Assembly (NCBI RefSeq): GCF_036373705.1
Contig: NC_089850.1
Coordinates: 18,085,256-18,149,255 of the forward strand
Direction: 5' to 3'
DNA: 64,000 nucleotides
Source of the DNA: Amia ocellicauda
Lineage: Eukaryota > Chordata > Actinopteri > Amiiformes > Amiidae
Part shown: one piece after another, positions 1-64,000 of the stretch
How the letters are laid out: each line of letters opens with the position of its first letter
How positions within the stretch are numbered: the stretch's first letter is position 1
Position numbers and translations under genes: made by a program
Notes under the pieces: generated by a model
The model's input: only the letters and a program-made list of their open reading frames with translations
What the model was told of the DNA's origin: nothing
Databases searched by the model: none

Positions 1-1074
1 TACAGAGACCAGGCCGGTGAGCAGCGGCACAGTGTTCACACACAGAAGGCATGGATGCCACCAGAGAAATGTCTCGATGCCCTGAGATCAGTCTTTCATG
101 GCACTTCATACGTGAAGACTGGAGATCCGCAGTGTTTGGGGATCTTATTGGAATTAAGCTCGTTTTAATAACAATCATCGCTGGAATTATGATTCTTCAG
201 AATGTTTTTGCTGCTTCACAGGGATGAGTTTCTCCGTGTTTATGGAATAAACACATAGATACGTGTCTGTCTAGTTAGTAAACAGTATATAAATATTCTT
301 AATATACACATTTTGACTTTCTTAGCTTAGCTATGGTAACTCGAGCCACGGACTCTCTATATATTGTCAGCTCTTCCTTTAGCAGACTTTTCTTCCTAAC
401 TTGTTCTCCTAGGTACTCTTGAGTTCTTTGCCCCTGAGACAGTGCGGGTTGGACGGTACCGGGCGCTTCCTGCCACAGTGTGGTCAGTGGGAGTTCTCCT
501 GTATGTCCTGCTTTGCGGCTCGTACCCTTTCTGTGATGGCCGCGCAATTATACAGGGGAAGCTCTCTTTCCCCAGTGGACTCTCAAAAGGTGAGGGGTGC
601 TGAGAGGGACTTTGTTTAACTGCACGACCCCATGCCAAGTGACAAGCAATATATTCACACCCTGTGAACACACTCCCCATGGTACTGATGTTATACAACA
701 CAGGTCAAGCCTAAACCAATACTGTAACTGCCGTATCAGTCAAAGTAACCCCCCCCCCCGACCATTGTGTGCGAGTTAAGATCATTATAAAAGTAATTTT
801 AGTATTCATTGTTCAAACATTTGTGTACATTTAATCCCCTGCTCCACAATGTACATGATGTCAATGGCACAGAAATACCTGCCTGACTAATAACCGCAGT
901 GCAGCTCACCTGACAGAGGTGACTCTGATATTCGGAGGCTCCTCTTGGCCCAGAGCTGAGACCCTTGTTTCCCTCCTGACAGATTGCTGCGACCTGATCC
1001 GCAGCTGCTGTAATATGACTGCTGCCAGTCGGCCGACCCTGGAGGAGATCCTGCTCCATCCGTGGATGGCATGA
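1..1074 (+). CDS. Pim-like serine/threonine kinase, last three exons (5' end outside window)
   Basis: Exons read as <1-16, 413-589 and 983-1074; every junction has AG/GT signals and the frame is kept (codons split as G|GT and G|AT). The first fragment reads YRDQAG, the end of the kinase activation segment. The middle exon gives GTLEFFAPE, equivalent to the APE/PPE motif, then VWSVGVLLYVLLCGSYPF, the helix F region. The last exon reads CCDLIRSCCNMTAASRPTLEEILLHPWMA then TGA, the standard kinase C-terminal lobe end with the R-P-T-x-E-E-I-L-x-H-P-W signature. These junctions match the positions of introns 4 and 5 in vertebrate PIM genes. Family knowledge: PIM kinases are constitutively active cytosolic Ser/Thr kinases, and fish genomes carry many Pim-like copies. 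The ATP-binding and catalytic-loop exons lie to the left of the window, so activity cannot be judged. Confidence 0.85.
17..412 (+). other. Intron of the left Pim-like kinase
   Basis: 396 bp between donor GTGAGC and the acceptor ending TTCTCCTAG. It has no recognisable exon or repeat. An open frame through 2-226 is hydrophobic at its end but matches nothing and crosses the donor site. Confidence 0.6.
590..982 (+). other. Last intron of the left Pim-like kinase
   Basis: 393 bp from donor GTGAGG to the acceptor ending CTCCTGACAG. It contains a short poly-C run near 752 and nothing else recognised. Confidence 0.6.
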
Positions 1075-1423
1075 ACTGGAAACCGCTTCCTCAGCCTCGC
1101 CTCAACACCCTGCCGAGAATAATACTCCTGCACTACAAAACGCCATCATCAATACTGGCTGTGTTTACGTAGAGAGACAGCAGTGAGAATCAATCAAATC
1201 AAATCCTGCTGGTTGTTTTATGTGTCTATAGACACTCAATATTACATGTGATTTAGAGTAAAACTTGTGATTCTTCTGATCACGCTCTTTTGCTATTATT
1301 AACTACTGATTTTACTTTTTTAATTATTTGTTGTGTGTTAGTTTTTAATGTGCTTAAGTTTCATTTTTTAATTGTAAAGTGCATTCTGATGTCCTCAACA
1401 TGAGAGGCACTATATAAAATAAA
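1075..1423 (+). terminator. 3' UTR and poly(A) signal region of the Pim-like kinase, with LINE/SINE-like tail
   Basis: AATAAA lies at 1418-1423, about 345 bp after the stop codon. The stretch from about 1330 (AATTGTAAAGTGCATTCTGA, then GGCACTATATAAAATAAA) resembles the 3' tails of fish retroelements, so the poly(A) signal may come from an inserted repeat. The transcript end is inferred. Confidence 0.4.
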
Positions 1424-1897
1424 TGTTATTACTTTTTATACTGTGTTATGTACATTAAAATACTGTACTTAAAACAAAAACAATCATTTCATACCATTTA
1501 TTTGAAAGGTAACACTAAAGTAAGAATTCAATTAGTTATTCAACATCTCCCTCTGGAGGACCACGGTAACACTGCACATATAGAGATACATTGGTAATAA
1601 CTAAGGGTTCGGTTTGAGGAACAAAAATAACAATATAAATATATAAATATATAGGCATATAACTCACAATTTCCAAACACAAACTTATCTTGTTTTGCGA
1701 TGCACCAAGTTAAACAGAGAACAACACCAAGGTGCAATACAGAATATAACAATGTTGAACAGCCCAGATTCGTTCTCAGCAGCATGTTGCTTAAAATCCA
1801 TAAATAGACAACAGAAAATGAAACACTGTAAAGGTTTATTCAACATGATTCATATTTGGATTTCGTAGTCATATCGGCATTAGATGAATGTCTACAG

Positions 1898-2094
1898 CAG
1901 AGGTGGCTAACCCTGGTCCTGTAGAGCTGCAGATTTTTGTTCTATCCAGATCGTTAATTGCTTAATTGAACAAATTGTGGGTCTTAATTAGGCAAAATGT
2001 CCCTGTGTTCAAGGTATCCATTGATTGGTAATTAAAAGAGACCTGGAAAACCTGCAGGGTTGCAGCTCTCCAGGAACAGGATTGCCAACCACTG
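1898..2094. mobile_element. Short non-autonomous hAT element (MITE)
   Basis: 197 bp element starting CAGAGGTGGCTAACC and ending with its imperfect inverse GGATTGCCAACCACTG. The flanks GTCTACAG (1890-1897) and GCCTACAG (2095-2102) form an 8-bp target duplication with one mismatch. CAG-GGTG termini with 8-bp duplications are the hAT hallmark. No coding capacity; the terminal arms are imperfect, so it is an old copy. Confidence 0.7.
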
Positions 2095-2159
2095 GCCTAC
2101 AGTGTTTGTTTTATACAAAGCAGGTGTCTATCACTTTCAAAGCTCTTGGCAGTTTTGCG

Positions 2160-2237
2160 TGAACTTCACATTCCCTAGGCACCCCATTGGTAGGGCCAGA
2201 CGAGCAGGTGTCCACATACTTTTGGCCATGTAGTGTA
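2160..2237. mobile_element. Terminal fragment of a fish Tc1-type DNA transposon
   Basis: The phrase CAGGTGTCCACATACTTTTG followed by GCCATGTAGTGTA is the familiar end of a widespread fish TA-inserting element. Only this one end is present; the partner end was not found nearby. Confidence 0.45.
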
Positions 2238-2459
2238 TCTTAAATGTTTAAGATTAGGGTTGTTTTTCTACTGGGTTAACTGAATCGCTTATAGATTTGT
2301 TTGAGTCTAGTTTGAGATTTTGGTGTTGCCTAGGGTTGGGGTTCTGGCTGCAGTTTGGCCATAAGAGGGGGCAGGTCCTCTACTGATGTAAAACAATAGG
2401 TAAAAGTGAAAAGTCTTTCCTTTCTGCAATGCAAATGCAAATATGAGTATATTCACATT

Positions 2460-3140
2460 TTCTTGTGTTACAACCTGACAGGTCCCACAGTTGGGTAGTG
2501 CATTCAAAGTAAAGATAATACCATGAAGAACAAGGAGCTTTCAAAACAACTCTGGGATAAAGTTGTGGAAAGGCAGAGATCAGGGGAGGGGTATAAGTCA
2601 TTTAATATACCTTGGAACACAATCAAGTCCATTATTAATAAGTGGAAGGTATATGGCACCACCCAGAATCTTTGAAAGACAACTTTGAAAGACCTACAAC
2701 ATGGGTGTCAGACCTGGAGGGCCAAGTGTCTTCTGTTTTTTGTTCCAGTATAGCTCTTGGCTCCTTAATTGATCTAATTAAATGATTAATTGGATTAATT
2801 GAACACTTGTCTCTGGAAGCTGAAATGTTATGCGAATACAAAATGTTCAGTAATCAACATTTTTTCTTACCAGCTGTAAAACTAAAATGTGAAAGTCTTA
2901 AATAAGCCTATCAGAGAAAATAATTGTGCTAATTGATTAATTGATAAATGAAAGCTGTTGCTGGAACACAAACTTGTAGACACTGCAGGGGCCCAGGACT
3001 GGAGTTTGACACCCCTGACCTAGAGATCCAAGTCTGAGACGGGAGAAACTCTTTGTGCCAGCAACAGCTCAGGTACAAATCCGGCCTGTGTGGAAATGTG
3101 GCAAAAAGGAACAATTTGTGGAATTTGAAAATGGTGGTAA
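2460..3140 (+). pseudogene. Tc1-like transposase relic, interrupted by a hAT insertion
   Basis: From ATG 2523 the frame gives MKNKELSKQLWDKVV and then a Gly-Tyr-Lys, IPxxTIKSIINKWKxYGTT pattern, the N-terminal helix-turn-helix of fish Tc1 transposases. Similarity stops at about 2691, where a 318-bp hAT copy has landed, and resumes after 3018 with DNA equivalent to a more internal Tc1 segment (ATCCAAGTCTGAGAC, then TCCGGCCTGTGTGGAA). Stops, frameshifts and a missing middle mean it is dead. The DDE triad is not recoverable. Confidence 0.6.
2700..3017. mobile_element. Non-autonomous hAT element inside the Tc1 relic
   Basis: 318 bp with terminal inverted repeats: left CATGGGTGTCAGACCTGGAG, right CTGGAGTTTGACACCCCTG. 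The flanks ACCTACAA (2692-2699) and ACCTAGAG (3018-3025) agree at 6 of 8 positions, as expected for an aged 8-bp hAT duplication. The interior is AT-rich with repeated TTAATTGAT-type words and has no coding potential. Confidence 0.65.
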
Positions 3141-3419
3141 ATGATTCTATAGTCTCATGAAACAAAAATCTAACTATTTGGACAAAATATTAACAAATAA
3201 TTCAGTGTACTACCAGACACTGATCGCTACACAAATAAAGCCTTTCCCTGTTGTTTTATTTGAATTATTTTGCATAATTAATAACTTAATCATTAGAATA
3301 GTGAAGTAGGACAGATTATAACGAGCGTGGGGCGGCTGTGCATTTTTCCTCTCATGAGATCAATTACATGTTTATCGATAGAGCTCTGTGCTTGGACGAG
3401 TACAATGCACAGACAACAG

Positions 3420-3759
3420 CACCGATCGTAAAATCACACCCAGCCCTCTGTGCGCCAGGCGAAGGGCAACCCGTTCCAGCCAGGCAGATATACCACGTTC
3501 AAGTAGCGCAGATTTCCGCAGGTCTGCACGGCTCCACCAATGGGATCGGCGGGATTCTGCAGCTCTGTGGAAATATGCGCAACAATATGCGGCTGACGTC
3601 AGGAGCCAGGCAGACGCTGATTGGCTGCGGCTGACGTCAGAGCCCCTCTCCTGCGGCGCGGCTCGGCCCCCTGTTTGGCTCAGACGCGGCTGCGGCGGCG
3701 AGGGCAGCGGCGACACTCACCCAGAGCGGAGCGCGTCCCGTCGGCTTCCTGCTGCAGTC
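3420..3759 (+). promoter_or_regulatory. fez2: fez2 CpG-rich promoter with two CRE palindromes and CCAAT boxes
   Basis: GC- and CpG-rich DNA just before the fez2 ATG. Two perfect cAMP-response elements, TGACGTCA, sit at 3594-3601 and 3632-3639, start to start 38 bp. An inverted CCAAT box (ATTGG, 3620-3624) lies between them and a direct CCAAT is at 3537-3541. No TATA box is evident. This is the usual form of a CREB/ATF plus NF-Y housekeeping or neuronal promoter. The transcription start is not visible; the 5' UTR probably begins between about 3645 and 3700. Confidence 0.7.
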
Positions 3760-6700
3760 ATGGCGGCGCCGCTAGCGCAGTTCGACGAGGACTGGCAGGA
3801 CTTCTACGAATTCAAGCCGGCCTCGGGGCCCCAGAGCCGCCTGGACCAGATGAACTCTAACGTGGCAGGGGATGCGCCGCCGGGCCTGCTGGAGGACTTC
3901 TCCGAGCTGGACAACAGCTTCTCCGGCGAGATCGGCAGCTTCAAGTCCATGGAGGACCTGGTCAACGACTTCGACGAGAAGCTGACCGTGTGTTTCCGCA
4001 ACTACAACACCAAGACGGAGAACATCGCGCCGGTCAAGCCCATCACCGAGGACAGCGTCATGAAGGACGACGAGTGAGTGTCCGGCCGGCAAACACCCCT
4101 TTAATTAGGATCTACACCCCTTTAATGGGACGCCCGTGTAGCAGGGTTACCTTAAGCCACTCACTCGCATCTTAATAATAACAATATAGTACTCATTAAT
4201 AAGTGACTGACAACACTCTCGGCTCTGGTGTTGCTTCCTCTTTATTGGTTGTATTTATTTGTCCATAACGATGACTGGCTTCCTTCTCCTGTGGCTGATT
4301 TGGTATTAAAGTTAAAGGTAAAGCGTGCAGCTGCCATTGAGCTTGAACAGGAGTTAGCCAGGGGGCTGTTTCGGCAACGCGCATTGTCCTGTGCGACTGT
4401 GTGGGTATCGTAATAAACACCGGTTTCTGGTCAGTAAGCATTGGAAACAGATCCGTGTCCTGTATAGAGGAAGTGCAGCTGGATTTCAAGGCCAACCTTG
4501 CTGATAATTTGCCCTTTTTCCCGGGTTGGCATTCCTGGCATCGCCAGAGAGAGGACCCCGGGTTTGAAAGACTTTGGCAGTGCTTTAGTTGTGACGTCAT
4601 AAATTGCGCCCAACTTTTTGTTTGCGTTTTTGTAATGCATTCTGGTTGAATTGGTCTGTTTCACTGAGGAGACCGACAGTTGATACATAGGGTTTGTACA
4701 CTGTAGTGTGTTTGTCAATCTTCTCATCTGTAGGCTACTCACTGATCATGATTTTTGGTTGTAGACTAGATGGTATTGAATCTGAATTATGCTGACATCA
4801 ATTGGGGGGCAGTGCAGTTGTTTTTAAGGATATGTCCTAAGTTAGGACTGTAAATACCAGGGCTCAGTGCAGACATACAGGACAGCAGCAACAGTGGAGT
4901 AGTATATACAGCTCTGGAAGAAATGAAGAGACCACTGCACATTTGTCTTAAATCAGCATCTCTACATGTATGGCAGCCGTTCCATTCCAGTCATGTTTTT
5001 ATATGGAATTTGGGAGAAATATTGTCAGTAAAACAAAAAATGTTCATTTTACCCAAACACCTAACTATGCATAGTAAAACCAGAGAAACTGATAATTTTG
5101 CACCGGTCTCTTCATTATTTCCAGAGCTGTATATTTCCCCCAATAATATTTTTGAAAGACTGTCCCTAGTACAAGCGCCTATATTTTGGCAAGCACCATT
5201 AACATTTGACTGTGGTTTAAATCCAGGAACCCACAGCATTGAGAAGGTGTGTGTGTGGGGGGGTATTGCTAGGTTAGGGAATGGGAATTGCTTGGACTGA
5301 TTTGCAGCCTTTATAGATCATGCGCCTGGAGCTGAGTTTGCAGGGCGCTTGTGGTTGAGTGAATCAGCCTGCGTTCTGTCCCTTGAGGTGCAGGTTTAAA
5401 CCACATTGCTCTTAAGCTTTGCAAATGTAGGGGCCAACATTGAAATGATCAGGCAAGTTCCACAGAGCAGGACCGGGGCTTGTATGGCTGTTGGAAGGTG
5501 TGTGGTTGGCAGGTCTGTCTGAAGGACAGAACTTACATACGACCCTGCAACCTGTTTCAAATGACTGGACGGTATTTACATACACATTTGACATGGTTTT
5601 GCAACTTTCGCTTGTTTTTAAATGCTATTGAAAATACTTGTCTTTCAGAATATGCGATTACCAAGTGAAATGCAAAAAGTTAAAGTTTTACAGTTAAATG
5701 GCTTTTGTGTTGGTTGTGCGAGTTGCAACGGAAGAGCCATCAAAACCGATCAAATTTAATGTTTTCTGGCTATTCCCATTGAAGAACTAAATCTTAATTT
5801 TGAACCATTTATTTTTTTACTCTTATCATGTAGTGTCGTCAGATTCATATTACTGATTAATAAAATCTGATGGTGAGGTTGTATACACCGCTAACTTGCA
5901 CTGACATTCTCGGCAAACCCTGTAATCCCAATGCCCCCGTGCTGTGGCCTCTGCAGACTCATTATTGTTGAGACTTTGAGAGACTGAATCTTTCACTTTG
6001 AAACTCAGTCTCAGTCATATTTAAAAGAAAACTGCTAGTGTGTAAAGTGGTTTGTATGCTTAAGAGGATTTTCTCTCTTTAAAGGAAGGGAAAACTTATT
6101 TGTTCCAACTCCAGATCAGTTCTCTGTGATTTTGCAGGATAGAAGGCTGATGTGATGATAAAAAACCAATTAACCAAGGCCCTGTACTGGGAATTTTTCA
6201 TGTTACCATTATGATTTAGTCTTCCTTCAACTTATTTAACAAGTATTCATGACGGATGTGATTTTCATGCATTTCTTGGCTGAATCTGACATATTCCATG
6301 AAACCAGCGTGTTAAAGCATTTTTCATTTGTATAGATCATGGGCATTAATTATGTGCAATGTTTTGTTTGATACATTGTTTTATTTCACAGAAAGCATTG
6401 CAAATTGTGACCTGTAAGACAATTTTCCTAACTAGAATATGTTTGTTTTCAAAGAATAGTTTGTTTTCAAGATTTGCAGTAGAGTGCAATGGTTTTGATT
6501 GGATACATTTAAATAAAGGAATAGAAAAGGTTGAAGTTCAAGGTGTGCTAAGTTTGGAAATATTAGTGTGTTCCCTGTTACTGAAAATGTTTGGTAAACA
6601 TGCAAGTATCTTAAACCTCCAGTCCTCAAATTCTATTTTCAGAAAGACTCAAGGGGAAGATCTAGAAATATTATCATTCAGAAGCACCTGTAAGGAAGCA

Positions 6701-9700
6701 TAATGTTGCTTTGTTCACAATCCAAATGGCAGATTCAAACCTCACCCGCAGTGATGATTTGTGATGTCCTTTTTGTCTTGCAGTATTATTGTATAGTACA
6801 ATTAGGACTTTTTCTATATCGCTGACATAAAAGGCGCAGTCTTGTGTAATGGATTGTGTATTCTTGCATAGAATACTGCAGCACAGTGTAGTTACTTAAT
6901 GTTGAAAATACAATAATCTGTGAAGGCAACTCTTTACACTTGATACGCTACAAAACAAGCATGGACTGATCCTTCCTGCTGTCTGTCAGCTTTGCTGCCC
7001 TTCATTGTCAGACAATCCAGGCTGTAGTGGAAGCCCACAAAATCCTATTTTTTGACCCCCAACAATAATGACTGCCACAGAAAAAGTCAGTCTCTACCTT
7101 GTGGTTTGATTTGGAAAATGAATTTGTGTTCATCCAAAGAAGTGATCTCCCTGCACCCTTAATGAGATGAGCAAACTCAGTTGACATCATTTAGGCCTCT
7201 GCAGGCAGGTGTCACTGGAAAGTTACCTACCCAGATGTGCATTGTTTGACTCCACTGAAAACAGCTGTCTGCTGTCTGCGATGGTTGCCAGAGGAGCCCA
7301 GTCTAGTCAATCTACTGAGAGGGTTTTTTCTGGATAAAGGATTGTTTGCTGCATTTTTAAGGGGGGTTGTTTACTTTATTTTGTTGTGGAGGGTAGTAGT
7401 GTGTTTGCTGTACCAATGCCCTATGGCTGTTACTTTTATTTCTCCTCTTTCAGCATGGGCTTCTGTTAGAGATTCTGAATACTATTCATGTTGCATTTAG
7501 ACTATTTTCCTGAGAAGTTCAGTTAAACTGTGGACTACGGTCACCTTTTGGTGTGGGCTAAGGTTAGGATAGAATTTCTATGTAGTTCACTGATTTCGGT
7601 AAAGATTTGGGTGTGCCAAATGGACCAATATCTCGATATTCTGGTGTTGGTTGTAATTGTAGTTTAGGTTGTTTAGGCTTATAATGGTCTGGGCTATTGA
7701 TATTATACATTGGTATATAGTGTCAAGTTGTGCACTAAGCAGCGTCACAATTCAACATAAAGATGCTGATTGTTTAGGGGTCAGGCTACTCAGTTGTTTT
7801 CCCTGTATGAATTGATAATTTGGATGTTTAAGCAAAATATCATATCATAAAATCTGTGATGTGTGGGTCAGATATAATTGTTAACAGTTCACATTTTTAG
7901 TATACAAAGTAGTTGTTTCATGGTATTTGCCAGTACAGAAATAGATCTTAAATTTTGCATGGCAGAATTCCATCCCTGTATAAACCTGGATGTGTTGTAC
8001 TTTAAATCCTTAGCTTTTAAAACACTAGGCTGTGTCTACTAGCTGGAAAGACATGGTCCTCTGTGCTGCAGGTTTAGCACTGGTTTGTTGCCAACCTTCC
8101 TAGCGTTTGTATCAGAGAATTCGATGTTGGAGAAGGATTTTGACTTGCGTCACGATCGAGCTGGCCATTTCACTGGAAGCAGGGATTAAGCTGGCAAATG
8201 CTATGAGATTGTTTCTTGCACAGTGTTAAATTTGAGTGATTTCCTGGATTTCTGAAGGCTGCGTTAGACTGTCTTGTTAAATCAGGCTTTTTTTGTGGGT
8301 GGGATAATTGCATATTCACTACAGACTTTGTTTTTAATGCTTTACTTCCCCTGGTTTGTTAAAGACTGGCAAGTTCCTTTGTTTGCCATGTTTTGACCAC
8401 TCTGTGTGTGTAAGAATAATTATTTTCAGCAGGATTTGACGCATCTACTGTGCTGAGCTGCACTGCATTATATCAGAGGAGGTGTCTATGGAGAAAAATG
8501 CAAAAATAATAAATTTTCACTTATGGATGAGGCCTTCTTTCCAGTTACTGATTTTATATTTATAGAAGTATAGATGTTTGCATAATCCTGCTTCATTGTG
8601 TAGGAGCAATTTCTGTGCAATAATATCCCCATGTGGAAGATCGCTTAAGTCCTGAGAGTGGCCTGGATTAACATAGTGATTGGGGCAATGCAAATCCCCC
8701 TGCCAAGATTGCTGCTTTCACTGGTACAGTGAATTAATGCTGGACCTGTGTTTCCAGTGTGTACTGGACCGTTTCGACTCAAGGATTTATGGCTGATATA
8801 GCATGACGAGCAAGTGACACATTAGGCAGGACAGTGATACAGTCAGTGTTATATAATATGTGAAAGCTCCTTTTTGGCAGGAAACCCATTTTGAAGGATC
8901 AAGAAAAGCAAGTCATTATTATTATGTTTTATTTGCAATGGCAGTGATATTAAAACATTGCTGATTTCACTTTTTGTTTTTTTAAATGTTTGGCATTTTT
9001 TAAAGGAAAAATAATATCTATCAGCAAAAGTAACCTGTTTAGTTGAAAAGTAACTAGCATGATATGCTGTTATATCCTATTCAGATGATTTCCATGTGAA
9101 TTTGTATGGCATGATAATTGGCATGAGAAGAATCATTCTACTCTGTTCAGAAAAGCAAGTTAATAAGTCAGTTATCTGAATATCAGTAATACAATGTCTT
9201 AGTCTTTTATAGCATTTGATGTTTACACATTTGTGACTTGGGATTGTGTAAATTCTTGTAGTTGGAAGCCAGGTAAAAGCTTAGATTAGTCCATAGGAGT
9301 TAATCTTGCATCTTTTTCTATAGACAGGCATTGGTTTCCCAGCCCATGCCAGCCCTCTTGGCCAGTTTTCAGTCAATTAAGGTTTTAATTTATAGCTTGC
9401 TTCTCTCCATATGATATCTGTTTTGTTTATACTCTGCAGCTCAACCCCCACCACCTTGGTGACCTTTAGAGCAAGCATACTTAAAAGACTAAACCTGTAC
9501 AGTTTGATATTTAAACCTCTAAAGGGTACAATATAACCTGCCTGCACTGCATGTTACAAGTGCAGTAATTAAGAGTTTCATATGGATTTAATGCCCAGTC
9601 ATTTGGCCTTTTCTCTTCCCCACATGGCTACATTCCTTTGGAAGATTTGACTGTCATGCCCCCTTGTGTAAAGATCTACAGCACACCATACTGATGTCAA

Positions 9701-12700
9701 CTTTCCAGAGTCTGAGAGATCCAACTATTAACAAGTCTGTTGGACCAAACCTGTGCTTACCTTGAGGAAGTTTTTCGGCTGGATTGCTTCTTTAACCTCA
9801 ATGTTTTGCTGATTAAGAATAGTTTTATTCTTCCCTCTGATGAATCTCATTAACCTATTTATTTTAATTGGCGTATTGACCATCCAGTGATGGGAGAAGG
9901 TTTTGTCAATGCAAAGTCTACACAGCTGGTGCCTTGAATGATTTTTGCCCAGAACCCCAAAGGCCCCACACGGGCAACCCCAGAGCCACGGACTAACCGA
10001 TGGGTTGTTGTTGTTTTTCACAGTTCGTAGACTCCCAACAACAAAGCTTCCCCCAGAGAATTCTTACACACGCGTCTGCTTGCCACAGGCTTCTAGATCA
10101 AGCTAGATCATACAGAAGGCTTGGAAGAAACAAAACCGAGGATTTGAAACATATAAATAAATGGAATGCTAGTTATTTTAAAGCATGCTTTGTTCGTATC
10201 GGCAGCTGCTTCCATGGACGATGTAGTGACTACACTGGAGGATGGTCTATCTTGAAATGTGGATCACTCGCTTGTTCTTGCTGTCTTTACTGTGCATGTG
10301 TGACAGGATTGACACGAGCGTGACTGACATTAAATCGGGCTCAGCCCCAGACTTTAAGGCTTAGATGTCTGTAACTGATTCCAGGGTGCTAGGCTGGACC
10401 CAAAAGCCATCTATCATTCCCCCACTCCTCCTCTCCCACCGGCACATCACAGCAGGCCTTAATGAGGCCCTTTCAGTCAGTTTAAGATGCTTTCAGGGGG
10501 GACCCTTTTTATATTGTAATTGCCTTCTAGGAAACAAATTATCACCCAATAGAGACTCTCTCTGTTGGCGCTTCTTAAATAATGACTGTTGTGTAGGGTC
10601 TTGTTACCTCCTTTCTTGTGTTGCTGTTCTTCATGGCTGTGTGTAAGACAGATACGCCTATTATTACAGTTATCTTTAGTGGATAGCCTGCGTTCTGCAT
10701 TTTATTCATCTCCGCCACGGTACAGTCTCTGAGCTGTCATCTACATGATTAACCTCCGTAACCTTTCTCCAGTTATAGAGCGATGTGCATTGAAATGAGC
10801 CAGGGCAAAAAGCAAACGCCACCTTCTTTATTATCCGCCTGCTTGCTGTGCAGAGATGCTGGACTGTCGTCACACTCTGTGGTACCACAATCAAATGGGT
10901 ACGGCACAAAACAGTAGTTCATGTTTCCTGGGAGGGGCATAGAATTGAATTGAAATTGAAGAACAAAGGGTTGGAAAATGTGTGCTTATTTGTTTGGCCA
11001 TTTGTTTGTTAGCTTTTAGTTGGTCTTGAATTGTTGCAATGTCCAGAATAATGCTTCCAAGTAAGTGTCAACCTGTATCCAATGTAATTATTTTTGATTG
11101 TTTTTTGTACAAATAATCCTGAACACATTGGATCTCTTCTGCTTTAGCCACCATTCCTCCTGTACCTACACTGCAGCAGCACTCTGGCTATATAACTGGC
11201 CTGGGGCAGTTTGTTTGTGGTTATGGACAGTCATCCCCTCTAGGATGAAGAATGAGCTGCTTCAGTGAAAAGTGCTCATACACCCCCCACCCCCTTTTTT
11301 ATTATATCTGACAGGTTCCAGTCCTTTTTATTTCTAAAGTGATTCATCTTGCTGCATCTGAATGGCTTTGCTTGGTTTAAGGATATTTATGCTCTGTTTG
11401 CTTCAGAGAGCAAAAGAGATGCATACATATTGGTGGGTAGATAAAATGTGATTTATTGCAAGCTGCAATCTTAACAAAGGCCGAGAATTCGTCTGCACTG
11501 TCTGGTGGAGGAAGGTCCCTCAGGGAATGAATTTTACAGATCACATCCAAAAAGGTGCCATTTTACTCCGCTTGTTACTATTGTTGTTCTTATGAATAAA
11601 TATTTCTTAGGATGATAATAGTTGTGACCTGGTTTTAGTCTTCCTTGCTTTCCACTCCAGAGGCGATTGTGCATTTATTTCATGGCTACAAATTCAAAGC
11701 TTCTCTTTTTAGGACATACTGCCCTCTTAAAAACAAATTTAAAAAGAAACAGCATTCAGAAAAGTCGTCACCTGTCTTATTACAGAAAAATGTTCAGTCT
11801 TCCGTTGTCTGGAGGGATAATGTTAAGCCTCTTCTCTATTACAATGGGCTTCAGAGGTCCTTCAAACTGACTGACTAAATTTACAGGACAGCCAACTTGG
11901 GATTGGTCTTTATATAGGTAGATTAGATATAGAGATATACAGTACAGTGCAAAGGTTTTAGGCAGGTGTGAAAGAATGCTGTAAAGTAAGAATGCTTTCA
12001 AAAATAGACATGTTAATAGATTATATGTATCCATTATGCAAAGTGAGTGAACAGAAGAAAAATCTACATCAAATACATATTTGGTGTGACCACCCTTTGC
12101 CTTCAAAACAGCATCAATTCTTCTAGGTACACTTGCACACAAAGTCAGGGATTTTGTAGGTATATAGTCAGGTGTCTGATTAAACAATTATACCAAACTG
12201 GTGCTAATGATCATCAATTCAATATGTTTGGTGAAACACAATAATTAACTTAAACACAAACAGCTGTGTAGGAGGAATAAAACTGGGTGAGGAACAGCCA
12301 AACTCAGCTAACAAGGTGAGGTTGTTGAAGACAGTTTACTGTCAAAAGTCATACACCATGGCAAGACTGAGCACAGCAACAAGACACAAGGTAGTTCTTC
12401 TGCATCAGCAAGGTCTCTCCCAGGGAGACATTTCAAGGCAGACAGGGGTTTCCAGATGTGCTGTCCAAGCTCTTTTGAAGAAGCACAAACAAACAGGCAA
12501 CTTTGAGGATTGTAGATGCAGTGGTCGGCCAAGGAAACTTACTGCAGCAGATGAGACAAATCATGCTGACTTCCCTTCCCAATCTGAAGATGTCCAGCAG
12601 TGCCATCAGCTCAGAATTGGCAGAATACAGTGGGACCCTGGTACACCCATTTACTGTCCAGAGAAGTCTGGTCAGAAGTGGCCTTCATGGATGACTTTTG

Positions 12701-14837
12701 GCCAAAAAGCCATACCTCTGATGTGGCAACAAGGCCAAGCAACTGAACTATGCACGAAAACACAGGAACTGGGGTGCAGAAAAATGGCAGCAGGTGCTCT
12801 GGACTGATGAGTCAAAATGTGAAATATTTGGCTGTAGCAGAAGGCAGTTTGTTCACCGAAGGGCTGGAGAGCAGTTCACGAATAAGTGTCTGCAGGCAAC
12901 AGTGAAGCATGGTGGAGGTTCCTTGCAAGTTTGGGGCTGCATTTCTGCAAATGGAATTGGGGATTTGGTCAGAATGAATCGTCTTCTCAATGCTGAGAAG
13001 TACAGGCAGATACTTATCCATCATGCAATACCATCAGGGAGGCATCTGATTGGCCCCAAATTTATTCTGCAGCATGACAACAACCCCAGACATACACTCA
13101 CCTAAAGGATTATTAGGAACACCATACTAATACTGTGTTTGACCCCCTTTCGCCTTCAGAACTGCCTTAATTCTACGTGGCATTGATTCAACAAGGTGCT
13201 GAAAGCATTCTTTAGAAATGTTGGCCCATATTGATAGGATAGCATCTTGCAGTTGATGGGGATTTGTGGGATGCACATCCAGGGCACGAAGCTCCCGTTC
13301 CACCACATCCCAAAGTTGCTCTATTGGGTTGAGATCTGGTGACTGTGGGGGCCAGTTTAGTACAGTGAACTCATTGTCATGTTCAAGAAACCAATTTGAA
13401 ATGATTCGACCTTTGTGACATGGTGCATTATCCTGCTGGAAGTAGCCATCAGAGGATGGGTACATGGTGGTCATAAAGGGATGGACATGGTCAGAAACAA
13501 TGCTCAGGTAGGCCGTGGCATTTAAACGATGCCCAATTGGCACTAAGGGGCCTAAAGTGTGCCAAGAAAACATCCCCCACACCATTACACCACCACCACC
13601 AGCCTGCACAGTGGTAACAAGGCATGGTGGATCCATGTTCTCATTCTGTTTACGCCAAATTCTGACTCTACCATCTGAATGTCTCAACAGAAATCGAGAC
13701 TCATCAGACCAGGCAACATTTTTCCAGTCTTCAACTGTCCAATTTTGGTGAGCTTGTGCAAATTGTAGCCTCTTTTTCCTATTTGTAGTGGAGATGAGTG
13801 GTACCCGGTGGGGTCTTCTGCTGTTGTAGCCCATCCGCCTCAAGGTTGTACGTGTTGTGGCTTCACAAATGCTTTGCTGCATACCTCGGTTGTAACGAGT
13901 GGTTATTTCAGTCAAAGTTGATCTTCTATCAGCTTGAATCAGTCGGCCCATTCTCCTCTGACCTCTAGCATCAACAAGGCATTTTCGCCCACAGGACTGC
14001 CGCATACTGGATGTTTTTCCCTTTTCACACCATTCTTTGTAAACCCTAGAAATGGTTGTGCGTGAAAATCCCAGTAACTGAGCAGATTGTGAAATACTCA
14101 GACCGGCCCGTCTGACACCAACAACCATGCCACGCTCAAAATTGCTTAAATCACCTTTCTTTCCCATTCAGACATTCAGTTTGGAGTTCAGGAGATTGTC
14201 TTGACCAGGACCACACCCCTAAATGCATTGAAGCAACTGCCATGTGATTGGTTGGTTAGATAATTGCATTAATGAGAAATTGAACAGGTGTTCCTAATAA
14301 TCCTTTAGGTGAGTGTACAGCGACAGTCATTAAGAACTATCTTAATCGTAAAGAAGAACAAGGAGTCCTGGAAGTGATGGTATGGCCCCCACAGAGCCCT
14401 GATCTCAACATCATCGAGTCTGTCTGGGATTACATGAAGAGAGAAGCAACTGAGGCTGCCTAAATCCACAGAAGAGCTGTGGTTAGTTCTCCAAGATGTT
14501 TGGGCCAACCTACCTGCCGAGTTCCTTCAAAAACTGTGTGCAAGTGTACCTAGAAGAGCTGATGCTTTTTTGAAGGCAAAGGGTGGTCACACCAAATATT
14601 GATTTGATGTAGATTTTTCTTCTGTTCACTCACTTTGCATTTAGTTAATTGATAAATATAATATATTAACGTCTATTTTTGAAAGCATTCTTTACAGCAT
14701 TTATTCACACCTTTTTCACACAAAATGTTGCACATTACTGTGTATGTATGTATGTACGTATGTATGGATGGATGTATGTGTGTTTTATATATGTATGTGT
14801 GTGTGTATGTATGTGTGTGTATATATATATGTATATG

Positions 14838-14873
<36 letters not shown>

Positions 14874-17800
14874 GTATAATAATTATGTACTTATTTAATT
14901 ATTCTTTCCCCCATTCGAATATCATCTGATTCATAATGGAGGAAGTCGATTCTTGCACATCTGGCTTTGCTATGTTCTGTCTTTGCCTTTGGTGGTTTGA
15001 ATCTGCCAAAATAGTGTCAACAAAGAAATCAGTATTTTGCAAAAACTGCCAATGAAATTAGGAATCTGACATACAACTATTCTAATACTATAGATTTTTC
15101 AGCAAAAGTGATTAGTTCTATAAGTGTTTTTGGTTGTTGTTGCTTGTTTGTTTTATTACTTTGCATCATGTGTGTCTGCATGCATTTGCCATTCTTGGTA
15201 AATTGTAGCAAAGTGAAGTAAGTTTGGAGCTGTTTGACACTGCCTCCCTCCGTCACTGTGCTGTTGCTGAAAGGGATTGTCCTTGAAAACAGCAGCAGCA
15301 AGGTAGCAGTGCTTATAGAGCAGCACACACTGAAAGTCACTTCCTTTTGCCGTTTCTCAAGGCAGTGTCCTAGTTAGCACGGCTTACGTAAATGGAGAGC
15401 TGTGAAAAACCCTTGAATCTTTGTTTGACAGGGCTGGAAAATGACAAGCGGTACTCCCATCTCTTGCAGGGTTGTTTTGTGTTGTGTTGAAACAAACTGT
15501 ATTCTGAATTGCTTTAGTACTCAATGCATAAAAACCAAAACAAATGACTGACATGATTCTGACATGACTGAGAGCGAGAGTGAGAGTGTTTCAGGTTAGG
15601 GATTTGTTTGCTGCCTCCTGAAAGTGACAGACATTTTGCCTAGACTAGCGCAAGTAAGTGAAAGAGAAGCCACAGTAGATATCTGACATATTTCAACCAG
15701 TAAATGCAACAATCAAATGGCACATAATGCACATGATTAGACGATAAAAGTAGGATTTTATTAAATACGGCTCAGTGGACTTTTAACAGAGGCAATCAGT
15801 GTGGTAGTTATTCCTTGACAACGTCATTGCAGTGTCAGTCTGGCTTAAATTTGTAAAAACAACGGCAAAAAATCAAATCTAAATCGGGACTCTGTGGTGG
15901 ACGGACCATATGGTGCTATTCATCTGCCACTTCTCTTGAGGAATCCATAGCATCTGTTCCTCGTATGGAGCACGGATTGCAGAGAAAGGGGACTCTGACA
16001 TAACACCTGCGAACAAGACTCCAACAAATTGCAGCACTTGGGCCCGACTGGGGGGAGGGGGCATTGGGGATGGAGAGGAGCCAAGCCCCAGAACTGCGCA
16101 GTTTAGACTCCTTTTCTCTGGATCTGCCTGCACCAGGGAGAGGGGAATGAAAGGGGAGTGTATTCCCGTGGCCGGAGACTACAGCTGTTGTATCATAAGT
16201 TTGCTTGCCAGACACAATTGGCTCTTTCAATCATGCGTATTGTCTGACACAGGGCCCTACTGTACAGAGCCCACACTTCCCTACCTTTTTTGTGTGTGTG
16301 TGTGCCAGTACTGTGCTGTTAATACGTGAAATTAAAATGTCAGGAAAGCCACTGTGTATTGTAAAGCATTACCATACTAAAATGAGCAAGTCTGACTTAT
16401 ACGACACAACACCAAGCACAAAATGGATCACACCCAAGCATCAGTACCTTGTAGCTTCATCTTGCACATCCTGCAGGTAATGTGAGGCAACATGTTTACA
16501 TTCAATCACATAAATAACTTTTCACAAAGCTGTTTATAAGAAAACATGTCATATAGGGGAAGTGACCCAATTAAGCTCACCAAAATCTAAGATTTACATG
16601 TTTTCTTATAAATATGTGAATTTCTTCCCAATAAAGTGGGTATTAAATCAAAGATTAATCTCTCATCTATCTCTCAACTTATTTAATTGCTAAAGTGAAA
16701 AGTCCCCTATTGGCTTATAAGGTACATATGTACCCTTTAAGCCCATGTGTCCCGAATAAGCCCACAAGAGTTTTAACAACAAATACTTCAAATTGTATTG
16801 ATTAAGCACTTAATATTTTATAGATTATTGAATTCAGACTGCACATAACCAACCTAACCAATTAAAATTGTGTTTTTATATTATCTGAGACTAATTTCCT
16901 TCACATGGAATTGTTGCACTTGTAGAGGCAGTTTGCTCTGCTGGGGTGCTGGTTGTTGGGCTTGGGGCCGGGGCTGTTGGGGCTGTGGAAGTCTGCACAG
17001 GTGCTTCAGAAAAAGAAGCATAATTTGTGGACACTTGTCTGTCCACCCGGTTCTGGCTCAGGGAATATTCCAGTGCTCTCAAGCCAGAAAACATTATCTA
17101 GTTTCGCACGGGAATTCCTCCTTTCAAATTTTGTCCCTGCTAACACCGGAATGGCAGTGCAATTCTTTCCTCCATTACCTTTTGATTAAGGATGAATCGA
17201 TCGATCGTTATCGGGACGTTGGCAAAAATATATCGGCTATTGACCGATTGCTTAAAAATGGCCGATATTTGTCACTGATATTTCTATCTGATTTTATTGT
17301 GTCTAACTAAGCATCCAACTAGTTCTATTGTAGTCTTGTGTAGTTTTAACAAAATATGAATGACGAACACAAACTGCAGTGCAGTCACCCGCTGACCTGC
17401 TCTCATTCTATAGGTCAATAAATAATAGGAAAATATTGGATATCGTTATCGGCCCAGAATTCTCATATTGGTGTATCCTTACTTTTGACTTCACCAAACA
17501 CTGTCTTGTCCAGTGGCTGGAGGATGTGGGTGAGGTGAGATGGGAGCCGGAGAAGCACAACCCCATGTTCTCTGGCCTCGGTTGCAAGTGCCAGGGAAAT
17601 ATCTGACGCGTGACTGTCAAAAATTTAAACTCTTGGCAATCCCATGTCAGAGATCTTTGGCAAAAACTGCTTGTCAAAATACTCTTGAAAATTATTCTTC
17701 TCTCTCCATGGTGATCCGCATGAAATTCACAGTAAGCATCCATCGTGTTATTGCAGTCCCTATAATTTTTTCTCTGCCTACCCATTTTGTCCCCATAATG

Positions 17801-20800
17801 AAAAAAAGGTGAGTAGTTAAGTTCATGAATGAAAAGGATGTATTTTGAGTAATATTAATACATTTTTAATATAATATGGGTCCTGGGCTTAGTGAGCTTA
17901 TTAAGAACAACAGTGGTCCGTGGGAAATTAACCTCAATAATTTTGTATAGCGTTAATGTAAACATGGAATATCTTTAATACATAAAATGTGTTATTTTAT
18001 ACAACTTAGACCATGTTTATTATTGTTGGTACACCAAATTAAAAAATTATTCTGCTTTCAAGCCATGTGCTAATAGGCTTTTCAAGGGCACTGTTCCTTT
18101 TAAGCCCATATGACGAAAACAATTATGTTTTTAGATTATAATAATTGATAGAACATTAGTTTTAACTGAAACATCTCAAATGTTTTGATTTGCTATGGTC
18201 ATCAACAGTTTTTCTCAAGTTTTGTTGTTCGACTGCATCTATCTGTGTGACCATCATTCTGACAGTGTCCCGCGCTCGCTCCGGAAACTCATGAAATATA
18301 TATTTTTAAATGCAAAATAGTGCGTTAAAATACCAAGCAAATCCATCATATAAGGTTTAATTTGATTTATTAATCTCTTCATTTTATAATTCTTATCAAT
18401 ATTCACCAAGTTTGGTCACCAAATTCCAGAAAAATTGCTTCTTGGGAGGGCCCCTCATAAAGTAAAGTGGCACAGTGGCAGCACAAAGTCATACATAACT
18501 CAAGAACAAAATGTGATTGGCTCCAAATAAAAAGTAACATGACAGAAACAACTTTGTGCATTTGCTGTGAACAGAACATTCTTCTTTTTGTGTATTTCAA
18601 AATAAAAGAGCAAGTGGGCTTGTATGTTACGTGGGCTTAATTGGGTCACTTCCCCTAAGTGATTTATTCCTGTTTTTTTATTTTTTGGATTTGTAAGGGA
18701 TTTATAATGAGACTTACACTTCTTGGAACATTACTGGGAAGTATTAAGTTTGCTATTTGTGGACTTTAAGGGATTTGTGTAAGCACATGCAATAATGTCA
18801 ATGTTAAAAGGAGAAATGTTTCACATTAAGTAGATTAATTCTAGCTTAATGTGATTTATTGAATACTATCCTAAGATCCCTGCTTTTAATAGTTCTGAGA
18901 AATCTAAGACTTTTTAAAATTTTAAAGGGTTGATTTTGATGTAGGTAAGCAGTACACCTTTTTCATAGTTTATAGGTCTTAAAGCGAGTATAATGTGTGT
19001 GTTAATGAAGACTCCAGTTTTATTCTCTGGAACGCATGAACTAGATCACCACTGTGAATTATATCAGAACTGAGATTACCTGGAACTTATTTTGGCAGTA
19101 TGTACAGTAGCATAGACCTCAATGGTTGTGATTTTGTGATTAGCCCCTTTATGTGCCATTGCTTTTGTTCACTCATCTATTTGATCAAGTTAAGGTTTAC
19201 CTATTTGTGTAATGTTAACACCTTGTAAATACATTTCACGTTCTGTATATACAGATAGACTATACAGCAAAGGTTTGCTCTGGCAGTCATGGCAGTGTTA
19301 ACACAGCTCCTGAGACTTATTAAGAGGGAAATGCGATGCTGAGATCTGAGATTTTCTCGGTGAGCCGCACTAATAAATTCCCCCAGATTGCGAAGCCCGT
19401 GAGAAATCGCCAGCGTCACAATTTCATTACTTCTCCGAGCTGCAATAACATAAAACCATGAGGACTGACATTCCAGTTTTATGAGAGTCGGGATTGTAAA
19501 TTAAATAACGCTATTGATCTGCTGAGCACTGCGGTCGGAAACAGAAGGAATTTTGACACGGTTCGGATGGTCTTTGAACAGCTGTGCCTTGGGGGTGCAG
19601 TGTTGTGTACTGTGGGATGCCTCCCTTGAAGGCTGTAGTCCATGTTGCAGGAGGCTCTTCTGCAGCCGTGGTTCAAAGTCCGCTCGGGGAAGCGTCCGTG
19701 TGAGAGTTAAAGTGCTCCAGGAAGTCAAACTGCAGTTGGTTTCCTGGGCTTTGTTCCCTCCGCTACTGAAAGGACTTTAAAGGACTGCAGTGAAACCTCC
19801 AAATATAATGGTCCCCATGCAGCACTCGGCCCTGCTTTCACCTTCAGACTCTGTCAAAATGAAGAGAAGAGGTTGCATTAATAAGGGATTACAGTTTATT
19901 TATTTATTTATTTAATCTTAGAGTTTACATTATTTAGAAGTCTTGTTTTTTAAACCAAACAATTCTGTTTCCTTGGTGTATTTTTTGTTTCTCTGCTAGT
20001 CTTTAGTTCCCTTTGTTGCGCCTTGATACATGTCAGGACTCCGCTGCATTGATACCAATCTAGTCGTTGGTCATTTCTATGATGCACATTTCTTAAAGTG
20101 AGAAGTACTTCTATTTGTTTGTAATTTAAATTAATTAAGAAGCCCCCATGCTGATTCCACTCCCTCTCCATATCAGTCACCACTTCCATCTCTTGTTAAA
20201 AAGCTCTAACAAACACTGCAGGTTAGGGATTGACTGATTTGGGTCGATATCTCGGTTGGAATTTTAGGTTAGTCAGGAGCCCTTTAATGCTTGAATCTAT
20301 CGATCCATCTCAAATCCAGAGTTAGGCTATATGATGCAGTATGCCTCAATCTTTAATTGATTTAGAAATCTGTCCAATCGGAGAGGACATATTACAAAAG
20401 ACACAGTTCCTTTAAGTACTTTAAAAATCACTGGGGGGCTTAAATGGATTCCTATAACGGCATTTGTGTGTTCTTCACACAGTGCATTCCAATGAGATCC
20501 CTGTAATGCTTAATGAGGTCCCTAAAGAGTGAGAGAACTGTATTTCAGAAACTAAGTGTGCTGTCAGTTTTAATGAAAGACTGCTTCGGAGTGTTTTCTT
20601 ACTGGAATGTTACATCTGAGAGGAGCGGTTCTTTGTGTTTTTGAGAATGCCCATGGGAGATGAAAGTATACTCTTCTGGCAGGTGCGTGCATCTGTTGGA
20701 AATACATTCTTTTTAATTAATACCTAAGTTTATTGGACACATGAAGATTTTAGAAATCGGATCTCTTGCGCCACTAATTGTGGCTCCGCTGCCGCGAGCA

Positions 20801-22091
20801 GCATATGCTTCCAGTTATTGGGAGGCAGTGAAAAGTAGTGTTCTTTGTGTTGCACATCAGCTTTGTGATTTTAACAACACCTTAGTGAGCAATTTAGGTG
20901 GAGCTTAATGAGTTGGCTGTGTTAATTGCAGCAAAGTAGCCATCTACAGCATCAGACAAGAGAAGTCAATTTGTTTTTGTGTGCCTTGAGGTACATTGGA
21001 CAACATATGTACTAAGAATTATGAAATTGAACTCTTAAACTGTCTTGAAGTGGATTGTTAACTAACACATTTTTGTATTATTAACCTTTTAGTCTTGGTG
21101 TTGTCACATAGAAGAAACCTCACAATATCAACATCAGATTCTCACCATTTCATTTAATGGCAGGTAATGACAATGGTTGTTGTCACTAAGGCTTAAAGAT
21201 ACATTTTAAATAATTCTTTACAAGTGTAGATTTTGTGTGTGAGATCAATGTTATTTGAATACTGACATTATTGGGTTAAACGGTATGATATAGGATATCA
21301 CAGTAACCCCCTCCCCACACATCATAGCAAAACAATGACTATGACAACTGTGTGATAATAGAATTTGATTAGATATGATTTCCTCTGAGTCTAATACACT
21401 TCCATATTAATCCGTATGCAATGCTCATTTCTACTTTGCTTAGTCTGACTGTAAAGGTGGCTTGATACTTCTGTGCACCGATGTGTATAAATGGTTTCAG
21501 TTAAGGGTGTTTACTTTTTAATGACGGTCATATCATCAGCTTTCCTCTCCCCTCTTAGCTTTAAATGATTCAGGCAGAGTCTTCTGTGAGCATCTGTATG
21601 GCTGCTGCCAACAAGGGTTTTGTGCAAGAGCAAGATGTGTTGTTTTCTCTGGACAACAGTTTATCAATTGGGGTCTTCTTGTAAGCAGACATAGAGCTGA
21701 AAGCTTTGAAATGCACACACAGATGACTTCATATTATTGAGCTTTGAATGTTGGTGTCCATGTGATCTGAAAGTTGGAAGATGAGCAATTATTTACTGTA
21801 ATTTTAAAGTAATTATGACACTTGCTAAAAAAGATCTGGCTATAAATCTTTTCCTAGCTGTATATCACCAGCAGGCTTGTTCTGAATCTCTCTCTGAACA
21901 TCCTCTGTGCCCCTCCGTGCACAACATAAATAGTCACAGGTTACATAATGTCCTGTCCAAATAGTGGATCTTCAGCAGCTCACTGTCCTGCTCTCATTGT
22001 GTTGATTAGTCAGATCTCCTGCACTGCTCCTCTTGTCAAAAGCATGAAGGAACATGAGGATAACTCCATGAGGTAAGAGAGTAAATGGAAC

Positions 22092-22151
<60 letters not shown>

Positions 22152-25100
22152 TTTTATGGTGTGGAATTATTGATTCTACATGACACGGCTTTCCTGTTAT
22201 TTCCCTGTGCCTGTGTGTGTAGTCAGTGCAGGCATTGTCTCTTTTACCTTTCTGAAGATGAGTTTGAGTGGTCAGTCTCCTCAGATTAAGGTAATCCTGA
22301 CCTGAGAAATTAATTTTACTATGATTATTTAGTACAGAATGTTCAGTACTTAAGGTTTTGTACATCTGGCCAATGACTCCTAGGAAGACCTATTTTTCAC
22401 TTTTATTGGATTCTTAACCGAGAAATGACGCCCCCCCACTGCCTCGCCTGCACTTTATTTATTTATTTCTAAAATTAAAACAACAAACAAACAAGATCAG
22501 CTCACAACGAAGGGACTTAATTTGGATCACCTCCCAGTGGAGGAGCACAAAGCCATTTAAATAGAATTTTTAATCTGAAGCGGCAGGCAAACAAAAGGAC
22601 TTAATATAAAGCAGTTTCCAGTCAAAATACCATACTGTGCATGTCATCACTGCAGAGGGGGAAGAATTGGGATAACAAGGTCCTTTTTAATGACTTTTTG
22701 TGCTTTTTTTGAGGGTATGTTTTCTCCTTGTAAATTACCTCTATTTTTCATGTATTTATTTAGTTTTGTTGTTTCTACTTTAGAGGGCATGTCACAATGT
22801 AGGACATTCAAGTGGAGGTGGCATGTGGGACAGGAGTGCCTTGAGGACAGGATCTGTCCCTGCGAGATTGTGTCACAACGCCGTATTACATGAGCTGAGA
22901 GGTTTGCCATTTTGTCGAAACGTGCAAGGTTCTTGTTTGACACAAAATGAGGGTCTGGCCCAGAGATTCCTGCTTATCTCCTGCCTGACAGCCATTCGCA
23001 TTTTGCTCGCCATGGAGAAAGACTCCACCGAAGACCGTCTCACAGGTCGTCACTGCTCAAAATCCTGCAGCGTGTCCCTTGCACTATTAGTATTATAGGC
23101 TTGTGAAATATCCCATTTCGTCTGAGTGATTGGATACGTTGTGTGTGCTTAAAAACTCGGCTCAACCAATTCAACCAGTTCTGGGCAATAATAACAAATG
23201 GTGTTTCTGTGCGGTTTGCCGCTGCGATGAACAGCCACTTTCTGAATGTCTCTGTAGTTTATAGGGAAACTACATTTGGCACACAGTCTTATCTATTGCA
23301 TTTCACTCCTGTCACGTCTGCTTCCACTTCGGCGTGAGTTCTCGGTGGCAGCCTCTCTGTGCAGAACTTCAGCCGTAATTGATCACTTTTGCTCCATCAC
23401 CGCAGAGACGGGGCGTTTGATTTCAGCATTCCCCACCGTGGGAAGTGACAGAACTGCTCGTTTTGTTGTTTGCTCTCATGAAGGGCAGCGTGGAGCTTCC
23501 AGCAGGCTTGCTCCAGCTGTCTCCGTGGAGACGTTACGAACAGGAGCTGGGAAGTGCCAGTAAGCTATTCAGTGAGTGTAATTATCGTGCCCAACTCGAC
23601 CGCTGTATTAACCTCCTGCCGCTCGAGTTTCTGGGCCTTTTCACTGCGTTTTCCTGTGTAGTAAATTTGTGCTTCTCAAGAAGAAGAGGGTGTCTGTTCG
23701 GAGTGGGAAAGTGTGAACCCAGGATGCTTGTTCGCTGGTCTTCATTCATTGCACAAATGGGGCCAGCGTGTATTCTGCATCAGCAACCCCCGAGATTGAG
23801 ACAGTCCTACAGTACTCGGTGCTCCCTTGTTCACATAGACTTTTCACCAAGTGATCAAGTAGTGAAATTGTAAAAAAATATAATTTTGCCAGTGTTCTGC
23901 TGTGATCTGTATCTAACTCTTCTCCCTCCCTTTTTCTCTTTGTCTCCTTCCCCCCCCCCCCGTGTGTGTGTGCGCTTAGGATTTGGAATGCCCTGACTGA
24001 TAACTATGGTAATGTGATGCCGGTGGATTGGAAGACATCCCACACACGCTCCCTTCACCTGCCAACTCTGAATTTGATTGAGAAAGGGGTAAGCACTGCC
24101 TTCAGAAACCATTACCGTTGTGTGCCAATGTGAAGACCACATCAATACCCATCTGAAAATGTCTGCTGACAGACTCCAAGCCCAAATGTCACTATTGTAC
24201 ATTATTACACTGTGTTTGCTTGAATGCAGTCACATGTCTGTCCCTCACACACTGTCATCCTGAGACTTTCTGAACATTTTGTTTTCAGTCTTTTACTTCA
24301 GATGACTGTTTCAGCATCAGTAAAAAGGTGACAATGTTCTGGTGGACTTGAGAGAGGAGCTCATACTGACTACATTAACACTGCATTAGTGTGAGGCCAT
24401 CTGTGGCAGCAGTGGTTAACAGAGTAAGTAAGTTAGCCAATAACTAGGAGGCCGAGTTCTTATTACAGCCTTCTATCATCCTGTGTCATTTGCCATCTTT
24501 GTCTTGGGGAATGGAAACCTGCAAGACTGTAGGGGGTATAATAAAACATTGACAAAGACATTGGGTGTTGCTCTAAATAAAGTGGCCAGGCAGTAGCTAT
24601 AAATTTCCCCATTGTCTTGTAGCTGCTGACTCACAGATTGCCTTCTGCTTCTTGACTTTTACAGTTGCTTAGGCATTTTATCTTTTTGCAGGATGGGCAG
24701 GGACGTTCTGCAAAACATATTTATTCCAATTTGGCACAATTAATGTGTTATTTGATTATCGTTATACTACTACTTAATTTGCATAATGTAATTTTGATCA
24801 GTTCCTTGTTGAATTCAGGTTACCTGCATCAGCCACATAAATTACTTCAAATAATTCTGCTGCTGCTGATGACAATAATAGTGATAAGGGAACACATTTG
24901 TCGTTGGTTGTTTAATTTGATCCTTTATGCAGTGTGGCCCAGCTTGGTGTACTTCTATAAGCCTTTCACACAGAATATTTATACAGCTGTCTCCTTATTG
25001 ATTCATACCCTTCATATGAAGCAAAGTTAAGTTGATGCAAGTGCACTTTCTGTATTTTTTTTCAATGCACACCAAAGGAAGAAACCCCCCAAAAAATTAA

Positions 25101-25293
25101 AACTACCATTATGGTGCATATCGAAAGCAAATCTTTTAAAAGTAGTGACACACATCTGTACCTCTGTATAGATCATAATCACTTTATTGTTGCTGGCAGA
25201 AGAGGGCTGATCACGTTTTATTGTTCCAATTGGTTTATTGTATTTATGTGTACGATATTTTTAGTTCTTATGGTTTTTTTTTTTGGTTTTTTT

Positions 25294-25353
<60 letters not shown>

Positions 25354-28300
25354 CACACACAAGTGTGTGTACCTGACAAAACCAATGTTTTTCATGTGTA
25401 AATCATGTGGACTGAAAGGATATAGCTTTATAGTATAGTAATCTTCAGTGTCTATTCTTTGCAGGTCCCATTTCTTAGTCACTCTGTGGTCTCATTATTC
25501 TTGAGCTGTCATTACTGAGCACATTAACATTGTTATGCGGCTGCTTTGTAATGAGAAAATTAGTTCTTGAAAGAGCCGGCAAAAATAGCTGCATGCGTTC
25601 TCAAAGCATGTTAAACTTGCCCTGTCAAAAGTGTGTTGAAAGCTGAGGGATGCAGACCTGAAACTTTATTTTTGTTTGACAGCGTACTCTATTTTTGGAA
25701 ATGCTTCTGTTTTTGGTCTCCGAGATGAAAACGGCGGTTTGAACAAAAACATATTATCAGTGTTTTGAAAGTTGTTTACACTCCAGTTTTGAATTTCAAA
25801 TGTCTAAAAATGTAAACAAGTGAGAAACCAGGAGGATGGGGAGAGAAAGCCAGAGATCAATGATGTGCGTTTTCAAATGAGTCATAAAAGCAAATGCAAA
25901 ATTAGAATTTACTTTACAGCTCAGAAAGTGCAGTTTTATGTGCATTTACAAATAAATACATTTTGGTACACAAGTCAAATATTTACATGCTTTTGCACCT
26001 GAGTTTTGTTTAGTTTACTTTTTCTTTGCTCTTATTAACCCCAGCTGACTCATGCCCTTCTCATGTCCTGCTCTCTTTCACAGAAGGTGGACAATGCCAA
26101 CCTGGACCTGTCTGATGACGAGGAGCTGAGAGAGCAGTTGGACATGCACTCGATCATTGTGTCCTGTATAAATGATGAGCCGCTCTTCACGGCCGAACAG
26201 GTAAAATCTCTAAATCTCTAACATTTCTATTGTTGTGGCAGTAGGAATAAAATAAACAGGTTTTTAGCTCAGAGTTTGGCATGACCAGTTTAAAGAATAT
26301 AATCTGGTTTGATTTTGGGTTTTCCTCATCTGTAATACACGTTGTCACATCCTGGATATTATATTTTATCTATAGGGATATAGATAGATTCACCGAAGAT
26401 GGGCTGTTCTTCTTTTCTTCAAAAACATCTTGGAGCAAATGGTTACCAGATAGTGATACAACACAATCACAGGGAAATGCAGTTCAATTCATATAACCAA
26501 GTCATTTTAGTGCTTAAATGTGTGTTCCTTTGGTTGTGGTTTAAATCCATCAAGGCCAATGCAACAACATCAAATCAAATACACATTTGAGGCCCCTTTA
26601 ATAATCAGATTCTTTACTTCTCTTTGAGGCACTTCTTAATGCATATAAAATAGTAATTTTCATAAATCTGCCTCATGTGTACACACTGCTCCCCCTTTGT
26701 AGAACAGAAGAAACTAATTTGAGAGCGAGTGAATGATCACAGTCAGCAGCAGTTTTCCAACACATACAGGGTTTTTACTTTTTTATTTTGTGTGTGAGAA
26801 GAGATCAATGTTTTTTTTTGTTTGTTTTTTAAAGTTTCTTGTGGCGGGGGATCTTAGCATTTCCTTTACATGGCTCTTGGAAAAAGTGTCTCCGTGATAC
26901 CGACAGCATGATTTCTAAAAGGGGAAAGATAAGGAGGAGGTTAGAAAATGATTTTTAAAGCATGAATTATTTAATCGAATCACTTCAATTATCTCTACAT
27001 GGGCAGAAAATGTGTACAGAATAGACAGCTTCCCCCCTCTGGAGGATCCAGTGAAACAACAGCAGATACATTTTCCAGTTATTCCTCAATGTTATGCCGA
27101 TGGCTTCGATCTCTGAGCCTATTCATAAGACAATGCAGTCCCTGAGTTTGCTTACTTTTTCATATCCTGTTTGTTTACGGGTTTATTTATTTATTAAATG
27201 CCAGATGGCCATCATCTCAATAACTGAGGTTGAGTTTAACAATTAATATTCATACCGCAGATCAGTTACAGTACGTCTCTCTCCATCGGGCAGGTGTGTG
27301 GCTCCCCGGTGTGCCGCTTGCAGACACTTTGGTGTGCTTCTTGCGTCAGCGTGAGGGTTCCTGTTTGTTTAGGGAACGCCACAGCTTTATTGCTGGGCGG
27401 GTTCGTGGGCTTGACCAAAGTGGTGAAGAGAATTGAATCGTGTTGGAGAGAAGCGCACAGCCCCCCTGCCCTGTTTTAAAGCAAAATGGTGACAAATTGT
27501 GGTGTGACTAAAACGGAACAAACTCCCAGAAACACAGCAGCACAAGATGCAAACACAAGAGTCTTGGGTCACCTGACATTGTGTTTCTGCAAGAGGCTCT
27601 GGACTTCTGTGCAGGTGTGTTTGGACCATTCTGCTATGTTTGAGGGACCTCCGTGTTTTGTGTGTTTGTTTGTAAATAGCTTTCCACAAACAAATGTCTT
27701 TTGCATCTTCTTTATGCCGTCGTCTTAATGCCACCCAGCCAAGCTAATCCCTAGCCAGAGAGAGAAGGATCAGTGAGTTTCATTAACTTCAAATGATCCT
27801 TAATCTATCTGAATGATCCTGTCCCAAGCCTGCAGTGTTGTGTAGGTGGATTAATCTGATTTATAAGATATGACTGATGTATAACATGGTAAAGCACAGA
27901 AGGGTGTATGGTAATGCATACTGTGCTAAACCATGGCAACGCATAGTAGTATTCCAGTACAAACATATAAAGAATAAATCTTCACAATTGTTTCAGGCTC
28001 CATCAGTCGGATGAGTTGCATGTTGTGTGTGGTGCTTTGTATTATCCTGGACCATGTCTGTTATCTTTTGCTGAACCGAGCCATACCCATAACCTGTTGG
28101 CAGGACTCACAGATGGCAAAATCAGACCCTGTTATACCACCCCCGTGCAACAAACTCCATCCCTCTATCGGAGTCTCAGAAGAGCCACATGGGTACAAGC
28201 CAGAGTGAGGGGATTAAACGTGGCCGAGTCTTGGTTGCATCTGGGAGAGATCATTATTGTCCTGTCGGTGCCACTCACTGCTGAGCAATACAGGGCTATT

Positions 28301-31300
28301 TCAGGATGAGGACATGTGCAAAGATAGCGACAAGAGGGAGGACAGCTTAAGTACCTCCTCTGCTATTGGGCTTATATATATTTATTTTTTTTACCCCCTC
28401 CCTTAACCACACATGCGTCTTTTAAACGGACTCAAAAAGAATCCAAGGGCGATTTTCGAGCACCCTTGTGACTGTGGGGGTGTGTGCGTCTTGTCCAGGT
28501 CATCGAGGAGATCGAGGAGATGATGCAGGAGTCTCCGGACCCCGAGGACGACGAGACCCCCTCGCAGTCCGACCGCCTGTCCCTGCTGTCCCAGGAGATC
28601 CACACCCTGAAGAGATCCAGCACCAACAACAGCTACGAGGAGCGTGAGTGACTGGGACATGGTGGGGGGTGGGGGGGCAGGTGTTGGGTGTGTCAAAGTG
28701 ATATCGGTTGAGTATTGATTTTCCATCCAATATATATTAAAGTAACAAAAACTAAAAATAAATAGGTACTTTTATATACATCATTTTAGACAATCCGTCC
28801 CCTACTTCTCAATAGATTTTTTTTTCTGTAGTTTTATATTGAGAAATCAATCATTCGATCTTATTATTTATATAGTGCCCCATATACACAAAATCTCAAG
28901 GTGCTTTACAGCATAAATGTATGTAATAGTAATAATAGTCCCTGCTCATGTATATGCTTTATATTAAAAGTTTAAGGAGATAAGTCTTAATGCATCTATT
29001 AGTTCAATTTGGAAGGAGTGAGAATCTACAAGTACATTTCTAACTCAAGGCAGTGCAAATGAATAGCTCTGCACACGCCTCCCGTGGCCCCCAGTGTCGG
29101 CTGCGTGTCGTTATGGTCAAGTTATGGTGCTACCGGAACCCTAAGCTCTCTTTTGAGGAGTCCTTAGCATGCCAGTAAAATCATCCCCAACACTGCCTTC
29201 TACCCAGACACTAATGCACCATGAACGCTGCCCAGAGCATGCGGCTGCAGAGAGGCATAAAGGGCAAGGTTATAAAAATAAGATCTACGGCTCAATTGCC
29301 ATCCAGGGCCCTTGACAGAGGATGGTTTCTGCCCAGAGTCTTCTCAGTGCTTGCTTTATCTTTCGAGTTCTGGATTTGATCAAGGTATATCAGTAATGCT
29401 GTTTGTCAAAGCAGCCAGAGTGTCTCAGATGCTTCTATAATCACTGAACATGGTGAAGGAAATGGAAATAAAAACTGTTACCTAAAGCCCATTTGTGTTA
29501 TCCTCAACTAGCCAGAGGTAAACGTGAACTATGACTGCAAACATCTTAATCCCTTAAGTCATCTTAAGTCTTGAAGGATGATTAAGCAGTATTTCATAAC
29601 ATTTAATTTAATCATCATGTATGTGCCATACTGTGGGAATGAGGAATGAGGTTTCTGCTGAATCATCTTCATCATAATCATGCCTCTTACACACACAAGG
29701 TGGCTCTGTGCTCTTGTTGTCTCCAGCCTGGCAGATACATAGCTTTCACAATGATCACGTGTCTGCTGCCCAAATCTGATTAAGGAGCTCTGAAATACGC
29801 CCTGTAAAAGCTTTAACGGCTTACATTGTTTGGCAGGTGCTGATGATGATGAGTTCTTGGGCAGCTGTGCTGGTGAGAAGAGTAGAGAGTGGGAAAGAAT
29901 CCCCAGTATTTCCTAGTGGGGGGAGCTCAGTGCTATACTGCCTTCCAGGGGGGCTTCCCGGTGATTCTCGGGCTTGTCTTCCATCAGGGGTGAAGCGGCT
30001 GTCCGTGGCAGAGCTGAACGAGCTGCTGGAGGAGGTGGAGACGGCCATCAGGGACTACTCCGAGGAGCTGATCCAGCAGCTGGCCCTGCGCGACGAGCTG
30101 GAGTTCGAGAAGGAGGTGAAGAACAGCTTCATCTCGGTGCTCATCGAGGTGCAGAACAAGCAGAAGGAGCACCGCGAGCTGCTCAAGAAGAAGAAGAAGC
30201 TGAAGAGCGCCGGCCCCCAGAACGGCAAGCCAGAGCGCAGCCACATGCCCGGAACTGTGAGTCCCCCCCGGCGCACGCTGCCCTCCCTTTCTCTCCTAGT
30301 CTGTCTCGGGTGTTTGGGTTTGCCTCGGTGTGTGTCGGGTACAGCTCGCAATCCTCTGCCCCACCCAAGCCCGACGGACGCCATGTTCCCAGGCCCATCG
30401 GTACCACGGGCTCCACTGAGTCACACAGCATGACAGCACAGGCTCAGACAGGCGCAGGCACAGCTTGAGATAGGCAGCCATTTCAGGCATAGAAAAGCAG
30501 CGTGAGGATTCATTCTGTGAATCTGTACCAGTGTACCTGTTTGAATCTTTTGTTTTAAATCCACATTTGATCGGTGTGCTGTGAATTGTGTGGTGCTGTT
30601 GGCATACAGATTTAAATGTAAGAAACCTTTTTATGCCAGCATATCCCCGAAAAGAATTGGGAGCAATCCACTGATGTGGTTGGGGATGCTCATTATAATG
30701 TGACAGAGCTCTAACTAGCTAGGAAACCAAAAAGCAGAATCTGTGATGAGATGAGATGAGATGAGAGGTTTTGTTTTTGTAATTTCTTGCAGTCTCCTTT
30801 CTTACTACAGCACTGTGGCCTGCTCTCTCTCTCCATTTGTGTGTATGTGCCTTCAGTACCAACCCTACTCTTACAATTCCCATAAAATCTCCGCTGTTTG
30901 GACCCTGAGGAAAGCCTAGCAGCCTCTGACATGTCAGTCTGTCTCCCAGGCTGATGTGTGAGCCCTGTCCTCTGGGCTCCGAGCTCCGCTGAGTATAATG
31001 GGCCCCAGGGGTGTGAAGCTGTGACTCATGGGTAGGACTGCTTCACCAAGCGGCTAAAGGGAAACTCTGCCGCTTTCGAGATCAAAAGCCAGCTCTGCCA
31101 TCCTGTAATGTGATTATCTGTGTGTAGTTTTTATTTTTTATTTTTTTCCTACTGTTCTTTAGGATTCTTGAGGATTCAAGAACAGCCAGGCTATTTTTAG
31201 AACTTGCTCTATTTTTTTCTTTTCTTTTTTCTTCCCCCAATTAAAGGGATTGTGTTTCCAAGACTTCATCTGCATTGTCAGCTCCCAAGTCTAATTTGCC

Positions 31301-32268
31301 TTCTGCGAAGAGAGAGGGAGGAGGAAAAAAAAAAAGAAAAGCAAAAAAATTGAAATGATGCAATGAGGAGAGAAAAAAGAAAAAATCATTCTCTCCAGAG
31401 TGGTTAGCAGAGATGTCACTGCTTTGCTGGCCAGTGGGAAATGCTTGTTCAGGTCACAAGTGCAGCGAGTGTTTCAGTCTCTGCCTCCATGTGTCTCCCA
31501 AATCTTTTTTGTTTTCCCCCTCCAAAGGTCCGGCTACTTTATTGTAGATCCTCTCAGCAGTAAACACAGAAGCAGCTGTTGAGCAAAGATTTTCTTTTTA
31601 AAGCAGTGAGTGTCAGGTTTGGCTGCTCCCTGAAGCTTGGCTAGCTAAGCAGATGAGCTTTTTACTGATTAAGAAAGGGACAGAAAATGGATGGTTGCCT
31701 TTTTTTTTGGTCTGTCAAAGACGCTTCTAAACGCTGCTGTGAATTGAGTGGTGTTTCAGGATGGTGTTTGTTGCCTTGCAGCTTTTGGTCCTCAAGTTCA
31801 GTATTAATAGCATGTGCATGGGCATGATCAAGCATGATTTTCTAACCGAGCATGCTAATTATTCCTAATCTGTTAAAACTTAATTAACTGTAATTTTAGA
31901 GGAGAGCCCAGGTTCTAGAATCTAGACTGTTCTGGTGTTCAAATCCAACTTCATTTTGAATACAGATATTGGTACAACACAATCAGACCAGGCATTCCCT
32001 AGCTGTGTTTTCAAATCCCTCCGTTCGTGGGTGAAGCTCAGTCTCCTTACAAGGATGTTTGCATAAAGCCACCTTTAGATGTTACTGGAGAGGAATCCAA
32101 GTAAAAAGTAACATTTCAAATTTTCTAATTCCAATTAATGATGTATTTGGTCTCTCTCTCCCCTGTGAGAGAGCACCTCAAGTCTAAGTAGAATGGTGGA
32201 AGATTATTTGAATAAAGAATTCATTAAAGTTACATATGAAAATGGATTAGTGTGTAGCTTTCACTCTA

Positions 32269-32327
<59 letters not shown>

Positions 32328-35300
32328 TTAATTTGGGTTTGGATTATTTTAGAAAGGTCATTATTAACTCTCATTCTCAGAGGGTGTTTTTCCTCAGTTA
32401 GAATCCAAACCTGACCTTGTCGCTATAGTTTAATGGTGCGCGCAAAAATAAAATCTCCTTGCCTCTGCAGAACAGTGTTGTAAATGTACTGCCCGGGGGA
32501 GTTGTATCGGCTAAGGCTGCACAACCCTGTAGTGTGAGCGCAGGTCTGAAACATTACGGGATATCCGGAGCAGAAATCCAATGCTTGCATTTTTCCGTGG
32601 CCCTGGAGGGAACGGCTCTTTTGCTGTGATTAAGGAGGCCCGGGCGTCTCTGAGATAGTGGAGCTGCTTTTCGACCCATCTCGGAGTGCTACCTTTAGAA
32701 CATCTGGCTGCTCCAGGCCCCTGAATACATACCTGCCTTTGGATTACACCCCTAATAGTCTATGATTTACGAGTTCACTGATAGGGTTTGCTTTCTGATA
32801 GGGGGGAAAAAAACTGCTGCCTTAAGCATCTGCAGAAAAGCTGCAAAAAACAAGAAAATTGACCCATTTATTTCTATAATTATAAGTAATCCCAATTTTC
32901 TTGTTTATAATTGGAAAGAGTCAGAATCTTAACATGTAGTGCTTCTGTACAATATTAATGCCGTTCGAGGTGGAATTGTTTCATTGCCTCCAATTCTCAT
33001 GAAGAGCCCTCGACTGTTTTCCAGGGTCTGTCTGTCTGACTTCACTAGCGCAAATTTGGAAAACAAAACCAAGCACAGAATACTGAACATCGAAATTGCA
33101 CTTCTTACAACTGGCTTTGTGAGAAATGGTTTATTAAAATGTCATTTAGACAGGGTTAATTTCAATATACACGAGGTCGGCTTTAGTTTGTGTGCGTGCG
33201 TGCGAATGACCCAAAACTAAGCACAAAGTGGAGCCAGCACCAACTCAGCAGTATATGATAGTGTGACCTTGTGCATCATGTAGGATCAGTTTCTAATGCA
33301 TAAGGTTCGTATTTATACTGTGTGCTCTTGAGCCCCCTGGGATAGCTGCACAACACCTCTGTCTGACTGTGCTCCATCTCAGATGACAGCTCTGTTCAAG
33401 GTCAGTTAGGTCCATCAACATCCCAACAGGACAACTATCAGGGGCTACAATTAAACCCTCTGGTATAGAGTCTTTGGTCCTCCACCAGTTACTAACTGCA
33501 GTGGGCACAAGTGCCTAAACAGTATTGTAATGAGAGAAACCACAATGTTCAAAAGGCTATTAACCACTGAGACTGAACTAGTGTCTTTCAGTTCCTCCTT
33601 TGGCTTCTTATGAATCCTAGACTCATCACACATGGAAATGAAAGCAGACATGCAGATCGTTTATGGTACACCTGGTGTTTTGATGCCAAAGATCCTGTGG
33701 AGAGCTGGTGGGGTCAAGACCTCTAGTGCCGATACGGACGAGACCTGTATGTGTGCATCTTGTACTGCATGCTAGTTTGGGTTTTGCCAAGTCAACCTCA
33801 TGTGCCCAGCATGTGTCCAATCCCCAGTCCATCTTTTGTGTGTCTCCTTGTCTCACGTTCTCTGCTTTCTAGGGGGGGAAAAAACGTTTCATCTGCTCTT
33901 TCTCTTTCTCCCCGTCTCTCTCCTCCCTCTTTTCTCTGTCCTCCTACCCCACCTCCCTCTTTCTCTTCCTCTTTTGCTTTCTACTGCTTCCAGCGCTTCA
34001 GCATGGAGGGAATCTCCACTGTCATTCAGAATGGCTTCCGCCAAACGTTTGGGAACGCGGGTGGGGAGAAACAGGTGCCTCTCTTTTTCCCTGTCACTAA
34101 TGATCTGCAGGGACGGCAATCGGGCACCCGTTATCTCAAACACCAGGCCTTTCAGTGGGCCAGGCCTGGCCTTCTCCTCCGACTGCAGCTTCAGATCTGA
34201 GCGGAGCTTGCCGATGTGTAATGGGTGTCTTATTCCCGTCCCTGTACTTGTTGTGTGTGGTGGCTTAACATGCTATAACCTGCTCCTTTCTGTAATATTC
34301 ACTGTGCCGAGTGTCCGCTGAGGAGCACGAGGGGCCAAAGCAGGTAAACTGACAGAAGAGGGGGAAAAATGTATATGTGTCACACTTTATAAATGTCTGC
34401 AAGTTTCAAATGGACTCAGTGTATGAATACCACAGGAATACCAACTGAATATCTTGTTCTTCCTCCACAGTTCTGATGTTGAGCACATGTGTATCAGCTA
34501 AGGTTAGACGTTAGGGTTGCAGACTAGATTAGGGTTGCGATGTGATCAAACCTCAGAACTCAGAGGAAGTGCTTATGAATGTTACTACCACCCCAGTCAA
34601 ACAGTCATACATAGATAAATTGTGTACATCATAGTATTCAGTTTGTTCCTTGGGATGTTTGAAATACTACACATCATCCTGTGATATCAGGCAATCTGTT
34701 CCAGTAACTTGGGGCTTAAACACCAAAAGGTTAATCTTGTTACATTGTTTGTAGATCCTGGGAACCTTAACGTGCATTGTTTTTAAAGCTTATAAGTGAA
34801 TCTATTAAATTCCACTTGGAATACAAGAGTGCAGTGTGAAACCGGACAAGACAGAAAAAATAATTTGAAGAAATGAAGATGGTTTTCACCCAGGCAGCAG
34901 AATAAAGTTTAAAGTAGATTTCAACAGGTTTGCCTTGGGTGAAGAAATTGACAAAATAAATGAATAACAGCAATAACAGAAACCCTAACAATAATGCTCT
35001 TGTCCTTCAAACGGGTTTGTCTCTCCAAACGTCCCAGCTGTCGTGTTCAAACGAAGTCGCTGCTACTTTAGAAAGGCTTGTATTCAGCGGAGGCATAGAA
35101 ATAATGTTCTGTCCCTGCCCCCGAGTGCTCGCTACTCAAGGTGCTCAAATCAGTACAGATTGTAACAGCACTGCATTGTGCAGTTTTAATTAATTTTCAC
35201 TTCATGATTTCATTATATAAACCGTACAGCACATTTCTGATTTCCAAAGGGAAAATTATGAGTATATTTCTCCATTTTAGTTCCAATATACAGTTTATTT

Positions 35301-38300
35301 TTTAAGTGCAGGGTCTCCTTCTGTGCTTGCCTCCCCCACCCCCATTTCCACTATGGTTTTAACATCCCTAAAATACTTAAATTTTAGATTTATTTTCCAT
35401 TTTTAAATTATCAAAACTGAGCTATTACTGCACTGCACAGAAGACCAACTGTAGCATTAAGACCGTCATCAAACATTTGTAGTGATACTCACTTGCTAGA
35501 TAGATACTATACAGATTTGAATACAGATTTATTTATTATAATTGTGATCTTGTATACTGGATACTGTTATACTCTTGTTTGTGCTGTGAAATGGCATCTG
35601 GCGCATTAGGCGTCTTTCCAACACATGCGTGAACAACTTGATCTTATTAGGAAGCTATAGTTCATAAATCGTGTCAAAAGATTTTACAGGAAAGATCACA
35701 AGGCGCTCCATCCTTACTTAGCCCAACGACTCATTAATATTGGATTGCAGAGAATTTTAAATCACTAAATGTTTATATTTATGTTATGTATTTATTTTAA
35801 ACTTACTTCTTTCCTCTCTCTGTATTAAGTCAGTTGTACAGCACAGCGGCCTCTGGCATAAAATATTAATTGTATTTTTCCACCCCCCCCACACACACAC
35901 ACCAATGCCCATTCATTTTCATTCCTTTTATTAAATATTTTAAAAGCGCGGAGTTGCCGCCTCCATCTGCTTTGTTTGAAATGATCAGAGCTCTTTAATG
36001 TCTGGTTCATGTCTAACATGTGACTCGTGAAGTTGCACAATATTACATGGGGCTCAGGTGTCATCTGTGTTAATTGAGGTGTATCGGGAGGAGCCTTCTT
36101 GCAGTAGTGATAAACTCGCTCTTTTTTTCTGTCCCTCCCAGTATTTGACCACAGTCATTCCGTATGAGAAGAAGGGAGGACCTCCCTCAGTGGAAGATCT
36201 CCAGATCCTCACCAAGAGTAAGTAGAGATGTCAATATTGGCTAGTGTCTGATCAAATTACCGTGCCGTGGCACAATTCAAAATGATAACAAAACAAAAAT
36301 AATGAAAGCAGCCCATCTAAAATCCCGACACTCCCAAGAGGAGCACCTTTGTCCCTGCCTTTCCCTTCCCTTAAATGTTATCATTTACAAAAACATAGCA
36401 TTCAAATCCTTGGTATCCAGGAGTGTCGGCGAAGCAGAGAAATGTGAATGTGAAGTTCTGCAGGGGAAATATTGATTGGCAGAGTTGTGGTTTGGTTTGC
36501 GTGTGTTTAGATTGCGTGTAATGAGCTTAATCCGATTTACTCGCACTGTTCTTGGAGCTGATTTATTCCCCTCGTGCACACGAGAGTCAGTTGCAGATAT
36601 TCACACCTTTCCCTTGAAACTATTTGATTAATCATCTGGCTGAATAAATATAATTGAGATATTTTAAGAGTTAGCTGAACACTGCTTCAGCATAGAGAAA
36701 ACGGTAAATAATCCATCTGATTGAATGGAGATAGCAGAAGGATGATTAAATAAATTGGGAGGATAAAAAGGTGAACCCTGCTGCATGTCATTAAGGGAAA
36801 AGACTGCTTTGTGCAAGCTTACTCCTAGAACTACTTCAAGGTCCAATTGCGATCAGGACACTAATGTCAGCAATCAATTCTCTTAATCAGTCTGTCTGGG
36901 CCCCCGGTCTACTCCCACGATGGGCTTCCTCAGGGAACGCTGGACAGCTTTCTCAGCCGCTCAGAGTAATTGAAGCGTGGTTCCTCAGTGATTTGAACAG
37001 AGAACCGCAGGAGCGATAAGGGAACGGCCGATCCTGCCAATTAAGATTCCCACAGCAGGGAAGCACTGGGCCCCATGGGGGTCTGTATTAGTTGAAAGCG
37101 CCGCAGTGCGCCTTTACGGGCCGGGGCGGTGTGCTGTGAAGGCTGAATCCCACAGCTCATGCAGATGCCTCCTGTTTTTAAATGACTGCTCATGGTCCTT
37201 TTGTTAATCACGTTAGTGTTTTAACTGCAGCACAGCCAGTCATTAGATATCAATAAATGTCAACCCCTGCACCCTCCACCTCCCTCAAGCACCATGCTCA
37301 TGTGTTAGAAAATGGCTTCTGTAATGTGCTAGTAATTCTCAGTTCAGTGTTTAAGGCATTCATCCACTGATGAAGCTTTAGTGAAGGTACAACTATTGTT
37401 GGTAGACATTCTAAAAATGAGCTCTAGATCATTTAGGAGGGCTGTGATGGCACATAGGGAACCCCTTTTCAGCCATTAGATAAAAGCATTGAAAAATTGT
37501 TAAAGACATGGTGTCGTAAGTTCAACTTACACAATGATAAAATTATATTTTCCTGAACTCTAATTCAGCCTAGGGAAAAGGAAATATTCCAGTTGACTGA
37601 ACCGGCTTAAGACCGTGGTTGTGTAAACTTTGGCCTGTCACCCCGTCTCAACTTGCATCAATCAACTGGAATCTCGGCAGTTTTCTCTAGGCTGTCAGTG
37701 TTTGACAGGCCCTGAAAGGTCAGCAGAAAAGTATTCTTGAACAGTATTTGTTAAACTGCGTTAATCAGTGAACAATGTTTCAAACGAAGCGGGTGTGTGT
37801 AGAAGGAAATGTGAAGCTAGCTTTACACCCGGTTCTGAGCTCTAAAGCTTTGTTGCTTCTAGGTAGGTTTTTGTGTTTTTTTGTTTTTTGTTTTCGGTGC
37901 ACTGGGCAACACTCTATTTGTATTCATCAGGAGACTCTGTAATTCACAAGGGTACATTTTGGTTCCCGGCAGCATATTTTCACCACTGCCTCTTCAACGT
38001 GCAGTGCAGTTAAGCGGCTGCATACTGCAAGAGCAGGATACTTACAAAAAGACCGAACCTGCAGCACAGAGCACATGTAACTGCGATTACTGGACGTCCT
38101 TTAATCTAAGAGACTGCAGTGTATTTATATCAGTGGGGGAAAAGAATGAAAGGAATACAGGTGTTTTAATTTTGCAATTTTTAAAAAATAAAATGTTTTT
38201 AAGCCATAATTGTGTAGGTTGCTGTTTTTTCAAGGGACAACAGAGGCAATATTTTTTTTTTCCTGGTTACCCTTCACTTTGTTGTTGTCGTCCAGATTCT

Positions 38301-40903
38301 CTTTCACTTAAATTTTCCGGGCAGGGGAAGGTGTAGATTTGTCATGATTTATCGTGAGCTTCTTTTTTTCCCATCCTCCTGTTCAGTTTATTTTATTGTT
38401 TTTAATTAGTAGTTAGCTCGACTGATGCTTTGATGCAAAGTGTCTCTCATGGGTATCCACAGCCCTTAGGAGCAGTGGTTAGGGCTGTGGACCTATAACC
38501 AAACTGCTGCCCCTGTGCTGAATGCATTTATTTTGTTTCCCGTTCCAGTTCTCCATGCCATGCGAGAGGACAGCGAGAAAGTGCCAAGCTTACTCACGGA
38601 CTACATACTAAAAGGTACAGAAACCCCCTGTCTGTCAAAGTTCTCTTCACTGTGTTCAGCAAGTCTATATGAAGAATGTCTACCATTTATTTTTATCCTC
38701 ACCATGAGGAAGATGTTTTTCAACCACTCTTCCCCTCCCTCCTTATGAGTCGCCAACATGGAGGGAAGGAAAGTATAAATTGATTGCATTGACAAGCTGA
38801 GAATTGATCTAGTTTTGAACGGGGCCTGGAAAATATCTTACTTGTGCACCTTATACATGTTCTCCGTTTGAGCTGTGGTGCTCCTTATTCTCCTCATTTA
38901 CTTGCAAAATCCACCAGCTTAGCATCAGAGGAAAGAAACATCCCTAAGGCTCACCCTTCCTGATCCAGTACAACTCTATTAAGGACTTTCAGTAGTTTAC
39001 ATCTTACAGCTGAAGGTCAATCAAACTCCACATGCTTGCTAAATCACATTTGAATAAATGTTGACTGGTAGATGAGGATAAGTAAACGCCAACTCCCATT
39101 TCCACATAGATTTGTTTTTTTAATATTCTTTGAGTGACAATCAAGCGCTACTTACTACTATAAAGAGAGATCAGACTGAAGAGAACACATGCATGAAGCC
39201 ACATCTTTTAAGTCTATAATGTCTATAAACTATATCAAGGATCATGAACCAATAAAGAGCTGGATGTTCTGGGTCTTCAATGTGATGGATCTTACAGATT
39301 TTTGTTATAAACTCTATTTTAAACTATAATTTCTAGACGTTAGGCCTGTTTATATTTCTAAGTCTGGAAATCTGTGGCCACGCAGTTGAATGCCAGCCAA
39401 ACTGACCGCAGGCTTCCCAGTGCAACCCAGTACGTACGCCAGAGCACCTGTGGAAATGAACGCTGCGCCACCAGTTTAGCCAAGGCGTAGACTCTTTCCC
39501 ATTCCGGGAATAGTCAGGCTAATTGTGAGTGCTAGCAGGGTAGTAATTCACAGTAATATTGTCTTTGTGGCACACCTAAAGCATTTGTCAGGCGACCAAA
39601 CAGACATCCCGGAGCACACCCACTGACAGCACAACTGCAGGATGCTTAGCTAATGGGCAATAATTCGTCTTTTTGAACTGAACTGAATGGCGTAATTGGA
39701 AAAGCCACTCTAGCAGGGATGCCCCTCGTTAAAAGCTAGTCAATTAGCTGCAATCAGTGCCACGATGCACTGAAGTCAGTGAAGGGATGCATGGGTGCGT
39801 CCAAAGAAATGAATCTAAAGCAGTAGGGTTGTCTGGACCCGACGCACTCTAGGGTCTTTGCCCCACCAGTAGACATCCTGCACTTGTGTTGACGTGGTGC
39901 TGTGTGTCTGACTTTGATGGGCTTTCATCAATGAGGGGTGAAAAAACAAACGGACGCTCCGGGTCACGATGAAAACGACCGCAATGTATTCATCCTTTTG
40001 GGTCTTGAACACCTTTCTCTTTCCAAATGAGACTGGGGCAAAATGCAACTTGTGCACGTCCCCAGCTTAATCACTGTGCCTTGAAAATTGAAGCACCTGA
40101 ATCCAACCTTGGGCACGATCGGCAGGTAAACAGACAGCTGGTTTCACAGACACAGCTGCTGCCATGTAGACTGTAGGAGGTACTAAAGGGCCTATGTCTC
40201 CTTCAGGCTTTTTGGTTACCATCCTGATCTAATTGCCTCTGCCCGGGAGGAGACGTTTGGAACAAATGGTGCAGCTGTGCTGGTTCTGCGTAGGAATTAA
40301 GGGACAGATTACCAGCGTCTTTCACTTTCACTCTGCTGTATTGCTGCCCTCATTAACATATGATTCTTCACAAAATTTAAATAAAATGAATATCACAGAA
40401 CTCGGGTGGAACATATGCAAATTCTAAAATTATTAATTCAGCATGCAATATTTGCCCGCGGGGAGATTATTAACGAATATATGCTTAGCCTCACTAAATA
40501 TAGTACAGATACAAGCAGGGTATGTTTATGTAATGGCTGACTCACATGTTTAAGAGCTGTGTCGTTTCCGTTTGAATGGGATTACTTTATTCCGTATAGC
40601 CTTCAGTGTCTTTATATTTTTAAATCCATAGCAAGCGTTATATGACTAAGGATCAAGTGCTGTTTGCATTTCTTTATAATTTTTACATAGCTCTCTGGAA
40701 AAACTACCATTACCTTGTGGTACTGAGGTCAAGGGCACGATTATCAATAGACATGAAGTGTCCCAAACATGTCCAATGTCTAATTAGCCCTTCTGTGTGC
40801 TCACTGTATGGGTGCCGAGCTAATTAGAAGGCATATAATACATCACAGGTATAAACTGTTGTCTTTTATTTTTCTCCCGGTTCTTTTTATTGTTTCTGAT
40901 GCC

Positions 40904-40985
<82 letters not shown>

Positions 40986-42025
40986 CTGTTTTGTTGTTGT
41001 TGGTGTTTTGTTTGTGTTCCTGACCTTTTTATTTCCTTTAGTTGTTTATCTATTTCTTTATTTGCTCTGTTCTTGCTAGCATTCGTGTGACAATCTGGAC
41101 AGAGGTTTGTGTACATTGTTTGTAGCACATGAATGGGGGTCTTGGCACAGAGCCTCTCATTCCTGCGTAGTATACATGTCGTGGTAGTGCTGATAGACAC
41201 GTGTCTTCCTGTCTGTCTTGTCAAGTGTGTTTTCGAACCCCCTCCTCCACTCTCACTGCCCCCCACAGCGCCCCGCACCCTGCTTTCCAATCTCTAGCTC
41301 ACTGTGCTGTCCACCTTCCAAAAGCATCCATCTCTGGTCAAGCTTGCATCCACATCAAACATGATATAGATCTAGTTTTTTTTGTATTGAATTGCATAAG
41401 AGACGCATCCCTCCAGCCGTTTAGTTCTTCTGTAGTTTCTCATTAGGGCCTCTATTCCCTTGTAAGCTTACTAACTGTGTTTCATGTGTGTGTGTCAGTG
41501 TTTGAGATTGTAGATCCCTAAATAGTCAGAACAAACCACTTGGTATATGGGAGACATAGTCAAAATGGCAGATACGTTAACACTACACAAGCTTAAATGC
41601 AAGCTGCACAAAATTATTTATCGACAATATTACATTATCTGGGTGCCTTAGGATATATGTATATCATAAGAAGTAAGGGAGGAGGCTTATATGTTGTCTG
41701 ATGCCAGCAATCTTTCTGCAGCCATTCTGTTCGCGTCACACAAGCCTCTGTGCTCCTGTTCGCACTCGGACGGCTCACGTTCCCGCTGTGGTTTGCCAAA
41801 CACTGTGCTTATGCAATTGTACAAACCCACTGCAGATGCCTGTGCCACTGGGATTTCTCTCTGAGCCCCTGAGCCAAGCTAAGAATGGAGCCTCGTCGTT
41901 GAGTCTTTGCCGGCCCAAGAGGAAAGACAAACCGACAGACCTACCGCAAAAGCAGAAGCGGTTTCCTTTGCGTTTGGTTGGGCGCTGATATTTTCTCTTT
42001 GTTTGCAGTTCTCTGTCCCACATAG
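3760..42025 (+). CDS. fez2: fez2, fasciculation and elongation protein zeta-2 (zygin-2)
   Basis: Nine coding exons: 3760-4073, 23980-24088, 26084-26200, 28499-28643, 29988-30256, 33994-34074, 36142-36217, 38549-38614, 42009-42025. All have AG/GT borders and compatible phases; total 1194 nt, 397 residues plus TAG. Residues 105-141 (EIWNALTDNYGNVMPVDWK...) and 166-228 (LDMHSIIVSC, QVIEEIEEMMQESPDPEDDE) are diagnostic of FEZ2 rather than FEZ1. Residues 229-300 form the conserved coiled coil (LEFEKEVKNSFISVLIEVQ), followed by a Lys-rich stretch. The C-terminus ends YILKVLCPT, as in both paralogues. Family role: a kinesin-1 heavy-chain and cargo adaptor in axonal transport, also binding PKC-zeta and autophagy or synaptic partners in the cytosol. 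Exon 1 (residues 1-104) is unusual: the start (DEDWQDFYEF) is FEZ2-like, but SFKSMEDLV and FDEKL.VCFRNYN match FEZ1. The ATG at 3760 is the first one after the CpG-rich promoter. Intron 1 is 19.9 kb. Confidence 0.95.
4909..5129. mobile_element. Short TA-flanked MITE (Tc1/mariner type) in fez2 intron 1
   Basis: 221 bp with inverted termini: left CAGCTCTGGAAGAAATGAAG, right CTTCATTATTTCCAGAGCTG. TA lies on both sides (4907-4908 and 5130-5131). The interior has no transposase. This terminal sequence is common in fish genomes. Confidence 0.7.
5132..11937 (+). other. fez2 intron 1, first part
   Basis: About 6.8 kb of AT-rich intron. No exon with credible splice sites, no RNA gene and no complete transposon was recognised. 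Short T-rich and TG-rich tracts only. Confidence 0.5.
13095..14315 (-). mobile_element. Intact-looking Tc1/mariner DD36E element (Incomer-like) nested in the dead Tc1
   Basis: 1221 bp with perfectly matching 29-bp terminal inverted repeats (13095-13123 and 14287-14315, starting CACTCACCTAAAGGATTATT) and a duplicated TA (13093-13094, 14316-14317). It carries one uninterrupted 346-residue transposase on the minus strand. It landed inside the second-Asp codon neighbourhood of the host transposase. Perfect ends plus an open frame point to recent insertion. Confidence 0.9.
13127..14167 (-). CDS. Tc1/mariner transposase, full length, DD36E
   Basis: 346 residues, ATG at 14167 and TAG at 13127-13129. 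The N-terminal DNA-binding part (about 1-115) has two helix-turn-helix units; the first contains ISQSAQLLGFSRTTISRVYK. The catalytic domain has Asp155 in VAWSDESRF, Asp246 in FQQDNAPCH and Glu283 in SPDLNPIEQLW. Thirty-six residues separate the second Asp from the Glu, against 34 in classical Tc1 and Sleeping Beauty. A Gly-rich stretch (QAGGGGVMVWG) and the tail KAVLKAKGGQTQY are standard for the superfamily. Role: nuclear cut-and-paste transposase binding its own inverted repeats and inserting at TA. The lack of any stop or frameshift contrasts with its host element. Confidence 0.9.
   Translation of the reverse strand: MGKKGDLSNFERGMVVGVRRAGLSISQSAQLLGFSRTTISRVYKEWCEKGKTSSMRQSCGRKCLVDARGQRRMGRLIQADRRSTLTEITTRYNRGMQQSICEATTRTTLRRMGYNSRRPHRVPLISTTNRKKRLQFAQAHQNWTVEDWKNVAWSDESRFLLRHSDGRVRIWRKQNENMDPPCLVTTVQAGGGGVMVWGMFSWHTLGPLVPIGHRLNATAYLSIVSDHVHPFMTTMYPSSDGYFQQDNAPCHKGRIISNWFLEHDNEFTVLNWPPQSPDLNPIEQLWDVVERELRALDVHPTNPHQLQDAILSIWANISKECFQHLVESMPRRIKAVLKAKGGQTQY
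14740..14880. repeat. (TGTA)n/(TA)n microsatellite abutting the Tc1 right end
   Basis: Runs of GTAT, TGTG and finally TA repeats directly follow the right end of the decayed Tc1 element. Peptide frames here are low-complexity YIYI strings and not genes. Confidence 0.9.
14881..16553 (+). other. fez2 intron 1, middle part
   Basis: Unique-looking intronic DNA. No credible exon; several short minus-strand open frames near 15.9-16.2 kb have no recognisable motif. Confidence 0.5.
16556..18655 (-). mobile_element. pogo-like DNA transposon, internally deleted
   Basis: 2100 bp bounded by inverted repeats GGGGAAGTGACCCAATTAAG (left) and its complement (right), matching at 23 of 24 positions, with TA on each side (16554-16555, 18656-18657). 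Minus-strand fragments show a start MGRQRKNYRDCNNTMDAY (17785 downward) like a pogo psq-type DNA-binding domain, then LPSHLTHILQPLDKTVFG (about 17490-17560), a clear DDE_1 signature. A Pro/Ser/Thr-rich C-terminal piece lies at 16891-17094. The frames are broken and the middle of the transposase is missing, so it is a deletion derivative. Fragments TAAGCCCATNNG recur inside near both ends. Confidence 0.75.
17187..17481. mobile_element. hAT MITE nested in the pogo-like element
   Basis: 295 bp, left end TAAGGATGAATCG, right end GGTGTATCCTTA (inverted). The flanks CTTTTGAT (17179-17186) and CTTTTGAC (17482-17489) form an 8-bp target duplication with one mismatch. The interior repeats the palindromic word CGTTATCGG/CCGATA typical of small fish hAT elements. 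It splits the pogo transposase just after the DDE_1 motif. Confidence 0.75.
18658..23979 (+). other. fez2 intron 1, last part
   Basis: 5.3 kb of intron. It holds a (TA)n tract at 22093-22147 and a poly-C/TG tract just before exon 2. Segments near 19.4-19.8 kb and 23.2-23.8 kb are GC-richer than their surroundings but show no exon. Confidence 0.5.
22093..22147. repeat. (TA)n microsatellite
   Basis: About 55 bp of uninterrupted AT dinucleotides in fez2 intron 1. Confidence 0.95.
24089..26083 (+). other. fez2 intron 2
   Basis: 2.0 kb. Contains a (TA)n(GT)n(TA)n compound repeat at about 25293-25360; no exon or transposon end recognised. Confidence 0.6.
25293..25362. repeat. (TA)n(GT)n(TA)n compound microsatellite
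   Basis: A TA run, a GT run and a second TA run, followed by ACACACAC. The symmetry allows a hairpin. Confidence 0.9.
26201..28498 (+). other. fez2 intron 3
   Basis: 2.3 kb with no recognised element. Open frames near 27.2-27.7 kb and 28.0-28.3 kb lack splice support and motifs. Confidence 0.55.
28644..29987 (+). other. fez2 intron 4, with a retroelement-like tail
   Basis: 1.3 kb. At 28858-28915 the words ATTTATATAGTGCCCCATAT and AAGGTGCTTTACAG resemble the 3' tail shared by fish LINE/SINE families; otherwise nothing recognised. Confidence 0.45.
30257..33993 (+). other. fez2 intron 5
   Basis: 3.7 kb with a (TAG)n triplet array at 32268-32327 and a long polypyrimidine tract before exon 6. 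A GC-richer block near 32.5-32.75 kb looks like unique DNA. No exon found. Confidence 0.55.
32268..32327. repeat. (TAG)n trinucleotide microsatellite
   Basis: About 20 uninterrupted TAG units. In one frame it reads as a poly-Val open frame that is not a gene. Confidence 0.95.
34075..36141 (+). other. fez2 intron 6
   Basis: 2.1 kb. The reading frame of exon 6 stays open for about 125 bp past the donor, so retention would add about 41 residues before a stop. No other feature seen. Confidence 0.55.
36218..38548 (+). other. fez2 intron 7
   Basis: 2.3 kb. A GC-richer, repeat-free block at about 36.9-37.2 kb stands out from the AT-rich background; no exon recognised. Confidence 0.5.
38615..42008 (+). 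other. fez2 intron 8
   Basis: 3.4 kb separating the penultimate exon from the six-codon terminal exon. Holds a (TA)n tract at 40908-40981 and no recognised gene. Confidence 0.6.
40908..40981. repeat. (TA)n microsatellite
   Basis: About 74 bp of uninterrupted AT dinucleotides, self-complementary; gives YIYI-type spurious frames on both strands. Confidence 0.95.
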
Positions 42026-42287
42026 AGGCAAGACCGGAGGGAGTCGGAGACTTCTGATGCAGTTGGGTGGGACGGTTTGGTTCTCATGACAACGAGGTGG
42101 ACTCATTTTCTGTGGCTTTCTTCCCCATCGGAGCTTCGCAGTGCTTGGTGTTTACTCACATCCCATTCATAGTAGCAGTGTAGGTAGTCTTTAATTTAGC
42201 ATGGTAACTGAGCCTCCAGTCACACTTCCCATCAGCAGAGCTAGGATGCTACCATGCCATGATTATGAACATCCTTCATGGAGAGGG

Positions 42288-42320
<33 letters not shown>

Positions 42321-42603
42321 GATCAAATGAAACGAGCATAGAGAACAACAAAGGAATAACTGTACAGTTTTAACAAGAAGTATTGTTTTTAGAAGTGTTT
42401 CGACTATTTTTACAGTGTGTAGAAGGTAGATATCAATCGTTCCCTTTCCCTTTTGTGGAAAGGGGGGCTGTTAACTTTTGTCATTTTAACCTTTCCCCCC
42501 CCCCTCCCCCCCAGCCAGCTCCTGGTTTTAATGGGAGTTCTAGTCCAGTTTGGGGAGAGGGTTGGGGTGTCTGCACAAACATTAAAAAGTCATTTTTAAT
42601 AAA
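42026..42603 (+). terminator. fez2: fez2 3' UTR with candidate poly(A) signal
   Basis: AATAAA at 42598-42603, 573 bp after the stop. The UTR contains an (AG)n then G-run at about 42288-42320 and a C-run near 42496. The true cleavage site may lie further downstream. Confidence 0.45.
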
Positions 42604-45600
42604 AGAATTATGTAAGTTTGGTGATAACAGATCATTCTAGTACAGCAGGCATTTGTGTGCACTTACTCGCATTAAAGTATTATCTGTGAAGTGCTTCAAG
42701 AAAGATCCTAATCACATCTTGATGTGGGAGGTCCTCAGTTCCCCGTGTGTTCAGGAGCCATTTTTCTCTGTCTTTAAAGCACTGGTCAATCCTTGAGAGT
42801 GTAGGTCTCCTCAAATGTTCCCTATCTTAGGACCTGGGAAGAGTGTTAGGTCAGTCACATTATGCAAATTGTGTTGAGGTGTAGAGTGAGGAAACTCAGG
42901 TGGGATGACAAACGCTTCACCCTTGTAGCCCCCCCACCCGTCATCCAAGGAGTGGAGTTCGAAACCGTGCTTTAAGGGAATGAGTCAGCTCTGATGAGTT
43001 ATAGTCACTGGAATGTCTTTGGTGTCCAATAGAAAGTCTAGAGGTGACTAGCATAGAAAAATGGCTCCTTGGGGTTACTGGGTTGTTTGTGTCTCAGTAT
43101 TATTGCTCTCTTCAGGGAAAAAATGGATAGTTCAGCAGCAGCATCACAATACACAATCATGGGCATGTAACAATCTTGGGTGAACGAAAATGGGATTTTC
43201 CTCGTGATATGGGCCAGACATACACTACTGAAACTCAGTGTTCACGATGCAGCTTCCCTGCTTCTGTGTGTTTCGACTGGGAAGCGCAGTGAGAGATTGG
43301 GGAGGGGAAGGTATGTACTGAGGCTGCTGGGAGATGTTTTCTTGAAACACTTCAAAATGACGCTGCAGTACTGGGTTTATGTTGAATTTGCTGCTGCTGC
43401 TTTGCTGAGGAAAAGGGAAGACAAACAGATCTTCAGAGAAGCCTGAATGAAAAACACACAACGCATTCATCGACCAAAGGGATTTATCCAAACTACAAAC
43501 CGCATGACAAGTACATACAGAACAAAAGACTGCCATTACCAAGCAAAGGAGAACAAACTGAGCTGTGACTGACTGCTACAGGAAGCAGGGTTACGTCTGA
43601 CTTTCTAGCTTTCTCTCCAGCTTAAGGTTAATTTCATCAGGAGGGCTTGAATGCAGTGGTCTATGTCTTGACAGTGTCAGTGACTCTCCCTGTAAACATC
43701 ACAGTTCAGTGCCACCTCTTCAAAGACTTGAATTCGATTTGCCACACGGTGAACTCTGTATCCTGCTAGTCTTTCTCAGCGTGACGTTCTGTGTGCCCTT
43801 TGGACTCGTCTGTGTTGTGTTGAACCTGGCTCCAGCCTGGGCCTGAAATTCAGGCTTGAATGAAGGAAGAGCAGTAGAAGTGATAAGCGAGTGCGATCAA
43901 TTTCATTGCTTAACTGCCAGGGCTGAAGTGCTAATAGTGCACTCCTGTAATCTGTAGTGTTAGCCAATTTGTCCCTTTGACTTGACTCCTGGCACTAGGT
44001 AATTTCTCTTAAGAGGTTAATTAATCCTACCCGGAGTCATTAAACTGCTTTCCATCAGCGCAGACTAACAGTTAATTCTCCCGTTTCTCCTCTCATTCTG
44101 CACAATAATTTTCTATCGAGCGGGTAACGGAAGGAACACACCTCTGATATTGGTTGTGCTGCCTTTTTGTTGTCGGTTAATTTAAGTGTGCACTTACGGG
44201 ATGATGATCTTGCTTACTATGACTGACTATTTGGTCATTGTGTAGCTGGGATTGAAAGCTCAGGCTGTAGCCGGGTTGATAACTGTAGATGGGCTAAAGC
44301 GGTCTTGTTATAGTTGTGTGCGTGGAACCGCAAAACAGACTCGGGCTTATTGAACACAGACGTCTGTAGACCTGTGAGTTTGAGACCACTTTGCAAATGA
44401 TCTGGAATGACAGAATGCAAGCTTTTGATATTTAAATCTAGTACATGTATCCATGGGGTATCATTTTCAGACTAAGGGTTTAACCTCCGCTGGTTCCCGT
44501 CACTAAAATCTCCCTGGAGAGCGTTTCTAAGAGGACTGTATTACTGACCCAGCACCTTGTGGGGCGTTGACATGTTGCTGCCTAATTCCAGTCCAACTGG
44601 CTTTGTTTCTGTTTCAGGTTTAGGAAGAGTATGTAAAACATACTGTATTTATCCCTGACATTTTTAAGGTTTGTTTTTTGTTTTTGCTCTGTTTTTGTTT
44701 CTTTGCGAAATGCCAGAAGGGATCTCATTCGTTAGCTCCCCTGCTAATGAGACTGCTTGTATTTTTCTCTGTGAGCGAGACATTTGCTGACATCACACTA
44801 CAGTCTTTTGTTGGCAGACTGAACTTAGCTTGGCACGATGTCTTGTTTAGTTTGATTCTAAGGACCGGCATCAGTTTGCTTACTGCTCAGGATCTTTTCA
44901 CACACCCTGTACAATATCCGTCTTACAGCCTTAGATGTGCAGGGAAAAAATGAGGAGGAAGAGGGAGCCACAGTGGAGAGAAAGAAAACATGCAGATTTC
45001 AGTTCAGTAAACTTGCAGTGTTTACCAGGGCTTTGAAAATATCTTGGGTGACGTTGCACTTTATATAAGGCTCTTATCTGTGTGGCGATCATCAAATCTG
45101 CTCGATAAGCCGCGGCTTGTGGATCATACTGCGGGCTTTATTTTTCTTCCAGGATCGTTTATTAAATAACATCGGGATCCCCAAGACGCACAGGCTGTGT
45201 GGCCTTCATAGACACCTGTAGTAATTCATGGTTCATCATCAGTTCATCAATTAATTCACATTCAAGCTGCTTCTCTGTTTCTTCAAATTGGGTTTGCTTG
45301 CCTTTTTGTTTTGGCTTGGACACAGTGCACAATGGTTTTTAATCTTTTTTTTATTATTATTATTATTATGGTAAATATGATTTCCTACTCCTAAATGTAA
45401 CACTAGGCCTTGCTCAGTATTGCTCAGTATTGCTCACTGAGACACTGCCACCCATCCTTTGCTGTTGATAATCATGTACAATAAATGTTCATGTTTATTA
45501 GAGATCCAGATTAAGTGGGTGTTCCTGTGTGTTAAAATAGTTTTGGTCCTGTTGCAATGTAGAAACACCTGCATGTATATTGTATGTGTTCATGTCTTTC

Positions 45601-47478
45601 GTTGGCCTGTTTGACCCCGCTCTGAGCAGAGAAGATGGAAAACGCAAAATTCAGAATGGGGTATAAGGTGGATTTATTCTTGAATTGTATGAAAAGAAAG
45701 CATATGCATCCATTTTGTTGCATGTCAGCCTTCTCTGTCAGATACTCTCCTCAGGCATTGTCTAAGAAAGGGACGTCTTTAACCCTCAAGAGCAGTAACG
45801 CTTGTATGTACAATTAAAAGGTGTTTGAGAGATTTCAAACAGGCAGCTCTGGGGACGGCTCTGCTGCTAGAGGCTATGTGAGCAGTTCGACGGCTATCAA
45901 TGGCTTTTTTTTCCTCCTAATCAGCAGGAAACCTACAAGGATCGATCGTGTGGCAGAATGACAGAGCAGTTTCTAGTGCTGACTATAGCCCTTTGGATGC
46001 TGGCACAGTATTACTCCTGTGGTCGTTTATTTTATTGTTTTGTGCTAATTTATACAAGGTCCTGAAATGCCATCTAGTGGACTGCTTGCATCTGTGCAGC
46101 AGAAAAAAAGGACGAGAAGAGATTCATTCATTTTAACCTTCTAATTAAACGAGAGAAGCTACAATTTGATATCTAAATATACTCGCATAGCTGGCTTCAA
46201 AAGCATAGCCCATATGCTGGTTATCTTGCTGCATGTGCATTCCGCTGAAAGTTTAAAAATAATATTTTTTTGAAAAAGGGATTTCTCAGCCATAGCAGTA
46301 TTTTCTTGAATGCTGTAAATCTAGATCTTGGTATATAGTCTCCCATTATACTAGGCAAAATAAAGATTGCATTACTACTATATTTTTTCCAATCTCCTGG
46401 ATAGTTTGTGAACTACACACGCTGTGGACTGGTGTGTGCGTGTGTGTGTGTTCACCCTCTGCAGTTCACAGAGACATATCAATGGCCTCCCGTCTCCCCA
46501 GACACCGACCAGAGGAGCACTAGGGCTATCTTTGTTAATGCCTGAATTTCTGTAAATAGAAACATACTCATTATTTTTTAATGCAACCTTCTCTTTTATT
46601 TTTTAAGCCTAATTTGTTTATTAATTTATTCTGTATGTGTCTCCATTTTGTAACTTTGATTGTCTGTAGTGGTACGTTAATTTCATACCAGAAACCCATT
46701 AGAGAATAAAAACTAAATATTAAAAAAAAATAATAATAAAGTTGATTTTGCCTTTTTGACGGTGTCTCTTTATTTGGGAGCCTCTGAACTTCATGCAAAG
46801 CTGAAACGCTCCAGGAGTCGATCCATATCTGGCCCTTGAGCATTAACCTGGTTTATGTGCTTTATTCTAGCCTTACTTCCTGAATTGAGCGTCACTTACC
46901 GGGTCAAACGGAATTTCTTTCTCAGGTGGATATCTAAGCCTGATTCTACCCAGCCTGGCTCCTGGAGTTTCAGTGCAGCACGTTTTATGTAATTTATCTC
47001 CAGTTACCTTCCAAACTTAAATTTTCTTCCAAGTGTAAAACTACCAGTCCTTCTCGTTATTAATTTAAATGTCTTTAATCCCTAACAGCTTTATAATCCT
47101 AAACTTAATTGGCTGGAGGAACTTTAGTAACAACTGTGGCCCTCATAATAAACCACAAACCTGCAGTGCTAGTAGTTGGAAGGGGATAGAGGACATGCCT
47201 CCCTCTCTGCTGTGATACTTTATATCTGCTGTCTTTTGTCTATCCCCCCCCCCCCCTATTTGCTTTATTTAGGAGGTTAGAACAAAAGTAAAGCTAGGGA
47301 CCATCTAACCAGGGAGCAGAAAAACAGGTTGCACCAGTCCCTCCCAGTAACACTAGAGCGGGTATGTAAAGGAAAATGAGAAGCAAATTTGATGCTCAAT
47401 GCTTTCCTGCCAAGGACGACAGCTCGGCATTAGACACACTGGGAGAGAGGGACCAAAACAATCTGTTTAGCGGGAAGC
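42604..47478 (+). other. Intergenic region between fez2 and the EF-hand gene
   Basis: 4.9 kb, no supported exon. It may contain the rest of the fez2 3' UTR and, near 47.2-47.47 kb, promoter or 5' UTR of the next gene. A poly-C run is at about 47246. Confidence 0.5.
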
Positions 47479-50157
47479 ATGAGTGGAACAAGGTTGCCCG
47501 TGTTTCTGCTCCTTCTCTCCCTGGGTCTTCACACTGGCTTGGGGACAGAGCATCGCAGAGAGGAAGAGGAGTCACTTTCAGACTTTCTCAGCACATCCAT
47601 GTACACCAACCATCGGTGAGTCCTGCCTTTGTAAGCGATGGGGATAAAATAGCTGTGTGTGACTGAATAGACACCATGTAAATGCAAATATAAATACATT
47701 TATATATAGTTTTTTATTTATTTATGAAATGCTGTGAAGGGATCAGACCTATGTTAGCATGCTGGAAAGCAGCCAGGGAGGAAGTGCAATACTAGGGTTC
47801 TTCCCCACTGAAACAATCCAGCTACATTTACACAGGGGGTCTCACTTGTGCTTGGGGGAATATAGTTAATGTAGTCGGTTATCTGAGATCCCAGTTTGAC
47901 CCGTGCACTGGAGTCTGTCTGGGGTGCACTTGACATTGAACTGGATTATGCTTTACATTAATGAGCGTTATATGATCCAGTCATGCAAATTGTTCTCAGA
48001 AAACCAAAAAAATCCACAGAAGTATGGAAGTACAGTAAAAGGTAAGAAAAGTGAGCGGCAGATCTGGTGTGGTTGATAAGCAGGTCTTTTGCATTTACCA
48101 GACACCTTGAGGATGAACTCCGAGACCACATAGGGGCTGTAAACCTGAACACCCAATCTGAAGAGAAACTGCAATTTCACTTTTTCTGGTAAGTTGTATT
48201 TCTGGTAAGCTGATATATTGAAATTGAAGTTTAAATTTATTTTACATTGGAATTAAAGAAATCCACTTCATGGCACTTTGTTAAACTGCAGTTTTTTTTG
48301 GGAAAGCAAAGTATATTCTGCACTGCAGTTCTCAGCATCCCCTGAAAGAAGATTCAAGTTCAGAGGTCACCTGTATTTGTGCTTGCTTAGAGTAACACGA
48401 TTCATTGATCATTTATTTGTTCTATAAAGGCTTCATGACTTCGACCGCAACAGGAAGCTTGATGGTCTTGAAATACTGGCAGCGATGCAAGAATCCCTTC
48501 CGGAGCTCAAAGAAGAACAATCCTTCAAAATGGAGCAAATTGTGGACAGTTATGCAGGTAATGGTTTTTCTTCCTCAAAAGGCACCATATTACCAGACCT
48601 AACGGGTCATTTGCAATGAACTTGCAGCGTTATTACGGAGCTCTGTACTAAAACTAGAACGGTACTGTCTCGGGATCATCCCCATCTGGGTAGTAAGTTG
48701 TACCCACTGCAACGAAAAAAGAAGCGGAGCAAAGTTGGAGACTAGCTGATCCCCAGCTTTAGTATCGTACTAAGGATTCATTTGTTGTTCTGCTCCCAGA
48801 CAGGAAGTGAAGTCAGTGACGAGGGCAGGGCACAGATCTAGAAATTCTGTGACTGTATTCTACATTAATGAGGCCGAGGCCTCACCTCCTCTAGCACATC
48901 TAGACTGGATAGGATCCTTGGATCACTTAGTTATTAATGGACACCAAATGAGCACGATGGGGCGAATGGCCTCCTCTCGTTTGTAAACTTTTTGCTCTGA
49001 TCAGAGTGATTGTTTGCAACGTTTTTAAAGAACGCCGCTGCTGACAAGCTGATATGTATTGGCAGTGCTAATCATGTGAAAATGGGAATACCATGTAACA
49101 TGATATAATGCTACATTTATTGTAGTAGCATAGTCGCTAGAATTATTTATTCTTGTGACTGTATATATAATATAATCTCAATTAAATTGTGTATGAAAAT
49201 GCATTTATGGCACAAAAAGAAATAGCTAAGGCTAAAATGCATTTCCAATTGCATTCCAAACAAGACCCAAACCTATTATCTAGACTAAAATGGTAATATG
49301 ACATTGGTCTGAATTATTTTGAAGAACATCAGTAATGTGATGTACAGGCGCAACACCGCAGCCCAACACTGGCCTGCTGTCCAGAGCCGAGCTCTCGGCA
49401 CTGAACACAGCCCTGCCGGCATGGGACTCGTATACTATACAGACCACTTCATATATAACTTCATATTCTAAAATGCACTGCAGTTCCAGCTGGGTAATAA
49501 TTCCTGTAGAGCTTCTCAGTTATTTAATATTTAATAAAACCTTTCAACCGTCAATTATATCGATGTTCACCAGACCATTTGCCGCCATTCATAAATTAGA
49601 AATGTTGTCAATGTCAAATACAACACTGTAAATGTATTTTATGTAAAAAAAAAAAAAAAAACTGTACTTGAGAACTTTTGATCAGTTACAAAAGTTGTCA
49701 ATACATTGTGATTTTTCACATTTTGTTCCATTTACTGTACTGTACTATCCCTATTTAGTCACAGTCTCCTCTAGAGGGCAGCAGCAGTGGTTTTGGGGTT
49801 CATTGCAATGGAGGCCTTGTTTAGTCTGCAGCTGGGGACGAATTTCAGTCGCCAAGGTCGTTGCAGTGGGTATTAAACTTGTAGACTGTTTAGTACGGAG
49901 CTGCGCACTGACCAAGGGATCATCTCGTTAGTATGCAGCTTTCAGTTCGTTCCAGTTGACCCAGTGGGAGAAGCAGCACACTTTGGCAATGGATCACGTA
50001 GCTACAAAACATTTTGCATGATCGGATTATTTTTATTTTATTTTTTTATACAGAACTAGTGGACAGCACCCTGAAAGACCTGGATGTTGACGGAGACGGT
50101 TTTGTGTCTTACCCCGAATACCTACACGTACACAGAAGGTTGATCGGCCATATCTAA
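47479..50157 (+). CDS. Secreted two-EF-hand protein, MCFD2/CGREF1-like
   Basis: Four coding exons: 47479-47615, 48102-48188, 48430-48557, 50054-50157; all junctions GT-AG and in phase; 456 nt, 151 residues. Residues 1-22 (MSGTRLPVFLLLLSLGLHTG...) are a clear signal peptide. A charged linker follows, then two canonical EF-hand loops: residues 78-89 (DFDRNRKLDGLE) and 128-139 (DVDGDGFVSYPE), each with Asp/Asn at positions 1, 3 and 5 and Glu at 12. The segment LQFHFFWLHDFD lines up with the HYFKMHDYD region of MCFD2 and the similar LYLFALHDYD region of CGREF1. MCFD2 is the Ca2+-dependent partner of LMAN1 in ER-to-Golgi cargo export; CGREF1 is a secreted growth regulator with a long acidic tail. 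This protein has MCFD2's length and lacks that tail, but its C-terminus (HVHRRLIGHI) differs from MCFD2, so orthology is left open. Confidence 0.85.
47616..48101 (+). other. Intron 1 of the EF-hand gene
   Basis: 486 bp, AT-rich, nothing recognised. Confidence 0.6.
48558..50053 (+). other. Intron 3 of the EF-hand gene
   Basis: 1.5 kb holding the SINE-like copy at about 48690-48992, a poly-A run near 49647 and otherwise unique DNA. Confidence 0.6.
48690..48992 (+). repeat. SINE-like or LINE-tail repeat
   Basis: The end of this block (TTAATGGACACCAAATGAGC, then CGAATGGCCTCCTCTCGTTT and GTAAACTTT) is a phrase recurring in many ray-finned fish sequences, as I recall especially non-teleosts. The left boundary is uncertain and no A/B box was confidently identified. 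Confidence 0.45.
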
Positions 50158-50747
50158 CCCACACCAGCGAGGAGTGCAGGAACACAACAAACCACTGATC
50201 TGGACTTGCACCCAGTCCCTGAACATCAGTGTTAAGAAATGTACTTACTTACTAGCTGTAAAATTGGTGTTAAGGTACGCAGTATGCTTTCTAAAATGAT
50301 TTCATCATCAACTTAAAAAATAAAACTAACAAATCAACTGCTGCAGTCATGGCCCTGGGGGTTGAGAAGATCTTTTTCTGCCAAAAGTAGGGAGTGGTAG
50401 CTGACACTGATATCGGGCTCTAGTGTGGTAGGATTGTTTATTGAAGGTAAACACCTCACAGCAGATTTAATTCAAAGGGGTGAAATTCAGTTCACTGTAA
50501 CTAGTCACAAACGATGCACTGTGTATGAAAGCAGAAGTACCACAGTAGTGGAATAAAGAAAAACCTGTAAAAACACACAATTAGGCATTTTGATTTTATT
50601 TTGAACATCACAAGTTTGAGAACACTGTGTGGGAACATCTCTCCCACAAGTCGAACCATGAACAGTCCCAGTTCACCCAGTCATCCTGTCCATGGAATCC
50701 TGACTGCTGGTCCAGCTGAAACACTGAAGAGTTCATTTGCGCTTTCC
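50158..50747. terminator. Convergent 3' UTRs of the EF-hand gene and riox1
   Basis: The two genes meet tail to tail, with stop codons 590 bp apart. The plus-strand signal AATAAA is at 50319-50324, 162 bp after the EF-hand stop. The minus-strand signal (TTTATT on plus) is at 50595-50600, 148 bp after the riox1 stop. If both are used, the 3' ends are about 250 bp apart and do not overlap. Confidence 0.65.
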
Positions 50748-57944
<7,197 letters not shown>

Positions 57945-58030
57945 GATATCAACACGCAACCCTACTTCCTGTATGATGACGTCACGAGTCGCAGCCGGTG
58001 TCGCACAGAATAGTGTCCGGCGGAATATCA
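57945..58030 (-). promoter_or_regulatory. riox1: riox1 proximal promoter with ETS site and CRE
   Basis: Directly upstream of the riox1 ATG are an ETS-type motif (CTTCCT on plus, AGGAAG on the coding strand, 57966-57971) and a perfect CRE, TGACGTCA, at 57977-57984, in CpG-containing DNA. No TATA box. The combination is common in TATA-less housekeeping promoters. The transcription start is not visible and is presumably within this block. Confidence 0.55.
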
Positions 58031-60739
58031 GGCCCGCAGCGCGATTAAGTACCAGCTCTGTGCCCAGTACAATTAACCCCGTCACCTGATTAAACAAGTG
58101 CATGTACGTTATGTAAATTTACCAGCTTTGCTAGCATGTAATCCAGGAAGGTTCTTCTAATCTATTGTCTCTGTTTATGTGCACAGTTGCTGAGCCTCAG
58201 AAATAATAAAAAAGGTCAAAAGGGTTAGACGTTCCAAGTTGGTCACTATTACAGATTATTTGAGGAAGGCAATCTAATTTTAATGAAGTAGGATGTAAAC
58301 AGTTGTGCGGCTAAATTCCTATTCAGCTAAAGCAGCAGTTTTGCTGCACACTTAACTGTACATGTAAGAAAAGCAAGTGAAGGCAATGTCAGCACCATGA
58401 GAAGGGGTCAGGAGGCTACTTATAATGATCACATTATACCAGGAGGTCAGAGGATATTGCACGGTGCGTGGGGGGTTATTGGTGGTCTCTGATCAAAGGA
58501 TTCATATTTCAAAGGGCAGCCTTTCCTAAAATAATTGTGCCCTCTGCTGGTAATGTGAAATAATACAAGAAAGAGTCTGAGAGGCTAGTGTGAAAGTGCC
58601 CATGATTCAGCACAGTGGATAAGCCATTGAGGTTTACTTGTCTATAGACCCCATCCCGCCACGCACACACTTTCTGGTCTTACAATTAATGCACTCACTC
58701 CAAACTGAGACTTGGCTCAAGGTGACAAAGTGAAAAGCTGACTGATCTGAGCTGATCAGAACTTCACTTGGGCAACAGATGGATATGTTATGTTTAATCA
58801 TTAAAACTTTGTTCTTTTGTGAATACAGGTGATAAGGTAATGATATTTTAGAAATTCATCCCTTCACATTGGTAAAAAATAATAGCAAAATATAAAACAC
58901 ACAAATACACTATTTAAGTACCATGATTACATGTGCATTAGGGTGCTGGGGAATGAGATCATGGTGCAGATCAAAGGTGTCAGTTCTATTTTTCTAAATA
59001 TATACGAGTAGCAGCTCTTTTTATAGTAACTTACTGATCACGATTAGCCTAATGGTAACTTTGAGATTATACTTTTCAGATCAATTCTGCAGACAATATT
59101 GTGTGAGAACTCTCCGCTACACCGAGCAGCCCCCTGGATAACCTTGAAAAGAGGTGTGAATGGCGCCCTATTTTAGGACATTATGACTCTGCCCTTCCCC
59201 CGCCCGAAACACCAGAGAGTCACCCTGCATTGCAATAGCTCAGTGGAAAAAGCACCTTGTTTTCTAATTCACCAGCAGAAGCATAATTTCATTAAATCCA
59301 ATCTCCGACTGCAGCCCGTGTGACACGACATGTTTCACAAACACCTTCGTAATGATGCATAATACCTGAGGGCCCATCACAGAACAAAGCCATCCAAACA
59401 ACCTTAGGCCAAGAAACTAACTGTACACTCCGGTGTGGGAGGACAGAAATGACATCAGGTCTACATATTCATCTGTGCCTCCTGTCCTGTGCTGCTCAGG
59501 TGGCTGGTAGCCCTCACGTCTAATGTCTGGCATGACAACAAAGCAATCAGAACTGATTTGCTCTCCGAGAGAAAAGATTATTATTACATGTAGATCCCCC
59601 TTTTGTCATTACCATTTCAATTTGGGAACAGATAATAAGAACCCTTGGTACTTATGAGCATCAGCTAGATTTAAAAATGCAAGGGGCAAAAAAATGTCTC
59701 ATGTCATTCCTGCAGGGGAAGATAATAATAATAAGAAGGATGATAATAAGAATAAGAATAATATGTCCATAGTTTAAAGTTGTTCTTAAACTGGGGAAAT
59801 TACATTGCACCGTCAGAAGTGGCCCCAACTTTACAGCTAGCGTATGATTTGAGACAAATAAATCACGGCACATGCATAATTATCACTACAAGATGTAAAA
59901 AAATTAATTACCAAGAAAGTGCATACATAATGAATTGCACCTCTGAGTACTTCATTCTCCTATTTAATAATGCAAGCATGAAATGGGTTTTTGCATTACA
60001 ATTTTTATGTATGTATTTATTTATTTATTTACAGCGCACAATTCATTGAGAAGCATTTCAAGTCAAGCTCCATCCTGGGTTCATAAACTCAGCAAGTAGC
60101 TGCTCTGCATATACATTTCCTACATCCCTGTGCACTGCCTGAGTGGGGATGAATAGTAATGGATGCAATGGGCATATTAAAATAAAGAAAAGTAATATCA
60201 AAGATTTTTTTTCATCCTTCTTGACATTAAATGTGAAAATCCGGAAGGATACGGAGAGCCTTTTTTCTTCCTTTCTTTTTTTAATGTGCAATTAGTTTGA
60301 ACTGTTTTCCCTTTGTATCTTTTTAAGCTTCTGGAGCAAAGGGAATGGCAATCATTTTAAATTGGATTTCCCAGTTTAATAATCCTCAAGGAATTATAAA
60401 AACGCATTTGTACGCTACCTCCAACTCCACCCTACCCTCTCTCCATGATGGGAAATTCAGTACTCTGGATAAATAGATTTTAAAATATACAAATTAAGTT
60501 TTAAATGTATTACGGGCACTATTTGATACGCATTGAAATACATGAAATATAGCTCCCTAATTCCTAGGAATTACAGATGGAAATGTTATGATTTCATAAG
60601 TATTCAAACCAGTTGGTGTGGTGAACCTATATTGATTCAGGTGCACAGAATGACCTTAACAAGCCACACAATTAGTTGAATGGCTTCTGTCTCTGTGCAA
60701 TAATAGTGATCCTCATGATTTCAGAATAAAAGCACCCGT
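58031..60739 (+). other. Intergenic region downstream of the riox1 promoter
   Basis: 2.7 kb of AT-rich DNA with an (AATA/AAG)-rich low-complexity patch near 59720-59765. No exon or RNA gene supported. Confidence 0.5.
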
Positions 60740-61045
60740 CTCTGTGAGGTTCCTTGGTCAGGTAGTGAATTTCAAGCAAAGACTCAGCCATGAAGACCAA
60801 GGAGTTTTCAAAGCAAGTTGGGGATAAAATCATTGAAAAGCACTGAAAAGGAGATGGGTACACAAATACTGAAGTCACTGAATATCCCTGTGAGCACAGT
60901 CTAAGAAACGGTAGGTGCATTTCATCCAGACACTGGCTGCCTGTCCAAACTGAGCAGCTGGGCAAGGAGGAAACTGGTGAGGGATGCCAATGTGAGGCCA
61001 ATGACAAGTTTGAAAGAACAGCAGAGTTCAATGGCTGAGCATGGC
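60740..61045 (+). pseudogene. Second Tc1-like transposase relic
   Basis: From ATG 60790 the DNA reads MKTKEFSKQVGDKIIEKH then a stop, matching the N-terminus of fish Tc1 transposases. Further on, TCCAAACTGAGCAGCTGGGC and ACAGCAGAGTTCAATGGCTG correspond to more distal parts of the same gene type. Stops and deletions throughout; no inverted repeats found. Confidence 0.55.
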
Positions 61046-61129
61046 TGTGGAATATCCATGGAATCCATCGATATGGAATAATTGTTAAACTCTATACCAT
61101 TCACTACTGTACCAATAGATGGAACTTGA

Positions 61130-61830
61130 AAAAGACAAATGACAATCAGTTCGAACTGCAGAACTATATATATTTATTCCAACATCATCCCATATCTATC
61201 CACTGCTGGGCTCCCCAAGATGTTTCCTTTGCTTTGATCTACAACTTCTCTTTTCCATGTCACACCTGCAAAGTTTATAATATCATCTTCCCAACTTTTA
61301 TGTGGTCGTCTTCTAGGTCTTTTTCATCTCTTGGTATCCATTCAGTAACTTCCTTTGTCCATCTTTGATCTGTTCTTATTGCAGTGTGTCCGGCCCATTG
61401 CCATATTAACTCTTTCAATGATGTCACAAATTCTGGTCTGATCTCGGATTCATTATTATTTCTCCTTTGCTCCTTTGTGTCAGCCACAGATTCTGTTGGC
61501 TTTTTCTTGGAGAGAATTTGTGATAATAATGTGTTTTCTGCAAATTCTAATCTATCACCCCTTTCATTGATTCAGTTGATATCCCTTTGGATAACTATTC
61601 TCACTGCTCTGTCAGAAGGGCTGTCAAATTCAATGATGTCTTCAGTCTCCTGTGTATAATGAATCCAACACCATTCGCGTGACCATTTTTTGTGCCATTA
61701 TCAAATAAAATATGTCCACTCTTCCATTCAATTAGTTATTTTCCTTTTCTTCTAAATTCCTTAAGTCCTTAAGTCCTATAATATCTCATTTAATTTGTCT
61801 CCTTTAATTTGACCAAGTTCTTCCTCAAAT
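61130..61830 (-). mobile_element. 3' end of a decayed RTE-type LINE
   Basis: The minus-strand frame at 61487-61275 includes WQWAGHTAIRTDQRWTKEVT followed by EWIPRDEKD, the characteristic C-terminal motif of RTE/BovB-like ORF2 proteins (WAGHIAR, then VTEW-PR). Similarity continues in broken frames on both sides. It is 5'-truncated and full of stops. The extent beyond the motif is estimated. Confidence 0.6.
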
Positions 61831-62846
61831 TCTCAAAGTGGTGTTTCACTAGAGAGAGTTGGACGTAGCCAGCATCAGAAAAATATGGCAGCCTGTCTGA
61901 ACCCGGTGATGGTTTGCACCCTCTGCTGTCATGCTCTCCTGACCACTGCCTTGGTCAGTGGCAGTCCAGTTGCCAGGGACTGAGGAACGTTTATTTTGTT
62001 TCAACATCATGGACGTTTCTTATCCATACCATTGGCCAGACTGCTTGGTAAGTACCACTTTAGATAGATTTGTTAATCAGGTGTTTAACATCTCTTGAAT
62101 AAAGTTGTAATTCACTTTGCACATCCATCTAGGTATTCTCTGTTACACCGAGGTACAGTGTATTGAAGTTAGGTTAAAGGGATTACTTTTTGATAAACTA
62201 CACACAAGGGCTTCTTGTGGAAGGTTAAAGATTCATATAGATCATGACACTACAATTTTTGATGACATCATGAAGCAGAACTAATTCAATTCCTATAACT
62301 ATTATGACATCAGTGCTGTTGCCATGACTGCAGGGGTTTAAGTTAATACAGCTATAGTATTCACATATTGTTCATGCACACTTTAACATTACAGAGATCG
62401 TTTCAGCTTAACTATATACAGGTTAACTTTAACAATGGATAGTAATTATTTATCAACATCGACTAAAAGTAAGAAATACATATTCAATAAAGGTTAAAAG
62501 GTTTTAATTAATCAACCTTACATTTTTAGAAGTTGATTACTCTTATTATAAATATTTCCTTAAGCTTTCTCTATGAAACTTTGATATTTTTAACTCAAAT
62601 GATGTACATTTTCTTATATGTATTAAGTTATGTAAGTGGAAGTTTGATACTGGAATTAAAAGTATTTATCTGTAAACATACATTAACAAAATTGTAAATA
62701 TGTTCTCTCTGTACTAACACTATTTTCTTGTAAGTAAAATTGTATGAAGTCATCAGATTAGTGAATACATAAATATAAACTGGGTTTGTGTCAATACTAG
62801 TTGAAATAATTGGACAGTCATTCATTGTTTGAAGTTTCCTTCTCAG
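61831..62846 (+). other. Region upstream of the right Pim-like kinase
   Basis: 1.0 kb of AT-rich DNA. A short ATG frame at 62009-62047 (MDVSYPYHWPDCL) is followed by a good donor GTAAGT and could be a first exon, but its phase does not fit the next candidate exon. Confidence 0.35.
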
Positions 62847-64000
62847 CGAGAGAGGCTGGAGGGCAGCAGGGCCCAGTGACAGGAAAGGAGAGGAAGAAAA
62901 AGTATGGAGGGAAGAGGCAGGGAAAGGGCAAGAGAAAGACCAGCAGCCGACCTTCAGTACCGAGGAATCGGACTCTGAAGCGAAAGCGCAGGGAGAGCAG
63001 AGCTGAGGGGGACAGTGAGAAAAGGGTCAAGAGTGCGTGGTGGCCAGCACTGTCGTTCTCTGACCAAGATTCTCCTCCCAGCGCTCAACGCTGCAGCACC
63101 GACAGCCAGGAGACGGACAGCGACGGCCCTCCTCTCCACTTCCCCGCTGTCACGTCATCTGGCTGCCCAAGAAGAGGTTAGAGACGACAGATGACGTTCA
63201 CATTTGTATTAGCTCCTATTTGTATTGAAAATTAAATAACTCTGGATCTATTCAGGCACTATTATGTTACAAACAGTTACAAACAAATTAAAAATGAGTG
63301 AGCTATTCCTTCCAGAATGGGTGTCCACTGGCCATAAAAACAAACAAACAGAAATAAATAAATATACACTCGGTTTATTAATTGAAATGAGGTGAACGTA
63401 GTTTCATAAATGTGAGTGTGCAAAAATATTCCTTAGGTTTGATTTATTTGTATTAATTATTGCATTGTTGTTTTTTTTATTTCAGGTGGCAATAAAACAC
63501 ATCCCCATTAATTGGGTGACATTGATGTTTTACTGACCAGTAAATGCTTCCCATTGACAGATGGATTTGTTTTCAATCTGATGTCAGTTTAACACTCCAG
63601 AACAGGAAGAATGCAAAACCCCTCTCCTGCCTCACTGAGGATCAGATACAAACTGGAAATACAATCGTATAGTGAAATGTGCCAGTGTGTGTTTGAGACG
63701 GAGAGAAATCAGAGACAGCTCTGTCTTGCACTGAGTGGTTTATGTGCATCATTTTTCAGGCTTTTCTTCATTCAAAAAGATTCAAATGTATTAATTGTAA
63801 ATAAGTGTAGATGTAGCAATATTGCAGCTGCTCTGAAGGTTTTGATTCATGGTCTTCTAAACTGTGGCTACATTTGAAATGCTTTTATGCAGACTGTCAG
63901 GGGAAAGACAGTCAAACTGCCCAGGGAGCTGCTCCTCATGCAGAGGGTCGGGACTGACGCGGGAGTCATCCAGCTGCTGGACTTCTTTGAGCTGCCCAAC
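62847..64000 (+). CDS. Second Pim-like kinase, 5' part (3' end outside window)
   Basis: Three exons are visible. First, about 62847-63176 encodes a basic disordered region (GKERKKKYGGKRQGKGKRKT, then Ser/Asp-rich) like the variable N-terminus of fish Pim-like kinases; it has no in-frame ATG, so an upstream exon is needed. Second, 63486-63515 reads VAIKHIPINW with a TTTCAG acceptor and GTGACA donor: the beta-3 lysine exon, equivalent to PIM1 VAIKHVEKDRISDW. Third, 63893 to the window end reads TVRGKTVKLPRELLLMQRVG then GVIQLLDFFELPN, with the alpha-C Glu (LPREL). The last two join in phase and follow PIM exon borders. The exon carrying the glycine-rich ATP loop, expected between 63177 and 63485 with incoming phase 1, was not found. 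It may be lost, which would make this a pseudogene, or the gene model may differ. Same strand as the copy at the left edge. Confidence 0.7.
63177..63485 (+). other. Gap where the glycine-loop exon of the right kinase should be
   Basis: 309 bp, AT-rich with stops in all plus-strand frames; no G-x-G-x-x-G coding pattern seen. Confidence 0.5.
63516..63892 (+). other. Intron of the right Pim-like kinase
   Basis: 377 bp from donor GTGACA to the acceptor ending TTTATGCAG. An open frame at 63611-63877 has no kinase motif and is not needed for frame continuity. Confidence 0.5.

Follow-up and report, generated by a model that had tools for sequence, protein, structure and literature searches.

A probable DD36E/Incomer-type transposon, structurally complete and nested in an older, broken DD38E/Intruder-type element of Amia ocellicauda

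In a 64-kb stretch of Amia ocellicauda DNA (the whole of which is called the window below), a structurally complete transposon of the DD36E/Incomer type has very probably inserted, fairly recently, at a TA dinucleotide of an older and broken element of the DD38E/Intruder type, which is itself located within a FEZ-family intron. We assign this reading a probability of about 0.93, a figure that covers the identity and the history of the insert and does not extend to its present-day activity, and the assignment to Incomer is by match to the published description of the family. The inner element had been recognized in an earlier, sequence-only reading of this DNA; that its target is another Tc1-type element was absent from that reading and is new here.

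Structure of the Insert

The insert occupies positions 13095..14315 with its transposase on the minus strand and is 1221 bp long, or 1225 bp with both copies of the TA target site (13093..13094 on the low-coordinate side and 14316..14317 on the high-coordinate side). Its first and last 29 bases are exact reverse complements and form perfect terminal inverted repeats (TIRs) at 13095..13123 (plus strand, on the 3′ side of the transposase) and 14287..14315 (minus strand, on the 5′ side). A repeat search on the insert returned arms of 31 nt with 100% complementarity, which exceed the 29-bp TIRs because the flanking TA was included. By a rough formula, the chance that any perfect inverted pair of 29 bp occurs in 64 kb of random sequence is about 2e-8. 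Between the TIRs, an open reading frame of 346 codons without an internal stop runs on the minus strand (13127..14167), its stop codon lying 3 bp away from the TIR. The catalytic triad consists of D155 (codon at 13705-13703), D246 (13432-13430) and E283 (13321-13319), codon positions derived from the start of the frame, and 36 residues separate D246 from E283. The sequence-only reading had placed an element with perfect 29-bp repeats and a TA duplication at 13095..14315, which proved exact to the base, and the 346-residue frame with Asp155, Asp246 and Glu283 that it described was borne out as well. No further Incomer copy was found in the 64-kb window, either by BLAST or by a scan for the TIR allowing up to nine mismatches.

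If the insert behaves as other members of its family do, its transposase would be made from the minus strand, would bind the TIRs through its HTH domains and would cut at the ends of the element with its DDE site, and pasting into a TA would leave this dinucleotide duplicated. Where would such a transcript end? When AATAAA and ATTAAA were sought on the minus strand, from 14315 down to 11900, the insert itself contained neither, and the sole match was an AATAAA at 13066-13061 in the surrounding target element. This hexamer (13061..13066, minus strand) lies 28 bases beyond the end of the insert on the strand of its transposase and possibly serves as a putative poly(A) signal for it; a single hexamer in a scanned stretch of this kind may also be there by chance.

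The Transposase and Its Family

The transposase of the insert matches the Pfam profiles HTH_Tnp_Tc3_2 (1.5e-16) and DDE_3 (3.9e-13), both beyond the curated cut-off, and its first HTH is matched only by HTH_23, at 24.0 bits with a cut-off of 24.6. It aligns with the catalytic domain of Sleeping Beauty, a DD34E element (PDB 5cr4), with an E-value of 4.4e-43, so that by sequence the two share the same catalytic domain. Counted with one script, Sleeping Beauty has 34 residues between the second Asp and the Glu, the insert 36 and the target element 38; the value of 34 that characterizes DD34E/Tc1 is thus not that of the insert. Sleeping Beauty, unlike the insert, is a reconstructed element, and its TIRs are longer than those of the insert. 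Identity is about 37% to Sleeping Beauty and 37% to the target, the insert being closer to neither. The motif between the two HTHs reads GRKC in the insert and GRPR in the broken target.

The type element of Incomer is 1225 bp long, encodes a transposase of 346 aa and has 29-bp TIRs and a TA target-site duplication, and TIRs in the family range from 22 to 32 bp (Sang et al., 2019; PMC6875036). The insert shares with this description an overall size of about 1.2 kb, a protein of 346 aa, the spacing of 36, 29-bp TIRs (within the family range), the TA duplication and two HTH motifs combined with a DDE domain. The identification of a DD36E/Incomer spacing in the sequence-only reading therefore holds, 36 being found here and 34 in Sleeping Beauty, and length, TIRs, target-site duplication and protein size fit the Incomer description. 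The insert differs in its GRKC, a GRPR-like motif between the HTHs being reported for most, though not all, Incomers (PMC6875036). A nuclear localization sequence is likewise reported for most members of the family (PMC6875036). Incomer is published from 154 species, among them 132 ray-finned fish and four frogs, and horizontal transfer has been published for the family (PMC6875036). Horizontal acquisition of the insert, as had been suggested for it, would agree with this published family pattern.

A tree of six rows (the insert, a piece of the target, Sleeping Beauty, a piece of Mos1 and two IS630 transposases) has very long branches, and its Deinococcus row was translated in a single frame from a 1001-nt CDS, so that part of the row does not represent the protein. 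The grouping of Mos1 with the target, at a support of 75, was judged not credible and the tree uninformative; for the insert, the target and Sleeping Beauty, the spacings and pairwise identities alone were kept. A single-sequence AlphaFold2 model of the insert transposase (mean pLDDT 38.6, pTM 0.23) was too poor for use.

The Older Target Element

The insert splits a second Tc1-type element, on the plus strand at 11940..14740, the left boundary of which is possibly 11945. It is bounded by long TIRs, one of about 202 bp at 11940..12141 (plus strand) and one of about 206 bp at 14535..14740 (minus strand), their inner ends being taken from a BLAST match of 11964-12141 with 14712-14535 (88.0% over 184 columns). 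Over their whole length, 181 of 196 ungapped positions are identical, and nine gaps are opened if the ends of the alignment are counted. The left end is preceded by TA (11938-11939), whereas TGTA, and not directly a TA, comes after the right end. A loss of the right end was considered and dropped, as that end pairs with the left one, with gaps, up to 14740. Directly after it, a TGTA/TA microsatellite occupies 14741-14878, a tract that possibly expanded out of the duplicated TA.

The transposase gene of the target (12358..14602, plus strand) is broken into three frames and is interrupted by the insert between the second Asp and the Glu. The frame shifts near 12550-12560 and again near 14440-14446, and stops stand at 12692-12694 and 12719-12721; these positions were read by eye, and two stops and two frame changes are a minimum count. 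When the two flanks are joined at a single TA, the frame of this second transposase continues through QHDNNPRHTATVIKNYL, in the catalytic domain, and it is over the joined flanks that the spacing of 38 between the second Asp and the Glu was read. Without the insert, the target measures about 1578 bp (2801 bp less 1223 bp).

The type copy of DD38E/Intruder is 1588 bp long, with TIRs of 210 bp and a transposase of 341 aa, and in the family the total length is 1.5-1.7 kb and the TIRs may be long or short (Gao et al., 2020; PMC7731502). At about 1578 bp and with TIRs of about 200 bp, the target comes close to the type copy, falls within the published ranges of total length and TIRs, shares the spacing of 38 and also has GRPR. 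By spacing, length and TIRs, its sequence thus fits the published description of the DD38E/Intruder type, in a copy that is broken by two stops, two frame changes and the insertion.

Order of Arrival and Age

Which of the two elements came first? The DD36E element arrived second, because its insertion splits the gene of the target and duplicates a TA there, and the target is older because its frame reads on over the insertion point once the flanks are joined at one TA. The difference in decay is also plain: at least two stops and two frame changes have accumulated in the target, whereas the insert has none. The absence of defects suggests that the insert is recent. With zero stops, zero frameshifts and zero mismatches in 58 TIR bases, an insert that had decayed neutrally would have diverged by at most about 2.9% substitutions per site (95%) if only substitutions are considered and by at most 1.3-1.6% (95%) if indels are included at 0.15-0.1 per substitution, these values being upper bounds under simple assumptions and biased, as the copy was noticed for being intact. 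Relative to the target, then, the earlier description of the insert as a recent arrival is supported by its nesting in a decayed element and by its freedom from lesions.

Setting in the Host Gene

Two coding stretches of a FEZ-family gene are found on the plus strand, one upstream at 3946..4074 (Pfam FEZ, profile positions 1-43) and the other downstream at 29978..30208 (profile positions 163-239). Further FEZ-like motifs stand near 28.5, 34.0 and 38.6 kb, so that the coding stretches of the gene, presumably FEZ2-like, extend to about 38650. The nested pair therefore lies in an intron of this gene that spans roughly 4.1 to 28.5 kb, although an exon may have been overlooked in this interval, since profile positions 44-162 are only partly accounted for. 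The transposase of the insert is antisense to the FEZ-family gene, and the broken one of the target is sense.

The window also contains two perfect microsatellites, TAG x 19.7 at 32269-32327 and AT x 37.5 at 40907-40981, both likely to be polymorphic in length. Rfam at the gathering threshold and ARAGORN, applied to the whole window, found nothing.

Searches for Relatives

The collections searched were bacterial, archaeal, phage, plasmid and viral-contig sequence, with no animal genomes among them and with records of the host's own genome possibly left out. In the viral contigs, neither the transposase peptides nor 23 bp of the TIR, queried for exact DNA identity, had a match, and an alignment-based search gave 131 pattern matches with 0 relatives by tblastn. 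Genome contigs yielded 8 and 85 pattern-matching stretches and 0 relatives, and phages no match to protein or DNA. The plasmids had no match to the DNA; to the protein they gave 18 records, which are bacterial IS630 transposases of 22-24% identity. Four TIR strings, searched as text in the literature, were not found there.

Alternative Explanations

Could the insert belong to DD34E/Tc1 and have come to a DD36E spacing by convergence with Incomer, through an independent gain of two residues between the second Asp and the Glu? Its identity of about 37% to both Sleeping Beauty and the DD38E target, closer to neither, and its GRKC in the place of GRPR speak for such an origin, but the lengths of the element, the TIRs and the protein, together with the spacing, agree jointly and nearly to the base with the Incomer type element, and we regard convergence as very unlikely. 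That foreign DNA was joined here by an assembly error or by contamination is extremely unlikely. There is a precedent in the Intruder copies of a cat assembly that are likely contaminants (PMC7731502); against this stand the clean TA duplication, the frame of the target that continues over the joint, a window with zero N and FEZ-family coding stretches that flank the pair on one strand.

An Incomer-type copy that looks intact and is nevertheless dead, through a missense change or silencing by the host, is compatible with the preferred reading, and we give it only somewhat less than an even chance. Activity is not something that a sequence can reveal, and the family's description suggests only that Incomers may be active (PMC6875036). 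Speaking against a dead copy, the triad is complete and no stop, frameshift or TIR mismatch is present. GRKC, moreover, may be usual among fish Incomers. It is possible that the insert is still mobile, as had been proposed for it. The fuller proposal, that the Incomer copy is still mobile, segregates as present or absent in its host species and takes its poly(A) signal from the AATAAA in the older Intruder element, seems quite unlikely to us.

Implications

Nested Tc1 elements are commonplace, and Incomer, Intruder and their shared hosts have already been described; in this respect the finding is an ordinary one. Among the species with Intruder, 83 of 143 also have Incomer (Gao et al., 2020; PMC7731502), and a narrow literature search, confined to main text, found no report of an Incomer nested in an Intruder. 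The locus provides one clean, structurally complete copy of the Incomer type, and the nested pair fixes the order in which two sibling Tc1 families arrived at one locus. If copies of the insert were near-identical to one another and polymorphic in the host, the element would qualify as a candidate natural transposon that is active in a vertebrate. If, in addition, the mobile insert did use the AATAAA of the Intruder copy, one sibling Tc1 family would be living off the remains of another.
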